DNA of 64,000 nt, from assembly GCF_020150455.1 (NCBI RefSeq), contig NZ_CP083740.1, positions 5,601,001 through 5,665,000 of the forward strand, written 5' to 3'. Position 1 is the first letter of the stretch; each line of letters opens with the position of its first letter. Source of the stretch: Bremerella sp. TYQ1. GTDB lineage: Bacteria; Planctomycetota; Planctomycetia; Pirellulales; Pirellulaceae. Under the pieces are notes generated by a model. The model was given only the letters and a program-made list of their open reading frames with translations. It did not search any database and was not told the origin of the DNA. A program made the translations under genes and the position numbers. Below are positions 1 to 64,000 of the stretch, one piece after another.

Positions 1-516
1 ACTGCTTGGACGATTCGTCTCGCTTTGCTTGTCTTGATGGCAAGCTTAGTACTGCGAATCGTTCGTCCATGGTGGCCGATCTCATGCCCTGTTCAGCGAG
101 CGATATGGACGATTGCGTGTGGCTTGTTTCTGGCCCACATCGCTGCTGGCATGCATTATTACCACAACTGGAGTAACGCCGACGCCTATGCCGACACGGC
201 TCAGCAAACGTACGAGAAGCTCGGCGTCCGTTTTGGCGGTGGAGTTTACGTAAACCACCTGATGGCGGTGGTTTGGGTAGCTGATGTGCTTTGGTGGTGG
301 GTTTTCCCGCGAAGCTATGCGTCGCGAAATCCACTGTGGGAACGCTGGCTCGTGGGGTTCTTTCTTTTTATCGCCTTCAACGGACTGGTGGTGTTTAAAG
401 AGGGCATGCTTCGTTTGGCGGGGATCATCGGTTTTGCCATCTTGGGGCTGCTTTGGCTGTCGGTAAGAACAGTTCAGACGAGAAGTGCCTCGCTCGCGGA
501 AAACAAAGAGACTTGA
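1..516 (+). CDS. Membrane protein of unknown function, 5' end outside window
   Basis: The reading frame is open to the left edge of the window, so the true start probably lies upstream; the first in-window start-like codon is a TTG at 25. About 170 residues are visible, with roughly four hydrophobic segments, consistent with an inner-membrane protein. I recognise no family motif. The stop is 8 bases before the start of the glycosyltransferase gene that follows on the same strand, so the two are probably co-transcribed and the protein may act in envelope glycan metabolism (inference from position only). Confidence 0.6.
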   Translation, partial: TAWTIRLALLVLMASLVLRIVRPWWPISCPVQRAIWTIACGLFLAHIAAGMHYYHNWSNADAYADTAQQTYEKLGVRFGGGVYVNHLMAVVWVADVLWWWVFPRSYASRNPLWERWLVGFFLFIAFNGLVVFKEGMLRLAGIIGFAILGLLWLSVRTVQTRSASLAENKET

Positions 517-524
517 ACAAACGT

Positions 525-1865
525 ATGGCAGTCGCAACCAATTCAGCAGCCGAACGCATGACCATTGCCTACATCACCGCAGGCGGGGCAGGCATGTTCT
601 GCGGCAGCTGTATGCGCGACAACACTGTGGCCAGGGCCATGCATCGTTTGGGGCATGATGTCCATCTGATACCGATGTACACGCCAATTCGTGTCGACGA
701 AGAAGATGTCAGCGAAAAAACACTCTTCTACGGTGGCATTAACGTCTACATGGAGCAGACTGTACCTGGCTACCGGTTTCTGCCCGATTTCGTGACGCGT
801 TGGCTCGACCAAGAGTGGATCATCCGCTGGGCGACGTCCCGAGGGATCGAGACCGATGCGAAGCAGCTCGGTGCGTTGACGCTTTCCGTCTTGAAGGGAA
901 AAGATGGAAATCAGCGCAAGGAAGCGTATCGACTCGCGAAGTGGCTCTCGGCCGATATGAAGCCAGAGATCATCAATTTCAGCAACATGATGATCGCGGG
1001 CACTGCTCCGCTGGTCAAAGAGCTGGTCGACTGTCCTATCGTCGTTACCCTCCAAGGAGACGACGTCTTCATGGATGAATTGCCGGAGCCGTATCGGACG
1101 AAATGCTTCGAGACAATTCGAAGCCTTGTCCCGCACATCGACGGCTTTATTGTCTTCAGTAATTACTATGCCGACTACATGGCGGAGTACTTCGGAATTC
1201 CTCGTGAGAAGTTCCATTTGGTGCCGCTAGGAATTGATCTAACTGATTTGCCAGATAAGCCATCGCGAGACGATGTCCCACAGCATTCGCCAACGGTTGG
1301 TTATCTGGCACGCATGGCACCTGAAAAAGGACTGCACGTTCTCGTGGATGCATTTCTGCATTTAAAGGCGATGCCAGGCATGGAAGGCGTACGACTGAAG
1401 GTAGCCGGATGGGCCGGCCCACAACAACAGGCCTATGTCGACGAGCAATTTGAAAAACTGGAAGCTGCAGGACACATCGATGGTTGCGATTACTTGGGAA
1501 CCGTCGATCGAGCCGGAAAGCTGGAGTTTCTGCAGTCGATCGACGTGCTTTCGGTTCCGACGGTTTATCGAGAGCCGAAGGGGCTGTTTGTACTCGAGGC
1601 TTTAGCAGCAGGGGTCCCGGTCGTTCAGCCTAGCCATGGTGCGTTTCCAGAGTTGATCGAAGCCACGACCGGCGGTCACCTCGTGACGCCACAAGATCCG
1701 GTAGCCCTTGCGGAGAAACTGGCAGAAGTCCTTGCTGATCGACGTAAAGCGAAGCTGCAGGGAATCGACGCTTCCGAGATTGTGCGATCGCAGTTCAGCT
1801 CGGAAGTGGCCGCAAAGGAAACGATAAACGTCTATAAGGCGATGCTTGGGGCGAAACCTGGTTAG
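525..1865 (+). CDS. Glycosyltransferase family 4 (GT-B fold)
   Basis: A 446-residue protein with the two-lobed GT-B pattern. The glycine-rich GGAGMFCGSCMRDN near the start belongs to the N-terminal acceptor lobe. The C-terminal nucleotide-sugar lobe starts near GYLARMAPEKGLHVL and carries the family EX7E motif as EPKGLFVLE, followed by ALAAGVPVVQPSHGAFPEL. This is the pattern of retaining GT4 sugar transferases, often working on surface polysaccharides; donor and acceptor cannot be told. The ATG at 525 is chosen because it follows the upstream stop closely; the ATG at 558 is a possible alternative, and a longer frame from 453 would overlap the upstream gene. Its stop TAG (1863-1865) overlaps the stop of the minus-strand gene that follows. 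Confidence 0.85.
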   Translation: MAVATNSAAERMTIAYITAGGAGMFCGSCMRDNTVARAMHRLGHDVHLIPMYTPIRVDEEDVSEKTLFYGGINVYMEQTVPGYRFLPDFVTRWLDQEWIIRWATSRGIETDAKQLGALTLSVLKGKDGNQRKEAYRLAKWLSADMKPEIINFSNMMIAGTAPLVKELVDCPIVVTLQGDDVFMDELPEPYRTKCFETIRSLVPHIDGFIVFSNYYADYMAEYFGIPREKFHLVPLGIDLTDLPDKPSRDDVPQHSPTVGYLARMAPEKGLHVLVDAFLHLKAMPGMEGVRLKVAGWAGPQQQAYVDEQFEKLEAAGHIDGCDYLGTVDRAGKLEFLQSIDVLSVPTVYREPKGLFVLEALAAGVPVVQPSHGAFPELIEATTGGHLVTPQDPVALAEKLAEVLADRRKAKLQGIDASEIVRSQFSSEVAAKETINVYKAMLGAKPG

Positions 1866-2707
1866 GCTGCCTTGGCGATCGGCGACGTTTCGTCCAAGTC
1901 GGCAACGGAAACTGGCTGCGGGCGTGGTGGCGGCATCATGCCGTGCTCGATGTAGATTGGCCCGGTCTTCGATTTGTCCCACAGTTTGTTGTTGCGGTCG
2001 AAGTCTTCCTGGTTAAAGAACTTTTCATGTTCCATGTGGAACAAGACCGCCGAAAACAGGGCATTTCGGCGCTTCACACCGGTCCGCATCAAACGGGTCA
2101 CAAACTCGCTGTCTTCACGCCAGAAGCCAACGAACTCTTCATTCCATCCGTTGATCGCGTCGATATCACTTCGCCAAGTCGCAATATTGCAGCCCCGAAC
2201 CCCTTTGAGGGTGTTGCTACGAGTTGCCAAGCCAGGAATTCGAGCAATTAAATCGAGACGCGTGAGCCCACGATTCATCCAATGCTTAAGCAGTTGCCAG
2301 GCCGACTCCGAGCCATTGAACGTTTCGAATGCTTTGTAATTCAGGAAATTGCGACGCCCCTGAACAAAATGCCCCGGCCGAGCCAATCGTTGGTGATCGG
2401 CAACAAACATGGGACCAGGAATGCAGTCGCCATCGGTATAGATGATGTACTCACCGCTGCTCATTCGAGTCGCGTTGTTGCGAGCCTTCGAGATCTGAGG
2501 CATTCCGCTGAAGGGATGCCATGCGTGCAAAATCGGGAAGTCGACTTGCTGCTGGTACTTCTGGATGATCTCCGGCGTTTCATCCGTGGATCCATCGTCC
2601 GCGATCACAATCTCGTGAGGCGTAACGCGCTGCTGAGCGTAGCCGTACAGTACTTTGTCGAGGTAGTACGGCCGATTATGGGTAGTGATGATGACCGAAG
2701 ATTTCAT
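1862..2707 (-). CDS. Glycosyltransferase family 2
   Basis: A 281-residue GT-A type transferase. It opens with the classic GT2 start KSSVIITTHNRPYYL, has the nucleotide-binding ADDGSTDETPEI segment near residue 40, the DGDCIPG metal-binding (DXD-like) segment near residue 95, and a C-terminal GWNEEFVGFWREDSEFVTRLMRTG stretch typical of GT2 enzymes with a galactosyltransferase-like C-terminus. The acceptor is unknown. The start at 2707 is preferred because homologous GT2 proteins begin a few residues before the first strand; the upstream in-frame extension looks untranslated. It converges on the GT4 gene, with the two stop codons sharing bases. Confidence 0.85.
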   Translation of the reverse strand: MKSSVIITTHNRPYYLDKVLYGYAQQRVTPHEIVIADDGSTDETPEIIQKYQQQVDFPILHAWHPFSGMPQISKARNNATRMSSGEYIIYTDGDCIPGPMFVADHQRLARPGHFVQGRRNFLNYKAFETFNGSESAWQLLKHWMNRGLTRLDLIARIPGLATRSNTLKGVRGCNIATWRSDIDAINGWNEEFVGFWREDSEFVTRLMRTGVKRRNALFSAVLFHMEHEKFFNQEDFDRNNKLWDKSKTGPIYIEHGMMPPPRPQPVSVADLDETSPIAKAA

Positions 2708-2844
2708 GGGGGTTTGCCTTCCGATGGGCGCAGCGTGGCTTCCTTGCGAGCAGCGACGCAGAAAGTTACCAGAGAGCAAACCGAAGCGGCAATATCAGTT
2801 CGGCACTAGAAATTGAGCTAGCAAATCTACCGCAGCGCACAGAA

Positions 2845-2871
2845 GTGGCCACTTTCCACGAAAGTGGCCAC
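2845..2871 (-). terminator. Hairpin downstream of infC
   Basis: A perfect 11-bp stem (GTGGCCACTTT paired with AAAGTGGCCAC) with a 5-base loop lies 34 bases beyond the infC stop and before the start of the GT2 gene. There is no good U-tract, so it may be a terminator or only an mRNA 3' end stabiliser. Confidence 0.5.
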
Positions 2872-2904
2872 GATTTGATAGCTTAGATTGTAACGGCTGG
2901 AAGA

Positions 2905-3438
2905 CTATCCGGCCTTGGGCGAGACGGTTGCCATGATGCGGCGGCCCATCTGCTTGGGAGGCGATTCGAGCTTGCCCACTTCCGACAGAAGCTCGATGAC
3001 CTGGGCCATGACACGATGGCCTTCTTCGACGTGAGCCATTTCTCGTCCCTTGAACTGGATCGAGACTTGGACTTTGTCTTTGTGCTTCAAGAAGCCAATG
3101 GCTTGCTTGACTTTGAATTCGATATCGTGGTCGCCGGTCTTGGGACGAAGACGAATTTCTTTCGTCTTGGTGTGATGCGACTGGTTTTTGTGCTGCTTCT
3201 TGCTTTGCTGATATTTGTACTTGCCGTAATCCATGATGCGGCAAACCGGTGGCTTGGCGCCAGGAGCGACCTCGACAAGATCCAGACCCGCTTCTCGGGC
3301 GATGGACATGGCTTCGTCAGTGGGCAAAACGCCTAACTGTTCTCCTTCGGCAGAAATGACTCGAATAGGCGAAATACGAATTCGATCGTTGATTCGAGTC
3401 TGGTCGCGATTTTGATCGCGGTCGCGATCGCGAGACAT
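2905..3438 (-). CDS. infC: Translation initiation factor IF-3
   Basis: IF-3 binds the 30S subunit, prevents premature 50S joining and proofreads start-codon pairing. The 177-residue product matches the family from start to end: an Arg/Asp-rich leader, the N-terminal domain with [37 protein letters not shown], the [16 protein letters not shown] linker, and the C-terminal domain with [14 protein letters not shown] and FKGREMAH. The start appears to be an ordinary ATG (3436-3438) rather than the rare AUU used for autoregulation in enterobacteria. It follows thrS on the same strand, the common thrS-infC order, but rpmI and rplT do not follow as they do in many bacteria. Confidence 0.97.
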
Positions 3439-3743
3439 GTTACGCAGGGCGATGGCTAGTGATCCTTTTAAACGCTAGGAAACGGGTCGAGTGATTCAAT
3501 TTTGTTGGCGGTTGTGGACAACCCGTAAAATCGTACCACAACGCAATCATTTTATCGTCAAGATCTCGTCACGTTAACGCACGAAAATCAGAATCGGTAA
3601 ATTTTGCCACCTTTTCGGGTGGTAATGGCGGTTCTGGTTCCCTTTGTAGGACTGACTTTCCGCAACCGATTCGGGACACTTGACTTAATGTGGTCACCTT
3701 CCCCCGTCGCTTTGGGGGAAGGCTGTCTTTGTTTTTTGAAGGT
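3439..3743. other. thrS-infC spacer
   Basis: About 305 bases separate thrS from infC. Apart from the hairpin close to the thrS stop, I see no gene. The spacing leaves room for a separate infC promoter, but no convincing -35/-10 pair was found. Confidence 0.5.
3697..3722 (-). terminator. Hairpin downstream of thrS
   Basis: A 9-bp stem (CCTTCCCCC with GGGGGAAGG, loop of 8) begins 21 bases after the thrS stop. No U-tract follows on the minus strand, so it may be an attenuator or 3' end structure rather than a full intrinsic terminator. Confidence 0.45.
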
Positions 3744-5753
3744 TTAGTAACCTTCGCTGGTGGACGCGGTGCCGGAGGTGCCAAGCCCGCCAGAGCCTTT
3801 AAACACCTGGCGAACGACACGGTTTTCGACTTCATCGGTCAGCTTGTCGATGGCTTGTTGGATCTTCATCGAGCCCAAGTCGCCATCAATTCGATCGCGA
3901 ACCGAAACCGCTTCTTCTTCCATCTCGCGGCCCCCAATGATGAACATGTAGGGGATCAGCTCTAGTTGTGCCGAGCGAATCTTGGCTCCGATCTTTTCAG
4001 GGCGATAATCGCCACTGACACGGAAGCCGGCCGCTTGAAGCTCTTTTTCGACCTTCAGTGCGTACTCGTCGAACTTTTGGCTAACCGTCAAGATTCGCAC
4101 TTGCTCTGGGGCTAGCCAAAGCGGGAATGCGCCGGCGAAATGTTCGATCAGCACACCCATGAATCGTTCCAGCGAACCGAACGGAGCACGGTGAATCATT
4201 ACCGGACGATGCGGCTGGTTATCGGGCCCGATGTATTCGAGGTCGAATCGCTCTGCGCTCGGAAGGTTATAGTCGAGCTGAACGGTGCCAAGCTGCCATT
4301 CGCGGCCCAGGCAATCGTTCACGACGAAGTCTGCTTTGGGACCATAGAACGCAGCTTCTCCCGCTTCGGCAGTCGCAGTGATCCCCATGTTCTTACAAAC
4401 ACGTACCAGTGCCGCTTCGGCTTGATCCCAGACTTTCTCTTGGCCAACATATTTGCCGCTGTCAGGGTCACGGAATCCAAGGCGCACGCGGTAATCGGTC
4501 AGGCCCAAGCTGCTCAGCACGTACTGAGTCATCTGAATGCAGTTGCGGAACTCGACTTCCACTTGTTCGTCGGTGCAGAAGATATGGGCATCGTCCTGCG
4601 TGAAGCCACGAACACGAGTCATGCCATTCAGCTCGCCTGATTGTTCGTAGCGGTAAACGGTACCGAATTCCGACAAGCGATACGGCAGTTCACGATAACT
4701 ACGTGGCCGCGACTTATAGATCATGATGTGGTGCGGACAGTTCATCGGCTTGAGAAGGTATTCTTCGTCGTCGGCCTGATGAATCGGCGCGAACTGGCTT
4801 TCCTTGTAGTAAGGATAGTGCCCAGAGATCTTATACAAGTCGACTTTGCCGATGTTCGGCGTGACGACCGGAAGATACTCGAACTTCTTCAACTGCTCAC
4901 CGACGAATTCCGTCAGCAAGTTACGGATAATCGTCCCCTTGGGAGACCAAAGGATCAGCCCCTGCCCAACGAGTGGGTTGATCGAAAACAGGTCGAGCTG
5001 TTTGCCCAATACGCGGTGGTCGCGACGTTTGGCTTCCTCGATCTTCGTTAAATGGGCTTCCAGATCTTCTTTGTTGAAGAAGGCGGTCGCATAAAGTCGC
5101 TGCAGTTGACGGTTATTAGAATCCCCTTTCCAGTAAGCCCCGGCAACCGAAAGGATTTTGTAGGCGCCGATTGCTTTTGGACGTGGCACATGAGGGCCAC
5201 GGCAAAGATCGACAAACTCGCCCTGCTGGTAGAAGGACATCGACGCATGGTCTTTCAGGCCTGTCTCGATATGCTCGATCTTGTATTGTTGACCGAGATC
5301 TTTGACGACTTGAAGCGACTCTTCACGATCACGCTCGATACGCTCGAACGGTTCGTCTTGCTTGATGATCTTCTTCATCTCGGCTTCGATGGCCGGGAAG
5401 TCTTCTTCGGATAGCTTATGCTCGAGATCAAAGTCGTAGTAGAAGCCCCCTTCAATGGTTGGGCCAAAAGCAAGCTGCACACCGTCGAACAGACGCATCA
5501 CCGCACGAGCCATAATGTGAGCGCAACTGTGCCGCATAACGCCCAGGGCTTCTTCATCCTTTTTCGTCAGCAGTCGTAGGTTGACGCTCCCTTCTTCAGG
5601 AAGCTTGGTATCGAAACCCACGATATTGCCATCGACTTCGCCGGCCAATGTTGCCTTGGCAAGACCGGGGCCGATGTCAGCAGCAACTTCCATAGGAGTG
5701 ACTGCGTGATCGAATTCTTTTTTGGATCCGTCGGGAAGAATGACCTCGAGCAT
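3744..5753 (-). CDS. thrS: Threonyl-tRNA synthetase
   Basis: Charges tRNA-Thr with threonine in the cytoplasm. The 669-residue protein has the full bacterial layout: TGS domain (residues 1-60, [14 protein letters not shown]), the editing/SAD domain with [15 protein letters not shown], the class II catalytic core, and the anticodon-binding domain near the C-terminus ([18 protein letters not shown]). The zinc-ligand regions are visible as [17 protein letters not shown] and the late [13 protein letters not shown]. The start at 5753 matches the TGS beginning; a longer frame to 5813 adds residues with no family match. The C-terminus carries a short Gly/Ser/Thr-rich tail. It is followed by infC. 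Confidence 0.97.
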
Positions 5754-6189
5754 GATGTGTACTAATTTCTCATCCAGATGGAGGTTTCCAATCTCACGAG
5801 GGCATCGAAACAAAGGATGTCGCTAAAACCGTGAGAAAGGGGGCGACGCGACCGGCAATCGTGTATGCCACTGCGTCGAAGCGAACCTGATTCCAAGGCG
5901 TAGGCTCTTATACCTATGTCAGTGGGAGACGGCCTATTGCGAAAATGGGTTCACCGCAAGAAGCGTATAGATTGACGGAAGTTACGTTTTAGGAAAAGTC
6001 CAGGTTTACGAGATACCGGCGATAACGTAGAGCGAGAAGCAGAATTTCCGTAGTTAAGAAGTGGGGGCAAAATCGTGATTTTCGATTCATCCCCTTGACG
6101 CATCAGCGGTTTGGATGGCAAACTACGCGTTTGGTTAATCCTTCACGGGATCAATCACTGATAAATGCTTGCAGAAAGCATTGTCGAAA
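5754..6189. other. Intergenic region between thrS and tRNA-Val
   Basis: This 436-base stretch lies between divergent units and must hold the thrS promoter (minus) and the tRNA promoter (plus). A TTGACG at 6095-6100 could be a -35 for the tRNA gene, but no matching -10 is evident. I see no T-box or other leader structure. Confidence 0.4.
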
Positions 6190-6263
6190 GGGCGATTGGC
6201 TCAGTTGGTTAGAGCACTACCTTGACATGGTAGGGGTCACAGGTTCGAATCCTGTATCGCCCA
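6190..6263 (+). tRNA. trnV: tRNA-Val (anticodon GAC)
   Basis: A complete cloverleaf can be folded by eye: the acceptor stem GGGCGAT pairs fully with ATCGCCC (6256-6262) and A follows as discriminator. There is a D-arm GCTC/GAGC, an anticodon stem CTACC/GGTAG with loop TTGACAT (anticodon GAC, valine), and a T-arm ACAGG/CCTGT with loop TTCGAAT. The 3' CCA is not encoded. An intrinsic terminator follows 8 bases later. Confidence 0.97.
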
Positions 6264-6271
6264 CTAATAAC

Positions 6272-6306
6272 AAAAACGGAACCCATTTGAGCGGGTTCCG
6301 TTTTTT
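6272..6306 (+). terminator. Intrinsic terminator after tRNA-Val
   Basis: A 13-bp perfect stem (arms 6272-6284 and 6293-6305, AAAAACGGAACCC pairing with its complement) with an 8-base loop, ending in a T-run. This is a clear rho-independent terminator. Confidence 0.92.
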
Positions 6307-6330
6307 GTTTCTTGCTAGTTGAGAAGGGGG

Positions 6331-6807
6331 TTAGCCCTTTAGTTTCTCGACTTCTTCGAGGACTTTCGCGTCATGTCCGTCTACTTGAACGCGTTTCCAG
6401 ATCTTGGCCACTTTGCCATCCGCATCGATCAGGAAGGTGCTTCGCTGGATGCCCATACTGACTTTGCCATACATGTTCTTCTCGCGCCAGGCACCATACT
6501 TTTCGGCGACTTTGTGGTCCTTGTCGACGAGTAGTGGGAAGTTGAGCTGGAACTTCTCTTTGAATTTGACGTGGCTTTCCTTGTCGTCGGGACTTACGCC
6601 AAGCACCGTAACGCCGTGTTTTACCAGTTCGCTCTGACGATCTCGGAAAGCGCAAGCCTCCTTGGTACAGCCAGGGGTGTCGTCTTTGGGGTAGAAGTAG
6701 AGGACAACGATCGACCCTTTCAGATCGGTGAGTTTGACCTTCGAGCCATCATCAGCGGTCATTGTAAAGCTGGGTGCTTTACTGCCTGTTTCGATCCATT
6801 CTGCCAT
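6331..6807 (-). CDS. bcp: Thiol peroxidase of the Bcp/PrxQ family
   Basis: Reduces hydrogen peroxide and organic peroxides using thioredoxin, in the cytoplasm. The 158-residue protein has the family peroxidatic-cysteine motif YFYPKDDTPGCTKEACAFRD, with the resolving cysteine five residues after the peroxidatic one as in PrxQ, and the Bcp-type GVSPDDKESHVKFKEKFQLNFPLLVDKD and GIQRSTFLIDADG segments. The ATG at 6807 is chosen because GGAG sits 8 bases upstream; the in-frame GTG at 6816 would overlap that site. No regulatory site was recognised. Confidence 0.96.
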   Translation of the reverse strand: MAEWIETGSKAPSFTMTADDGSKVKLTDLKGSIVVLYFYPKDDTPGCTKEACAFRDRQSELVKHGVTVLGVSPDDKESHVKFKEKFQLNFPLLVDKDHKVAEKYGAWREKNMYGKVSMGIQRSTFLIDADGKVAKIWKRVQVDGHDAKVLEEVEKLKG

Positions 6808-7276
6808 TAATGCCACTCCTGTTGTGTTTTATGCAGGTTAAAGCGTTATTCCGGTGCCGAGCGACGCCGACGATTTGCCTGCTGGGATTGCCTACGGGTT
6901 TCGTGCTACCTCGTGCCGACCGCAGAAAGTCAAACCGGATCTCGGATTTTCCATTCAAATTCTTGAATGTTTCCGGCACGAATTGGTTTTTTTAGGGTTA
7001 ACCCTTGTATATAACATGTAGAGCGTCGGGTTGGCAGTTGACCGCCGCTTTTGCTCGTTGGACTTAACTGTTGGCAATTACCGAAGGCGGATTGGTTGGT
7101 AATTGTCCTACTTCGCTTCTCCTATAGCGGAGTTCGCCAATCCCTCCCCTGGGCTGATTACCCGTGTTCGGTCCAGTAGACGTCCAATTGACCCACCCTC
7201 GCTGGTATTAGAGCCGCTTCTGGTGCATGAAGCGTGCGGCCTGATCCAGAGATTTTGCGAGATCGAGAAAAGGCGG
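6808..7276. other. Intergenic region between bcp and the surface-protein gene
   Basis: About 470 bases between divergent genes. A TATAAC at 7010-7015 next to the palindromic GGGTTAACCC (6995-7004) could be a promoter element for the plus-strand gene, but no good -35 precedes it. An in-frame extension of the downstream gene covers 7103-7276 and could be coding if an earlier start is used. Confidence 0.35.
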
Positions 7277-8575
7277 ATGAATTCTCGGCCCCACAGCATG
7301 AACGCCTCCTTACGGCGAAGGTCAACGTTCCAGATGTTGGAGCGTAAGGATCTTTTGGCTGGCGATTCGGCATTGATGGTGGAATTTGCCGTCTTCTCAA
7401 CTCAGTCGCTTCCAGAGGATTCACTTGCTGACCGAACGACGGTCATGCCGGAAAGCATGCGGCAAACGCATGAGTGGGATAAGTTTGTCGTCGAAGTCTG
7501 GGTCCGAGGTGAAGGCCCTGCCCCGGTTGAAGTACACGATTTAAAGCTAGATTTAGGCTACCGCACCGATCTTACGTCCGCCGTCAATGTCGAGTTTGGC
7601 CGCTCATTCCAAGGAGCGGAAGGAACGTTCGAGCTTGACGATAGCCTAGGGCAAGTACGAGACATTCACGGTATCTCCCCCGGTGTCGAACTCTCGAACC
7701 AAGATCGTGTTCTGTTTGCCCGCGTTCACTTTCAAGCCGTCCCACAGCTTGGCGACAACGTCCGGATGGACTTTGTTACTGGGAGCGTTGGGCCTCACTC
7801 GGTGGAGCTCGCTACTCAGAATATCACCGCCATGTCAGGCAGTTCCGATGTATTGATCGGACACGATCCGATGCCGGAGTTGGGATTGTTGCCGGTGATT
7901 TACGATCTCAATGAGGATCAGAAGATCAGCCTGAGCGACTTCGGTAGTTTCGTCGAGCAATTCGGCAAAACGGCCGATTCTCCAACGGACGGAGTCGCTT
8001 GGTTCGCTGACTTTGATAAGTCGTACAAAGTAGGCCTTTCTGACTACGGCTACTTTGTCGCGAACTTCGGCAAAAACTACGACAGCGAGTTCGTTACATT
8101 TCCCGCCAATTACCCTTCCGCTTGGATCGAAGCGACCGAACCTACCGATGACGGGGGTGACGATGGGGGAGTTACCGTTGTTGATCCAGACGACGATAAA
8201 GATCCGCCTGCTCAGCCGCTGCCGCAGTTCAATCTTGGACTGATCGGTCAGAACATGGGCATCAATTTGCCAGGCGTGCACGATGTCTTTCAGATTGTCG
8301 TGGCAGGAATCAACTGGCAAGACATTCAAATCAGCCGGCTGACCGGCAATGCGTCGCTGAGTGAAGAAGGGGAAGAGGTCGAAGGTGACGTGGTCCTTTC
8401 GATCGTCCTCGAAGATGAAGAAATCTACGAAACCGAAATTGAACTGATCTTCGACGGTGAGCTGATTGATACGCTCACTGAGTTCAATGAGTACTCGGTT
8501 CTGATTACTTCCTATGTTTCGGAAGTCATGACTACCGTTAAAGGGCTTCTCAGTGATGCCCTGGATGGCGAATAG
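7277..8575 (+). CDS. Planctomycete surface protein with dockerin-like repeats
   Basis: The protein (432 residues from the ATG at 7277) opens with a basic stretch and MLERKDLLAGD, a form of the LExRxLLA motif that begins many planctomycete surface and secreted proteins. A cohesin-like or beta-sandwich region follows. Two dockerin type I-like calcium-binding repeats are visible: YDLNEDQKISLSDFGSFVEQFG and, about 25 residues later, ADFDKSYKVGLSDYGYFVANFG. An acidic linker and a C-terminal domain of unknown type complete it. It is probably exported and held in a calcium-dependent complex (inference). The start is uncertain: 7298 is also possible, and the frame stays open up to a TTG at 7103. Confidence 0.7.
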   Translation: MNSRPHSMNASLRRRSTFQMLERKDLLAGDSALMVEFAVFSTQSLPEDSLADRTTVMPESMRQTHEWDKFVVEVWVRGEGPAPVEVHDLKLDLGYRTDLTSAVNVEFGRSFQGAEGTFELDDSLGQVRDIHGISPGVELSNQDRVLFARVHFQAVPQLGDNVRMDFVTGSVGPHSVELATQNITAMSGSSDVLIGHDPMPELGLLPVIYDLNEDQKISLSDFGSFVEQFGKTADSPTDGVAWFADFDKSYKVGLSDYGYFVANFGKNYDSEFVTFPANYPSAWIEATEPTDDGGDDGGVTVVDPDDDKDPPAQPLPQFNLGLIGQNMGINLPGVHDVFQIVVAGINWQDIQISRLTGNASLSEEGEEVEGDVVLSIVLEDEEIYETEIELIFDGELIDTLTEFNEYSVLITSYVSEVMTTVKGLLSDALDGE

Positions 8576-8611
8576 TCACTTCTTTTGCCTGAGACGTGAG
8601 ACCGCGGCGTA

Positions 8612-8833
8612 TTAATAGTGTGGCGGTCGTTCGTCGTCGGCCGATCGAGGTTGGTCCATCGCGGCATGCAATTGCTCGATCCGTTCGTCGGCTCTCTTGA
8701 GAAGAGATTCCAGTCGCATCAGGCGTTTCTGCTGATCGAGGATCACTTCGTTCAGGTCTGCAATAATCCGCTCTTGATGGGCATGTTTTTCTTCAAGCGT
8801 TGTAATTCTTTCGACAACTCTTTCTTCTGGCAT
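8612..8833 (-). CDS. slyX: SlyX family coiled-coil protein
   Basis: A 73-residue, almost wholly helical protein that matches SlyX in length and pattern: ERITTLEEKHAHQERIIADLNEVILDQQKRLMRLE, then a short acidic tail ending PPHY, the typical SlyX C-terminus. The role of SlyX is not established. The ATG at 8833 gives the usual family length; a TTG at 8851 would add six residues. Confidence 0.85.
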   Translation of the reverse strand: MPEERVVERITTLEEKHAHQERIIADLNEVILDQQKRLMRLESLLKRADERIEQLHAAMDQPRSADDERPPHY

Positions 8834-8851
8834 TTCCCGCTTGCTTTCCAA

Positions 8852-9175
8852 ATGGGGGAGAATATTCGTCGTTAACTCCCATTTAGGGACATTCGCGTCC
8901 AGTTTTGGGAGGGTTCCTTCCTCGTAACTTCATTCAAATCAATTTTACCCCCGTTCGATAGGCCGTAGGGTAGGTGATGCAAACGGAATCGGCCGCAACC
9001 GTTGCGTTGACTTCTGAGTTCTTTTGGACTTAAAATGCTTGACTTATGTGTCCGCGTCGCGGCAGGTTCGCCAGGGCGAATCGTTTCCTGAGCCAAGCTC
9101 CTTTCTGCTTGATGGGAGCCTTCCGGTTGCCGGCGACTAACGTATCTATGTTGGCTAGAGAGTCTCGAACGAAAT
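8852..9175. other. Divergent slyX/tkt intergenic region
   Basis: About 340 bases counted from the slyX start. It contains one good promoter candidate for tkt, given separately. I see no other gene or structure. Confidence 0.5.
9007..9036 (+). promoter_or_regulatory. Putative sigma70-type promoter for tkt
   Basis: TTGACT (9007-9012), an 18-base spacer and TAAAAT (9031-9036). The predicted transcript start would leave a leader of about 130 bases before the tkt ATG. Found by eye only. Confidence 0.45.
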
Positions 9176-11206
9176 ATGTCTATCTCCACGACCAGTATTG
9201 AGCAATTATCGATCAACGCCATCCGTACGTTGTCCATGGATGCCGTCCAGCAAGCCAACAGTGGGCATCCCGGCACGCCAATGGCTCTGGCTCCTGTGGT
9301 CTACACGTTGTGGAACAAGCACCTGAATTACGATCCTGCCAATCCTCATTGGCATTCGCGAGATCGTTTCGTGCTGTCTTGCGGTCATGCTTCGATGCTG
9401 TTGTACAGCACTTTGCACGTGGCCGGCGTTAAGAAGGCAGACGGTTCGAGCGAACCATCGATCACTCTCGACAACATCCGCAACTTCCGCCAGCTGCACA
9501 GCCCATGTGCCGGCCACCCCGAAGTTCACGAAGCTGCTGGTATCGAAACGACGACCGGGCCGCTCGGCCAGGGCGTTGCCAACAGTGTTGGTATGGCGAT
9601 CGCCGGCAAATGGCAGGAAGCTCGCTTTGGCGACATGTTCGGCTACGACGTCTACGCTCTTTGTAGCGATGGCGACTTGATGGAAGGCATCGCCACCGAA
9701 GCTGCGTCGACGGCCGGTCACTTGAAGCTGTCGAACCTCTGCTGGATTTACGACGACAACAAGATCACCATCGAAGGCGACACCGATCTCGCGTTCACCG
9801 AAGACATCCCTGGTAAGTTCCGTGCCATGGGTTGGCACGTGATCGATATCGAAGACGCGAACGATATCGACGCGTTGGATAAAGCGTTTGCCGAATTCAA
9901 GCAAACCACCGACAAGCCGACCATGATTGTCGTGCATAGCATCATTGCTTGGGGTGCTCCGACCAAGGCCAACACCCACGGTGCTCACGGTGCTCCACTG
10001 GGTGACGACGAAATTTCGGCCACCAAGGAAGCTTACGGTTGGACGTACGGCAAGTTTGAAGTTCCTGCCGAAGTCTACGAACACTTCAACGCCAACCTTG
10101 GTGCTCGCGGTGCCGAAGCCAAAGCGAAGTGGGATTCTGACTTCGAAGCTTACGGCAAGGAAAACGCAGAAAAGGCTGCCACTTGGTCGTCGATCATGTC
10201 GGGCGAACTTCCTGAAGGTTGGGACTCCGACATTCCAACGTTCCCTGCCGATGCCAAGGGCGTTGCCACGCGTGCTTCCAGCGGCAAAGTGCTTAATGCC
10301 ATTGCCGAAAAAGTTCCTGGATTGCTTGGCGGTTCGGCTGACTTGGAACCTTCGACCAAAACCGGTTTGAAGTTTGATGGGGCTGGCGACTTCGAGCCAG
10401 GCACCTACTGTGGACGTAACTTCCACTTCGGTATCCGTGAACATGCCATGGCTGCCATCGGCAACGGCATGGCTCTTTGCGGACTGCGTCCTTACGTTTC
10501 GACGTTCTTCGTGTTCAGCGACTACCTGCGTCCATCGCTCCGTTTGTCGGCGATCATGCACGCACCGGTTCTTTACATCTTCACGCACGACTCGATCGGT
10601 GTCGGTGAAGATGGTCCAACCCACCAGCCGGTTGAGCACCTCGCCGCTTTGCGTGCGATTCCTAACGTTGCTATCTTCCGTCCTGGCGACTCAAATGAAG
10701 TCGGTGCTTGTTACAAGACGGCCCTGCAGCTGAACGATCGTCCTTCGGTCTTGGTCCTCACGCGTCAGAACCTGCCAACGCTCGATCGCTCGAAGTATGC
10801 CTGCTCAGGCAACTCGTCGAAGGGTGCTTACACCATCGCCGATTGCGAAGGTACGCCGGAAGTGTTGCTGATGGGTACCGGTAGCGAGCTTTCGCTGGTC
10901 ATCGACGCGTACGAAAAGCTGACCGCTGAAGGCGTCAAAGCTCGTGCCATCAGCGTTCCTTGCTTGGAGTTGTTCTACGAGCAAGATGCCGAATACCAGA
11001 AGGAAGTCATGCCATGCGAAGTGACGGCTCGCGTCGCTGTGGAAGCTGGCCTTCGTCAGTCTTGGGATCGCCTGCTTGGCTTCCAAGGTGAATTCGTTGG
11101 CATGAAGAGCTTCGGTGCCAGTGCTCCTGCCGAAGAGCTCTTCAAGCACTTCGGTATCACGACCGATCACGTCGTCGAAGCGGCTAAGAAGTCAATGGGC
11201 AAGTAA
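9176..11206 (+). CDS. tkt: Transketolase
   Basis: Transfers two-carbon ketol units between sugar phosphates in the pentose phosphate pathway, using thiamine diphosphate. The 676-residue protein has the normal full length and layout: N-terminal NAIRTLSMDAVQQANSGHPGTPM, the thiamine-diphosphate and magnesium motif SDGDLMEGIATEAASTAGH through the conserved DDN, the catalytic-Glu region FHFGIREHAMAAIGNG, and the C-terminal domain near EVLLMGTGSELSLV. A strong terminator follows, so it is probably a single-gene unit. Besides central metabolism, it could link to the one-carbon genes later in the window through formaldehyde or pentose phosphate handling (inference). Confidence 0.97.
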   Translation: MSISTTSIEQLSINAIRTLSMDAVQQANSGHPGTPMALAPVVYTLWNKHLNYDPANPHWHSRDRFVLSCGHASMLLYSTLHVAGVKKADGSSEPSITLDNIRNFRQLHSPCAGHPEVHEAAGIETTTGPLGQGVANSVGMAIAGKWQEARFGDMFGYDVYALCSDGDLMEGIATEAASTAGHLKLSNLCWIYDDNKITIEGDTDLAFTEDIPGKFRAMGWHVIDIEDANDIDALDKAFAEFKQTTDKPTMIVVHSIIAWGAPTKANTHGAHGAPLGDDEISATKEAYGWTYGKFEVPAEVYEHFNANLGARGAEAKAKWDSDFEAYGKENAEKAATWSSIMSGELPEGWDSDIPTFPADAKGVATRASSGKVLNAIAEKVPGLLGGSADLEPSTKTGLKFDGAGDFEPGTYCGRNFHFGIREHAMAAIGNGMALCGLRPYVSTFFVFSDYLRPSLRLSAIMHAPVLYIFTHDSIGVGEDGPTHQPVEHLAALRAIPNVAIFRPGDSNEVGACYKTALQLNDRPSVLVLTRQNLPTLDRSKYACSGNSSKGAYTIADCEGTPEVLLMGTGSELSLVIDAYEKLTAEGVKARAISVPCLELFYEQDAEYQKEVMPCEVTARVAVEAGLRQSWDRLLGFQGEFVGMKSFGASAPAEELFKHFGITTDHVVEAAKKSMGK

Positions 11207-11235
11207 CCGCCCGAACGCTTATAACCTGACTAACG

Positions 11236-11268
11236 GAAACCCCCTCCAGATATGGTGGGGGTTTCTTC
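11236..11268 (+). terminator. Intrinsic terminator after tkt
   Basis: Outer stem GAAACCCCC (11236-11244) pairs with GGGGGTTTC (11257-11265), with an inner CCA/TGG pairing across one mismatch. It lies 30 bases after the tkt stop. Confidence 0.8.
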
Positions 11269-11356
11269 ATGCGCTGTTACCACCGACAAAACCGGTAGAA
11301 CCGTCAAAATCAGACGCAGAAGGGGACTGCACTTTGCCGCAGTCTTTTCCCCGTTT

Positions 11357-11385
11357 TTGACCGGGCGCATGTCCTAACCTATAGA
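11357..11385 (+). promoter_or_regulatory. Putative sigma70-type promoter for the coiled-coil gene
   Basis: TTGACC (11357-11362), a 17-base spacer and TATAGA (11380-11385), about 100 bases before the ATG at 11486. The same TTGACC-N17-TATAG pattern occurs at 25249-25277, which strengthens both. Confidence 0.55.
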
Positions 11386-11485
11386 ACAGTAGGTCGTTCC
11401 GCGCAACCGATTGGCAGCCGTGCGGACACCATGAGAAAACGCATGAAGTAGTGGACACGTCTCATTTAATGAAATCGATCAGGAC

Positions 11486-13825
11486 ATGGACGGCGTAAAT
11501 TCCCATTCTCACGAAATCGCGAATTTGGAAGAGATTGCGAGCAAGGCCTCTTTGCAACGAGAGCGTGCGCGTGAATTCCTAGAGCGTCATCGCCAAGGTG
11601 TTCACGAAATTGAGCAACGTATTTCGCAGCAACTGAAGCAGATCTCGCAGGGGCTTGTCGATAAAGAAGGCCACCTGAACAATCGTTCTTCCGAAGTCGA
11701 AGCATCCGTATCGCAACTGGAAAACCAGTCGAAGGAGCTGTCTGCTTCTCTCGAAGCATTGCAAGCGCGGGAACAGTCTCTTGAAAACGAACTAGGCCGA
11801 TTCGAGAAGGAAAAGGGGAATCACTCCGCATGGGAAGCAGAGCGAAGTGAACTGCATGCCGCGAAAGATCGACTTCATGCCGAACTGAAATCGGCCAACG
11901 AAGCCAAAGCATCGCTCCAGCAAGAGATTCTTGATCAGCAGTCCAAGCATAGCGAAGCGCTGAAGAACCTTCAGGCCGCACAGCAAAATGGCCAGGCAGC
12001 CGAAGAGCTGCAAAATCAGCTCAATGGCCGCATTGCCGACTTGGAAAAACAGCTTTCCGATGTATCCGCCGAACGAGATGGCGTAAGGGGAGAGCTCGAC
12101 GGTGTACGAGCAGAGCTGCACGGTGTACGCTCTGAATTAGACGGCGTACGGCAGTCGGCACAGCAGCAAGCCGATCGCGTAGGGCAACTGGAAGGCGAAC
12201 TGGCAAATGCTCAAAATCACGCTGGTCAACTGACGGGCCAAGTAGAATCGCTTCAAGGCGAGAAAGCCAAATTCGAGCAAGATCTTCAGTCGGTCCAATC
12301 GCAAAATGCGGATCTGGAAGGACGACTTCAGGAAGAAAAACTTCGCGCCGACGAACTCGCAGGCAAACTTCAGCTTGCCGAACAGCAGCGAGACGAAGCG
12401 AACGCCCAGCTCTCTCAGTCGGACTCCGAGCAAGGTCAACAGCTCGCCGAACTTCAGACACAGCTACAAGCCGCACAGTCTTCGGCGAAAGAATTCGAAG
12501 GGGCAAAAGCAAAGCTGTCCGAGGAAGTTCAACAACTTCAATCGCAGCTGGAAACAGTGAAGTCGCAAAGCGTGGATGCCTCCGAGCTTAGTGCCAAGCA
12601 GGCCGAGTTCGAGAAGTCGCTGGCGCAGAAAGACGGAGAGCTACAAAAGCTCGGCGAACAGCTCAAAACCATCGAACAAGAACGCGATTCGGCCCGGCAG
12701 CAACTAGAGCAGTCGCACGAGTCAGGCGAAGCACTTGCACTTCTGGAAGAAGAACTTCATCACCTGAAAGCCGAGCGTGACGAGCTGGCTGAAAAGCTCG
12801 AAAAACGTCAGGCAGAGCATGGTGATTTGAGCGATTCGCAAGAAGAATTGCGAGTTGAAAATCAATCGCTCAAAAAGCAGATCGAAGATGTCCAGAGCGA
12901 ACTGGAAAGCCAGTTGGCTGCATCGCAAGTCGCACTGTCGCAGGCCCGTTCGGATCACGAGCAAAGCCGAGAGCAAGTTGGCAATCTTCGTCGTCAGTTG
13001 GAATCGCTGCAAGAAGAAACAGCTAAGCTGCAAAGTGAAAATGAGCAGCTGAAAACCGACGGGGGCGAAGGAGCAAGCGACGAAGCGTTCGTGCAGCTTC
13101 GTCAGGAACGTGATTCACTGCTAGAGAAAATTAGCGATCTCAAATATCAGATCGAAGCAGGTGGAATTCCGGACGACGAGCGCGTCGAGTCGCTGGAAAG
13201 CCGTCTGCAGCTTACGCTGGACGATCTCAAAGAGCTCAAGAAGGAAAACGCCAAACTGGCGAAAGACCTGGAAGCGGCGAAGAAGTCTGGTGCCAGCAAT
13301 GCGGTCGACGATTCTGGCAGCGACTGGGAAGCGACCAAGCGTCGTATGCTGGCTCAGTTGGAAGCAGAATTCGACGAGCACGACGAAGAAGAAGCTGCCG
13401 AGCGTCTCTCGATTCAAGAGGCAATCGAGAGTGGAAACGCAGCTGTTGCAGCGAAAGAGCAAGAGATTGAAGAGCTTCGGCAGCAGCTGGAAGAATTAGA
13501 ATCGAGTGCCAACGAATCAGGCGTCGCTCACGGTGCCAACGCGATTGCCCAACTGTTGGACCAGGATGAACTGATCGCCCAGGAACGCGAGAACCTGAAA
13601 ACGCTGCAAGAGCAGTGGAAAGAGAAGCTGCGTAAAGCGGAGGTCGACATCTCGGTCGAGCGAGCCAAGATCGCACGTGACCGGGCCGAACTGGAAGAAA
13701 AGATCTCGCAGCTTGAGTCTGAAAAAGCCAAACTGTCCAAGGCGTCGCCTGCGAAACCAGGAAACGATAAGCCTGCGAAGGGGAATTGGCTTTCGCGATT
13801 GGGCCTGAAAGAAGGGGACGGCTAG
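11486..13825 (+). CDS. Very long coiled-coil protein of unknown function
   Basis: A 779-residue protein that is almost entirely predicted coiled coil: heptad patterns rich in E, Q, L, A and K run from about residue 10 to 755 with few prolines. Residues 198-223 hold four near-identical heptads of the type DGVRxEL. The basic C-terminus ends in SPAKPGNDKPAKGNWLSRLGLKEGDG, with no transmembrane segment or signal peptide, so it is probably cytoplasmic or cytoskeleton-associated. It resembles SMC/filament-type coiled coils in composition only; there is no ATPase head, so SMC is excluded. The gene stands alone with its own promoter candidate. Function unknown. Confidence 0.8.
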   Translation: MDGVNSHSHEIANLEEIASKASLQRERAREFLERHRQGVHEIEQRISQQLKQISQGLVDKEGHLNNRSSEVEASVSQLENQSKELSASLEALQAREQSLENELGRFEKEKGNHSAWEAERSELHAAKDRLHAELKSANEAKASLQQEILDQQSKHSEALKNLQAAQQNGQAAEELQNQLNGRIADLEKQLSDVSAERDGVRGELDGVRAELHGVRSELDGVRQSAQQQADRVGQLEGELANAQNHAGQLTGQVESLQGEKAKFEQDLQSVQSQNADLEGRLQEEKLRADELAGKLQLAEQQRDEANAQLSQSDSEQGQQLAELQTQLQAAQSSAKEFEGAKAKLSEEVQQLQSQLETVKSQSVDASELSAKQAEFEKSLAQKDGELQKLGEQLKTIEQERDSARQQLEQSHESGEALALLEEELHHLKAERDELAEKLEKRQAEHGDLSDSQEELRVENQSLKKQIEDVQSELESQLAASQVALSQARSDHEQSREQVGNLRRQLESLQEETAKLQSENEQLKTDGGEGASDEAFVQLRQERDSLLEKISDLKYQIEAGGIPDDERVESLESRLQLTLDDLKELKKENAKLAKDLEAAKKSGASNAVDDSGSDWEATKRRMLAQLEAEFDEHDEEEAAERLSIQEAIESGNAAVAAKEQEIEELRQQLEELESSANESGVAHGANAIAQLLDQDELIAQERENLKTLQEQWKEKLRKAEVDISVERAKIARDRAELEEKISQLESEKAKLSKASPAKPGNDKPAKGNWLSRLGLKEGDG

Positions 13826-13968
13826 GCATTATCGCCGCCGAAAGGCCCCCAATCAGCGGGTATTCGCAGCCGAAATGGGCTAGTAACCACGCTGTGAAAT
13901 CGTAGGATGGTAAACTTTCCGCCGCGTTCAGAAATATGCGGCATCAGAGTGACTTCATTGCGAGCTCT

Positions 13969-14349
13969 ATGTCCAAGTTTACGCATCACATATTCGTCTG
14001 CAACAAATGCAAGCCGCCCAAGCATCTTCGCGATGGCAAATCGCACGACTCGGGTAAGATCCGCGCCGCCCTCAAGAAAGAGATCAAGCGTCTCGGCTTG
14101 AAAGCACAAGTGCGTGCCAACGATTCAGGTTGTCTCGATCAGTGCGACGACGGTCAAGTGATCGTGATCTATCCGCAAGCAATTTGGTATGGCGGAGTTA
14201 CGGAAGCAGACGTCGAGCGAATCATCCACGAAACGATTCTCGAGGGAAAGATTTTGGAAGATTTGCAGATTCCCAGCGAAAAACTGAGATGTGGCAAGGC
14301 GGCGAAGAAAGCCGATTCGGCACCCTCTGCCCCTTCCACTTCGAGTTAG
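13969..14349 (+). CDS. Thioredoxin-like [2Fe-2S] ferredoxin
   Basis: A 126-residue protein starting SKFTHHIFVCNKCKP, with a second cysteine pair in DSGCLDQCDDGQVIVIYPQAIWYGGVTEADVERIIHE. This is the pattern of the thioredoxin-fold [2Fe-2S] ferredoxins, whose cluster is held by four cysteines. An electron-transfer role is likely; partners are unknown. The ATG at 13969 is preferred since it begins just before the first strand. A Ser/Pro/Ala tail closes the protein. The stop is 12 bases before trkA, so it is probably in the same operon. Confidence 0.87.
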   Translation: MSKFTHHIFVCNKCKPPKHLRDGKSHDSGKIRAALKKEIKRLGLKAQVRANDSGCLDQCDDGQVIVIYPQAIWYGGVTEADVERIIHETILEGKILEDLQIPSEKLRCGKAAKKADSAPSAPSTSS

Positions 14350-14361
14350 AGGCGGCTATCC

Positions 14362-15705
14362 ATGCGAATCGTTATCTTAGGTGCAGGCACTGTCGGAACG
14401 TGGATCGCGGACTTGCTCTGTCGAAACAACCACAGCGTGACGGTGGTCGAATCGAATTCGGATCACGTCCGTTCCATCAATGCGGAACTTGATATCCGTG
14501 CCATTCATGGTTCCGCTTCCGAATCGGCGATTCTGTTTCAAGCGGGCATTATCGGCTGCGATCTTTGCCTGGCGGTGACAGGGGATGACGAAGTCAACAT
14601 TGTCGCGGCAAGTATGGCGAAAGCGATGGGAGCTCGTCGAAGCGTGGCACGTGTTTACGGTCGCGTCTTCCGCGACTTGAGCACCTTCGATTACCAGCGT
14701 CACTTTCATATCGACCGGTTCCTGAGTCTCGAGCATCTTTCGGCAGTCGAGTTCGTCCGCGCGATTCGCTCCCCTGGAAGCGCCGTGCTGGAAAACTTCG
14801 CTCGCGGCGAGCTGGAAGTTCAGGAGATCATCTGTGACGATCCTGCCCCAGCGATCGGCAAACCATTGAAAGAGGTGAAGCTGCCTAAGGGAGTTCGTGT
14901 CGGCACGATCCAGCGGCAAGGGAAAACCTGGATCGCCGGAGCAGGCGACTCGATTGAAGTGGGAGATCACATCACGCTGATCGGAACCCGCGAAGAGATT
15001 GACTCGGTCAAAGCCAAATTCCAAGTCAAAGCAACTCCGATTCGCTCCGTTGTGATTGCTGGTGGTGGCGAGACCGGCCTGGCACTCGCTCGTATGCTGG
15101 AAGGCCAGCGATACCATGTCACGCTCATGGAAGAGAACATGGAACGCTGCGAGTTTCTCGCACGTTTGCTCGAGCACACCACGGTGGTTCACGCCGATGC
15201 GACGCGTCGTGCGATCTTGGAAGAGGAACGCGTCGGCAACATGGATGTGTTCGTCACTTGCACCGGCGACGACGAAAACAACATTATGGCGTGCGTTGAA
15301 GCTCGTGAAATTGGGGCTCGCGAATGTATGGCCATTGTCCAGCGTCCAGACTACGCGAACGTGGTCGAGAAGCTGGGCATTAACCTGGCCGTCAGTCCGC
15401 GAAATGTGGTCGCCCGCCAGGTGCTGGGGCTGCTCAATAGTGGGCCGATCATCTCGAAGAAAAATCTACCTGGCGGTGGTATCGCGATCGTCGAATTTGA
15501 AGTCATGGAAGGTGTCATCGCCACCGAGCATGTCATCGCCAACTTAAAGCTTCCGCCGCACTGTTTGATCGCCGCGATCATGAGCTCCGACTACGTGCGC
15601 GTTGCCTCGGCAGACGATCGACTAGCCCCCGGCGACACAGTGGTTGTGCTCGTCGAAGAGTCGGCACTCGACGCGGTCGTCAAGTTGTTTGAAGAGCAAT
15701 CGTAG
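14362..15705 (+). CDS. trkA: Trk system potassium uptake protein TrkA (NAD-binding regulator)
   Basis: Peripheral cytoplasmic subunit that binds NAD(H) or ATP and gates TrkH. The 447-residue protein has the doubled arrangement typical of TrkA: RCK_N domain with MRIVILGAGTVGTWIA (GxGxxG), RCK_C domain with VGTIQRQGKTWIAGAGDSIEVGDHITLIG, then a second RCK_N with VVIAGGGETGLALARML and a second RCK_C with TVVVLVEESALDAVVKLF. It lies directly upstream of trkH, with 54 bases between. Confidence 0.96.
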   Translation: MRIVILGAGTVGTWIADLLCRNNHSVTVVESNSDHVRSINAELDIRAIHGSASESAILFQAGIIGCDLCLAVTGDDEVNIVAASMAKAMGARRSVARVYGRVFRDLSTFDYQRHFHIDRFLSLEHLSAVEFVRAIRSPGSAVLENFARGELEVQEIICDDPAPAIGKPLKEVKLPKGVRVGTIQRQGKTWIAGAGDSIEVGDHITLIGTREEIDSVKAKFQVKATPIRSVVIAGGGETGLALARMLEGQRYHVTLMEENMERCEFLARLLEHTTVVHADATRRAILEEERVGNMDVFVTCTGDDENNIMACVEAREIGARECMAIVQRPDYANVVEKLGINLAVSPRNVVARQVLGLLNSGPIISKKNLPGGGIAIVEFEVMEGVIATEHVIANLKLPPHCLIAAIMSSDYVRVASADDRLAPGDTVVVLVEESALDAVVKLFEEQS

Positions 15706-15759
15706 TTTTCCACGTTATTCGTTCACGCATACCTTTGGCAATCTCCAACTAGCTGCATC

Positions 15760-17670
15760 ATGAACTATCGCCTGGTGTGCCGACTGCTCTCGATCGTCTG
15801 CCTGATTATTGGCGTGACGATGATCTTTAGCCTTCCTTGGGCATGGCCGGTCATTGGTCATCGAACGGACGAAGACTTCCAGAAATTCGAGCTTCACGGT
15901 TTTCTGGGGCTCATCTATTCCATCTTGTTCAGCATTATTTGTTGGGCGGTGTTGTGGCGCATTGGACGTACTGCCAAAGGGGAACTGTATCGCCGAGAAG
16001 CGATGGCGGTCGTGGGACTTAGCTGGTTGGTCGCGACCGTCCTGGGGGCGATGCCATTTTTGTTGTCCGGCTCTTGCAACAAGTTGGCTGTCCGCTTGTT
16101 TGAATCCAGCGAGCACGCACCTCAAGTCTACGGCGACGAGGTATCGCCACTTTCGCTCGATCAATATGCGCTTGTGCATTCGCTGGTCCAAGCTGGCGCG
16201 CGGGGACTTCCCGGCATCAAGTTGGCCGAGCAGTATGAAGCCAAAGTCCGCGTACTCAGTAAGGGAGAACCGCCGCAACGACCGTACGATGAAGTCTTGT
16301 CGGAACTTCGTGAACTGCCACATTGGCGCGGCGCGTTGTTGGAACCGGGCGAAGAGCCAGACGCCCCGCTCGGACGGCGCGACAACTTTCGTGTGCGGGC
16401 TGTTCCGATGAACATCGCCGACGCGTTGTTCGAGTCACAATCAGGATTTAGTACCACCGGCGCGACCGTCATTGCCGACTTGGAAGATCCTGTCAGCCTA
16501 CCGCACTGCATCTTGTTCTGGCGGAGCAGTACGCACTTCCTGGGCGGTCTCGGGATCATCGTGCTCTTTGTGGTGATTCTTGGCCAAGGCTCCGCTGGCA
16601 AGGCTCTCATGCGGAACGAAATGCCAGGTCCCAGCAAGGAAGGTTCTCACTCGCGAATGCAGCACACCGCTTGGATGTTCGCTGGTTTGTACTGCGGATT
16701 GAATCTGGTGCTGACTGTGTTGCTGTGGCTGTTGGGGATGAACTTTTTCGACGCCGTTTGCCATGCGTTTGGAACGCTCGCGACCGGCGGATTCAGCACG
16801 TACAACTCCAGCCTGGGGCATTTCGTGCAAGCCGATCCCGTCAGTGGTGCTTGGATTGAATACGTCGTGATCGTTTTCATGACGTTGGCTGGCACCAATT
16901 TCACGCTGCTCTACTTCATGATGTTCGGCCAGGCGAGTCGGCTGTTCAAAGATATCGAATGGCGTTACTACATCGGCATCATCGTCGTTGTGACGGCTGC
17001 CGTGATGACGTTTGGAATGGTCTACGACGATTTCGTGATCGACCCCGAGACCTCTGTCTTCAACGAGTTCCTATATGCACTGCGGTATGGGCTGTTTCAA
17101 GTCGTGTCCATCATCACCACTACCGGTTACGGCACCCACGACTTTGATCAGTGGAATAGCTTCGGCCGTGGGGTGCTGTTTTTGTTGATGTTTGTCGGCG
17201 GCTGTGCAGGCAGTACCGGCGGCGGTTTGAAGGTGATTCGCCATATCTTGTTTCACAAGATTCTCTTTCTGCAGCTCGAAAAGTCTTACCATCCCACCGT
17301 GGTGCGACCGCTCCGTTTAGGAGGCCGCCCGGTCGACGATCCTGATCTGCAAACGAACATTTTGATCTACTTTTCGTTGATTCTCGTGTTGTTTGTCTTT
17401 GGCTGGCTGGCGATTGTCACGCTCGAACCTGATTCGACGTGGGGTGCTTCGGAAGAACACATCGAACACAAGCTGATCGATAGCGCAACTGCCGTTGCGG
17501 CAACGCTCAACAATGTCGGTCCAGGACTCGGTATCATCGGTGCCACGCAGAACTACGCCTATTTCACCTGGTGGACGAAACTGCTTTTCACGGCGTTAAT
17601 GATGATCGGTCGACTGGAAATCTTCGCAGTCTTGGTGCTATTCATCCCTCGATTCTGGCGTTCTCGGTAG
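15760..17670 (+). CDS. trkH: TrkH-family potassium channel subunit with a large N-terminal insert
   Basis: Membrane potassium-conducting partner of TrkA. Four pore-loop filter regions of the SKT superfamily are visible in order: GFSTTGATV (about 229), TLATGGFST, ITTTGYGT and ATLNNVGPG, with the expected pairs of membrane helices between them. At 636 residues it is about 150 longer than common TrkH proteins. The extra length sits at residues 106-217, between an early MPFLLSG and the first pore region NIADALFESQSGF; the insert is hydrophilic and probably on the outer face. It is translated after trkA. Confidence 0.93.
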   Translation: MNYRLVCRLLSIVCLIIGVTMIFSLPWAWPVIGHRTDEDFQKFELHGFLGLIYSILFSIICWAVLWRIGRTAKGELYRREAMAVVGLSWLVATVLGAMPFLLSGSCNKLAVRLFESSEHAPQVYGDEVSPLSLDQYALVHSLVQAGARGLPGIKLAEQYEAKVRVLSKGEPPQRPYDEVLSELRELPHWRGALLEPGEEPDAPLGRRDNFRVRAVPMNIADALFESQSGFSTTGATVIADLEDPVSLPHCILFWRSSTHFLGGLGIIVLFVVILGQGSAGKALMRNEMPGPSKEGSHSRMQHTAWMFAGLYCGLNLVLTVLLWLLGMNFFDAVCHAFGTLATGGFSTYNSSLGHFVQADPVSGAWIEYVVIVFMTLAGTNFTLLYFMMFGQASRLFKDIEWRYYIGIIVVVTAAVMTFGMVYDDFVIDPETSVFNEFLYALRYGLFQVVSIITTTGYGTHDFDQWNSFGRGVLFLLMFVGGCAGSTGGGLKVIRHILFHKILFLQLEKSYHPTVVRPLRLGGRPVDDPDLQTNILIYFSLILVLFVFGWLAIVTLEPDSTWGASEEHIEHKLIDSATAVAATLNNVGPGLGIIGATQNYAYFTWWTKLLFTALMMIGRLEIFAVLVLFIPRFWRSR

Positions 17671-17716
17671 GAAAACCGCTGAAAACGCCTCTCTGGCGAC
17701 GGTCTCTTCCAAGTGC

Positions 17717-17745
17717 TTGCAAGGGATGCGACCTAGAATTTTAAT
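17717..17745 (+). promoter_or_regulatory. Putative sigma70-type promoter
   Basis: TTGCAA (17717-17722), a 17-base spacer and TTTAAT (17740-17745), giving a leader of about 30 bases before the ATG at 17784. Found by eye only. Confidence 0.4.
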
Positions 17746-17783
17746 AGTGTCTAACCTCCGCGCGCTTCCCCTGGAGATCCCTC

Positions 17784-18434
17784 ATGCGATTAGTGCCCAT
17801 CCTGATGCTGCTGGTACTCGGACTGTTTCCGGCCGATACCTTTGCCCAGCGTCGACAAAACCAGCCTCCCAAAGAAGAGCCGTTGAAGCTTCCTCCAGAT
17901 CCTCGTCTGGTGGAACTGCATCGCGAGTTCGTCACCAAAGCCGAAAAACTGGGAGACGAGTACGCGCGGAAGAAAGATTGGGAGAAAGCACGCATCGTCT
18001 TTGGCGAAGTCTTGAAGTTGGTCCCCAACTACAAGCCAGCGGTTGAAAAACTGAAGGTGATCAACGGCGAGCTCTCCAACGCCAACAAGAAGGTGGTTGT
18101 CATCGAAGCGAAAGATGGCTGGCAAGACACCGGGATCGATCTTGAAGAGGGAAGCCCTGTCGCGTTTCGCGTCGAAGGGGAATGGATGCTGGTTCACGTC
18201 AGCGATGCCAACGGCTTGGAAATCCCCAGAGAGATTCGCGACTTTAAGTTGGGATCGCTGATCGGAGTGATCGCCAAGTCGGCGACGCCTGACAAAGACA
18301 TGCGACCCTTCACTATCGGAACGCAAAAGCAGATGAGTGCTCCCGAATCAGGGCGGCTACTGCTGAAAATGCACGATGTGGTCAACGACGATAATCGTGG
18401 AACGGTTCGCGTTGAAATCTCGGGCAACTTCTAG
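17784..18434 (+). CDS. Secreted protein with TPR-like helices and a PA-IL/LecA-like beta-sandwich
   Basis: Signal peptide MRLVPILMLLVLGLFPADTFAQ (cleavage near residue 21). Residues 40-95 look like one helix-turn-helix repeat (EKLGDEYARKKDWEKARIVFGEVLKLVPNYKPAVEKL). Residues 105-216 match the pattern of the LecA/PA-IL-type galactose-binding fold common in planctomycetes: DGWQDTGIDLEEG, KLGSLIGVIAKS, PFTIGTQKQMSAPESGRLLLKMHD, NDDNRGTVRVEISG. It may bind sugars at the cell surface, but binding residues cannot be assigned. It sits 20 bases before the DASS carrier gene, so the two may share a transcript. Confidence 0.65.
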   Translation: MRLVPILMLLVLGLFPADTFAQRRQNQPPKEEPLKLPPDPRLVELHREFVTKAEKLGDEYARKKDWEKARIVFGEVLKLVPNYKPAVEKLKVINGELSNANKKVVVIEAKDGWQDTGIDLEEGSPVAFRVEGEWMLVHVSDANGLEIPREIRDFKLGSLIGVIAKSATPDKDMRPFTIGTQKQMSAPESGRLLLKMHDVVNDDNRGTVRVEISGNF

Positions 18435-18454
18435 TCAACGGAAAAGGATCTCCC

Positions 18455-19960
18455 TTGTCGGATCAAACGGCACCGCCACCAACGTTGGCGGCGAAGATTG
18501 GCTTGTGGATTGGGCCAGGCTTCGCGATCATCTTCTGGATACTCGGGCTCAAGGGAATTTATCTCGACGCCGAGCAACCGCAGCTCAACGCAATGGCAGG
18601 CGCCTTCGTTTGGATGGGCATCTGGTGGCTGACCGAAGCAGTCCCGCTTGCCGCGACGTCGCTGTTGCCGCTGGTTTTGTTTCCACTGCTGGGAATCCAG
18701 CCGGTTAAAGCGGTCGCCGCGAGCTACGGCGACCATAACATCTTTCTGTTCCTCGGCGGGTTCCTGATTGCCCTGGCGATTGAACAGTCGGGGCTGCATC
18801 GCCGGATTGCGTTGTCGATTGTTTACGTCATGGGAGATAACCCTGCCAGGCTGCTGCTCGGTTTCATGGTGGCGACGGGGCTGATGTCGATGTGGATCTC
18901 GAACACGGCGACCACGCTTCTGATGCTGCCGATTGCCGGAAGTATTCTCGCGGTTGCCGATCTTCGTCTGACCGATGATTCGGCCCGAAGGAACCTCGGT
19001 GTCGGATTGATGCTGGGTATCGCCTACTCGGCCAGTATCGGCGGTGTGGCAACGCTCGTGGGAACGCCACCGAACATCGCGTTCTCTTCGTACTACGGCG
19101 AAGCTTTTCCTGACTTACCGCAGGTTTCGTTCCTGGCCTGGATGATGATGGCCCTCCCCTTCTCTGTCGTCTTCATGCTGATTACCTGGGGCGTGCTCAG
19201 TTATTTACTGTTTCCCGTTCGCAGCGAAGACTCGCTTGGCGGGCGAAGTGTGATCGCGGACGAACTCTCGAAGCTAGGGCCTATTCGTGCCGCCGAGTGG
19301 CGAGCCGGATTGATCTTTCTGGCGACGGCGGTGCTATGGATCTCGCGTGAACCAGTCGATGGCTGGGGATGGGGGATCTACTTCGCGGATGAGAACGGCA
19401 AGACCCTCGTGAGCGATGCCACGACAGCGATCGCCATGGCCGTGCTTTGCTTTATGGTCCCTCGCGGCGGCAAAGAGAGTGGCCCCCTTTTGACATGGGA
19501 ATCGAGCGTGAAAGTGCCTTGGGGTGTCCTGCTGCTGTTTGGCGGTGGTACGGCACTCGCCAAAGCGGTGAATGCGTCCCACTTCGATCTTTTCCTCGGT
19601 TCGCACATGGCAGCCGTGATGAGTCAGATGTCGGAATCGATGATGGTGTTCGTCACCGCAACAGGTATGGTTTGGTTGACGGAGTTCACGTCGAACCTGG
19701 CCAGCGTGCAGACTTTCAATCCGGTGCTGGGAAGTGCTTCGGAAGAACTTGGCGTGCCGCCGTTGTTGCTGTTAGTTCCGGCAACGTTGGCAGCCAGCTG
19801 TGCGTTTATGATGCCGGTCGCCACGCCCCCTAACGCGATCGTGTACGGCTCTGGGCGTGTGCCGATCGGAAGCATGATCAAAGCAGGTGTTGTGCTGAAC
19901 ATCTTGTCGATCATTCTGGTTTCCGCCACGGTGCTACTGCTTGGGAAACTGTTGATTTGA
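18455..19960 (+). CDS. SLC13/DASS family sodium-coupled carboxylate carrier
   Basis: A 501-residue inner-membrane protein with about 11-12 hydrophobic segments. Family marks include the first SNT-type motif WISNTATTLLMLPIAGSI, GGVATLVGTPPNIAF, and the second half repeat TEFTSNLASVQTFNPVL followed by FMMPVATPPNAIVYGSG. Likely substrates are di- or tricarboxylates such as succinate or malate, taken up with Na+. The start is TTG at 18455, supported by GGAAAAGGA six bases upstream. A hairpin terminator follows. Confidence 0.92.
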   Translation: MSDQTAPPPTLAAKIGLWIGPGFAIIFWILGLKGIYLDAEQPQLNAMAGAFVWMGIWWLTEAVPLAATSLLPLVLFPLLGIQPVKAVAASYGDHNIFLFLGGFLIALAIEQSGLHRRIALSIVYVMGDNPARLLLGFMVATGLMSMWISNTATTLLMLPIAGSILAVADLRLTDDSARRNLGVGLMLGIAYSASIGGVATLVGTPPNIAFSSYYGEAFPDLPQVSFLAWMMMALPFSVVFMLITWGVLSYLLFPVRSEDSLGGRSVIADELSKLGPIRAAEWRAGLIFLATAVLWISREPVDGWGWGIYFADENGKTLVSDATTAIAMAVLCFMVPRGGKESGPLLTWESSVKVPWGVLLLFGGGTALAKAVNASHFDLFLGSHMAAVMSQMSESMMVFVTATGMVWLTEFTSNLASVQTFNPVLGSASEELGVPPLLLLVPATLAASCAFMMPVATPPNAIVYGSGRVPIGSMIKAGVVLNILSIILVSATVLLLGKLLI

Positions 19961-19974
19961 CCGGCGCATGAAAA

Positions 19975-20003
19975 AAGGTGACCTGAACTTCAGGTCACCT
20001 TCT
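19975..20003. terminator. Bidirectional terminator between the DASS carrier and sppA
   Basis: A 12-bp perfect stem (AAGGTGACCTGA with its complement, 3-base loop) flanked by A-run upstream and T-rich sequence downstream, between convergent genes. It can serve both strands. Confidence 0.85.
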
Positions 20004-20047
20004 TCATGTTTTCGTCCCCAAGACCAACATGGGGCGGCGTCGATCGA

Positions 20048-21118
20048 CTAGCGCGATCCCAATGGGAACGAGCTTACAATCGGTGGCAGATAGCTGGAAA
20101 GATAGTACGCTTTGGGAGCGGACATCTCCAGCATCTTGTCCCAGCTGAAGGCTTGGTTTTGCGCGAGTCCCAGATCGAACAGGGCGGTGGGCTGTTCGTA
20201 GGTCACCACACGCGATTTCTTCGCATCGATATCGGCTAGTTCCGCGGCTCGATCGATCGCTTCTTCGATGAAACCAATCTGATCGACGAGGCCGTTTTTC
20301 AGGGCCTGATTGGCGGTGAAGATTTCGCCGGTCGCGAGTGTATCCAGCTTTTCTGGATCGGCTTCAAACTCAGGGCGACCTTCTTTGACGATGTCTTTGA
20401 ACCGTGTAAACGCTTGGTTCACATATTCCTGCAAGATCTCGCGATGCTCTTCCGGCATCTCACGCGTCATCGTCAGCATCTGCTTGCGAGGATGGCTCAT
20501 GATCGAGTCATCTTCGATGTGGTACTCTTCCATCAGCCCAGAGATGTTGTAGTGAGGAATGATCACGCCGATCGAACCAGTCGTTGTTGTGGGTTCGGCG
20601 AAGATCGAATCTTCCTCGTCTTCCACTGCCATCGCGACATAGTAACCGCCGGAAGTGGCCATGGCACCCATGCTGACAACCAGCGGGATGTCGCGTTCTT
20701 CTTTCAGCTTCTTCAGGTGGTGCAAGATGTAGTCCGACCCGGTAACCGTTCCGCCAGGCGAGTCGACGCGGACGACGACCGCTTTGATATCTTCATCCTC
20801 GCGGACCAGGTCGATTTGCTTGCGGACGTACCCTTCCCCTTCCATGATCACACCGGTGACGTTGATGACGGCGATCTTGTCGGTGGCGGTCTTACTTCCC
20901 GAGAAGTACTTTTCGCTCACGCCTTCGGTCGTGTTGTAATAGCTGGCCGAGCTGATCGCCTGGCCCAGAATGATGGGAATGCAGAAGAAAACCCCCAGCC
21001 AGCCGATGCCTGCGATAATTCGCCACAAGATGCTGCCGGAAGAGTTGTTTTGAATAATGATCGGTTGCGGATGGTTCGGCATGGGCTGGACCATGTCCGA
21101 GGAATCCTGATTGGCCAT
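20048..21118 (-). CDS. sppA: Signal peptide peptidase SppA, short membrane-anchored type
   Basis: Degrades leftover signal peptides and misfolded membrane segments on the outer face of the inner membrane. The 356-residue protein has an N-terminal anchor (residues 29-55), the crotonase-like fold with VVVRVDSPGGTVTGSDYI, the nucleophile region VVSMGAMATSGGYYVAMA (Ser in ATSGGYY) and a candidate catalytic lysine in SHPRKQMLTMT. One protease domain is present, as in B. subtilis SppA, not the duplicated E. coli form. AGGA lies 9 bases before the ATG. Confidence 0.93.
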   Translation of the reverse strand: MANQDSSDMVQPMPNHPQPIIIQNNSSGSILWRIIAGIGWLGVFFCIPIILGQAISSASYYNTTEGVSEKYFSGSKTATDKIAVINVTGVIMEGEGYVRKQIDLVREDEDIKAVVVRVDSPGGTVTGSDYILHHLKKLKEERDIPLVVSMGAMATSGGYYVAMAVEDEEDSIFAEPTTTTGSIGVIIPHYNISGLMEEYHIEDDSIMSHPRKQMLTMTREMPEEHREILQEYVNQAFTRFKDIVKEGRPEFEADPEKLDTLATGEIFTANQALKNGLVDQIGFIEEAIDRAAELADIDAKKSRVVTYEQPTALFDLGLAQNQAFSWDKMLEMSAPKAYYLSSYLPPIVSSFPLGSR

Positions 21119-21369
21119 AATGTTCGGATCCTGCCAAAAAACGAGGGGAATCGATACAAAGAGAATGCCCCGGATGGTAGGCGAGGCATAGTTATTCTAC
21201 GTTGCTCTGAGGGCATGGCAATTTGAGGTAGGCAATCCGCTGGTAATTGAGGCAATTTGGCGAGTGTTTCCACTCTGGTGTTGTCAAATCAGGCCTAATC
21301 TCGGTAAGCTACGCCCGATTGTCAGAGAACCATTCTTGAATACCCCATGGCAGGTGAAGGAGTCGAGCC

Positions 21370-22119
21370 GTGTTCGTTTCCGCTTCGACCGAGTGTTTTC
21401 CCGAATTACCCTTGCGCGAGTGCATGGAAAAGCTGGTCGACTTGGAGTTTAGCGCCGTCGATATGACATTGGACGAAAACGGAGAGCATCTTCGTCCGTC
21501 CGATATTGTCGGCGATTTGCAGCGTGCGATTGATATTTGTCACGACACGCAGCGGCTAGTGATCTCCAATTTCCGTCTCCTGTCCAACGCCCAGGGCAAC
21601 GATCGCTACATGGAATACGAAGCGATCTGCAAGCTGGCCAAAGCGGTCAAGGTTTCCTCCATCACCATCCCTAGCGGCCAGTTCGGCACCCCCTTCAACG
21701 AAGAGGTCGAGCACCTCCGCGAGATGGTCGCCATTTCGGCCACGGAAGGGATTGTCACCAGCATGCACACGCATGTCGGTTGCCTATCGCAAGACTGCGA
21801 CACCATTCAGGTCTTGTGCGACAACGTCAAAGGCCTCGGCATCACGCTTGATCCAAGCCATTTCATCTGCCGGGAAGATGGCGTCAAGAGCTACGACAAA
21901 GTGCTCAAGTACGTCCGTCACGTCTACCTTCGCGATACCAGCAAGGAAGCAATGCACGTTCGAATCGGGCAAGGCGAAGTCGAATATGGCCGTCTGATCC
22001 AGCAGCTGGAACAGATCGGCTACAACCGAGCCCTCACCGCCCACATGCCACCTCTGCCGGATACCGATCAAATGGCCGAGATGCGCAAGATTCGCCTGCT
22101 TCTGGAAAGCTTGCTGTAA
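21370..22119 (+). CDS. Sugar phosphate isomerase/epimerase-like TIM-barrel protein
   Basis: A 249-residue protein of the xylose isomerase-like TIM-barrel superfamily: FVSASTECFPELPLRECMEKLVDLEFSAVDM at the start, a central MHTHVGCLSQDCDTIQVL metal-ligand strand, ITLDPSHFICREDG and VYLRDT near the later strands, and GQGEVEYGRLIQQLEQIGYNRALTAHM near the end. Acidic and His metal ligands are present. The substrate cannot be told. The start is GTG at 21370, with GGAG eight bases upstream. Confidence 0.82.
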   Translation: MFVSASTECFPELPLRECMEKLVDLEFSAVDMTLDENGEHLRPSDIVGDLQRAIDICHDTQRLVISNFRLLSNAQGNDRYMEYEAICKLAKAVKVSSITIPSGQFGTPFNEEVEHLREMVAISATEGIVTSMHTHVGCLSQDCDTIQVLCDNVKGLGITLDPSHFICREDGVKSYDKVLKYVRHVYLRDTSKEAMHVRIGQGEVEYGRLIQQLEQIGYNRALTAHMPPLPDTDQMAEMRKIRLLLESLL

Positions 22120-22179
22120 GAGCAAATCGGTGCCTATTGCATGCCGTCCACTTCGTTGGCATGCCAAGACAAACGTCAA

Positions 22180-22203
22180 CATGCCCACGCAGACGTGGGC
22201 ATG
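22180..22203. repeat. 24-bp palindrome, member of a repeated family (copy 1)
   Basis: CATGCCCACG and CGTGGGCATG arms around CAGA, between the convergent isomerase and sirtuin genes. GGTGCC at 22129-22134 and GGCACC at 22203-22208 form an outer pair, and a related GCATGCC/GGCATGC hairpin lies at 22139-22164. It may act as a bidirectional terminator. Related copies lie at 27147, 32024 and 34659. Confidence 0.65.
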
Positions 22204-22225
22204 GCACCTGGCGCCGTCGTAACGG

Positions 22226-22972
22226 CTAAATGGTTGCATCGATGGCAGCCAACGCTTCTCCGCAGCTGCCCGAAATTAACACGTCGGCGATTGCGTCGAG
22301 TCCTGTTTCATCGCGGTTGATGATCACCAGCTTGGCTCCGTGCCGCTTGCCTGCTTCCGGAAGACCTGCCGCTGGATAAACGACCAGCGAAGATCCCACG
22401 GCAATCACTACGTCCGCTTCGAGGCACCAACGGTGTGCGCGATTCAGCGTTTCTTCCGGCAACATCTGGCCGAAGGAAATGGTCGCATGCTTCAAACGGC
22501 CGTCACCACACTCAGGGCACAGCGGAACTTGCTGTGTTGCGCGGAATTGTTCGACGAACGGATCGACCGACGATCGCCATTGGCAATCCAAGCAGGTCAC
22601 TTCCCGTGCGGTGCCATGCAGTTCCAGCACATCGCGGCTTCCGGCAATTTGATGTAGGCCGTCAATGTTCTGGGTGATCACGCCCCGAATCGTACCCTGC
22701 TCTTCCCACTTGGCGATGGTCTTATGGCCGACGTTCGGCTCGGCGGCGGCGAACTCGACATGTGCTTCGGTTTTTTGCTTCCAGTATTCGTGGCGTGCTT
22801 CGGCCGACTCGCAGAACTCGTCGAAGTAGACCGTCCGGTACTTCGACCAGACGCCTCCCGGCGAGCGAAAGTCAGGAATGCCGCTTTCGGTGCTGATGCC
22901 TGCCCCGGTAAAAACGACTGCCGATTTCGCGCGACGCAGCCAGTTGGCGGTCAATTCAATATCCGAAGACAT
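22226..22972 (-). CDS. cobB: Sir2-family NAD-dependent protein deacylase
   Basis: Removes acyl groups from lysines using NAD+, releasing nicotinamide. The 248-residue protein has all core motifs: GAGISTESGIPDFR (residues 23-36), TQNIDGLH, the catalytic His in LELHGT, a zinc site of four cysteines in CLDC and CPEC, GSSLVVYPA and a late INRDE. It most resembles the class III/U bacterial group; substrates are unknown. It stands alone, convergent with the isomerase gene. Confidence 0.96.
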   Translation of the reverse strand: MSSDIELTANWLRRAKSAVVFTGAGISTESGIPDFRSPGGVWSKYRTVYFDEFCESAEARHEYWKQKTEAHVEFAAAEPNVGHKTIAKWEEQGTIRGVITQNIDGLHQIAGSRDVLELHGTAREVTCLDCQWRSSVDPFVEQFRATQQVPLCPECGDGRLKHATISFGQMLPEETLNRAHRWCLEADVVIAVGSSLVVYPAAGLPEAGKRHGAKLVIINRDETGLDAIADVLISGSCGEALAAIDATI

Positions 22973-23141
22973 GGCCGTCTCCCCAAAAAAGTGGATTCAA
23001 TTCGCTCATCGTACCGTCGATCGGCGGGGGAAGCCTTGTATTTGCCATAGAGTTATGGCATCTTCAACCCTTCTTTCTTGAAGAAAAGAATGCTTTTCAC
23101 GTGACCCCCCTGCCCTGCCCCAGCTAATTGAGATCCCCGGA

Positions 23142-24977
23142 ATGATTCCGTTCGATATCTCCATTCTCGCTCAGTCGACGATTTCGCCTGACCAATACTC
23201 GCTGATTTGCCTTGTCGTTGGCATGGCAACCGTTTTGGGCCTGATCATTTTCCTCAGGGCCAATGCGTTCTTGGCATTGATCACTGCCGCGATGGTCGTC
23301 AGCTTAATGGCCGACGGCGCGATCCAAGACAAATTCTCCCGCGTCGCGTCGGCATTCGGCGGAACCGCTGGGGGCGTGGGGATCGTGATCGCGCTCGCTG
23401 CGATCATCGGTAAGTGCATGCTCGATAGTGGCGCCGCCGATCGTGTGGTTCGCGCGTTCATGTCGATCTTCGGCGAAAAGCGTTCTCCGATTGCGCTGAT
23501 GGGAAGCGGTTTTGTGCTTGCCGTTCCGGTCTTTTTCGACACGGTGTTTTACCTGCTCGTGCCGCTGGGCCGATCGATGTTCCGTAAAACGCAGAAGAAC
23601 TACCTGCTGTATGTCATGGCGATTGCCACCGGCGGCTGCATCACCCATACGTTGGTTCCGCCAACCCCTGGGCCGTTGGTCGTCGCGGATCAATTGAATG
23701 TCGACAAAGGGTTGATGATTTTGATCGGGGTGATGATTGCTTTTCCTGCCGCATGTGCCGGGCTGTGGTTCTCGTCCTTCATGAATCGCATCATGCCGTT
23801 GCCGATGCGTCCCCTGGGTAACGAACCGGAGCCGGAAGCGATTCCAGACGACAAACTGCCGTCGCTTTGGGTCTCGTTGGCTCCTGTTCTTCTGCCGGTC
23901 ATCCTCATATCTACCAACACGGTCCTCACCACCATGGCCGATGCCGAGCGTGCCGCGCAGCTTCGACCAGGCGATATTGCCGACTGGGAAGCATTCCGTA
24001 GTCGCATTCAAAGCGATTCGACGGCCGATGTCGAAACTAACTTCGGTAAGCACGTTCTCAGCACTATCCGTGGCGATGGAAGCGACGAAGAACGGGCCCG
24101 TATTGCGGAGTTGATTCTGCAATCTGGCGATCTCAACGGCGAAGAGCAGAACGAACTGCGGGAAGGACTCAATCGTTTCCTATTGCTCGACAAAAGCTTC
24201 CCCAAGAATCGCGATGCGTTTCTCGGTACGAAGCTTTCTAGCACGGCCCTTTCGTTGGCAGGCTCGAACCCGGCTCGCATGGCCCCGGTAACTGCCGAGC
24301 GAATGAATCGCGAAGTGCTCGAATCGACGTTCGACGAAGACGTCGTGAAACCGTACGTCTGGGAAACGTCCAAACGAAAAGCCTCGAACGTTACGTCGAT
24401 GCTGGGCGATCCGAACTTCGCGCTGTTGATTTCGGCTCTGATTGCCATGTGGACGCTGGCCGTGCAGCGGTCGTTGTCGCTGAAAGAATTGGCCTCGTCG
24501 GTCGAAGTCTCGCTGATGAGTGGTGGCTTGATCATCCTTATCACCGCCGCTGGTGGTGCGTTCGGGGCAATGCTGACGGTCGCCAACGTTGGTGATGCGA
24601 TTCAAAACATGTTCCCTGTCGGCACCGATGCCGCGTCGGCGAAGCTGTTGATTCTGTTCCTTGGCTTTGGCATTTCGTCGGTTTTGAAGATCGCCCAAGG
24701 CTCCAGCACCGTCGCGATGATCACCTCCAGCGGTATGCTGGTCAGCCTCTCGTCGCCGGAAGTGCTCGGTTTCCACCCCGTTTACTTGGCCGCCAGTATC
24801 GGTGCTGGCTCGCTGTTTGGTTCCTGGATGAACGACAGCGGCTTCTGGATCTTCGCCAAGATGAGCGGTTTGACCGAGGTGGAAGCCCTGAAAACCTGGA
24901 CACCGTTGTTGATGGTGCTCGGAGCCACTAGCTTCGCGACGGCCGTTCTAATGGCGATCGTTCTGCCGTTGGTATAG
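23142..24977 (+). CDS. GntP-family permease with a large cytoplasm- or periplasm-facing insert
   Basis: An inner-membrane carrier of the gluconate:H+ symporter family. Family patterns include IALAAIIGKCMLDSGAADRVVRAF, VPVFFDTVFYLLVPL, GGCITHTLVPPTPGP, SSVLKIAQGSSTVAMIT and GAGSLFGSWMNDSGFWIF. At 611 residues it is about 150-170 longer than typical GntP proteins. The extra part, residues about 268-420, is a charged, mostly helical segment without membrane spans between two transmembrane halves. Substrate not known; sugar acids are usual for the family. Confidence 0.9.
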   Translation: MIPFDISILAQSTISPDQYSLICLVVGMATVLGLIIFLRANAFLALITAAMVVSLMADGAIQDKFSRVASAFGGTAGGVGIVIALAAIIGKCMLDSGAADRVVRAFMSIFGEKRSPIALMGSGFVLAVPVFFDTVFYLLVPLGRSMFRKTQKNYLLYVMAIATGGCITHTLVPPTPGPLVVADQLNVDKGLMILIGVMIAFPAACAGLWFSSFMNRIMPLPMRPLGNEPEPEAIPDDKLPSLWVSLAPVLLPVILISTNTVLTTMADAERAAQLRPGDIADWEAFRSRIQSDSTADVETNFGKHVLSTIRGDGSDEERARIAELILQSGDLNGEEQNELREGLNRFLLLDKSFPKNRDAFLGTKLSSTALSLAGSNPARMAPVTAERMNREVLESTFDEDVVKPYVWETSKRKASNVTSMLGDPNFALLISALIAMWTLAVQRSLSLKELASSVEVSLMSGGLIILITAAGGAFGAMLTVANVGDAIQNMFPVGTDAASAKLLILFLGFGISSVLKIAQGSSTVAMITSSGMLVSLSSPEVLGFHPVYLAASIGAGSLFGSWMNDSGFWIFAKMSGLTEVEALKTWTPLLMVLGATSFATAVLMAIVLPLV

Positions 24978-25429
24978 GTTCCGCTACGCGAACAATCCGA
25001 CATCAATGCTGGCAAAAAGACCGTTTTTGACGGCTTTTTGGCCCGAAACCGAACCTTTTGAGGCCTACCCGCATACAATAGAGTGCGAAAGGAAGCCCGA
25101 TGTAGGATCGGTTCAGGAAGCACCGCAGCGCCAGGAAGCGCGATCGACGCAATACTCGAAATCAGGCTCAACCCGATTTACCCGAACACGGAATTCAGGT
25201 TGTAGCGTTTCTAGGGAATATATCCCGCCAAAAAGAGTCGTCGATTTTTTGACCAGGGCAAATTCGTGATCTATAGTGGACTGGGTCGAAATGATGGCCC
25301 GTCCTTCACGAGATTTACTCCCCCGAGTTGCCGGTACTTCGACCCGTTTCTCAGCCTTTCCATTCTTTAGAGGCTGCATGAATCTGCGTCTTCGCCGGTA
25401 GCGCTGGACACTGGACGCTGCGACGGATC
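24978..25429. other. Intergenic region before the S41 protease gene
   Basis: About 450 bases with no convincing gene. It holds the promoter candidate at 25249-25277. The remaining sequence shows no strong hairpin. Confidence 0.5.
25249..25277 (+). promoter_or_regulatory. Putative sigma70-type promoter for the S41 protease gene
   Basis: TTGACC (25249-25254), a 17-base spacer and TATAGT (25272-25277), about 150 bases upstream of the ATG. Nearly identical in elements and spacing to the candidate at 11357. Confidence 0.6.
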
Positions 25430-27109
25430 ATGCACACAGTAAACAAACCATATCGCCTGGCGACTGCTCTGCTGCTCGCTCTGCTCTCTTTGGCTCCGGC
25501 AACCGTTTTCGGTCAGATCCGGATTCCCGACGAAGCACGAATCGACGAAACCGCGGTTCGCGAAGTTATCGCCAACGGCGAACAGCTCGAACGCCAAGGC
25601 CGCTGGGGTGAAGCCCTCACCTTCTACGAAGATGCTCTTCGCCTGCATGGCTTCGATGCCAGTGTGCAGCGTAAAGCTAACCTCGCTCGACTGCACTATG
25701 ATGTCGGACGTCGTTACACCGATCAAAGCTTTGTCCGCTCGGTCAATACGATGACTCGCGACGATGCGCTTCGTTTGTATGACGAAGTTCTTCGTAAAGT
25801 CCAAGCCAGCTACGTCGATTCGCCCCGCTGGAGTGATATCAGCCGCGAAGGCTTGAAGCAGTTAGACGTCGCGCTGAAGGAAGACGTCTTCAATAAGAAG
25901 AATCTGAAGGACGCCGATCGCAACCGTATCGATCAAGTCCGCCGCATGCTCAACGATAACGTCAACTGGCAGAACGTCAGTTCGCCGCAGCAAGCGGTTG
26001 AAACGGCCAACTATGCCGCCGAACTGATGTGGCAAAACCTGGGCGTGACGCCAACGGCAACCATTTTGGAATTTGCTTGTGGAACGGCCGCTTCGCTCGA
26101 TCCTTACACCAGCTTCCTGACGCAGGACCAATTGACCGAAGTTTACTCGCAGATCGAAGGCAACTTCGTCGGTCTCGGCGTTGAACTGAAAGCGGACGCA
26201 GGCAACTTGTTGATCGTGCATGCCATCGACGGCAGTCCTGCTCACCAGTCTGGCATTCGTTCCGGCGATCGCATCATTGCCGTCGACGGTCACCTGACCG
26301 AAGTGATCACGACCGACAAAGCGGCGGACATGTTGAAAGGCCCAATTGGTTCGAGCGTTCGTGTAACGATCGTTAGCCCGAATCAACCGGCTCGCGACGT
26401 GATGGTTCGCCGAGATCGTGTCGAAGTTCCCAGCGTCGACAACATTCATATCATGGATCAGGAATCGAAAATCGGTTACCTGAAGATCACCAGCTTCCAG
26501 AAGAACACCCCTGCCGACTTGAGCCAGGCAATGTGGAAACTCCACCGCGATGGCATGCAGGCTTTGGTGATCGACCTGCGTGGAAACCCTGGCGGTTTGC
26601 TCACCGCCGCGGTCGATATGGTCGACTTGTTTGTCGAGCAAGGGACCATCGTCTCGACGCGTGGTCGCAACGCTCGCGAAGACTTCGATTACACCGCCCA
26701 CATGCCTGGCACGTGGCGAGTGCCGCTGGTCGTCCTGATCGACTCGAACTCGGCGAGTGCCAGCGAGATCTTCGCCGGGGCGATTCGCGATCATGGTCGC
26801 GGTACGGTGGTCGGTCAACGAAGCTACGGCAAAGGTTCCGTCCAAGGGATCTTCCCGCTGGCAACCGGCGGAGCTGGTCTTCGCTTGACGACGGCCAAGT
26901 TCTACTCGCCACACGGCCGAGCGATCAGCCGCAACGGTGTCACCCCAGACATCAATGTTCGTGTCGCTGGCAAGCCAGACCTGACCGAACTGAAAGCTGC
27001 CGTCGATGCCGCCTCGAAGAACGATCCCGTCATGGACGCAGGCGTTGTCGCCGCAAAGCAGTTGCTCGGCGTCCCTGGCCTGTCGACACGCACCCAAGAC
27101 CAACGCTAA
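25430..27109 (+). CDS. C-terminal processing serine protease, S41 family, with N-terminal helical repeat
   Basis: Exported protease of the CtpA/Prc family. Signal peptide at residues 1-28 (cleaved near VFGQ). A TPR-like helical segment follows (about 44-95), then a PDZ domain (about 243-330, VGLGVELKADAGNLLIVHAIDGSPAHQSGIRSGD) and the protease core with DLRGNPGGLL, the nucleophile segment NSASASEIFAGA (about 440-451) and the catalytic lysine in SYGKGSVQ (about Lys468). It probably trims or degrades periplasmic or envelope proteins; the helical N-terminus may recruit substrates (inference). A member of the palindrome family lies after the stop. Confidence 0.92.
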   Translation: MHTVNKPYRLATALLLALLSLAPATVFGQIRIPDEARIDETAVREVIANGEQLERQGRWGEALTFYEDALRLHGFDASVQRKANLARLHYDVGRRYTDQSFVRSVNTMTRDDALRLYDEVLRKVQASYVDSPRWSDISREGLKQLDVALKEDVFNKKNLKDADRNRIDQVRRMLNDNVNWQNVSSPQQAVETANYAAELMWQNLGVTPTATILEFACGTAASLDPYTSFLTQDQLTEVYSQIEGNFVGLGVELKADAGNLLIVHAIDGSPAHQSGIRSGDRIIAVDGHLTEVITTDKAADMLKGPIGSSVRVTIVSPNQPARDVMVRRDRVEVPSVDNIHIMDQESKIGYLKITSFQKNTPADLSQAMWKLHRDGMQALVIDLRGNPGGLLTAAVDMVDLFVEQGTIVSTRGRNAREDFDYTAHMPGTWRVPLVVLIDSNSASASEIFAGAIRDHGRGTVVGQRSYGKGSVQGIFPLATGGAGLRLTTAKFYSPHGRAISRNGVTPDINVRVAGKPDLTELKAAVDAASKNDPVMDAGVVAAKQLLGVPGLSTRTQDQR

Positions 27110-27146
27110 GGCTTGGGGCACTCTTGAAGTCACCACTGTTGGGTAA

Positions 27147-27170
27147 CATGCTCACGTCCGCGTGGGCATG
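27147..27170. repeat. 24-bp palindrome, family copy 2
   Basis: CATGCTCACG, TCCG, CGTGGGCATG, followed by TTTCG; one G-T wobble in the stem. It lies 38 bases after the S41 protease stop, so terminator function is plausible. Confidence 0.65.
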
Positions 27171-27361
27171 TTTCGTTTGGTGAGCACGCGATCAGGCCGA
27201 TGGAAGTATCGCACATGGCCACCGCTCCTCGGGATGTCTGGGTGGTGGTGGCCACTGGTTGGCGACCTCTGGACCAACCGTTACGATTAATCGGGTTGGG
27301 TAAGCCACGTGCCCTGTGGCCTCTCCCCCGCTCGTACGACTCGTGACGAAGGCGTCGCCTC

Positions 27362-29974
27362 TTGTTTTTCCGGCAGCTTGGGAACTTCGTTGTTCGTTAT
27401 CCGATCGCGATCATTGCCTTTTGGGGCGTGTTTGCCGTGTCGGCGGCCGTGCTGCCTCCGCACTGGGATAACGTCACGCTCGATGGCGATCTGGCGTTTC
27501 TTCCCGCCGACTTGCCCAGCAGCCAGGCCGAACAGCTCTTCAATGATGCGTTCCCTCAGCGACAAGCGAAAAGCCAACTCGTCTTCGCCGTTTCGCGAGC
27601 GGACGAGCCCCTGTCCGAAGACGATCTACGCTTTGCCGACGAGTTAGCTTCGCCGCTGCAAAACGTCCAAGGCATTCTACAGTTTCACGCGGAAGCGGAA
27701 TCGCCGCCGTCCACGGAAACTCCGCCCGCGGAAGATGACGAGCAGCGCAAACCGTACGCCGTGGCAATGGAGGCCTGGGAAGAGTCGGCGCTACTCGATC
27801 GGGACAATTGGCATCCGCTGTGGAACATGGCGTTCACCTCTCAGCAGACGGGCGACACCGACGCGATGCAGCAGTATCGCGAGCAAGCAATCGCCATCAA
27901 TCCCAAGTTGGAAGACGAACCGCTCGAGCTTGTGCCAGCCGATCCCATGAATTGGAATCAGTTCGATGTTCTCACACGCCATACGCTTGTCCGAGGCGAC
28001 ATGCTGGCCAGCAAAGATGGACATGCCGTTCTGGTTGTGGTCGAGACTCGCAACGAGTTCATGGCGACCGACAACATTCGCATCCTGCAAGAGGCAACCC
28101 AATTTGTTGACCGCTGGCGCGAACGTGCCACCGAGGAAGGCCTTCAGCATCTTGAAATCGGCGTGACCGGCAACGCGGCTATCGGCGGCGAAATGCTGAT
28201 GGCCGCAAAGGAAAGCATCGCCAACACCGAGCTTTACACCATCCTGCTGGTCATCGTCATCTTGCTGCTGATTTATCGCGCCCCAATGCTGCTGACGGTC
28301 CCGCTGCTTTCCATCGCGGTTTCGTTCATCATCTCTTCCTGGCTGGTTGCTTTGCTTACGCAAGTTCATCTGCTGCCAGGCATGGAATGGTTCGACTTCA
28401 AGGTCTTCAAGACGTCGCGAATCTTTATCGTCGTGATCTTGTTCGGCGCTGGTACCGACTTCTGCTTGTTCCTGATCGGGCGTTACCGCGAAGAACTCGC
28501 CAAGTGCCATAACTCGCAGGAAGCGATTGCCGCTTCGATTGCAGGCGTCGGCGAGGCACTAACGGCCAGTGCAATGACCACCGTGGTAGGTCTCGGAATG
28601 ATGTTCTTCGCCGACTTCGAGAAATACCGCAACAGTGGTCCGGCGATTGGGCTTTGTCTGTTGATCACGCTGTTCACGTGCTTGACGTTGGCCCCCGCGA
28701 TCATGCGGTTCATGGGCCCGAAGCTGTTTTGGCCGTGGGGCGATTCGGCCGAATACGTCCAGAAGAGCAGGCCTGTTTCGGCTCGCTGGTGGGATCAGAT
28801 TTCGCATTGGGTTTGTTACCGCCCAGGTCTTACGTTGACGGTGGTCGTGCTGCTGCTGGGCATCATCGGCATTCCCACCATGTACGCACGCATCACGACA
28901 GGGCGAGCCGTGGAAGTTTCGTACGACTTGTTCGGCGATCTCGACAGCGACCGCATGGCGAAAGCAACCGCGCTGCGAATCCGTGACTATTTCCCTTTGG
29001 GCGAAAGTGGCCCGCTGACCATTCTCATTCGCAACGATCAAGGCGATTTCCTGGACGGGGCAGGGCAGACCGTCATCAATCAGTTGGCGACCACCACGTT
29101 CGATGCCAGCGACGATGTGCAAAGGGTTTTCACCAGCGAACAACCGCTGGGGGATCGCCCGGCCGGGTTCTCGATGTCTTCGCGCGGTCGCGATATTTGG
29201 ATGGCCAAGAATCATCGACGTACCAAAGAGTATTTCCTCGCGCAAGATAGCCAGCTGAGCGGAGAAGTCGCGATCTTGCGCGTCCTTACCGATCGCAATC
29301 CATTTTCGAACGAAGCGATCGATTTGATGAACACCATCGAAGCCGACTTGCACGCGAAGATCGAAACGCTGGACCCTCCTTGGAACCAATCCGAGATCTT
29401 CATTCGCGGTACGACCCCGTCTATTCGCGACTTGATGAAAGTCACGTCGCAGGATCAAAAGCGGATCGAGCTTGGCGTGATCGTGGCCGTGTTCCTGGTG
29501 CTGCTGATCATTTTGCGGCGGCCGTTTGTTTGTGCCTACATGATTTTATCGGTGCTGTTCAGCTACTACGTCACGCTCGGCATTACGGAGATGTTCTTCC
29601 GCACCGTCTACGCCGACAGTTACCAGGCGTTGGACTGGAAGGTGCCGCTGTTCCTGTTCGTCATCCTCGCGGCAATTGGGCAGGACTATAACGTTTACCT
29701 GGCCACGCGCGTCTTTGAAGAGCAGAAGAAGCTGGGGCTGCGCGAAGGGCTGCTACGCGGGATCTCGACCACCGGCGGCATCATCACCAGCTGCGGTTTG
29801 GTCATGGCAGGCACCTTCGCGTCGATGTGCATGGGAACGCTACTTGGCGTGATTGAAATCGGTTTCGCACTAACGGTCGGCGTGCTGCTCGATACGTTCG
29901 TCGTTCGCACCGTCATGCTCCCCTGCTTCTTGGCACTGATGAACCGAACCGTCAAAGAAGCCCCGCCCGCCTGA
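27362..29974 (+). CDS. MMPL/RND superfamily transporter
   Basis: A large inner-membrane exporter (870 residues) with the duplicated layout of MMPL proteins: one N-terminal helix, a periplasmic domain, five to six helices, then the same again. The conserved membrane Asp appears in both halves, FGAGTDFCLFLIGRYREEL and AAIGQDYNVYLATRVFEEQ. MMPL proteins move lipids or hydrophobic molecules using the proton gradient. The first periplasmic domain contains an extra segment (about 110-200) with a TPR-like stretch (HPLWNMAFTSQQTGDTDAMQ and beyond). The start is TTG at 27362, which begins the first helix properly, but the ribosome site is weak. Confidence 0.88.
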   Translation: MFFRQLGNFVVRYPIAIIAFWGVFAVSAAVLPPHWDNVTLDGDLAFLPADLPSSQAEQLFNDAFPQRQAKSQLVFAVSRADEPLSEDDLRFADELASPLQNVQGILQFHAEAESPPSTETPPAEDDEQRKPYAVAMEAWEESALLDRDNWHPLWNMAFTSQQTGDTDAMQQYREQAIAINPKLEDEPLELVPADPMNWNQFDVLTRHTLVRGDMLASKDGHAVLVVVETRNEFMATDNIRILQEATQFVDRWRERATEEGLQHLEIGVTGNAAIGGEMLMAAKESIANTELYTILLVIVILLLIYRAPMLLTVPLLSIAVSFIISSWLVALLTQVHLLPGMEWFDFKVFKTSRIFIVVILFGAGTDFCLFLIGRYREELAKCHNSQEAIAASIAGVGEALTASAMTTVVGLGMMFFADFEKYRNSGPAIGLCLLITLFTCLTLAPAIMRFMGPKLFWPWGDSAEYVQKSRPVSARWWDQISHWVCYRPGLTLTVVVLLLGIIGIPTMYARITTGRAVEVSYDLFGDLDSDRMAKATALRIRDYFPLGESGPLTILIRNDQGDFLDGAGQTVINQLATTTFDASDDVQRVFTSEQPLGDRPAGFSMSSRGRDIWMAKNHRRTKEYFLAQDSQLSGEVAILRVLTDRNPFSNEAIDLMNTIEADLHAKIETLDPPWNQSEIFIRGTTPSIRDLMKVTSQDQKRIELGVIVAVFLVLLIILRRPFVCAYMILSVLFSYYVTLGITEMFFRTVYADSYQALDWKVPLFLFVILAAIGQDYNVYLATRVFEEQKKLGLREGLLRGISTTGGIITSCGLVMAGTFASMCMGTLLGVIEIGFALTVGVLLDTFVVRTVMLPCFLALMNRTVKEAPPA

Positions 29975-30581
29975 CGTAGGTGCCGCGGGGCGATGAAGAC
30001 TGTTAGCCACAGAGCACACAGAGATCACCGAGGGACCAGAATAAGAGTCACCGGATGTGAGATATCTCCGCGTATTGGGTAGCCCTGTTTGCTTGCAAGC
30101 AGAGGAGGCGAAGCCGAATCGAGGTTTTTGTGTACGGTTTACCTTTCGATAAGACCTCTATTCGCTGCGCTCCCCAGGTTACAAGCAACCTGGGCTACCC
30201 GGTTGTCTCGCGTATTCTCTTTCCTCGGTGATCTCTGTGTCCTCTGTGGCTAATTTCTTTCTATCCGACCTGCAGCATATGAACCCTACGTGGTCGAGAA
30301 TCGATCGAACGTTGCCGCAAGAAATTCCTTCTGGCTGATTGAATCAAACGGCGATTAGGGGGATATTGTCAGTTCGCTTAGCTGTCGACGCGGTGCTTGA
30401 AATTCTTGCCGTGTCTGCCCCTATCAAGGGCTAGATCCAATCGCCGAGGTGCCGTGCACACGTCCTCGTGAGTATGTCTTCGAGGAACGCCGCGAAACTT
30501 GGGAAGTCAACGGCATCGCACCCAGTAAAACTTGGCTCGCAGCCAACCGCGTTTCCACCCAGTAGAAAAGGGAGCCCCAGC
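29975..30581. other. Long region upstream of glnA
   Basis: About 600 bases without a gene. The left part is the nested inverted-repeat element at 30003-30253. The right part should hold the glnA promoter; I found no convincing sigma54 (GG-N10-GC) or sigma70 element. Confidence 0.5.
30003..30253. repeat. Nested inverted-repeat element of about 250 bp (MITE-like)
   Basis: Outer arms 30003-30034 and 30222-30253 are 32 bases long and complementary at 30 positions (TTAGCCACAGAG at the left, CTCTGTGGCTAA at the right). Inside, a second pair starts with GGGTAGCCC (30077-30085) and ends with GGGCTACCC (30192-30200), with weaker complementarity continuing inward. The whole could fold into one long imperfect hairpin. 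There is no open reading frame, as expected for a non-autonomous mobile or palindromic element. Confidence 0.7.
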
Positions 30582-31994
30582 ATGACGCCAAAAGAAGTCT
30601 TAGCCCTCTGCCGCGAAAACGACGTGAAAGCGGTCGATTTCCGGTTTATGGATTTTCCTGGTTTGTGGCAACACTTCACCATTCCGGTCAGTCATCTCAG
30701 CGAAGACACCTTCGAGGATGGTTTGGGTTTCGACGGCTCCAGCATTCGCGGTTGGCAGACCATCAACGAAAGCGACATGTTGGTGGTGCCGCAGCCTGAC
30801 ACGGCGTTCGTCGATCCATTCACGCAACTGCCGACGCTCGTGTTGATCTGCAACATTCAAGACCCGATCACGCGGGAAGATTACTCGCGCGATCCTCGCA
30901 ACGTCTGCCGAAAAGCGGCCAATTATCTGAAGAGCACCGGCATCGCCGACACTTGCTTCATTGGCCCGGAAGCGGAATTCTTCGTGTTCGACGATGTCCG
31001 CTTCGATCAGCGCCCGCAGCATGGGTTTTATTACATCGACAGCGTCGAAGGGGAGTGGAACCGCGGCAGGGACGAAGGACCGAACCTCGGGTACAAGCTA
31101 CGTCACAAGGAAGGTTACTTTCCGGTGCCGCCAGCCGATTCGCTGATGGATCTGCGAAACGAAATGATGCAGACGATGATCGAGTGTGGCTTGAACGTCG
31201 AAGCACAGCATCACGAAGTTGCAACCGCCGGTCAGTGCGAAATTGACATGCGGTTCAACGAAATGGTGAAAATGGCGGACGACTTGCTGATCTACAAATA
31301 TGTGATCAAGAACGTCGCCAAGCGTCATAACCGCACCGCCACGTTCATGCCGAAGCCGGTCTTCAGCGACAACGGTTCCGGAATGCATACGCACTTCTCG
31401 TTCTGGAAAGAGAACGAGCCACTCTTCGCTGGCAACGGATATGCGGGCCTTAGCGAAACGGCTTTGCACGCGATCGGCGGTTTGCTGAAGCATGCCCCAG
31501 CCGTGCTGGCGTTTACCAATCCAACGACCAACAGTTACAAGCGATTGGTGCCAGGCTACGAAGCGCCAGTGAACCTGGCGTACTCGCAGCGGAATCGTTC
31601 GGCGTCGTGCCGCATTCCGATGTACAGCCCCAGCCCGAAAGCGAAACGGGTCGAGTTCCGTTGCCCCGATCCGACGTGTAATCCATACCTGGCGTTTGCC
31701 GCGATCACGATGGCAGCGATCGACGGGATTCAAAACAAGATCGACCCCGGCCAACCGCTCGACAAAGACATCTATGACTTGCCGCCAGAAGAAGCGGCCG
31801 CGGTGCCTAAAACGCCGGGCTCGCTCGACGCCGCACTCGATGCATTGGCCGACGATCACGAGTTCCTTCTTCGCGGCGACGTCTTCACCAAGGACGTGAT
31901 CGAAACATGGATCGAGTACAAACGCATCAACGAAGTCGACGCGATTCGCCTGCGTCCGCATCCGTATGAGTTCTGCTTGTACTACGACATTTAG
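30582..31994 (+). CDS. glnA: Glutamine synthetase type I
   Basis: Makes glutamine from glutamate and ammonia with ATP, the main ammonia assimilation step. The 470-residue length matches GS type I. Visible motifs: [10 protein letters not shown] (residues about 49-58), the metal-ligand strand [41 protein letters not shown], the ATP/glutamate region [18 protein letters not shown] and [10 protein letters not shown]. The adenylylation tyrosine context [10 protein letters not shown] is present (Tyr398), so activity may be controlled by covalent modification. The start at 30582 has GGGAG eight bases upstream; a longer frame to 30468 is unlikely. Confidence 0.97.
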
Positions 31995-32023
31995 TTCGCA
32001 CGGAAATTTGAGTACTTGGGTGC

Positions 32024-32047
32024 CATGCTCACGTCTTCGTGGGGGCT
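32024..32047 (+). repeat. 24-bp palindrome, family copy 3
   Basis: CATGCTCACG, TCTT, then CGTGGGGGCT followed by TTT; preceded by GGGTGC. The right arm has diverged. It lies 29 bases after the glnA stop and probably works as its terminator. Confidence 0.6.
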
Positions 32048-32275
32048 TTTCTTATGCGCGATCGCCAGAAGAGAAGGGGAGGAAGGCGACCCTTATTTCA
32101 TCGCTTTGCCGCTAAGACATCAATTGTACGTAAGTATTGTCCAAGTGTACATCAAAAGTTCACCAGGTATTGCTGAGGTATTGTCGCAGGTAGGCTGTTG
32201 ATGCGGCGAGTTTGCGTTCGAAATGAGCGAGAAACAAGGGTAGAAAAAATCCCCTGCTCTCAACGCGCAAAAAGA

Positions 32276-32305
32276 AAGTGCGTAACTCCCGGGAGTTACG
32301 CACTT
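32276..32305. terminator. Perfect 30-bp palindrome, probable bidirectional terminator
   Basis: Two 15-base arms (AAGTGCGTAACTCCC and its exact complement) meet with no spacer, between convergent glnA and mtnA. There is an A-rich stretch on the left, so it could end mtnA transcription on the minus strand, 90 bases after its stop. An operator is a less likely alternative. Confidence 0.55.
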
Positions 32306-32394
32306 CTCAGAATATGTTTAGGTGCTTGTACACTTATTTGCGATAATGCGTAACAAATCTCTTTGCCGCACGATCGCTCGTTGACAATTCGATC

Positions 32395-33477
32395 TTACTC
32401 GCCAGAAATCGTCTGAGCGATATTCTCTGGCGTTACCGGGGAGATAACCCCTTTCTCGGTGATGATCCCCGCGATCAGTTCCGCAGGCGTGACATCGAAC
32501 GCAGGATTGTAGACCTGAACGTTTTCAGGGGCTGTTTGCTTGCCCATACCGTTGATGATCTCGACAGGATCACGCTGTTCGATCGGGATGCCGTCGCCGT
32601 TGGGCAGCGTCAAATCGAACGTGCTGATCGGAGCCGCGATGTAAAACGGAATACCGTGGGCCTTCGCCAGCAGTGCGACGCCGTAGGTGCCGATCTTGTT
32701 GGCCGAGTCGCCGTTGGCAGCAATGCGATCCGCCCCGGTGATGACCGCGTTAACGCGACCTTCTTTCATGACCTGGGCAGCCATGTTGTCGCAGATCAGC
32801 GTTGCGGGGATGTCTCGCTGAACGAGTTCCCAGGCCGTCAATCGCGAACCCTGTAAGAGTGGCCGCGTCTCGTCAACATAAACGTGGATCGGCTTTCCTT
32901 GATCGTGACATGTAAACATCACAGCCAAAGCGGTCCCGTAGTCGGCCGTGGCAAGCCCGCCTGCGTTGCAGTGCGTGAGGATACCATGGCCAGGGTCGAT
33001 GAGCTCGGCCCCGTGGCGACCGATGGCCCGGCAGACTTGGCGGTCGTCTTCGTGGATGAAACGAGCTTCGGCCAAGAGGGCCGCGTGGATCTCGGCAGGT
33101 GACTTGCCCGCTTCTTTTTCCTTTGCGTAGGTCGCCTTCAAGCGATCGAGTGCCCAGAACAAGTTGACCGCCGTAGGACGACTTCCAGCCAGGTACTCGA
33201 CCACTTCATTGAAGCGAGCCTCGAATTCTTCCGGCGACTTGTCGGCGACCGTTTGCAAACCAACGATCACCCCGTAGCCAGCAGCAATGCCGATGGCCGG
33301 GGCTCCCCGCACTCGCAGCATCTTGATTGCCTCCCAAACCGTTTCCACATCTCGGCATTCGATGTGGAGCAATTCGACAGGAAGCTTGGTTTGGTCGATC
33401 AGGACCAAGTGCCCATCCGTTTCGCCAACGAATTGAATGGGATCAGGAGCGGTGGTCTGGGGATTCGCAGTCGTCAT
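32395..33477 (-). CDS. mtnA: S-methyl-5-thioribose-1-phosphate isomerase
   Basis: Methionine salvage: turns methylthioribose-1-phosphate into methylthioribulose-1-phosphate. The 360-residue protein is close to the family throughout: RGAPAIGIAAGYGV, SRPTAVNLFWALDR, the catalytic Cys in ILTHCNAGGLATADYGTALAV, ETRPLLQGSRLTAWEL, and the catalytic Asp in ITGADRIAANGDSANKIGTY. The start at 33477 gives the usual length. It lies 4 bases after the ald stop on the same strand, so the two genes are co-transcribed. No other mtn genes are nearby. Confidence 0.95.
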   Translation of the reverse strand: MTTANPQTTAPDPIQFVGETDGHLVLIDQTKLPVELLHIECRDVETVWEAIKMLRVRGAPAIGIAAGYGVIVGLQTVADKSPEEFEARFNEVVEYLAGSRPTAVNLFWALDRLKATYAKEKEAGKSPAEIHAALLAEARFIHEDDRQVCRAIGRHGAELIDPGHGILTHCNAGGLATADYGTALAVMFTCHDQGKPIHVYVDETRPLLQGSRLTAWELVQRDIPATLICDNMAAQVMKEGRVNAVITGADRIAANGDSANKIGTYGVALLAKAHGIPFYIAAPISTFDLTLPNGDGIPIEQRDPVEIINGMGKQTAPENVQVYNPAFDVTPAELIAGIITEKGVISPVTPENIAQTISGE

Positions 33478-33481
33478 GAAT

Positions 33482-34585
33482 TCATGAAAGGGGTTCGTAG
33501 GGAAGATCGAAGGTGGCCGCAACCGCTTCGTTGGTTACACGACCGGAATGAATGTTGAGTGCCGTTTGCAGTTCCGGGGAATTTGCCAGCGACTTTTCGA
33601 TGCCATCGTTCGCGACCCGCAATGCCCACGGCAACGTGACATTGCACAGCGCGAACGTGCTCGTTCGGCCGACGGCGCCAGGCATGTTGGCCACGCAGTA
33701 ATGCAACACGTCGTCGATCAGGTAGGTTGGATCGCTGTGCGAAGTTGGTTTCGACGTTTCGATGCAACCACCTTGGTCGACGGCAACGTCGATGATCACG
33801 CTGCCGGGCTTCATCAGTTTGAGGTCATCTCGCGAGACCAGCATTGGAGCTTTCGCCCCAGGAATCAGCACGGCACCGATGACCAAGTCCGCTAGTTGCA
33901 ACTGATGACGAATCACGTGACGATCGCTGAACAGAACGTTCACGTTCGGCGGCATCACGTCGTCCAGATACCGCAGGCGATCCATGTTGATGTCGAGAAT
34001 GTTGACGTCGGCGTTGAAGCCTGCGGCAATCTTCGCGGCATTCGCACCAACGATTCCGCCACCAAGAATGGTGATGTGGGCGGGGGCAACGCCGGGGACG
34101 CCGCCTAGCAAGATGCCTTGGCCCATTTGCGGTTTTTCGAGGTACTTAGCCCCTTCCTGGATGCTCATGCGTCCGGCGACTTCGCTCATCGGAGTGAGCA
34201 GCGGCAGCGTACCGCGGCGATCCCGCAGCGTTTCGTAAGCAAGGCAGATCGAGCCCGAGTCGATCATCCCTTGAGTTAGCTCGGTGCTTGCCGCGAAATG
34301 GAAATACGTGAAGACGATCTGCCCTTTGCGAATGAGCGGAAACTCTTCCGGTTGAGGCTCCTTCACTTTCAGGATCATGTCGGCTTGGCTGAAGACTTCT
34401 TCGGCCGTGTCGACGAGCGTTGCCCCTGCTTCGAGATACTGTTCATTCGTAAGACCAGAGCCGATACCGGCGTCCTTTTCAATCAGGACGGTATGCCCAG
34501 CACGGACGAGTTCCTCGGCCCCCACTGGCAAAATGGCAATGCGGTACTCGTCTCGTTTCACTTCCTTCGGAATGCCAACGATCAT
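33482..34585 (-). CDS. ald: Alanine dehydrogenase
   Basis: Interconverts L-alanine and pyruvate plus ammonia with NAD(H). The 367-residue protein begins MIVGIPKEVKRDEYRIAI, with conserved VLIEKDAGIGSGLTNEQY, LKVKEPQPEEF, FTYFHFAAS, YETLRDRRGTLPLLTPMSEVAGRMS, the NAD-binding ILGGGIVGANAAKIAAGF and CVANMPGAVGRTSTFAL. Catalytic Lys and His residues sit in LKVKEP and FTYFHFA. It is the first gene of the ald-mtnA pair. Ald next to glnA may reflect nitrogen metabolism (inference). Confidence 0.97.
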   Translation of the reverse strand: MIVGIPKEVKRDEYRIAILPVGAEELVRAGHTVLIEKDAGIGSGLTNEQYLEAGATLVDTAEEVFSQADMILKVKEPQPEEFPLIRKGQIVFTYFHFAASTELTQGMIDSGSICLAYETLRDRRGTLPLLTPMSEVAGRMSIQEGAKYLEKPQMGQGILLGGVPGVAPAHITILGGGIVGANAAKIAAGFNADVNILDINMDRLRYLDDVMPPNVNVLFSDRHVIRHQLQLADLVIGAVLIPGAKAPMLVSRDDLKLMKPGSVIIDVAVDQGGCIETSKPTSHSDPTYLIDDVLHYCVANMPGAVGRTSTFALCNVTLPWALRVANDGIEKSLANSPELQTALNIHSGRVTNEAVAATFDLPYEPLS

Positions 34586-34658
34586 CAGGCTGTCTCTGCT
34601 TTCTTTCCATCAATTTGAGTGCGACTTGCACGATCACTTGGGGCTTAGGCTATTGAAA

Positions 34659-34682
34659 CATGTCCAAGCAAATGTGGACATG
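34659..34682. repeat. 24-bp palindrome, family copy 4, with compensatory changes
   Basis: CATGTCCA and TGGACATG arms around AGCAAATG or similar, flanked by TAGGC (34646) and GCCTA (34684). Compared with copy 1, the stem changes occur on both sides so that pairing is kept. It lies 77 bases after the der stop and 74 before the ald start, both minus strand. Confidence 0.55.
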
Positions 34683-34759
34683 GGCCTATTGCGCGAAATG
34701 ATGTGAAAATGACGCAACGGAATTCGTAAAGAAAGATGGAAAATCCTGGAGACAGTCGA

Positions 34760-36217
34760 CTACGCTTCCTCGTTGACGTCATCCATTTCGTCCAAGGCGA
34801 CGTCTTCGGCCGATTCGTCAACTTCCGGCAGGAACTCGTCGTCGACTTCCGAATGATCTTTCGCTTTGCCGACCTTCCCGAAATCGTCGCGCTCGTCCGA
34901 GGACTCACGTTTTTTCAGGTAGATCTTGATGGGAACTTCGGGGAAGGGGACCGCGTCGCGGAACGACGAGATCAGGTACCGCTGATAACTTTGCGAAAAC
35001 GCCTTCGGCATGTTCACCATCAGCACGAATGTCGGAGGCTGAACACCCACCTGCGTGGCGTAGTAGACTTTCGGCTTACGGTTCTTATGCAGCGGTGGCG
35101 GATGGTGGGCGATGATTTCTTTGAGAATTCGATTGAGTTCGCCGGTACCGATACGAGAAAGCGACTGCTTGTAAAGCATCTGGGCGTGATTCAGCAGCGT
35201 CTTGACGTTTTTGCCGGTTTGGCCGGTGATGAACGCGATCGGAACGTGCGACATCATCGGAAAAGTTTCGTGCAGATAGGTCGCCCAGCGTTCCGTCGGC
35301 ATCTGCGTGTTGTACAAGTCCCACTTGTTGACCACGAAAATGCATGGTTTGAATTCGTCGCTGATGTAGCGGACAAGTTGCTTGTCGACTTTGCTGATCT
35401 GCTGCGAAGCATCGAAGAACATCAGCGTCAAATCGGCGTGGCGAATGCTGCGTTCGGCGCGATGTGTGCTGTAAAAGTCGATGTCGGTCTTCACGCTTAC
35501 GCGGCGACGGAGCCCAGGCGTATCGATCGCAACGAACGATTTCCCGTCCATTTCAAAGCGAACGTCGACACTATCGCGAGTCGTCCCAGCGACTTCGCTT
35601 ACGATCATTCGTTCCGCTTGCGCCAACGTGTTGACGAAGGTGCTTTTGCCGACGTTGCGGCGACCAACGATGGCGACCTTCATTTCCGGGGCTGAGTCGA
35701 CATCGGGCATCGCTTCGGCTTCCGGAAGGCGATCGGCGATCACGTCCAGAAGATCGTTCTTATTGCGATTCTGAAGGGTACTTACCGCGACGAGTTTGCC
35801 GCGGCCGAGCTTATAGAACTGATCCGCTTCCACGTCCATGTGCGGAGCGTCTGTTTTGTTGGCGACCAGAACGACCGGTTTGTCGATCTTGCGTAAACGC
35901 TGGGCGACTTGCTGGTCGAGCGGCAGCATACCGCTGCGAACGTCCACAACAAACAATATGACATCGGCCGAATCGATCGCGATTTGAATCTGACGTTCAA
36001 TTTCGTCGGTCAGATTATCGACGTCATTAACGCCAATACCGCCGGTGTCGACGATTTCAAAAAATCGTTCATTCCACTTTTGCAGGTGGACCATGCGGTC
36101 TCGGGTGACGCCAGCAACATCGTCTACGATGGCTAATCGCCTTCCGGCGAGCCAGTTGAAGATGCTGGATTTACCAACGTTGGGACGTCCGATGATAACT
36201 ACTTGCGGTACCGCCAT
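34760..36217 (-). CDS. der: Ribosome assembly GTPase Der (EngA)
   Basis: Double GTPase needed for 50S subunit assembly. G domain 1 has GRPNVGKSS (about residue 10), DTGGI and NKTD; G domain 2 has GRRNVGKST (about 190), DTPGLRRR and NKWD; a KH-like domain with YATQVGVQPPTFVLMVN completes the family pattern. A C-terminal acidic extension of about 40 residues (rich in D and E) follows the KH domain. The start at 36217 (MAVPQVVIIGRPN) gives the normal N-terminus. Confidence 0.96.
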   Translation of the reverse strand: MAVPQVVIIGRPNVGKSSIFNWLAGRRLAIVDDVAGVTRDRMVHLQKWNERFFEIVDTGGIGVNDVDNLTDEIERQIQIAIDSADVILFVVDVRSGMLPLDQQVAQRLRKIDKPVVLVANKTDAPHMDVEADQFYKLGRGKLVAVSTLQNRNKNDLLDVIADRLPEAEAMPDVDSAPEMKVAIVGRRNVGKSTFVNTLAQAERMIVSEVAGTTRDSVDVRFEMDGKSFVAIDTPGLRRRVSVKTDIDFYSTHRAERSIRHADLTLMFFDASQQISKVDKQLVRYISDEFKPCIFVVNKWDLYNTQMPTERWATYLHETFPMMSHVPIAFITGQTGKNVKTLLNHAQMLYKQSLSRIGTGELNRILKEIIAHHPPPLHKNRKPKVYYATQVGVQPPTFVLMVNMPKAFSQSYQRYLISSFRDAVPFPEVPIKIYLKKRESSDERDDFGKVGKAKDHSEVDDEFLPEVDESAEDVALDEMDDVNEEA

Positions 36218-36402
36218 AGGGGCAGAATTCAATCAGAGGTGCGAGTATGGATGACAGGAAAGCATGAATTACTTACCCTAATATGGATCAAGTCTATTTT
36301 ACGTGCTAGGTCTGGCTGGAGTAAGGGAAAAGTTTAAAGCCTTGCAATTCCAGCTTGAAAACTCCTCCGTATCTCTCTTTTTCGGACGTCGCAAGTTCCG
36401 GC

Positions 36403-37263
36403 ATGGATGAGCCTGAAATTCGTCGAATACTGATCCAACAGGCCCAAGCCTGGCAAGCGTCCGGAGTCCAATTCGTGGCGAAACAAGCCGGGATTGCGCT
36501 TCCCGTAAGTCCACCCGCCGCACCCCCAATCGAACCAGAGCCTCAAGCATCGCAAGGAGCCCGCGAGATGCCACGACCGAAAAAGGCCACCGCAGCCCCA
36601 GCCGCGAAACCAGCGCCGATGCCGACGTTGCCGAGTTCTTCGGACGAGCCTTGGCCAAAAGAATTTGCCAAACTTTCGGCAGCGAAACGACAGGAACATC
36701 TGGATCAGCTGCAATCGACGGTGGCAGGATGTACGCTTTGTGCCGAATTGGCAAAAACTCGCACACAAACTGTTTTCGGCGTCGGCAGTGCCAAAGCAAG
36801 AATTGCTTTCTTTGGGGAAGCTCCTGGAGCGGATGAGGATCGACTCGGAGAACCATTCGTCGGACGAGCCGGGAAGTTGCTCACGCAGATTATCGAAGCT
36901 TGTTCGTTTCAGCGGAGTGATGTCTATATTCTCAACACGCTAAAATGTCGTCCTCCTGGCAATCGCAATCCGACAACGGAAGAAAATGAGAACTGTCGTC
37001 CTTATTTTGAGAGACAGTTAGAAATCATCCAGCCGGAATACATCGTTTGCCTTGGGCGATTTGCGATAACAAACCTTCTGCAGTCGGTTGCGCCGATCGG
37101 AAAGCTTCGCGGACGATTTCACCCGTATCGCGGGAGTAAGGTCGTCGTCACCTATCATCCCGCGTACTTGCTGCGAAATCCTTCGGCTAAGAAAGATGTC
37201 TGGGAAGACATGAAGATGATGCTGAAGGACATGGGCGTGGCGATTCCCAAGCCGTCGAAGTAA
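36403..37263 (+). CDS. Uracil-DNA glycosylase, family 4, iron-sulfur type
   Basis: Removes uracil from DNA. The 286-residue protein has the [4Fe-4S] cysteines of family 4: the first pair in CTLC (about residue 109), later ones in [19 protein letters not shown]. Active-site motifs [20 protein letters not shown] and the C-terminal TYHPAYLLR are present. The N-terminal 100 residues include a Pro/Ala linker not usual in short members. Start uncertain: ATG 36403 is chosen, with a TTG at 36355 as the alternative. It converges on the kinase gene, with 8 bases between. Confidence 0.9.
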
Positions 37264-37271
37264 CCCCGTGA

Positions 37272-38810
37272 CTAGTGGGTGCCTGCTTCGGCTTCGGCAT
37301 CTTCTTCTTCGGGATCGAGCGGGTCTTTAAGAAGTTCATGGACGAGCTTGCGAAGCTCGCGAACTTTGACCGGCATCGTCATAATCGCCCGGTTCTCGCC
37401 CATTTGAGCCGCCTCACGAATGGCCGTTTGACGTTCTTTGACGATCAACACGGCGGGCTTGTCTTTAGTGTGGATGTCTTCCGCAAATTGGTTGAAGCCA
37501 TCCAACGCCGCGACGCCCATGTCGATTGCACTGAAAACAATGATATCCGCAGGCGACGAATCTTCGGCGAAACGATTCAAAGCACGCTGTGGATCGCTGA
37601 TCACTAACACGCGGTAGCCATACTTTTTCAGGCGATCGCGAAGCACATTCTGCATGTCCATATTGGACTCGACGATCATGATCGTCTTGTTGTAGCCCTC
37701 GAACTGCTTGGCAATGCGTGCTTCGTTTTGGGCTTCGAGCTTGCCACGAATTTCCCCGGCGGTCGATTCGTCGCCGAGCTCCAGACGCTTAGCCGCCATC
37801 TTCAAATCCATCAGCATCTGGCCGTTGGTTTGATAGCGCTTGTCGGGGTTGGTTTCCATCGCCTTCATCACGACAGATGCCACCGAACGCGGAAGATCTG
37901 GGGCGACTTTGGCAATTGATTCGACATTCAGATAGCGTGTCGCCGCGAGCCGCTTTTGGCGATCACGAGTTTCGTAAAGCGGAATCGCACCACTGAGCAT
38001 ATGGTAATAAATGGCGCCAGCGAAGTAGATATCACTTCGTGGATCGTCACGTGGAGCATTGGTGGCGATTTCCAAACCTGCGTAGTCAACCGTACGAGGA
38101 TTGGAGGCCTGGCCATCTTCGCTGACTTGTTCAGCAAACGCCGCCAAACCGAAGTCGACGAGCTTAGCACGGCCTCGAGCCGAGATGAGCACGTTCGAGG
38201 TCTTCAAGTCACGGTGTGTCAAACCACGCTCGGCTGCGTAGGCTAAGCCAGAGGTAATGTCGATCATCAATTGGGTCGCTTCTTTCGGGCTGAATTTGCC
38301 ACGAATGCGAAGCAGATCGCGAAGGTTTTGTCCTTCGATGAACTCAATGATCAGGAAGTAGCTGGTCCCCTGCTGATACATCGAGGTTTCAGAATGGACC
38401 TCGTAAATAGGACAGATATTCGGATGACGTAGCCCTTTGCCCAGTTCACCTTCCGTCATGAACTGCGACGCACGCTTCGGATCTTCGCTGAATCGTCGTC
38501 GAAGCACCTTCGCGGCGACCACTTTGCCGGTGTCTTTGTGGACTGTGCGGAACACGCGTGCGAACGTTCCGGTACCGATCATGTACAGGACTTTGTAGTC
38601 GCCGTAAAAGTAGCCGGTACGGAGTCCTTTCACGACTCGCTCGACCTGATAGTTGGTCATCAGCTCTTTACGGAGCATCAGATTCTGGAATTCACCCAGA
38701 GAGACTTCGCGAGTTCCCAGTTCGCTCCAGACCTGCTCGACTTGCCGATGCTCGAGAAGGTTGAAATCGATAACGCGCTGCGCAAATTCTTCGGCGGTGA
38801 GATCAGCCAT
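37272..38810 (-). CDS. Ser/Thr protein kinase with C-terminal degenerate receiver domain
   Basis: A 512-residue soluble kinase. Residues 1-65 form a helical domain typical of planctomycete kinases. The kinase domain spans about 70-345, with glycine loop IGTGTFARVF, Lys101, HRDLKTSN (199-206) and DFG (219-221), so catalytic residues are intact. Residues 376-495 look like a receiver domain (TIMIVESNMDMQNVLRDRL, then PADIIVFSAIDMG). The phospho-acceptor Asp position is Ser427, one of the acidic pair is Ser382, and the late Lys-Pro is MPVK, so it is unlikely to accept phosphate. An acidic tail ends the protein. ATG at 38810 has AGGAAG upstream. Confidence 0.88.
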   Translation of the reverse strand: MADLTAEEFAQRVIDFNLLEHRQVEQVWSELGTREVSLGEFQNLMLRKELMTNYQVERVVKGLRTGYFYGDYKVLYMIGTGTFARVFRTVHKDTGKVVAAKVLRRRFSEDPKRASQFMTEGELGKGLRHPNICPIYEVHSETSMYQQGTSYFLIIEFIEGQNLRDLLRIRGKFSPKEATQLMIDITSGLAYAAERGLTHRDLKTSNVLISARGRAKLVDFGLAAFAEQVSEDGQASNPRTVDYAGLEIATNAPRDDPRSDIYFAGAIYYHMLSGAIPLYETRDRQKRLAATRYLNVESIAKVAPDLPRSVASVVMKAMETNPDKRYQTNGQMLMDLKMAAKRLELGDESTAGEIRGKLEAQNEARIAKQFEGYNKTIMIVESNMDMQNVLRDRLKKYGYRVLVISDPQRALNRFAEDSSPADIIVFSAIDMGVAALDGFNQFAEDIHTKDKPAVLIVKERQTAIREAAQMGENRAIMTMPVKVRELRKLVHELLKDPLDPEEEDAEAEAGTH

Positions 38811-39194
38811 AAAATCTTCCTGGCCCCCGACCGTCCAGCAGCGACCGGGGCACCTCTTCAATCTGGGTGAGAATATGTTGGATGAGATGTCTGTTCCGAA
38901 CGATATGTTATTCGACTTTTTGGGTGAAAGCAAATTGTCGTCATGCAAAACTAATTCACTAACGGTTCGATCGGGGGGACGGGCGCAAGGCACAGTTGGT
39001 ATGATCGTTAAATTTTCTTCGATCGGCTGTAAGTGACCGCAGTCAAATAAGTTCCGGGTGATGGTTTATGACTAAAACCTTATTTCGCCCCTGGAAATCC
39101 ACCGCAGATAATGCCAAGATATGGCCGTTTGTGGACGAGATTCTGCCGCGTTCACTGGTTATGTAGCGATCTCTGGGCTGAGCGAGTAGGCGAA
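38811..39194. other. Divergent region between the kinase and glmU
   Basis: 384 bases with promoters expected for both directions. A TATGAT at 39000-39005 is a possible -10, but no -35 matches. I see no gene. Confidence 0.4.
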
Positions 39195-39944
39195 ATGGGA
39201 AAGCGGATTGCAATTGTCCTGGCTGCCGGAAAAGGTACCCGGATGCAGTCGGATATGCCGAAGGTCCTCTTTCCGGTCTTGCAGCGACCCATGATCGAGT
39301 ACGTGCTGGACGCTTTACGTCAGGTCGGTGTCGAACAGATCATCTGTGTCGTTGGCTATCGTGCTGACGATGTTCGCCAGGCCCTCAGCAGCCACGACGA
39401 CGTAGTATTTGTCGAGCAAACCGAGCAGCTTGGTACTGGGCACGCCGTTCAGATGTGTCTGGATGAACTGCGAAAAGTCGATGGAAGCGTTGTCGTATTG
39501 GCTGGGGATTCTCCTTTGGTTCAGTCGTCGTCGCTGAAAGAGCTTTTCGAGGCTTTTGAATCTGGCGGGCATGCGTGTCTGTTGGGTACTCTGAAACGAG
39601 ACAATCCGACAGGACTTGGGCGGATTGTGCGAGATTCATCGGGTGTTTTCGAGGGAATCGTCGAGGAAAAGGATGCATCCCCTGAGCAGCGAGCGATTGA
39701 CGAGGTGAACATGAGCACCTACGTTTTTCAGGCTTCGCGGCTCGTCGAGGCTCTAACGCGGCTCGACAACAATAATGCCCAAGGTGAGTACTACTTGACC
39801 GACTGCCCCAAGATTTTGAAGGGGCTCGGAGACAAAGTAGACGCGGTACCGGTACTGAAGTCTTGTGAAGCGTACAGTATTAATTCGCGCGACCAACTCG
39901 CAGAGGTGGAGCGTGTGATGGCGGAAATTGGTTACAATAGTTGA
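39195..39944 (+). CDS. glmU: UDP-N-acetylglucosamine pyrophosphorylase domain protein (GlmU N-terminal half only)
   Basis: Makes UDP-GlcNAc from GlcNAc-1-P and UTP for cell-wall and surface glycans. The 249-residue protein has the nucleotidyltransferase motif LAAGKGTRMQSDMPKVLFPV, QLGTGHAVQMCLDEL, VLAGDSPLV, EEKDASPEQRAIDEVNMSTYVF and QGEYYLTDCPKIL. It ends at the point where bifunctional GlmU continues into the left-handed beta-helix acetyltransferase, which is absent. The start at 39195 has an AGG a few bases upstream; a longer frame to 39111 has no family match. A hairpin terminator and then prs follow. Confidence 0.9.
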   Translation: MGKRIAIVLAAGKGTRMQSDMPKVLFPVLQRPMIEYVLDALRQVGVEQIICVVGYRADDVRQALSSHDDVVFVEQTEQLGTGHAVQMCLDELRKVDGSVVVLAGDSPLVQSSSLKELFEAFESGGHACLLGTLKRDNPTGLGRIVRDSSGVFEGIVEEKDASPEQRAIDEVNMSTYVFQASRLVEALTRLDNNNAQGEYYLTDCPKILKGLGDKVDAVPVLKSCEAYSINSRDQLAEVERVMAEIGYNS

Positions 39945-39955
39945 ATGGTCGTGTG

Positions 39956-39980
39956 AGGGGCTTTTGAGCCCCTTTCTTTG
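39956..39980 (+). terminator. Intrinsic terminator after glmU
   Basis: A 7-bp stem, AGGGGCT with AGCCCCT (39956-39962 and 39967-39973), followed by a T-rich run. It lies only 50 bases before prs, so read-through may be partial. Confidence 0.7.
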
Positions 39981-40029
39981 TTCCTGGCGTCTTTTTCGAT
40001 AACTCCCAGACGGTTGCCCAGTTTGCGTC

Positions 40030-40986
40030 ATGCGTGAGATCAAAATCTTTAGCGGTCGTGCTAACCCTAAGCTTGCCGAAGATGTCTGCAATTTCCTGCA
40101 TCTGAAGCTCGGCCGTGTCGCGCTGGGGGAATTCCCGGACGGAGAAATCCAGTGCAAGATCGAGGAAGATGTTCGCGGACGCGATGTCTTCCTGGTTCAG
40201 CCAACTTGCCCGCCGGTGAACAACAATCTGATGGAATTGCTGGTCATGATCGACAGTTGTCGTCGTGCCAGTGCCGAGCGAATCACTGCTGTAATTCCCT
40301 ACTATGGCTACGCCCGACAGGACCGAAAGGATGAGGGGCGTGTTCCCATTACGGCCAAACTAGTCGCTGACTTGATCACTAGTGCTGGGGCGGACCGCGT
40401 GCTGACGATGGACCTGCATGCGGCCCAAATTCAGGGCTTTTTTAACGTTCCCGTCGACCACTTGAATGCCTCGCCGGTCCTTAATCACTACTTTCTAAGC
40501 CTTGGCATTCCGACGGAAGAACTGTGCGTAGTGAGTCCCGATGCGGGAAGTATCAAGCGGGCTGTGACGCATCATCGTCGGTTGAATGGTGAGCTGGCGA
40601 TCGTCGATAAACGTCGGACGAGTGCTCATGAGACGACAACCAAAAACATTATTGGTGGCCCTGTCGAAGGAAAAACAGCGGTTATCTTCGACGATATGAT
40701 CAGCACAGCTGGATCAATTTGCGGTGCAGCTAAAGTCGTTCACAAAGCCGGGGCCCGCGAAATCTACATCGCGGCGACGCATGGAGTGCTTTGCGGTCCG
40801 GCGGTGGCTCGGCTTCAAGCAGCACCGATCAAAGAGTTGATCCTGACTGATACGATTCCTCAGAAGTCGCAGGACCTTCTGGGAAATATGAAGGTCCTTT
40901 CTGTCGCTCCACTGTTAGGGGAAGCGATCAAGCGAATTCACAACGACGAATCGATTAGTGCTCTCTTTCGAGAGAACATCGCCTAG
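40030..40986 (+). CDS. prs: Ribose-phosphate pyrophosphokinase
   Basis: Makes PRPP from ribose 5-phosphate and ATP for nucleotide, His and Trp synthesis. The 318 residues match the family end to end: IKIFSGRANPKLAEDVCNFL, GEIQCKIEEDVRGRDVFLVQPTCPPVNNNLMELL, RITAVIPYYGYARQDRKDEGR, MDLHAAQIQGFFNVPVDHL, SPDAGSIKRA and the PRPP-binding VIFDDMISTAGSICGAA. The order glmU-prs-rplY-pth recalls Bacillus gcaD-prs-ctc-pth. Its TAG stop overlaps the stop of the minus-strand GroES-like gene. Confidence 0.97.
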   Translation: MREIKIFSGRANPKLAEDVCNFLHLKLGRVALGEFPDGEIQCKIEEDVRGRDVFLVQPTCPPVNNNLMELLVMIDSCRRASAERITAVIPYYGYARQDRKDEGRVPITAKLVADLITSAGADRVLTMDLHAAQIQGFFNVPVDHLNASPVLNHYFLSLGIPTEELCVVSPDAGSIKRAVTHHRRLNGELAIVDKRRTSAHETTTKNIIGGPVEGKTAVIFDDMISTAGSICGAAKVVHKAGAREIYIAATHGVLCGPAVARLQAAPIKELILTDTIPQKSQDLLGNMKVLSVAPLLGEAIKRIHNDESISALFRENIA

Positions 40987-41324
40987 TCTTCCTTGGTCGT
41001 CTTTTTGCCGGTTTCGCGGCGGAAAACGGCGACGACATCTTCCACGGGGACGACAAACAGCTGGTTGTCGGTCTCGAAGTCGACTGGAATCGCTTCCTTC
41101 GGGTGGAACAAGATTTTGTCGTATTGGCGAAGCGGGAAATCTTCGTCGTTCTCAATTCGTGTGGAAATCGCCACGATTCGACCGGTGATCGTCGGAATTT
41201 CGGCCTGATCCGGCAGCGCAATGCCCCCTTTGGTGGTCCGTTTCGGTTCGTCTTTCCGGACGAGCACGCGGTCACCGATCGGTTCGACATATTCAATCAC
41301 TTTGCTGCGGGTCGATTTGGCCAT
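40983..41324 (-). CDS. groES: GroES-like co-chaperonin, orphan
   Basis: A 113-residue protein with the GroES pattern: EYVEPIGDRVLVRKDEPKRTT, the mobile loop KGGIALPDQAE, GRIVAIS, QYDKILFHPKEAIPVDFETDNQLFVVPVEDVVAVF, plus a short basic tail. A full-length chaperonin partner would be GroEL, but no groEL lies in this window, so it is an orphan copy. It sits between prs and rplY on the opposite strand, interrupting that conserved gene order, and ends within the prs stop codon. The start at 41324 gives the normal N-terminus. Confidence 0.85.
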   Translation of the reverse strand: MAKSTRSKVIEYVEPIGDRVLVRKDEPKRTTKGGIALPDQAEIPTITGRIVAISTRIENDEDFPLRQYDKILFHPKEAIPVDFETDNQLFVVPVEDVVAVFRRETGKKTTKED

Positions 41325-41797
41325 GAGTTTCCGGATTCTGGGTAAGCAATTTGGGAGAGCATTTCGCTTTCCATTCAATTGTTCTTAAAGAAAGCAGATT
41401 AGCAATCCCCCGCCGCGAATCGTCAACAATGGGACGATTTCGGTACTGATCCAACACCTAAGATGCGAGATGGTTTCTCTAAAGTTCGATTCGGTATTGG
41501 TTTACGTCGGTAGATTGCCCGTCTTTTTTAAGAGAATTCCCAGGGCTAATTCGACCGTTTTGCTGGGGCTTTGGGCAATTCTCGAATTCCGCTTGACATG
41601 AATTCGGCTGGGACGCCTTGTTTGGACTTGCCAACGGCAGATTGTTTGGCAAAATAACCAGTTTCCAAAATTACGAAGTTGGTCCTCAGGGAGCTTACGC
41701 TCTTTGGGCGAACCACTTTCGATAGATAAGACCCGACCAGACGCACCATTTGCCCGGTCGCCCTAGACAACACTTACTGACTGCGGAACAAGTTTTC
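41325..41797. other. Divergent groES-like/rplY region
   Basis: 473 bases that must hold promoters for both directions. A TTGACA at 41593-41598 is the only consensus-like -35 on the plus strand, with no good -10 at the right spacing. No gene or hairpin stands out. Confidence 0.4.
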
Positions 41798-42079
41798 ATG
41801 GCCGAAACACTCAAAGCCACGAAGCGAGAAAAGACCGGCAAGATCGCCAATCGCAACCTGCGTCGTGACGGGAAAATCCCCGCCGTTTTGTACGGTGCAG
41901 GCAAGGAAGTCATTAACTTGGAACTGTGTGCCGAGCAGTTCGATGTGATCGTGCGTCACGGTGCCAAGGACATTAACCTGGAAGGAGACGTTACCGAGAG
42001 CGTCGTCATGCGAGAGGTCCAATGGGACACTTTCGGGACGGAAGTTCTTCACGTCGACTTCTACCGAGCCGGTAACTAA
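41798..42079 (+). CDS. rplY: 50S ribosomal protein L25, short form
   Basis: Binds 5S rRNA in the large subunit. The 93-residue protein has the L25 core: REKTGKIANRNLRRDGKIPAVLYGAGKEVINLEL, DVTESVVMREVQWDTFGTEVLHVDFYRA. It ends exactly where the L25 domain ends, like the E. coli 94-residue protein, and lacks the C-terminal domain of CTC-type L25 found in many other bacteria. The ATG at 41798 starts the family N-terminus; a longer frame from 41750 is not supported. pth follows after 38 bases. Confidence 0.92.
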   Translation: MAETLKATKREKTGKIANRNLRRDGKIPAVLYGAGKEVINLELCAEQFDVIVRHGAKDINLEGDVTESVVMREVQWDTFGTEVLHVDFYRAGN

Positions 42080-42117
42080 GTCGGCCGATTGCCGCTGGTG
42101 TTGATTGACTGGATGTG

Positions 42118-42678
42118 ATGAAACTCGTCGTCGGGCTCGGAAATCCAGGCAAAAAGTACGAAGGCACCCGGCATAATGTGGGCTTCGACGTGCTCGATAC
42201 GCTGGCAAAACGCCATAGCGCATCGCAGCCGAAAGCGAAGTTCAACGGTCAACTGACCGAACTGGGTGTTGGTGGTCAAAAGCTGATGTTGCTTTGGCCG
42301 CACACCTTTATGAACAAAAGCGGAAACAGTGTTCGACCTGCATTCGACTTTTATAAGTTAACGCGGGACGACGTTTTGGTTGTATGCGACGATTTCAATC
42401 TCCCTTTGGCGAAGCTTCGCATGAAGGGGAAAGGATCGGCAGGCGGCCAAAATGGCCTAGCGGATGTAATACAAAAGCTCGGCTCCGATGAGGTTCCCCG
42501 GCTTCGTGTCGGAATCGGACCTCCGCGAGAAGGAGCCGATGTGGCTGGATACGTTTTGAGCAGTTTTGCCAAGGCGGAAAAGCCTGAGATCGATTTGTGT
42601 GTTGAGCGTGCTGCTTCGGCAGTCGAAGACTGGGCAACCCAGGGTTTGACGCACACAATGAATCAATACAACGGATAA
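42118..42678 (+). CDS. pth: Peptidyl-tRNA hydrolase
   Basis: Releases tRNA from peptidyl-tRNA that dropped off ribosomes. The 186-residue protein has MKLVVGLGNPGKKYEGTRHNVGFDVLD with the catalytic His of RHNVG, PHTFMNKSGNSVRPAF, VVCDDFNLPLAKLRMKGKGSAGGQNGL and VPRLRVGIGPP. All are family hallmarks. The ATG at 42118 directly follows an in-frame GTG at 42115; both give the same protein except one residue. It is in the rplY-pth-rpsF series. Confidence 0.96.
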   Translation: MKLVVGLGNPGKKYEGTRHNVGFDVLDTLAKRHSASQPKAKFNGQLTELGVGGQKLMLLWPHTFMNKSGNSVRPAFDFYKLTRDDVLVVCDDFNLPLAKLRMKGKGSAGGQNGLADVIQKLGSDEVPRLRVGIGPPREGADVAGYVLSSFAKAEKPEIDLCVERAASAVEDWATQGLTHTMNQYNG

Positions 42679-42775
42679 GAATTTCACTACCAACGTGACT
42701 ATTCCACTGGCCCAGCAAGCGAGTGGTTAATCACTCACCGATCATTTTGACGTCGACATTCGAGGAGTAGAAACC

Positions 42776-43210
42776 TTGGCGGCTTACGTTTACGAGGGGA
42801 TGTTCATTCTGGACTCCAACCGGTATGGAAAGGATCCCAATGGGGTCTCCGGAAAAATCAACGCCCTGGTTGAAAAGCTGGGAGGCGAAATCCTAGTTAG
42901 CCGCATGTGGGCGGAACAACGCTTGGCGTACCCGATCAACGGGCAGCGTCGTGGTACCTACTGGTTGACCTACTTCCGCTTGGACAGCTCGCAAATGGAC
43001 GAGTTGAACTACGCGTGCAATATCAACGACGACATGCTGCGATACTTGTTCATCAAGCAAGATCCTCGCCTGGTCGACATGTTGATCGCTCACGCCGAAG
43101 GTCACGAATTCGCCGGTGACGACGACTCGGATTCTTCCGGCTCGAGCGATAGCGATGACGAAGATTCGTCCTCCGAAGGTGAAGAAGAAACCGTCGAAGC
43201 AGCAGACTAG
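42776..43210 (+). CDS. rpsF: 30S ribosomal protein S6 with acidic Ser/Asp-rich tail
   Basis: Small subunit platform protein that pairs with S18. The first 105 residues match S6 (YVYEGMFILDSNRYGKD, VSRMWAEQRLAYPINGQRRGTYWLTYF, DDMLRYLFIKQDPRLVDML). Residues about 115-144 form an acidic tail rich in Asp, Ser and Glu, unlike the poly-Glu tail made by RimK in E. coli but possibly analogous. The start is TTG at 42776, with AGGAG nine bases upstream. rpsR, which often follows, is not found. Confidence 0.94.
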   Translation: MAAYVYEGMFILDSNRYGKDPNGVSGKINALVEKLGGEILVSRMWAEQRLAYPINGQRRGTYWLTYFRLDSSQMDELNYACNINDDMLRYLFIKQDPRLVDMLIAHAEGHEFAGDDDSDSSGSSDSDDEDSSSEGEEETVEAAD

Positions 43211-43276
43211 TTTCTGCTTAAGCTTTCCCGGTTCCAACCCAGTCGATTTTGAATTTCCCCCTGAAGGAGCGTCACG

Positions 43277-43783
43277 ATGGCAAGTTTCAACCGAGTAATT
43301 CTGGTCGGGAACCTGACACGGGACATCGATTTGCGATACGTCTCCGGCGGAGGAACAGCCGTCACCGAGCTGGGCCTGGCGGTCAATGATCGACGCAAAA
43401 CGCAATCGGGCGAATGGGTTGACGAGACCACGTTCGTCGATGTGACGTTGTGGGGACGGACTGCGGAAATTGCTAGTGAATACCTGAGCAAGGGTGCCCC
43501 TGTTTTGATTGAAGGACGCCTCAAGCTCGACACGTGGGAAACAGACGGCCAGAAGCGTTCCAAGCTTCGCGTCGTCGGCGAAAAGATGCAGATGCTCGGC
43601 GGACGAGACGGGAGCGGCGGCGGTGGAAGCCGTGGCGGTTCGCGACCTCCGCAACGGCAATCGCAACCTCAGGGTGGCGGTGGCTACGGCCAGGGCGGTT
43701 CGAGCGACTACGATTCCTACGATGACGGCAGCTTCGGGGGACAAGGTTCCCAAGGCGCCGCTGACGACGACATTCCGTTTTAG
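43277..43783 (+). CDS. ssb: Single-stranded DNA-binding protein
   Basis: The 168-residue protein has the OB fold ([37 protein letters not shown] through [24 protein letters not shown]), then a Gly/Gln/Ser/Arg-rich disordered linker from about residue 112, and the interaction tip DDDIPF at the C-terminus that recruits repair and replication proteins. Being next to rplI and dnaB matches the common rpsF-ssb cluster. The ATG at 43277 has AAGGAG nine bases upstream. Confidence 0.96.
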
Positions 43784-43868
43784 TGGCTGGCGGTCGACTT
43801 GCTCGACGTCACCTGACATTGTAAATAACGATCGCCAATCCACTGGCAAATCTTGGAAATAGCAAACC

Positions 43869-44393
43869 ATGCCAACTCGATCTGAAAAGCACAAAGCACG
43901 TCCTTGGAAGCGTCTTCCTAAAGGCAAAAACGGCGGTATCGAACTGCTGCTGATCCAATCGGTTGACCACCTTGGCAAGCCTGGCGACGTTGTCGAAGTT
44001 CGTCCTGGCTACGCCAACAACTACCTGATCCCACAGGGCTTGGCGACCGTCGCAACGACGCATCACAAGCGTATGGTCGAAAAGCACAAAGCAAAGCTGG
44101 CCGAGATCGAAAAGTCGCGTTTGGCCGGTCTGCGTGCAATCGCCGATTTGCTCAATCGTCAAAGTGTTACGATCGAAGCCAATGCCAACGACGAAGGCCA
44201 CTTGTATGGCAGCGTTGGTCAGGCCGAAATCGTTGCGGCATTGAAAGAGCAGAACTTCACCGTGACCCCAGATCAGGTTCGCCTGCAAGGTCCGCTGAAA
44301 GAACTCGGTTTGTATACCGTTAAGATTCACCTTCATGCCGAAATTGAATCGGAACTGAAGGTTTGGGTTGTTCCGACCGTCGCCGGCGAATAA
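43869..44393 (+). CDS. rplI: 50S ribosomal protein L9 with N-terminal extension
   Basis: The L9 core starts at about residue 24 (IELLLIQSVDHLGKPGDVVEVRPGYANNYLIPQGLA) and continues through the long central helix and the C-terminal domain ending VKIHLHAEIESELKVWVVPT. A basic, about 23-residue extension precedes the core, which is absent in most L9 proteins. It sits between ssb and dnaB, the usual neighbourhood, though rpsR is missing. ATG at 43869. Confidence 0.94.
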   Translation: MPTRSEKHKARPWKRLPKGKNGGIELLLIQSVDHLGKPGDVVEVRPGYANNYLIPQGLATVATTHHKRMVEKHKAKLAEIEKSRLAGLRAIADLLNRQSVTIEANANDEGHLYGSVGQAEIVAALKEQNFTVTPDQVRLQGPLKELGLYTVKIHLHAEIESELKVWVVPTVAGE

Positions 44394-44792
44394 TTTCGCT
44401 CGCTCGGTCAGGTGCGAGATTCGCACTGAGTTTAATCGTGCACAGCCGCCGCAAAAGTCCGGCACCGCATAGCACGCTACGGCATGCCTCTTGAGTCGAA
44501 TTTACTTTGACTCGAGGCTTGTTGGTCTTAGTAAGTCGCACTCCCTTTTTCCAAAGGTGACGAAGCTCGGTCGGCTCCCTGGCGAAATCGCCGGCCTTGA
44601 TAGCTTCCCCAGCGGACACTCAAAAACTCCTCGGCCTCCCCGAGGAGTTTTTTTATGCTTGTCGTTTCATCTTGTGATCGCTCGTCGCCAAATGCCTAAA
44701 TCTGGCGTCTTGATTGTGCTGACTGCAAGGCGCGGTACGATGGAACACGAAGTCAGGCAGACGTTTTCTCAACCTACGGACGGAGCACATCC
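44394..44792. other. rplI-dnaB intergenic region
   Basis: About 400 bases holding the terminator at 44622 and, downstream of it, the dnaB leader. I see no small gene. No strong promoter was identified, though the terminator implies one for dnaB. Confidence 0.45.
44622..44654 (+). terminator. Strong intrinsic terminator before dnaB
   Basis: A 13-bp stem (arms 44622-44634 and 44640-44652, AAAAACTCCTCGG pairing with its complement), 5-base loop, then T-run. This ends the rpsF-ssb-rplI transcript. Confidence 0.9.
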
Positions 44793-46232
44793 TTGGCTAC
44801 CGGTAGCAAATCGAAGAAGCGACGGTTTGAGGATCGAGAAGAGGTAAGCACCAATATTCTCGATAACCAGCCGCCCTGCAGCGTCGAGGCAGAGCATTGC
44901 GTGCTCGGCAGTATTATTTTGCTGCCTGACGTTCTCGACGACGTCATCATGGTTCTTCGGCCGGAGGACTTCTATGACGATGCCAATAAGAAGCTCTTCG
45001 AGCATATGGTCGACTTGCACAACAGTGGACGCAAGATTGACGTCACCCTGCTAAGCGAGCATCTGCGTGACACTGGCGACTGGGAATTCGTCGGTGGCGC
45101 GGCATATCTCGCCAAAGTCGCGCGAAGCGTACCACATGCGGCCCATGCGGTGAGCTACGCTGAGATTGTTCGGAAGAAAGCAACAAGCCGAAATCTTATT
45201 CTCGCCGCCACGGACATCTTGCAAGATGCCTATCAGGAAGCAGGCAAGCCGGAAGAATTGATCGGCCGGGCGGAACAGAAGATCTTTAGCATTCTCGACG
45301 GTCGCGACAGTCGAAGCATGGCCAGCATGCGCGAGATCGTGACCGTGGCGATGGAACGCATTGATGCCCGGCTCCGTGGCGAAGCGAATGAAGATGGTGT
45401 GCTGACAGGGTTCGCTGATCTCGATGAGATGACGAGCGGTTTCCATGGAAGTCAGCTGCTGATCCTCGCGGCTCGTCCAGCTATGGGTAAAACAGCGTTC
45501 GCAATGAATATCGCTGAAAACGTGGCTGTTCACGACAAAGTCCCGGTGCTGTTCGTCAGCTTGGAAATGGGCTCGGTCGAGTTATGCGACCGACTCTTGT
45601 GTAGCGTTGCGAGAGTCAACGGTCACCGACTGCGTAATGGCACGCTCAGCAATGAAGATCGTGCTCGCTTAATCGAGAAGTCTTCGTTGGTAGGCGAAGC
45701 CCCGCTGTTTGTGGACGACTCGCCAAGTCGAACGGTGGCAGAAATCGCGGCGTCTGCTCGACGAATTATTCGTAACGAGAAGCGTCTTGGTTTGATCGTT
45801 ATCGACTATTTGCAGCTGATCGAGCCGGACAATGCAGAAGATCCACGGCAAGAACAAGTCGCCAAGATCGCTCGGCGATTAAAAGGTTTGGCTCGTGAAA
45901 TGAACGTGCCGATCTTGTGTCTCGCCCAGTTGAACCGGCAAGCGGAAGTCTCGAAAGACAACAAGCCGAAGCTTAGTCACCTTCGTGAATCGGGGGCCAT
46001 CGAGCAGGATGCCGACGTCGTCATGTTCGTCCACCGTGAGGAATACTATCACCACGGCGAAGAACGCGAACAGTACGCCGGTCAGGCCGAAATCATTATC
46101 GGTAAGCAGCGTGCAGGCCCCGTTGGCGATATCAAGCTGACTTGGCTCAAGGACTTTACGCGATTTGAGAACGCATTCGACCGCGAGCCAGACGATTTCT
46201 CGGCATTCAACCAAGGCGAGGGAGGCTTTTAA
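44793..46232 (+). CDS. dnaB: Replicative DNA helicase
   Basis: Hexameric 5'-3' helicase at the replication fork. The 479-residue protein has the N-terminal helical domain (PPCSVEAEHCVLGSIILLPDVLDDV), a linker, and the RecA-like domain with Walker A in ARPAMGKTAFAMNIAENV, Walker B in LIVIDYLQLI, and the LAQLNRQAE and LRESGAIEQDADVVMFVHREEYY segments. The start is TTG at 44793; an earlier ATG in frame is not seen. The last codons are part of a terminator stem. Confidence 0.97.
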   Translation: MATGSKSKKRRFEDREEVSTNILDNQPPCSVEAEHCVLGSIILLPDVLDDVIMVLRPEDFYDDANKKLFEHMVDLHNSGRKIDVTLLSEHLRDTGDWEFVGGAAYLAKVARSVPHAAHAVSYAEIVRKKATSRNLILAATDILQDAYQEAGKPEELIGRAEQKIFSILDGRDSRSMASMREIVTVAMERIDARLRGEANEDGVLTGFADLDEMTSGFHGSQLLILAARPAMGKTAFAMNIAENVAVHDKVPVLFVSLEMGSVELCDRLLCSVARVNGHRLRNGTLSNEDRARLIEKSSLVGEAPLFVDDSPSRTVAEIAASARRIIRNEKRLGLIVIDYLQLIEPDNAEDPRQEQVAKIARRLKGLAREMNVPILCLAQLNRQAEVSKDNKPKLSHLRESGAIEQDADVVMFVHREEYYHHGEEREQYAGQAEIIIGKQRAGPVGDIKLTWLKDFTRFENAFDREPDDFSAFNQGEGGF

Positions 46233-46246
46233 GCCTCCTTTTCTTT
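46219..46246 (+). terminator. Intrinsic terminator overlapping the dnaB stop codon
   Basis: GGAGGCTT (46221-46228) pairs with AAGCCTCC (46231-46238), with only a 2-base loop between, followed by TTTTCTTTT. The TAA stop at 46230-46232 lies in the loop and right arm, so the terminator starts inside the coding sequence. Confidence 0.7.
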
Positions 46247-46298
46247 TGCGTCTAAAGACAAGGCAAAAGATTTCCGCGGAACATGAAGTCGATCGACC

Positions 46299-46304
46299 TA
46301 TAAT
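46299..46304 (+). promoter_or_regulatory. Possible -10 element for bpt
   Basis: A perfect TATAAT, about 58 bases before the chosen start, but without a recognisable -35. Confidence 0.3.
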
Positions 46305-46361
46305 ACGTTTGTCGATTGTTGGATGGCCTAAGTTAGGTACGTGCCGAAAAAGAGGTCCGAA

Positions 46362-47072
46362 GTGAGCCATCGCTACGGAGCAAAATTTATCGACGTCGAA
46401 GAGACGTGCCCTTACCTGCCGGACCGGCTGGCTGTGCTACCGTTCTATCTGACCGAATTCCGAGCGGATCCTCGCTCGTTTGATCAAGCTTTGGCCGAAG
46501 GCGTTCGGCGATCGGGCATCTTCATCTATCACACGCAATGCCCTGGTTGTAATGCCTGCGAACCGATTCGCATTCCAGTCGAAGAGTTTAAGCCGCGTCG
46601 GCGCCATCGTCGCGTGCTTAAGAAAGCAGAGCCTGAGCTACGCGTCGAGATCGGTGAACCGATGGTCGATCGTGAGCGAGTCGACCTATACAACAAGCAC
46701 AAAGTCGGCCGAGGGCTTGGCGAGCCAGGCAGTGAGATTGATATCCGTAGTTTGAAAGAGTTTATCGGAATCAGCTGCTGCGACAGTCGTGAGTTTCGGT
46801 ACTATCGTGGTGATGACTTGGTCGGTATTGCCATCGCTGACGTAGGACAAGAAGCAATGTCGGCTGTCTATTGCTATTTCGATTCTGAAATGTCAGAGCT
46901 AAGCATTGGAAATTTCTCTGTTCTGAAGCAAATCGAAGCGTGCCGTGCGTGGGGGCTTAAGTACTTGTATCTCGGTTTCTATGTCGCTGGCAACGACCAC
47001 ATGAAGTACAAAGCCAACTACCTCCCGCACGAACGTCGGATCGATGGAGAGTGGATTCGATTCGACTCATAG
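46362..47072 (+). CDS. bpt: Aspartate/glutamate leucyltransferase (Bpt)
   Basis: Adds Leu from leucyl-tRNA to N-terminal Asp or Glu, creating a degradation signal in the N-end rule pathway. The 236-residue protein has the family N-terminal CPYLPDRLAVLPFYLTEFRADPRSFDQALAEGVRRSGIFIYHTQCPGCNACEPIRIP and the late AVYCYFDSEMSELSIGNFSVLKQIE and LYLGFYV segments. The GTG at 46362 is chosen since AGAGG lies seven bases upstream; a GTG at 46341 is the alternative. No clpS is in the window. Confidence 0.92.
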   Translation: MSHRYGAKFIDVEETCPYLPDRLAVLPFYLTEFRADPRSFDQALAEGVRRSGIFIYHTQCPGCNACEPIRIPVEEFKPRRRHRRVLKKAEPELRVEIGEPMVDRERVDLYNKHKVGRGLGEPGSEIDIRSLKEFIGISCCDSREFRYYRGDDLVGIAIADVGQEAMSAVYCYFDSEMSELSIGNFSVLKQIEACRAWGLKYLYLGFYVAGNDHMKYKANYLPHERRIDGEWIRFDS

Positions 47073-47099
47073 TTTCGAACGATCGCTGGAAAGAATCGC

Positions 47100-47840
47100 T
47101 TGTCCGATACGCCTGAATGTCCTCCGGTTGTTCCTAAGCTTTCGCTAAAACTGCTGATGCTTTGGGTGTTGCTACTTGCGGTGGTAACTACGTTTTGGGT
47201 TTCCCTTTTGAATCTGTTTGGGAAAGACTTGGCGTCTCAGCTGGACTGGCATTCATTGCGGTTTTATGGGGGCAAAGCATTTACTTTAGGAACCGCAGCT
47301 ACCGCAATATTATTGCTGGCGGTCTGGCGAAGTCGCCAAGTTCCATTTGTGTGGCAGCCTGGGCATCTGCTTTTGTTATTTCTATGCATCTATGAATTAA
47401 GTGCGGTGGTGGCAACGGCAGTGGATGCCGCGACTTATGATCCAACGCGCGTCTATGACCCGTTTCGACAATCGATTTACGAATCACAGGCCCTCGTCCA
47501 AAGTGTAGCGGCAGCCATGTTGTTTCTCGTTGGCGTTTGTAGGTCTCATTTCGGTATTGTATGGCGAGTTATTTTGGGAACCATGTTGTTCTCAAGCCTG
47601 CTGGTTATCGTCTTGCTCAATCCGCTTCAATGGCCGATGGGCAGAATCGTATCGTACGACCTTTTAGAAACGATCAACCTGGTGGCTAGAGTCTTCATTT
47701 TCTCAGCCGTACTAATTACCGCCGTAGTCGAAGGTGCGCTCCGCAAGCGAAGGGATTGGGTGCACTGGGTTGGTGTTGGTTTGCTTTTGATACATTACTC
47801 GCCCTCTTTGATTTATCTCGTTGATTTAACCATGCAGTAG
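47100..47840 (+). CDS. Multi-pass membrane protein of unknown function
   Basis: A 246-residue protein with about six hydrophobic segments, the first near LLMLWVLLLAVVTTFWVSLL. I see no family motif. The start is TTG at 47100 with GGAAAG eight bases upstream, and it lies 27 bases after bpt, so the two may form a transcript. Confidence 0.65.
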   Translation: MSDTPECPPVVPKLSLKLLMLWVLLLAVVTTFWVSLLNLFGKDLASQLDWHSLRFYGGKAFTLGTAATAILLLAVWRSRQVPFVWQPGHLLLLFLCIYELSAVVATAVDAATYDPTRVYDPFRQSIYESQALVQSVAAAMLFLVGVCRSHFGIVWRVILGTMLFSSLLVIVLLNPLQWPMGRIVSYDLLETINLVARVFIFSAVLITAVVEGALRKRRDWVHWVGVGLLLIHYSPSLIYLVDLTMQ

Positions 47841-47857
47841 AGTGTCTTGGCAGCTGT

Positions 47858-47887
47858 TTGGAATGGTGGTTTGAAATGGATTACAAT
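47858..47887 (+). promoter_or_regulatory. Putative sigma70-type promoter
   Basis: TTGGAA (47858-47863), an 18-base spacer and TACAAT (47882-47887), about 48 bases before the ATG of the oxidoreductase gene. Confidence 0.4.
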
Positions 47888-47934
47888 GGCGTTCATTAAA
47901 CCTCTCCCCATCACTCCAGCCCCACCTGCCTGAT

Positions 47935-50004
47935 ATGAAATCTTTGACGCTCTCGATGTGTCTTTGCTTCGTGTTCACGACTGCTTGGCTAAATGCTTCC
48001 GTCCTTCACGCGGAAGATCAGCAAGTCGACGTAATCGTTTACGGTGCCACGCCAGGAGGCGTCTGCGCTGCTATTGCTGCTGCTCGCGAGGGGGCATCGG
48101 TGATACTCATCGAACCGACATCGCATGTCGGAGGAGTGAATACAGGCGGCTTGAGTTTTAGCGATTCGAATCAAACGGTCCGCTCGACGGTGATGGGTTT
48201 GTTTGATGAATGGCATCGTCGCGTTGAAGAAGATTACAAGTCCCGAGGCGTGAAGCTTCCCTACGATGTGAGTGTGAAGGACAACGCGAAGTGGACGTAC
48301 GAACCGCATGTTGCCATGCGGGTCACGATGGACATGCTGAAAGAAGCCAAGGTCGAAGTCCTTCCGGAGCACGTGCTGCAGTTGGTGAAGAAGGATGGCG
48401 CAACCATCACTGAGTTGGTCACCGATCAGGGGAACTTCCAGGCGAAGACGTTCATCGATGCGACTTACGAAGGAGACCTTCTGGCCGCGGCGAATGTTAG
48501 TTGGACGATTGGCCGTGAAGGAAAAGCGGAGTTTGGCGAGTCGCTTGCCGGAAAGCGATATCCGAAAGGGCGAATGAAGATCGATGGATTCGATAAAGAT
48601 GGCAAGTTGCTGCCTTTGCTGACGACCAATTCTCCTGGCAACGAGGCCGACGGGGACGACTTGGTAATGGTCTACAGTTTTCGACTTTGTCTGACAGCAG
48701 ACCCTGAAAACAAGGTCCCTATGCCGAAGCCGAAGCGTTATGATCCGGCTCGATTTGAAGCGGTTCGTCGTTATATCGCATCCGGAGGACGTAGCTTCGG
48801 GATTGATCTGTATCCCCTGCCTGGAAACAAGTTTGACGGCAACAATTCGATTGGTGGGCAATTCTCGCTAGGACTTGTCGGGGCGTGCAATGGTTGGAGT
48901 GAGGCGGATCAGGCTGGACGAGACGAGATCTTCGATCAGCACAAACAGTACACGCTGGAGTTCTATCACTTCTTGACAAACGATCCGGCTGTGCCGCAAG
49001 AGATACGCGCCAAGTATGCTCGGCTTGGACTTTGCAAAGATGAGTTCGCCGATAACGAACATTGGCCACCGCAGCTCTATGTTCGAGAAGGTCGCCGCAT
49101 GCAGGGAATGTATGTCGTCAGCCAATCGGACATCTTGGAAGCTCCTGAAAAGGATGACCCGATTGCGGTCTCGTCGTTTCCTATCGACTCACACGATTGT
49201 CAGCGAGTCGCCTTTGAGAATGGCACCGTTGCCGATGAGGGAACGATTTTTCCAGTTCGCATGCCTGATCGACGTCACGGCTATGCGTACCACATTCCTT
49301 ATCGATCTATCGTCCCCCAACCTAATGAATGCGATAACCTGATAGTGCCTGTGGCGATGTCATGTACGCATGTCGGCATCTCTTCGATTCGTGTCGAACC
49401 GACATGGATGATCATCGGACAAAGTGCTGGCATTGCTGCCGCTTTGGCTGCGAAACATGACGTTGGAGTTCAGGAATTGCCATATCCTCAATTGCGGGAA
49501 CGGTTACTTGCTCAAGGGCAGGTTCTCGATCTTCCCGCGCTGGCAGATCTTCCCGCAAAGCCGAAGGCATCGTCGATCGCCTCGAAAAGCCTTCCTGGTA
49601 TCGTCCTGGATGACTCAGCTGCCAAGCTTGAAGGGGAGTGGGCTCGTTCCTCAAACTTCAAGCCAAGTGTTGATGGTAGCTATCGCCATGACGATGCCAA
49701 AGGGGATCGGACTGCGACGGCTCGTTTTGAATTCAAAGTTCCAAAGAGCGGCATGTACGAAGTGAAGATGGCTTATTCGGCCCATCCGACGCGAGCTAAA
49801 AACGTTCCGGTCGTTTTTGAAAATGGGGCGAAGGTAACAGCTATCCTTGTCGATCAGACGAAGCCGCTGCCCAATGGTGAGGGGTTCCGCACAATCGGCG
49901 AGGTTCAGCTGTCGGCAGAAGATGTCGTTCAGGTCGTTATTCGAAATCAAGATACCGATGGGTTCGTGATTTTAGATGCTCTTCAGCTTCTGCCGGTGAA
50001 ATAG
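47935..50004 (+). CDS. Secreted FAD-dependent oxidoreductase with golvesin/xanthan-lyase-like C-terminal domain
   Basis: The 689-residue protein has a signal peptide (cleaved near LHAED, residue 26), then a Rossmann FAD-binding motif VDVIVYGATPGGVCAAIAAAREGASVILIEP, with HVGGVNTGGLSF, KTFIDATYEGDLLAAAN and a late CTHVGISSIRVEPTWMIIGQSAGIAAALA. Residues about 560-689 resemble the golvesin/Xly CBD-like domain (MYEVKMAYSAHPTRAKNVPV and VVIRNQDTDGFVILDALQLLP). This architecture is common in planctomycetes; the substrate, perhaps a polysaccharide breakdown product, is unknown. Confidence 0.87.
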   Translation: MKSLTLSMCLCFVFTTAWLNASVLHAEDQQVDVIVYGATPGGVCAAIAAAREGASVILIEPTSHVGGVNTGGLSFSDSNQTVRSTVMGLFDEWHRRVEEDYKSRGVKLPYDVSVKDNAKWTYEPHVAMRVTMDMLKEAKVEVLPEHVLQLVKKDGATITELVTDQGNFQAKTFIDATYEGDLLAAANVSWTIGREGKAEFGESLAGKRYPKGRMKIDGFDKDGKLLPLLTTNSPGNEADGDDLVMVYSFRLCLTADPENKVPMPKPKRYDPARFEAVRRYIASGGRSFGIDLYPLPGNKFDGNNSIGGQFSLGLVGACNGWSEADQAGRDEIFDQHKQYTLEFYHFLTNDPAVPQEIRAKYARLGLCKDEFADNEHWPPQLYVREGRRMQGMYVVSQSDILEAPEKDDPIAVSSFPIDSHDCQRVAFENGTVADEGTIFPVRMPDRRHGYAYHIPYRSIVPQPNECDNLIVPVAMSCTHVGISSIRVEPTWMIIGQSAGIAAALAAKHDVGVQELPYPQLRERLLAQGQVLDLPALADLPAKPKASSIASKSLPGIVLDDSAAKLEGEWARSSNFKPSVDGSYRHDDAKGDRTATARFEFKVPKSGMYEVKMAYSAHPTRAKNVPVVFENGAKVTAILVDQTKPLPNGEGFRTIGEVQLSAEDVVQVVIRNQDTDGFVILDALQLLPVK

Positions 50005-50227
50005 ATGGAAGTGACGCTGCCAGCAGCATCGCTAGCATCCTATTTTACCTGAACCATAAACTTTTCCGATGCGTATCCCAGCTCAGCGTAACTCCTAGGC
50101 GATATTCGTCTTGCCAGGAGTGAGGCGTTCCAGTATTTCTCCACATTGCGACCCAAAGCCTTGCGCTTTTAGGGGGCATTGGTAGGCAAGGAAGCCAGCC
50201 AGATAAGTTGATAAAGGGATTTACCGC

Positions 50228-51820
50228 ATGCAGTGGATACGCCACGGGCTAACGAGCGTCGTTGTTTTAACCGCGCTAGGATGTCTTGGCTCTGGACTTA
50301 ACCAGGCCGCAGCACAGGACATCGTGCCACAACTGACCGCGCCATCACCGATTACACCATCGGTTCCGACTCAGCCGTTGATTACGGGGATTCGCCTGCA
50401 AGGGAATGCTCAGACGGAAGAAACACGGATTCGATCGATGATTAAATCGCGTGTGGGTCGAGAGTTTGACGCGGAGCAAATTCAGTCAGACGTTCGCCGT
50501 TTGGCAGCTTCCGGACTTTTTCGCGACGTCAAAATTCTGACCGATAAGTCTGCCGAAGGCATCTATGTCACGTTCCAGTTCGAGGAACGCCCACGCATTG
50601 GCTATATCAAGTTTCTCGGCAACGAATCGGTCCGCGACAAAACGCTTCTGAAAAAGTCGGAGATGCGACTCGAAGGAACGCTGAATAAGTACGTTATCGA
50701 AGAAGCCCGCATCAAGCTGGAAGACTATTACCACACTCGTGGACACGGAAAAGCGACGGTTCAGGTAGTTGAAGGCCTAGGCCCCGAAGACAAAGGGGTT
50801 GTCTTTATGATCCATGAAGGGCCACTGGCTCGAATCGGTAGTACTGCATTCGTGGGCAATTCGATCGCTTCCGACAGTCGATTGAAAACGCAAGTCAAAA
50901 GCAAGCCAGGCTGGTTCTATGTTCTTAAGGGCCAACTCGATAAATCGCAGCTGGAACAAGACGTCGACAGCCTGACCGCTTATTATCGAAGCCTTGGTTT
51001 CTTCAAAGCACAGATCAATCGCATCGTCGAGTACAGCGACAGTGGATTGTGGGCTTATGTCACTTTTGTGATTGACGAAGGGCCTCGCTATGAAGTTCGC
51101 AACATCTCGTTTGTGGGGCATACTCGCTTCGAGACCGAACAGCTGACTAGCCAAGTCAAAATGGAACGAGGCGAGTACTTCGATCAGAAGAAGATGAATG
51201 CGGATATCCGCGCGATTTCTGACTTGTACGGCTCGCAAGGATATATCCACGCAGACGTTCAAGCCGAGCCTCGCTTCCTGGAAACACCAGGGACGCTTGA
51301 CTTGGTGTATGACATTCGCGAAGGAGATCAGTACCGCGTTGGAAATATCAACATCGAAATCAGCGGTGACTTCCCGCACACGAAGCACGCGGTGATTCTT
51401 AACCGCATGTCGCTTCAGCCAGGCGATATCATCGACATCACAAAGATCCGTGACGACGAACGCCGTATCAAAGCCTCGCAGCTTTTTGTCAACGAGCCGC
51501 ACCGTGGCGTAACCCCTTCGATTACCGTGGCTCCTCCCGAGCTTAGCGAAGTCGAGACGCAAGTTGCTCAGCAGCGCGGTGGTGGAACGTATCGCGGTCA
51601 AAGTCCCAATACAAACTACGCGAATCAAGTCCATTCACAGAATGGGTATCCTGTGCAGCAAAGTAACTATCAACAAGCTCCATCGCACACGTCGCCGCCA
51701 CAGCAAGCGGTGCCACAGATGAGCCGTTATTCGCAGCCTGTATATCGTGAAGCCGCAGTGCCGACGCACCCGCAGCACTATCCAAACTCCGTTTATTCAT
51801 CATCCGTGCCGAACAACTAA
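50228..51820 (+). CDS. POTRA-only half of a split BamA/Omp85 protein
   Basis: Exported protein (530 residues, signal peptide to about residue 29, AAAQD). Residues 51-121, 122-199, 200-286 and 287-367 are four POTRA repeats (LITGIRLQGNAQTEETRI, IGYIKFLGNESVRDKTLL, IGSTAFVGNSIASDSRL, VRNISFVGHTRFETEQL). Residues 368-436 hold most of a fifth, YRVGNINIEISGDFPHTKHA to SITVAPPE, where the final strand expected before the barrel is missing. A Q/P/Y/N-rich, probably disordered tail runs 445-530. No barrel follows. The next gene carries the barrel, 58 bases downstream in another frame. Confidence 0.9.
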   Translation: MQWIRHGLTSVVVLTALGCLGSGLNQAAAQDIVPQLTAPSPITPSVPTQPLITGIRLQGNAQTEETRIRSMIKSRVGREFDAEQIQSDVRRLAASGLFRDVKILTDKSAEGIYVTFQFEERPRIGYIKFLGNESVRDKTLLKKSEMRLEGTLNKYVIEEARIKLEDYYHTRGHGKATVQVVEGLGPEDKGVVFMIHEGPLARIGSTAFVGNSIASDSRLKTQVKSKPGWFYVLKGQLDKSQLEQDVDSLTAYYRSLGFFKAQINRIVEYSDSGLWAYVTFVIDEGPRYEVRNISFVGHTRFETEQLTSQVKMERGEYFDQKKMNADIRAISDLYGSQGYIHADVQAEPRFLETPGTLDLVYDIREGDQYRVGNINIEISGDFPHTKHAVILNRMSLQPGDIIDITKIRDDERRIKASQLFVNEPHRGVTPSITVAPPELSEVETQVAQQRGGGTYRGQSPNTNYANQVHSQNGYPVQQSNYQQAPSHTSPPQQAVPQMSRYSQPVYREAAVPTHPQHYPNSVYSSSVPNN

Positions 51821-51878
51821 GAAGCCTGGTTCAGCTCGATTTCCCCCCCGAGCGCCAACGCTGAATGAGGACCCCTAG

Positions 51879-53498
51879 GTGGACAGAAGCGGAAAACTGC
51901 TGAAGATAACCATCGCTCTGAGTTTCATGGCTTGCACTACCGCAGCATGGAATTCGGTTTCGGCTCAGAACTGGGTCGACAACCGTGGGCAACAGGCCGC
52001 ACCGAACTGGAACGTTCAGGGGCGAGACAGCCAAGGTTATCCTGGAAGCGCACAGAACTGGGATTCGTACGATCGCGCGGCCTATGAAGCGTCGCCTGGC
52101 AATCCGAATCAGTACCGAAACGGAATGCCTGCCTCAGGATCACCCATTGGCACCTACGAACCGTACCAACAGCAACAAGCGGTTCAGCCGGTTCAGTACC
52201 AGCAGGGATATCCTTCACCGTCCAATCCCGAAACGGGAATGTACAACACCGATCCTTCAGGCTACCCGTACGGAGCTCCTCCCGTACCAGCCCCTGTGAC
52301 TGGACCTCCCGGAACGTACGGCTATCCTCAGAACAATGGTCGACCGCTAGGTGGTGCTCGTATTTATGATCCGCCGTTAGGACCAGATGCGATCATCTCT
52401 CCAAACCCTTATTACGACCCAGGCCGAACTGCTGACCTGACTATTCGTGCGGAAGAAGCTCAGACGGGGCGATTCCAATTCGGTGTCGGTATCAACTCCG
52501 ACGCCGGTGTGACCGGTTCGATCGTTATCGACGAACGTAACTTCGACTGGAAACGTTACCCGACCAGCGTCGACGACGTTTGGAACGGCCGAGCATGGCG
52601 TGGAGCAGGGCAGGGTTTCCGTATCGAAGCAATGCCGGGTAGCCAAGTGCAGCGTTACATGGTCAGCTTCAGCGAGCCCTATCTGTTCAATACACGTGTC
52701 AGTTTGAACTTGAGTGGTTACTTCTTCAATCGAATCTATCGCGACTGGGACGAACAGCGTGTCGGTGGACGTGTTGGCTTGGGCTATCGCTTGACGCCTG
52801 ACCTTTCCACATCGGTCAGCCTTCGAATGGAAGATGTCGAGATCAGTGATCCTCGCGTGCCTGGCGTGCCGGAACTTGACGCCGTGCTGGGACACCAAGA
52901 CTTGTACACCGGTAGCTGGAGCATTTCGCACGATACACGCGACTTGGCATTCGCTCCGACCGAAGGTCACCTATTTGAGATCAACTTGGAACAAGCTTTC
53001 GGCGAGTACAACTATTCGCGAGCCGAAGTTGACTTCCGTCAGTACTTCCTGCTAGGCGAGCGTCCGGATGGTTCAGGCCGTCACACGTTGGGCTTCTCGA
53101 CACGCGCAGGCTTCTCAGGTTCCGATACGCCAATCTTTGAGAACTTCTACGCTGGTGGTTTCTCGACGCTGCGTGGTTTCGACTTCCGTCGTGTTGGTCC
53201 GAAGTCGGGCGACGTGTTCATTGGTGGTCCGTTTCGTCTGTTAGGCTCCGTGGAATACACGTTCCCGATCACTGCCGACGACATGGTCAAGGGTGTGCTC
53301 TTCACCGACGTTGGTGCAGTCGAAGAGTCGACGAAGATTGTGTGGGATGATTTCGACGTCGCACCTGGTTTCGGTTTGCGAATCTCGGTGCCTGCGTTGG
53401 GACAAGCTCCGATTGCATTGGACTTTGCCTTCCCAATCAACCACGCCGACACCGACCAGACTCAGGTATTCAGCTTCTTCGTCGGTGCTGCTCGTTAA
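51879..53498 (+). CDS. bamA: Barrel half of a split BamA/Omp85 protein
   Basis: An outer-membrane beta-barrel with its own signal peptide (cleaved near VSAQ, residue 30). Residues 31-175 are rich in Q, P, Y, G and N. Residues 184-200 (ADLTIRAEEAQTGRFQFGVG) match the last POTRA5 strand and barrel entry of BamA, then NSDAGVTGSIVIDERNFDW and the barrel. Loop-6 motif LRGFDFRRVGP is near residue 431. The C-terminus ends VFSFFVGAAR, lacking the usual final Phe. The GTG start at 51879 has GAGGA eight bases upstream. It probably works with the preceding POTRA protein in outer-membrane protein insertion. Confidence 0.9.
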   Translation: MDRSGKLLKITIALSFMACTTAAWNSVSAQNWVDNRGQQAAPNWNVQGRDSQGYPGSAQNWDSYDRAAYEASPGNPNQYRNGMPASGSPIGTYEPYQQQQAVQPVQYQQGYPSPSNPETGMYNTDPSGYPYGAPPVPAPVTGPPGTYGYPQNNGRPLGGARIYDPPLGPDAIISPNPYYDPGRTADLTIRAEEAQTGRFQFGVGINSDAGVTGSIVIDERNFDWKRYPTSVDDVWNGRAWRGAGQGFRIEAMPGSQVQRYMVSFSEPYLFNTRVSLNLSGYFFNRIYRDWDEQRVGGRVGLGYRLTPDLSTSVSLRMEDVEISDPRVPGVPELDAVLGHQDLYTGSWSISHDTRDLAFAPTEGHLFEINLEQAFGEYNYSRAEVDFRQYFLLGERPDGSGRHTLGFSTRAGFSGSDTPIFENFYAGGFSTLRGFDFRRVGPKSGDVFIGGPFRLLGSVEYTFPITADDMVKGVLFTDVGAVEESTKIVWDDFDVAPGFGLRISVPALGQAPIALDFAFPINHADTDQTQVFSFFVGAAR

Positions 53499-53664
53499 AC
53501 AATGTTCCGGCGGCATCCACCGGTTGCAATGTCGTCAAGAACCAGGACTCAGCAAAATCGGCTTAACTCTCATAATCCGCAATGTCGATAGTCTCTCGGG
53601 GCGAGGTAGATTGGATAGAGGGCTTCTTTTCAGCTAGGAGCAACTCGGTCCCCTGGAGAAAAGA

Positions 53665-54279
53665 ATGCAGCGAAGAGAGTTTCTGAAGCACCTGAGTGTC
53701 CCGATCTATTTTGGGCCTGTTGCTTGTGCTTTGAGTGGTTGCGGTACGCTATTACATACCGACCGCGTCCATCGTCCACATTCCCATCAAATCGACTGGA
53801 AAGTCGCTGCCCTGAACGGTTTGGGAATGTTGTTTTTCTTTGTCCCCGGCGTCGTGGCGTTTGCGGTCGACTTCTATACGGGGGCGATCTATTTGCCGTA
53901 CGACGAGTGCTATCTGCCTCCGACTCAGAGCGAACCAGTGCCAAGTGCCCCGGCGGTTCCTGTGGAGAGCGTTCCATCGCCGCCAGCTATGGGGCCCTCG
54001 CTAACTCCTGCCGGACCAATGCACCAGACCTCGCACGCTTCACCCGGATTGCCAGGCCTGCGACAAGTTCACGTGCCGCGCGAAAGACTTAACGCGCAAA
54101 CGCTGGAACAAGTGGTCTCAGCCCAAGTGGGGCAGCAAGTATCGTTTGAGCAGCAACCAGTCCGAATTAGTGAGCTTGCTCAGATCGACTCTTTCGACAT
54201 GCAAAGAGAACGGCACGAGTCTGATCATCAGTTTGGTTTCAGTATTGGAAACCTGCTGGATCGACTACGAAATGCTTAG
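53665..54279 (+). CDS. Predicted Tat-exported lipoprotein
   Basis: The N-terminus QRREFLK matches the twin-arginine motif, followed by a hydrophobic stretch and the lipobox ALSGC (Cys26), so it is probably an exported lipoprotein. Residues about 48-78 (AALNGLGMLFFFVPGVVAFAVDFYTGAIYLP) form a hydrophobic segment. A Pro-rich region and a polar C-terminus follow. I recognise no named family. It lies 166 bases after the barrel gene on the same strand, so a link to outer-membrane assembly is possible but unproven. Confidence 0.7.
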   Translation: MQRREFLKHLSVPIYFGPVACALSGCGTLLHTDRVHRPHSHQIDWKVAALNGLGMLFFFVPGVVAFAVDFYTGAIYLPYDECYLPPTQSEPVPSAPAVPVESVPSPPAMGPSLTPAGPMHQTSHASPGLPGLRQVHVPRERLNAQTLEQVVSAQVGQQVSFEQQPVRISELAQIDSFDMQRERHESDHQFGFSIGNLLDRLRNA

Positions 54280-54334
54280 TGGTGGGATTGCTCACACTTA
54301 GTTGTTTGATGGCGAACCATCCACTCGGCGATGC

Positions 54335-54574
54335 CTACCGGAACGTCCAGTCGACGTAGGTGTTTTGATAGCCGTGATGATACCCGGCGGTTCGATACGG
54401 TTGGCTGACTCCAAACCAACCGTAGGAGTACCGCGTTTTAGGACGCGGCGTGAGAATCGGCGACGCGGTCGATTCGGGGGCGATGATCCAATATTGGGCG
54501 GGACCGGCAGCCTCAGCCATCGACGTGACAGATAGACCTGCGAATAGCGTCAGTGCCAGCATCCAATTTCGCAT
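54335..54574 (-). CDS. Small secreted protein
   Basis: A 79-residue protein with a clear signal peptide (MRNWMLALTLFAGLSVTSMAEA) and a mature part with YWIIAPESTASPILTP and YSYGWFGVSQPYRT, a Tyr/Gly-rich pattern seen in small planctomycete secreted proteins. GGAG lies eight bases upstream of the ATG. Function unknown. Confidence 0.6.
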   Translation of the reverse strand: MRNWMLALTLFAGLSVTSMAEAAGPAQYWIIAPESTASPILTPRPKTRYSYGWFGVSQPYRTAGYHHGYQNTYVDWTFR

Positions 54575-54654
54575 TCGTTTCTCCCCCGAGCGTGAATCTA
54601 ATGAATCGACTCTGTTTATGTCGACCGTTCTGGGGTGATAGCACGCAGGGAAAA

Positions 54655-55518
54655 TCAGCCTTCCAGTTCCATTCCCAACGCGAAAATTTCTTCAGCGTTC
54701 AAAACCAGGTCGTTTCGACTAAACAAGCGTTCGATCGCGGCCTGATGGATTTTCATCTTTGTGCCACCGACTCCAATAGCCCCATAGCAGATTTGTTCTC
54801 CCTGCTCTTCCGCTTTGTCTTGCGAACCGATTCCTTCGATGCCGACGGGAGGAACGGCATTCAAGTCAATTGCGACTTGAAGGTCCTTAGCTTGATCTCG
54901 TGTCGCCTGGGATAAAAGTGTGACGCCAGCGGCCCCGGCAGCGATGACTAATTGAACCCCGTTCAGAGCGGCAGATGTCGAAGCATCGTCACTGGTGGCA
55001 ATCGGTTCTGGTGTCCCGATCTCGACATCGTCGGCAATTTGTTGGCAAACGGCTTGTGCTTTTTCGAGCGAGCGAGAAGCCAATCGGACATTGGCACCGG
55101 CTCGAATTAACAGTCGTGCAGCACGTTGTCCGACTGGACCAGTCCCGCCAAGAACGAGAGCCTGGGTGTTTTCAAGGTCCAAGTGACGAGCCCCGCAGAT
55201 CACAGCTGCGGCGGCTGTCGTGTTGGCACCGTTGGCGTCCATCATCACCGAGACACGCATCGGACCGAAGAAGCTTTTGGTGACCGCTTTGAGAAGTTCT
55301 TCCGCTTTATCGACATTGGACCCACCAACATAAATGGCGGAATGGTTTAGTTTGTGCGATGCGCGAGTGAAAATTAAGCCATGTACCAGACCTGCGACTT
55401 GCTCAGGCAATACCTCTCCATGTCGAAACATCACATCGGCTCCAGAATCGACGGCGACGACAGAATCAAACGTACTCGGCTGCGTATCGGTATCGAGTTG
55501 AAGCAGGATGTTCTTCAT
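54655..55518 (-). CDS. mtdB: Methylene-tetrahydromethanopterin dehydrogenase, MtdB-like
   Basis: Oxidises methylene-H4MPT to methenyl-H4MPT with NAD(P)+, in formaldehyde oxidation. The 287-residue protein has an N-terminal substrate domain (LLQLDTDTQPSTFDSVVAVDSGADVMFRHG) and a Rossmann domain with ALVLGGTGPVGQRAARLLIRAGANVRLASRS, typical of MtdA/MtdB. The start at 55518 begins the family N-terminus. It is preceded by an HXXEE protein gene 31 bases away, and fae lies upstream on the same strand. Confidence 0.88.
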   Translation of the reverse strand: MKNILLQLDTDTQPSTFDSVVAVDSGADVMFRHGEVLPEQVAGLVHGLIFTRASHKLNHSAIYVGGSNVDKAEELLKAVTKSFFGPMRVSVMMDANGANTTAAAAVICGARHLDLENTQALVLGGTGPVGQRAARLLIRAGANVRLASRSLEKAQAVCQQIADDVEIGTPEPIATSDDASTSAALNGVQLVIAAGAAGVTLLSQATRDQAKDLQVAIDLNAVPPVGIEGIGSQDKAEEQGEQICYGAIGVGGTKMKIHQAAIERLFSRNDLVLNAEEIFALGMELEG

Positions 55519-55549
55519 GGGGAGGTTCTTTCTTATGAACGAGAAGAGT

Positions 55550-56158
55550 CTACGCGTGAACGGTCTGCGTATCATGCACGACCGTCTCTTGTCGTGATAG
55601 TCGCGCGAGGCGTCGTGCCACGTGAACGATAATAGCAATGTGAACGCCCACAGCAACAAGCAATCCCGCCGCGTGCGCTTGCCAACCAGCATTGGCCCCT
55701 GCAATGGCGATGCACCACGTTCCCATGGGAAGGAAAAGGATTGCCGCGGTGATGACACCTGGGTTGTATTCTCGACGACGAATCGTGGTGGCCAAGTGAG
55801 GAATTGCGTTAACGACCGCCAGATAGCCAGCCATTAATCCTGCCCAGGGAGCAATCGCCATTGCCAAGTAGATCGCGAGCAAGTCGACGCCCCAAACGCC
55901 AAGTGAGTTGATCCAAAAAGTTGCCGAAGGTGTCAACGCTTCTCGGCCGCCACCAATGGTGCGATTGATGTAGAGCCGAAACCGATCGCCGGAATGCTCT
56001 TCCCATTGGTGAATCATGTAAATCGGAAGTTGGACGAATACGAGTGCCAACGCGAGACCTACTGACCAGTAGACCAGCGGAAGGATGGCCATAAGGAACA
56101 GTGCGGTAAACAAAGCCGCCGCTGGCCAGTGCCATTGACGAACAAGCCAATTCCACAT
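55550..56158 (-). CDS. HXXEE-type membrane protein
   Basis: A 202-residue protein with about five to six membrane segments. The HXXEE motif is present as HQWEE (residues about 51-55) just after the second segment, with a later HLATTIRRREYNPGV. The function of HXXEE proteins is not known. The start at 56158 gives a natural N-terminus (MWNWLVRQWHWP). It is probably co-transcribed with mtdB. Confidence 0.75.
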   Translation of the reverse strand: MWNWLVRQWHWPAAALFTALFLMAILPLVYWSVGLALALVFVQLPIYMIHQWEEHSGDRFRLYINRTIGGGREALTPSATFWINSLGVWGVDLLAIYLAMAIAPWAGLMAGYLAVVNAIPHLATTIRRREYNPGVITAAILFLPMGTWCIAIAGANAGWQAHAAGLLVAVGVHIAIIVHVARRLARLSRQETVVHDTQTVHA

Positions 56159-56389
56159 TGTATGAACTCTTTCGGAGAAACGCGATCTCGTTTGAGACTG
56201 TCGCAGGTGGTGAATGCAGGCCGAAATAACCTCGGCTGCAATGCGCCAGGAAATCCGGAGTTGATACGCCACCATACCTCACCTAAAAGAGCGGGGCTGA
56301 AAAAATCGGTACGAGTCGATTCAACCGTTACAACTGGTACGCGTTACAAGTCAAACGACTATCGCCTCATCCTTTCGGCAGTTCATAAA

Positions 56390-56423
56390 AAATCCCGCGA
56401 GGCCACACGACCACGCGGGATTT
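56390..56423 (-). terminator. Intrinsic terminator after fae
   Basis: AAATCCCGCG (56390-56399) pairs with CGCGGGATTT (56414-56423); on the minus strand the stem is followed by a T-run. It lies 31 bases after the fae stop, so fae is probably a separate transcript from mtdB. Confidence 0.88.
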
Positions 56424-56453
56424 GATTTAGCTAAGACGGAAGCGAAACCGCTC

Positions 56454-56951
56454 TTAGAACCCGCGGAACGGGTGAGCCGCTTGTTCTTTGCCAGCGACCA
56501 CTTCGTCGGCGGTTGGCTTGCCAGCCATGGCATTCTTGATCGACTGCAGAGTCGCTTCGTAGTTGTAGTCGTAAATCTTCTTGTCGTCTTGGGCTTCCCA
56601 GTGGATGAAGACACCACAGACGATGACCAGATCTTCGCACTGATCCTTAGGAATCACGCCTTGTTCCACGGCATCGGCAACCGCTTTGGCAACTGCTGCT
56701 TGTGCTGGACCGAACATCTGAACGGCCTGCTTCGAGTTCTTGATGGTGACTTTGGTGATAGTCACTGTGGCAGGCTTAACGGCCAGGTTCGGGGTCAGAA
56801 CGGCCAGCAGATTGGAGTGACCGGCAGTTTGGTTAACCAACGCCGAAGCAAACGCGTGGCCGACAGGGCCATCCTTCGAACCGATCATCAAATCGATATG
56901 CGCGACTTCGTTGCCATCCCCAGCGAGGGCTTCTCCGATATACATCGACAT
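56454..56951 (-). CDS. fae: Formaldehyde-activating enzyme
   Basis: Condenses formaldehyde with tetrahydromethanopterin to methylene-H4MPT, the entry step of the H4MPT pathway. The 165-residue protein matches Fae: IGEALAGDGNEVAHIDLMIGSKDGPVGHAFASAL with the catalytic His in VAHIDLM, AVLTPNLAVKP and MFGPAQAAVAKAVADAVEQGVIP. MtdB-like enzyme and an ATP-grasp protein are neighbours, so this is a one-carbon island. Confidence 0.95.
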   Translation of the reverse strand: MSMYIGEALAGDGNEVAHIDLMIGSKDGPVGHAFASALVNQTAGHSNLLAVLTPNLAVKPATVTITKVTIKNSKQAVQMFGPAQAAVAKAVADAVEQGVIPKDQCEDLVIVCGVFIHWEAQDDKKIYDYNYEATLQSIKNAMAGKPTADEVVAGKEQAAHPFRGF

Positions 56952-57340
56952 CCGGGATTCTCCGTACGTGAACTAAGAAGATTCGGGGTGATGCCCACGA
57001 CGACTTTGAAAAGCAAACGTCGGTCCGCAGGCCTTTTCGGTTCGTTCAATGTAACGGCGCAAATGTCGGGTAGAAAGCCCCCGAAAGCTGAAGCTTTCAA
57101 ACACTTTGAGCCAATTACCAGCCAAGACGATAGCAGACTTTGCCCGAATTGCAAGTAGTCGGAGTGGCCTAGGTTTAGGCTACGACAGTCATAGAGATTG
57201 CCATGTCGGCAATGGCTCGAGCAATTCAAGCCAGGACATGAAATACCGCAGAATGAAGCTTCGAAAGGAGAAGAGGCCGTCGCGCGGGCAGCGGTGCACG
57301 ACGGCCTCTGGCGGGAAGAGTCGGTTTCCCTAGACTGCGA
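56952..57340. other. Region between fae and the vWA protein gene
   Basis: 389 bases, holding the fae promoter (minus) and the hairpin at 57273. No gene was recognised. Confidence 0.45.
57273..57308 (-). terminator. Hairpin downstream of the vWA gene
   Basis: GAGGCCGTCG (57273-57282) pairs with CGACGGCCTC (57299-57308), 16-base loop, 32 bases after the stop. A-rich sequence beyond it gives a weak T-run on the minus strand. Confidence 0.65.
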
Positions 57341-59071
57341 CTATTGCACAAGTCGCAGTGGGCGGTATCCTGCAATTTGCTGGAAGACTTCGGTCAGTTC
57401 TTCCGCATATTCTTCACCAGTTTTCCCCCCGGGGATGTTGAAGTGAGAACCCTTCGTGATGTCAGCGACTTGCTGCATCAGGTTTGTGTCTGCTCCGGCA
57501 CCCATGCTGATCGTGACAATCACGTAGCCTTTTTCAGCGGCAAGGTGAGCCTCGTTGATGACCGCATCTCGAGCTGCTGAATTGTTGACGCCACCGTTGG
57601 TCCAGTTGGCGACACCGTCCGTCATCAGGACGATCATCTTGAAAGCACCTGGTCGAGCTCGGGCATCAAGTTCTTCACGAGCCACTCGCATACCACCACC
57701 GATGTTGGTGTAGTTGTGGTAATGGCCAGCTTGTCGTTGGTTCGCTTGAGCGACGATGAATCCAAAGTCGTCTGAAAGCGTCGACTCGAGAATGCCTTCA
57801 CCGCCGGGGCCGTTGTACATCGAAAGCCCCATTTGATCGTCCGAGTCGGCATCTTGGATGAAGTTGACGAACATCGTCACCGAAGACTTCAACGCGGTGA
57901 TTGGCTGGGCACTTGCCTTCCACATGTCTGACGATTGGTTGTTAAGCGATCGTTGTTCCAGCCAGTAGACGATCAGGTTCTGATAGCCAAACTTGTAGCG
58001 GAAGCCTGCGTTTCTGTTTTGGCCACTGCTGGATGTGCAGTAGTTGATGTAACTGTCCCAGTTACCACTGTAAGGGTAGCTGACGTTGTCCAGGCCCAAC
58101 GCTGTGATAAACGTATCTCGACGGGTAAAGTCGAAGTAATGGACTTGGTCGGAGCCATCACTTTGCTTCCCACTGTAAGCCCAAACTTCGCGAACCTGAC
58201 CTCCTGGCGAAAACGTACCGGTCGTTCCACTTGGATAGTAATTAATGATGTCACCGTTACCGCGGCGAACGCGAACTCGCTCGAATGACTTCGTGGAAGA
58301 AACAACCACTTTGTCGTATTGGTATTCTGCGGTGACTTGGGCCTGGGCATCTGTCTGCGGAGCAGGGCCTTTGGCGGTCGCCCATTGTGGCTCGAATTCG
58401 AGGTTACCATAAACCGGCGATCCCAGCTCTTCGTACATCTGGAACTGGTTGGCGGTGACGTGATCGACCCCTAAGGTATTGAAGGCTTTGAACTCGCTGT
58501 CGTCGTTCATCGAGCCCGACAAATCAAGCACCATCATGATGTCACGCGGTTGATATGCGGCGGCGCTTTGTGCTTGAACACTGAACGTATCTCTGCCGAG
58601 CAAATGGCCGAAGAAGAACGGCATGTTGTCGTACCGCATGCTCACTTTGACGGTGGATGCAGGACGTTCTGAAGGGACGATTTCTTTGGTGGTGTCGTCC
58701 CATTCGCCATAATCAATTTCCAGTCCCTGCGAGTAATTCGTCAGGAAGTGGTCGACACTATCGGCGACCGGCTGGTTATCATATTCTTTCCACTGCGTGC
58801 CGACTGGATTACGAACCAGGTATTCGTGAACTGCTTCGGTAGCTGCGTCTTCGCCATTGATCAGCGAGCCAGCCCCGGCCAACGTCGCGGCATCGACGCT
58901 ACGCTGCAGTTGCGACTGCATAGTGTACATGTAACCGACATCGATGCTGAACGCGAGCATCGCCATCATCACAATCATCAGCACTGCGGAAAGCACGACA
59001 ATGATGCCGCGTTTGCGATGCGAGCCTACGTAAGACATTTCCTCGTCGGGGGAAATTGTACGGCGAAACAT
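57341..59071 (-). CDS. TadG-like exported protein with von Willebrand A domain
   Basis: A 576-residue protein with a basic N-terminus and a membrane segment (about residues 22-45, RGIIVVLSAVLMIVMMAMLAF), then TadE/TadG-like IDVGYMYTMQSQLQRSVDAATLAGAGSL. A vWA domain from about residue 179 has the MIDAS start MMVLDLSGSMNDDSEF, interrupted by a long insert, and continues at IVLMTDGVANWTNGG. It probably acts in pilus or surface structure assembly (inference). AGGAGAGAG lies three bases before the ATG. Confidence 0.85.
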   Translation of the reverse strand: MFRRTISPDEEMSYVGSHRKRGIIVVLSAVLMIVMMAMLAFSIDVGYMYTMQSQLQRSVDAATLAGAGSLINGEDAATEAVHEYLVRNPVGTQWKEYDNQPVADSVDHFLTNYSQGLEIDYGEWDDTTKEIVPSERPASTVKVSMRYDNMPFFFGHLLGRDTFSVQAQSAAAYQPRDIMMVLDLSGSMNDDSEFKAFNTLGVDHVTANQFQMYEELGSPVYGNLEFEPQWATAKGPAPQTDAQAQVTAEYQYDKVVVSSTKSFERVRVRRGNGDIINYYPSGTTGTFSPGGQVREVWAYSGKQSDGSDQVHYFDFTRRDTFITALGLDNVSYPYSGNWDSYINYCTSSSGQNRNAGFRYKFGYQNLIVYWLEQRSLNNQSSDMWKASAQPITALKSSVTMFVNFIQDADSDDQMGLSMYNGPGGEGILESTLSDDFGFIVAQANQRQAGHYHNYTNIGGGMRVAREELDARARPGAFKMIVLMTDGVANWTNGGVNNSAARDAVINEAHLAAEKGYVIVTISMGAGADTNLMQQVADITKGSHFNIPGGKTGEEYAEELTEVFQQIAGYRPLRLVQ

Positions 59072-59379
59072 AAACTCTCTCCTGGGGGATTTGAAAGAAG
59101 CTAGTTCTGAGTCAGTGCGAGCCGATGGATGGTCGTGCTGGCTTGCTCGCGTTGACGCAAATATTCAAAAGGTCCGAAACGAAATTTAGGGAGTTCGCTT
59201 CCTGCTGTTCCGATGTTGCGTTTCGGCAACAATTGAGGGAGCAGCTTTCTGCGGTGAACCTCTCTGAAGGAGAGAGATGACGAGTGTCCTTGCTAATTGA
59301 AAAAGTAGGTTACAACCTCACCCGAGGTCGGGAAATTCTTTCAGATTGCGCGGAATGTGGAACGTAGTTCGGCGACGAC
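59072..59379. other. Divergent region between vWA and ATP-grasp genes
   Basis: 308 bases with promoters expected both ways; no clear element or gene was seen. Confidence 0.4.
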
Positions 59380-60501
59380 ATGGTTAAGCGAATCGGAATC
59401 TTAGGAGCAAGCTGCCGAGCGGCTGCTCAGTCTTGTGCCAAAGCAGGCTTAGAAGTCGAAGTGGTCGACTTGTTCACCGACTTTGATACGCGGCAAGTTG
59501 CCGATGTGCGTGTCCTGAAAAATCTTCCGTGGACTGCACCAAAGTGGCTGAGCGAATCCAGCGTCGATGCGTGGTGTTACGCAGGCGGTCCGGAGAACTA
59601 CCGTGGCGTTGTCCGGAAGATGTCGAAGATTCGTCCACTGCTTGGAAACTCGGCCGATACGCTTTGGAAAGTTCGCAATCCATTTTGGCTCGCTGACTTG
59701 GCCGAGCGGCATCAATTCGCGTTTCCTGAAACGCATCGCGTACACGACCCCAACTACGATCCCGTCAACCCTCGGCGAAGCGAGAAGTGGTTGCTCAAGC
59801 CGTTCAAATCTGGCGGAGGCCTGCGGATTGAAACGCTACGGTCACTTCCTGAACTGCCGCGTCGGTTTTACTTGCAGCGAAAACTTTCAGGCAGACCGAT
59901 GTCGGCAGCCATTCTTTCCACGAAGGCTGGCTGGCAAATCCTGGGACGGTGTCGTCTGGACGTGGGACGTACGTATGGAGTGCCAGGACCGTTCGTGTTT
60001 GCAGGAGCCACATTGGTAAGCCATGTCGGTACGTCTGAAATTCGGAAGATGGTCGACGCCATCCATCACGAAGCCAATATGATTGGGCTGTGGGGGATCG
60101 ACTATATCGAGTCCGATCAGGCAACGCTGTTGGAAGTGAATCCGCGCTGGACAGCATCGATGGCGTTGTTCGATCGCCAACGTGACGATCCATTGATGCG
60201 TTATCATGTCGCCGCGTGCGTGGGGGAAACAGTCGAGCGTTTGCCGCGTGGAAGATCAGGTTCCAGCGGTTCACGAATCGTCTACGCAAACCGGCGACTT
60301 ACGTTCACCACGGCGTTACTTGAAAAGGTGCTCGCCGTATATTCCGATCAGGTTGCGGATATTCCAATGCCAGACACGGTCATCGAAAAAGGGCATCCGA
60401 TCTGCACGCTCTATGTCGATGGAATTGATGCGGCAGACGTGGAGTCGACGATTTTGAACGAAGCCTCCAGACTGCGATGCCTGCTTTACGAAGATTCCTG
60501 A
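59380..60501 (+). CDS. ATP-grasp family ligase, probably linked to the one-carbon genes
   Basis: A 373-residue protein with a Rossmann-like start (KRIGILGASCRAAAQSCAKAG), KWLLKPFKSGGGLRI in the ATP-grasp fold and the metal-ligand region LLEVNPRWTASMALF. Predicted ATP-grasp proteins of this sort (COG2232-like) occur with tetrahydromethanopterin genes in methylotrophs and planctomycetes; I recall this association only generally. The substrate is unknown. The last 16 bases overlap the 3' end of the minus-strand acyltransferase gene. Confidence 0.72.
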   Translation: MVKRIGILGASCRAAAQSCAKAGLEVEVVDLFTDFDTRQVADVRVLKNLPWTAPKWLSESSVDAWCYAGGPENYRGVVRKMSKIRPLLGNSADTLWKVRNPFWLADLAERHQFAFPETHRVHDPNYDPVNPRRSEKWLLKPFKSGGGLRIETLRSLPELPRRFYLQRKLSGRPMSAAILSTKAGWQILGRCRLDVGRTYGVPGPFVFAGATLVSHVGTSEIRKMVDAIHHEANMIGLWGIDYIESDQATLLEVNPRWTASMALFDRQRDDPLMRYHVAACVGETVERLPRGRSGSSGSRIVYANRRLTFTTALLEKVLAVYSDQVADIPMPDTVIEKGHPICTLYVDGIDAADVESTILNEASRLRCLLYEDS

Positions 60502-61268
60502 TTCGGCTCGTTAGGGTTCGGCTTCCAGTTGCGACCCGCGAGTTGCGGTTGGTAGTCGACGTGTCCAGCAAGTCGGGCAATTTCTTGGGTCGCGGCGGCA
60601 ATCATTTCTTTGTCTGAGTCAAAGTCTGCGGGGTATAAAAGTTCGCCGACAGTGATGACTACGTTCGCTGGCATGAAGAACGGGCTGATCACGCTTTTGC
60701 CGAATGGAGCCCCATCGATATAGACCGGCAAGATCGGCACATTAGCCCTGCGTGCTAGTAACGCCGCCCCCGGTCGGACCGGCAACATGAACTCGTCCGT
60801 AGTGTTGATTCGACCTTCCGGAAGAACACCAACCCAGATGCCGTTGTTCAATAATCGGGCCGCTTCACGCACCGAGGCATTGTCGATTCCGCCACGTCGG
60901 GTGGGGATGGCGCCCGTCTCGCGAAGGAACCAGCCGAACAACCGGTTGCTAAAATACTCCCGGGCCACAAACCACCGCACGCGGCGTTTGGCTGCCAGGT
61001 GGATAAAGAACGGGTCGACGCTGCTGCGATGGTTGGCGACGATCACGGCTCCTTGATCGCGAGACAGCGGAAGGCCGCAGGGGGCCTTAGTTCGCCAAAG
61101 CAGTCTCAGTAAGATAAAAGCCGTGCGATCTAGAAGAAATTGGACTAAGGTGTATTCTGTTCGCTTGGGCAGCCAACAAAGCACCAAGAGAACCACCAGG
61201 AAGGTGGAGGCAATCGTTAAGAGTACAAGGAAGACGCTCAAGAGATGATCAGAATTGAGGGGACACAA
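60486..61268 (-). CDS. plsC: 1-acyl-glycerol-3-phosphate acyltransferase family protein
   Basis: Phospholipid synthesis, membrane-attached. The 260-residue protein has an N-terminal membrane helix (about residues 10-32), the HX4D motif as NHRSSVDP, the EGR motif as LPEGRINT and the later LPVYIDGAP. The start is uncertain: TTG at 61268 or TTG at 61241, with no ATG. It overlaps the ATP-grasp gene at its 3' end and abuts the phosphoesterase gene at its 5' end. Confidence 0.85.
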   Translation of the reverse strand: MCPLNSDHLLSVFLVLLTIASTFLVVLLVLCWLPKRTEYTLVQFLLDRTAFILLRLLWRTKAPCGLPLSRDQGAVIVANHRSSVDPFFIHLAAKRRVRWFVAREYFSNRLFGWFLRETGAIPTRRGGIDNASVREAARLLNNGIWVGVLPEGRINTTDEFMLPVRPGAALLARRANVPILPVYIDGAPFGKSVISPFFMPANVVITVGELLYPADFDSDKEMIAAATQEIARLAGHVDYQPQLAGRNWKPNPNEPNQESS

Positions 61269-61269
61269 A

Positions 61270-61752
61270 GTGCAAATCGGAATTGTCAGCGATACGCACG
61301 GCCATGGAACCTTCGCCCAAGCGGCCGCCTACATGCTGGAAGAATTCTCAGTAGAACAAGTTTTGCATTGTGGCGATATCGGGAGTACCGGAGTAGTCCA
61401 GGTTTTCTCGCAATGGCCGACGCATTACGTCTACGGAAACACCGACGATAGCCGCGAGGTTTTGCAGGAAGAGATCGATGCCGTCGGTGGGAAGTACTAT
61501 GGGCAAGTTGCCGACATCGAGCTCGACGGTCGCCGTATCGGTATGACCCATGGAGACGACAAAGCCCTGCTTACGCGCATGATACGCTCGGAAGAATACG
61601 ACCTGATCTGCTTTGGGCACACACACCAAGTCAGTGTGCGGCAAGTGGGGCATACGTGGGTGATCAATCCGGGGGCATTGTATCGTGCGGTCCGTCACAC
61701 GGTCGCAATCGTCGATCTAAAGACGATGCATCATGAAGTGGTTCAAGTGTAG
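61270..61752 (+). CDS. YfcE/MJ0936-type metallophosphoesterase
   Basis: A 160-residue calcineurin-like phosphoesterase with the motifs DTHGH, HCGDIGS, GNTDD, MTHGDD and GHTHQ, in the order of this family, so the two-metal site is intact. It hydrolyses phosphodiesters; the natural substrate is unknown. The GTG at 61270 is preferred, with AGGGGA about eight bases upstream; a TTG at 61255 is the alternative. It starts beside the acyltransferase start on the other strand. Confidence 0.85.
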   Translation: MQIGIVSDTHGHGTFAQAAAYMLEEFSVEQVLHCGDIGSTGVVQVFSQWPTHYVYGNTDDSREVLQEEIDAVGGKYYGQVADIELDGRRIGMTHGDDKALLTRMIRSEEYDLICFGHTHQVSVRQVGHTWVINPGALYRAVRHTVAIVDLKTMHHEVVQV

Positions 61753-62110
61753 ATCGGTTTTCAAAGAGCCTGTTCACCGATCTCTATTTTAAGAATTGGG
61801 TGTACGCGCTGCTTGGAATCTTTCCCAGGTTAGGCCCTCTGCCCTTAAATTCGCTCTTGTCAGACGCCGGTTTCACCCCAATATGGCGCACGCAGGACGT
61901 ATGTTTGGTGCATAGGTCCCGAATATTTGTTGTACACTTGTACAATACTTTTTTATAATGGATGGAAAGCGAGCGAGTGCTGAAAATTAGGGGGCCGATT
62001 ACAGCACTCTGTCGGTGGCCAAGCGGCGCAAAAAAATGCCTCGGCAACTTCGAGAAGCGACCGAGGCATTCTGAATCGTGTTTTGGGTTTTGCCGTATCG
62101 GCAGAGCCAT
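61753..62110. other. Region between the phosphoesterase and rimI
   Basis: 358 bases between convergent genes, holding the terminator at 62031. The rest (61753-62030) shows no gene. Confidence 0.5.
62031..62070 (-). terminator. Intrinsic terminator after rimI
   Basis: AATGCCTCGG (62035-62044) pairs with CCGAGGCATT (62061-62070), and the minus-strand continuation is a T-run (62031-62036). It lies 41 bases after the rimI stop. Confidence 0.85.
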
Positions 62111-62626
62111 CTAGCTGGCCAGCTTGGCAATTCGATTGACTGGGGTGTAACCGCCTGGCTCGAATTGCTTGTACTGCATCAAGTAGGCATCTTCGGTCGT
62201 GTCTTCGTAGAAATCACGTAGCAGCGAGATCGCTTTGAAATCGAGACTGCGGAAAAACTTCTGGGCTTCCAGGTTCGTCTCGCGAACTTCCAGCAAGATC
62301 TGACGGCGACGACGGTGGGTCAGCTTCGAGACCAACTTACCGATCATCTGACGGCCGACACCAAAGCGACGCATCGAAGGAGCGACGGCTAGGTTCAACA
62401 GGTGAAGTCGCGTGTTGAGGATCTCGTAGATCATGTAGCCGGCGATGCGATCTTCATGCTCGGCGACCATGCCGATGCAGTTTCGTTCGCGAAGGCATTT
62501 GACGAACTCTTCCTCGCTCCAGGCATACTCGAAGCTGAGGCTTTCAATATCGAGAACCTCTTGCATATCCCGTCGAATCATCCATCGGATATGAACAGGT
62601 AATGTTCGTTGACTGACTTGACTCAT
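62111..62626 (-). CDS. rimI: RimI-type N-alpha-acetyltransferase (GNAT)
   Basis: Acetylates N-termini, such as ribosomal protein S18 in E. coli. The 171-residue protein has GNAT motifs: VLDIESLSFEYAWSEEEF, the acetyl-CoA loop LAVAPSMRRFGVGRQMIGKLV, ILLEVRETNLEAQKFFRSLDF and the late RDFYEDTTEDAYLMQY. The ATG at 62626 has AAGGAG eight bases upstream, so the longer frame to 62650 is rejected. Confidence 0.9.
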   Translation of the reverse strand: MSQVSQRTLPVHIRWMIRRDMQEVLDIESLSFEYAWSEEEFVKCLRERNCIGMVAEHEDRIAGYMIYEILNTRLHLLNLAVAPSMRRFGVGRQMIGKLVSKLTHRRRRQILLEVRETNLEAQKFFRSLDFKAISLLRDFYEDTTEDAYLMQYKQFEPGGYTPVNRIAKLAS

Positions 62627-62873
62627 GCCGGACTCCTTCCGAATAGCCAAAGCTGAATTTAGCCGAGAGCGTTTGCCGCCGATCGTTTGGCTGCGCTTCG
62701 CTTGTCATTGGAAACACATCCTCCTCACGACCGGCTCGGATTGTCTGTCTGAGGAAGCGGTAACCTATCAGAATTGCAGAAATGTGCCAAGCCGAAAGCC
62801 TGGCGGTTTACCCCGAAGTCAGCATCTTCGAGTGCTAGCTGTTAAACGGCGTAGAATAATCGGGCAACGTACG

Positions 62874-64000
62874 TTAGCTACGCGTCATCAAAGCCGCTGA
62901 GCGGATCGGTAACGACGCCCAAGCTACCGCGGCAATGATTAGCAATCCGATGAAATGAGGCGGCAGGAAGAGCCACCAGAACAGCCCCAGCAGCACACCG
63001 CAAATCTGAGGGTTACGCGTCATCCAATCGGAAGCCACGTGCGAAACACGATCGATGATGGGGTGCCGAACCAGCATCAAGCCGATCGCGGCAAACGCCA
63101 ACACGCTGGCCATCAGCGGCGGCCAATACGAATAGGTACGTGTCGATGCTGGGCGAACCGTTAGCGTCGGGCTGATCGTCGAAAGTCGGAAGTAATGGAA
63201 CCGATCGTCCAGGCCATCGCGAATGGCCGCCAGCGAGTTCGGCACATAGTTCCCGGTCGTTCGATCTGACACCGACCAGGATTCCACTTCCGCCGCATTG
63301 TCGCCGAGCAACTGCCGGATAATGTCGCGCGTTTGTTCAGGCGTTTCGCCTCGCTTTCGCAGCAGTTCCTGGTACTGCGTCAGAACGGCAAACGCTTGTT
63401 CGATTCGTAGTTTGTTCCAGCGTTGGATTTCCAAAGAACCGATCCCGGATTGGGTATCGCGCGAAGCATCTTTCAGATCGAACGCGGTTAGAATCTGGTC
63501 GCGATGCCAAACCATCCGATCGAGATGAGGCGTACCTTCCAGCGTCCATTGCGGAGGCAACGCGACGCGAAGCATCTCTTCCACATTGCTGGAGAAGTCG
63601 GGTGTCGGCCGCTGGAATTGTTGCAACTGATCCGGCAAGCTGGTCAACTCGGTCCGGAAAGCAATCTCGACTACCTGCGGCAGGCTGTTCGACTTCAATG
63701 GAATGGTGATGGTGTCGTCATTCTTTTCGACATGGTGCTGTCGAGCGAAGTCGACGCCGACGGCCAGTATTTCGACCGAGCTTGGCAGTTTGAAATCGAT
63801 GGAAGGATTGCCTTGCGGCATGACCGAAACACGCGTCAAGCCGAACGCATGTTTCCGCGTATCGACTTGAATGGTGGTTTCCATGCTGGTGATCGATGGC
63901 TTGCCGGTTGGGTTAGAACGCTGGAACATTTCGCAGCGATAGTCTGGCCGCGTCGCACTCAGCAGCTGATGCGATTCCGGCGTGTTGGCAGTCAGCCAGC
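62874..64000 (-). CDS. Membrane-attached protein of unknown function, 5' end outside window
   Basis: The frame is open to the right edge, so the N-terminus is missing; the first in-window ATG (63929) is probably internal. The visible part has a beta-rich soluble region and two hydrophobic segments near the end (YWPPLMASVLAFAAIGLMLV and VLLGLFWWLFLPPHFIGLLI). No family was recognised. Confidence 0.7.
   Translation of the reverse strand, partial: WLTANTPESHQLLSATRPDYRCEMFQRSNPTGKPSITSMETTIQVDTRKHAFGLTRVSVMPQGNPSIDFKLPSSVEILAVGVDFARQHHVEKNDDTITIPLKSNSLPQVVEIAFRTELTSLPDQLQQFQRPTPDFSSNVEEMLRVALPPQWTLEGTPHLDRMVWHRDQILTAFDLKDASRDTQSGIGSLEIQRWNKLRIEQAFAVLTQYQELLRKRGETPEQTRDIIRQLLGDNAAEVESWSVSDRTTGNYVPNSLAAIRDGLDDRFHYFRLSTISPTLTVRPASTRTYSYWPPLMASVLAFAAIGLMLVRHPIIDRVSHVASDWMTRNPQICGVLLGLFWWLFLPPHFIGLLIIAAVAWASLPIRSAALMTRS

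Follow-up and report, generated by a model that had tools for sequence, protein, structure and literature searches.

A BamA divided between two genes in Bremerella sp. TYQ1 and its family, probably rejoined by strand complementation in POTRA5

The 64,000-nucleotide stretch of Bremerella sp. TYQ1 analysed here (the window) carries two neighbouring genes, ORF1 and ORF2, which between them specify the parts of the outer-membrane assembly factor BamA. We consider it probable (about 0.78) that they form a two-chain BamA joined by strand complementation within the fifth POTRA domain (POTRA5), the sole BamA found in this genome. The split is real and widespread in the window's family, and strand complementation is the best-supported mechanism; the role of the pair in outer-membrane protein assembly is predicted from sequence.

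A search of the open-access literature (titles and the beginnings of abstracts, with subscription journals and preprints mostly outside its reach) showed no report of a split BamA among the entries listed. Speth 2012 (PMC3422733) used BLAST to assign a single BamA to each planctomycete, Pirellula, Blastopirellula and Rhodopirellula among them, and the available part of that text does not contain the terms split, fragment, truncat-, fused or POTRA. Nor is a split form mentioned in the available parts of PMC8871954 and PMC13067283, the latter including its section 1.1. According to the accessible part of PMC10632474, bamA is essential in Planctopirus limnophila.

The split locus

The two genes lie in different frames, 58 nt apart, and the limits, frames and spacing given in the preliminary description were all exact on recomputation (Table 1). 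The genome is a single contig of 6.66 Mb with a completeness given as 96.5. A whole-genome search located PF01103 at one place, in this pair, and PF07244 at five, all of them in ORF1. The preliminary description had allowed for a conventional single-chain BamA doing the work elsewhere; by this search (PF01103, PF07244) none was found in the 6.66 Mb. Weak additional matches are present in the genomes of some relatives. Databases that name the halves keep them apart, for example as "POTRA domain-containing protein" and "BamA/TamA family outer membrane protein."

Both ORFs are under selective constraint across the genus. The dN/dS values are 0.02–0.04 for ORF1 (computable in five of eight comparisons) and 0.02–0.08 for ORF2 (all eight), which are rough ratios, many dS values being above 1 and saturated. 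The hexamer GAGGAC upstream of ORF2 is identical in eight of the nine species of the genus and reads GAGGAT in the other. The whole gap is strongly conserved in the nine species, synonymous sites elsewhere being near saturation, and an invariant small inverted repeat, GCTCG..CGAGC, surrounds a C-run within it. A search for an RNA element in the gap gave no Rfam match, and its fold z-score (−0.65) was no better than shuffles. The next gene downstream (53665–54279) specifies 204 aa with a hydrophobic N-terminus containing a cysteine (ALSGCG) and has no Pfam match.

Table 1. Features of the split bamA locus (positions in the window)
Feature	Position	Strand	Remarks
ORF1, BamA POTRA half, 530 aa	50228..51820	+	signal peptide, POTRA1-4, POTRA5 b1-a1-a2-b2, Q/P/Y-rich tail
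Putative Sec signal peptide of ORF1, to AAA of AAA-QD	50228..50314	+	by eye
Incomplete POTRA5	51329..51544	+	b1 segment 51329-51364, helices, b2 segment 51518-51544, no b3
YRGQSPN, conserved RGQ motif of ORF1 tail	51590..51610	+	
58-nt gap, kept across the genus	51821..51878	+	small inverted repeat 51834-51853; GAGGAC 51867-51872
ORF2, BamA barrel half, 539 aa, GTG start	51879..53498	+	signal peptide, Q/P/Y-rich leader, POTRA5 b3, Omp85 barrel
Putative Sec signal peptide of ORF2	51879..51965	+	lipoprotein-type instead in most relatives outside the genus
Q/P/Y-rich leader of ORF2	51966..52430	+	sits where part of the insert of single-chain relatives sits
ADLTIRAEEAQTGRFQFGVG, putative POTRA5 b3 and first barrel strand	52431..52490	+	in ORF2
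LRGF motif of the barrel	53169..53180	+	in ORF2

Domain content and position of the break

Profile searches found five PF07244 [POTRA] stretches in ORF1, the fifth matching positions 1–45 of 79 alone in the genome search, which agrees with the earlier account of four full POTRA domains and most of a fifth. ORF2 possesses a PF01103 [Omp85] domain (181 bits) and an LRGF motif. Against TIGR03303 [BamA] the two proteins are complementary, ORF1 covering positions 3–370 (244.1 bits) and ORF2 positions 386–738 (169.5 bits), each score lying below the curated cut-off of 297; the claim that the second gene contributes the last POTRA5 strand followed by the barrel is upheld. Like E. coli BamA (YaeT/Omp85) the pair has five tandem POTRA domains, though the fifth is partial, a C-terminal Omp85 barrel with the RGF motif, and the same order of parts. 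Unlike it, the parts are distributed over two polypeptides with two signal peptides, with a break between b2 and b3 of POTRA5 and a long low-complexity tail and leader.

Rows of the ORF1 model covering residues 50–442 align to E. coli BamA from 24 to 408–410, with an rmsd of about 8–16 Å for the complete arm. The first strand of ORF2 aligns in the profile search on QVDVVYKVKERNTGSFNF of E. coli BamA, a stretch which by itself is weak (5.3 bits); its position corresponds to chain index 65 of 4c4v, that is, residue 411 when 810 is taken as the end of the 464-residue chain. Taken together, alignment and model place the cut in the turn or loop between b2 and b3 of POTRA5, near E. coli BamA residue 410.

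The tail of ORF1 and the leader of ORF2 contain 39% and 38% Q+P+Y respectively, in keeping with their description as Q/P/Y-rich. The final Phe of the barrel, also said to be missing, is indeed absent, the last residue being Arg, but this has no tie to the split: among planctomycete BamAs Arg is the terminal residue in 64 of 77 split and in 45 of 58 single-chain forms, and a missing Phe was rejected as a mark of the split form.

Structure models and proposed mechanism

Strand pairing was read from DSSP. In an AlphaFold2 model of the window's ORF1 alone the helices of POTRA5 form, with no strand of three or more residues at b1 or b2 and no sheet; POTRA5 of the first protein is not already complete in this model, a possibility which the preliminary description had raised against itself. 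In a read-through model of the pair from a relative (L129) strands are present at b1 and b2, and the ORF2 strand continues into the barrel, this being a single chain of a different species in which the halves are forced close, predicted by a program that knows BamA. POTRA4–5 of the ORF1 model superimposes on 5efr with an rmsd of 2.0 Å over 146 residues; rows spanning all of the POTRA domains give about 8–20 Å, and the overall course of the arm thus lies outside what the fits test. The barrel modelled for a relative fits solved BamA structures, and b3 of ORF2 is conserved, with its alternating pattern retained.

We would propose that the ORF1 product acts as an exported POTRA arm in the periplasm and the ORF2 product as an exported outer-membrane barrel, for most of the family with a predicted lipid anchor as well. 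Since the break falls in the b2–b3 loop, ORF1 would supply b1, the two helices and b2 of POTRA5, and ORF2 would supply b3 at the foot of the first barrel strand. With b3 inserted, POTRA5 would be rebuilt beside the barrel and the arm docked onto it, the low-complexity tail and leader presumably being remnants of a disordered insert in a single-chain ancestor, within which fission took place. That two exported proteins meet in the periplasm and may complete POTRA5 between them was suggested in the preliminary description; the models and the spread of the split support this, and pairing in trans stands as a prediction.

In chaperone-usher pili a subunit domain that is short of one strand receives it from another pilus subunit. 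The proposed arrangement would resemble this donor-strand complementation in that the missing strand comes from another chain; unlike it, the fold is different and the exchange would take place between halves of one ancestral protein rather than between subunits. If true, a natural two-chain BamA, at the one locus found in the genome searched and standard among the family members read, would mean that POTRA arm and barrel can do without a covalent link, and it would offer a system for asking what POTRA5 coupling does, in which arm, strand and lipid anchor can be changed separately.

N-terminal signals

Signal peptides were judged by pattern and by eye. Both N-termini in the window look Sec-like by eye (ORF1 ..AAAQ, ORF2 ..SAQ), in line with the separate signal peptide that had been ascribed to the second gene. 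Under a PROSITE-type lipobox rule 45 of the 68 ORF2s outside Bremerella pass; another 17 of the 23 failures were added by eye, giving 62/68, and the remaining six look Sec-like. The controls pass the rule more rarely (split ORF1s 10 of 77, single chains 4 of 58). The nine Bremerella ORF2s look Sec-like, one of them passing the stricter rule. It is predicted that the barrel half is mostly a lipoprotein in split relatives outside Bremerella and that Bremerella is without this feature. The window's ORF1 passes the rule at LTALGC, as no other ORF1 of the genus does, and its ORF2 passes a looser rule at FMAC. Because neither is general in the genus both matches are read as chance, and the window's barrel protein was not classed as a lipidated Omp85 on the basis of an N-terminal lipobox. 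The POTRA half also has a lipobox-like N-terminus in some relatives (ORF1 of L129, L131 and L068).

Distribution of the split

Sixty genomes were searched, 59 of which had a match, and 60 loci from these 59 were read. Comparison across planctomycetes had been advised at the outset: in the window's family each of the 37 genomes read has the halves in separate ORFs (some cut by contig ends), and these include 9/9 of the window's genus, three of which are single-contig. The other 22 genomes of the order comprise five with the split (six loci, one genome having two pairs) and 17 with single chains. In searches of the class and phylum (98 and 99 genomes) 20 loci were read, among the matches listed. 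Six are further loci of the order, from the class search, three of the family being split and three of other families single. The fourteen outside the order are all single chains, six of them conventional and eight with an insert of 116–229 aa. Named loci were covered by the 80 best out of 479 confirmed; six of these lack ORF1 at a contig end, and the other 74 consist of 48 split and 26 single, one of the split (L174) being doubtful. Split examples include Blastopirellula marina DSM 3645, Roseimaritima sediminicola and Planctomycetes bacterium CA13.

Apparent single frames of 1080–1146 aa in six genomes of the family (G011, G017, G020, G024, G027 and G035) turned out, once read, to consist of two ORFs separated by stops, so that such open-frame lengths entered none of the counts. 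L174, from a metagenome bin, has overlapping frames and no recognised signal, and is probably a frameshift in a single-chain BamA. Within family f5 one genome (G058) has two split pairs, L090 and L094, with Sec-like signals, and another (G040) has no TIGR03303 match at 99% completeness, its BamA having been missed or lost.

Origin of the split

The single-chain BamAs of other Pirellulales carry a low-complexity insert at the b2–b3 loop of POTRA5, of 159–453 aa in the 17 genomes and down to 108 aa among the named loci. The insert is shorter in families f21 and f22 of the class, and f23–f26 have an ordinary loop. The single chains of the order and of f21 and f22 resemble the split pair in that the insert lies at the same point and R-x-Q motifs are present in most; they differ in being one chain, with an insert of 108–453 aa in place of the break. 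No inner signal peptide was recognised in single-chain relatives.

For phylogeny 160 loci were reduced to 136 rows by dropping six without ORF1, five short ones and 13 duplicates, and aligned over 730 columns with the insert left out. Seventy split rows form one clade (SH-aLRT 100), 22 of which also group together in a careful 65-row tree (support 100/99). A single clade of all 29 splits in the 65-row set was rejected (AU p 0.007); without the f5 pair it was not (p 0.588 with 27 rows; 0.905 with 75 rows in a quick tree). So the same insert would have been the site of at least two fissions, unless fusion restored single chains, and the f5 pairs L090 and L094 apparently stem from a separate event. 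A single early fission with later re-fusions is compatible with the trees. The proposed order, in which a conventional chain acquired a long low-complexity insert in the b2–b3 loop and fission then took place inside the insert, would explain these observations. With the gain of a new signal peptide as its last step, it would be a clear case of cutting inside a folded domain.

Alternative explanations

The two chains might form a BamA in which ORF2 does not complete POTRA5, ORF1 using a strand of its own tail or docking through the tail and leader, the RGQ motifs or BamD. A loose pattern, in which RGQSP or a similar motif precedes a stretch resembling a strand (e.g. LDLNIYV), picks out 17 of the 77 ORF1 tails, and completion in cis is possible in these; the RGQ motif is moreover kept in tails and leaders far above shuffles (see below). 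However, the window's ORF1 is outside the 17 and its lone model is without a POTRA5 sheet, 26/77 ORF1s stop soon after b2, and the alternating pattern of b3 has been retained in ORF2, and we regard this arrangement as unlikely. It is highly improbable that the halves are joined at translation into one BamA by frameshift or stop read-through. Both ORFs do share a frame with a single stop between them in some relatives, but all three relative frames are seen, a start and an N-terminus resembling a signal are present in nearly all ORF2s, the gap ranges from −7 to 294 nt where a start is recognised, and a signal peptide would end up inside the chain. In-frame read-through or frameshift was rejected since frames differ among relatives.

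Two chains paired through POTRA5 also account better for the data than a specialised Omp85 of the TamA/TamL kind, distinct from a general assembly factor, which we hold to be very unlikely. TamL is the lipidated TamA of Bacteroidota, with its POTRA domains in the same chain as the barrel, and TamA and TamL have three such domains. Such lipidated Omp85 proteins are known, and TamL resembles what is predicted for most ORF2 relatives, with their lipobox-like signal, in being an Omp85 barrel made as a lipoprotein. The present pair has five POTRA domains, on a chain apart from the barrel, is the sole Omp85 found in the genome, and scores 244 and 170 bits with TIGR03303, its best-scoring family, against 46 and 37 with TamL (cut-off 400). 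We give almost no credence to an assembly artefact or a decaying pair with the real BamA elsewhere. L174, one of the 78 split rows, resembles a frameshift in a metagenome bin, and many of the genomes used are drafts; against this the split recurs throughout the genus, single-contig genomes included, with dN/dS of 0.02–0.08, and a second Omp85 was not found in the genome.

The RGQ motif and a BamD-like protein

Defined as RGQ plus one of S, D, N, A, G or Q, the RGQ motif is present in 50 of the 77 ORF1 tails against a shuffle mean of 0.7, in 43 of 77 ORF2 leaders over their last 180 residues (shuffle mean 1.5) and in 43 of the 52 inserts longer than 60 aa (shuffle mean 2.0). RGQ or RMQ motifs are also found within the f22 and f21 inserts, so that the motifs look older than the fission. 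A docking function would be a guess. RGQSP[DN] was rejected as a genome-wide signal, with 4 DNA matches vs 7 for the control.

The candidate BamD partner with the highest single TIGR03302 score is a lipoprotein that reaches 66 bits where the cut-off is 81.4, with PF13525 over its cut-off; two long TPR frames exceed the TIGR03302 cut-off when their matches are summed. A BamD-like lipoprotein of the same genome (L201:1363-2649, minus strand; G000:C1:6091314-6092597) contains RGQSPD, the motif seen in the BamA tail, in its N-terminal tail. Its RGQSP is present in all nine genomes of the window's genus and is not general in the order; as a general BamD feature RGQ was rejected, the 11 of 59 N-tails possessing it including those of these nine genomes. 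Speculatively, BAM in the Pirellulaceae might be modular, its barrel anchored by lipid and its POTRA arm diffusible, the two docking through a lent POTRA5 strand, with arm binding that could be reversible and regulated and with RGQSP, in tail, leader and the Bremerella BamD-like protein, as a common docking signal; we think this unlikely as a whole. The downstream neighbour of the BamD-like lipoprotein matches LptE (PF04390).
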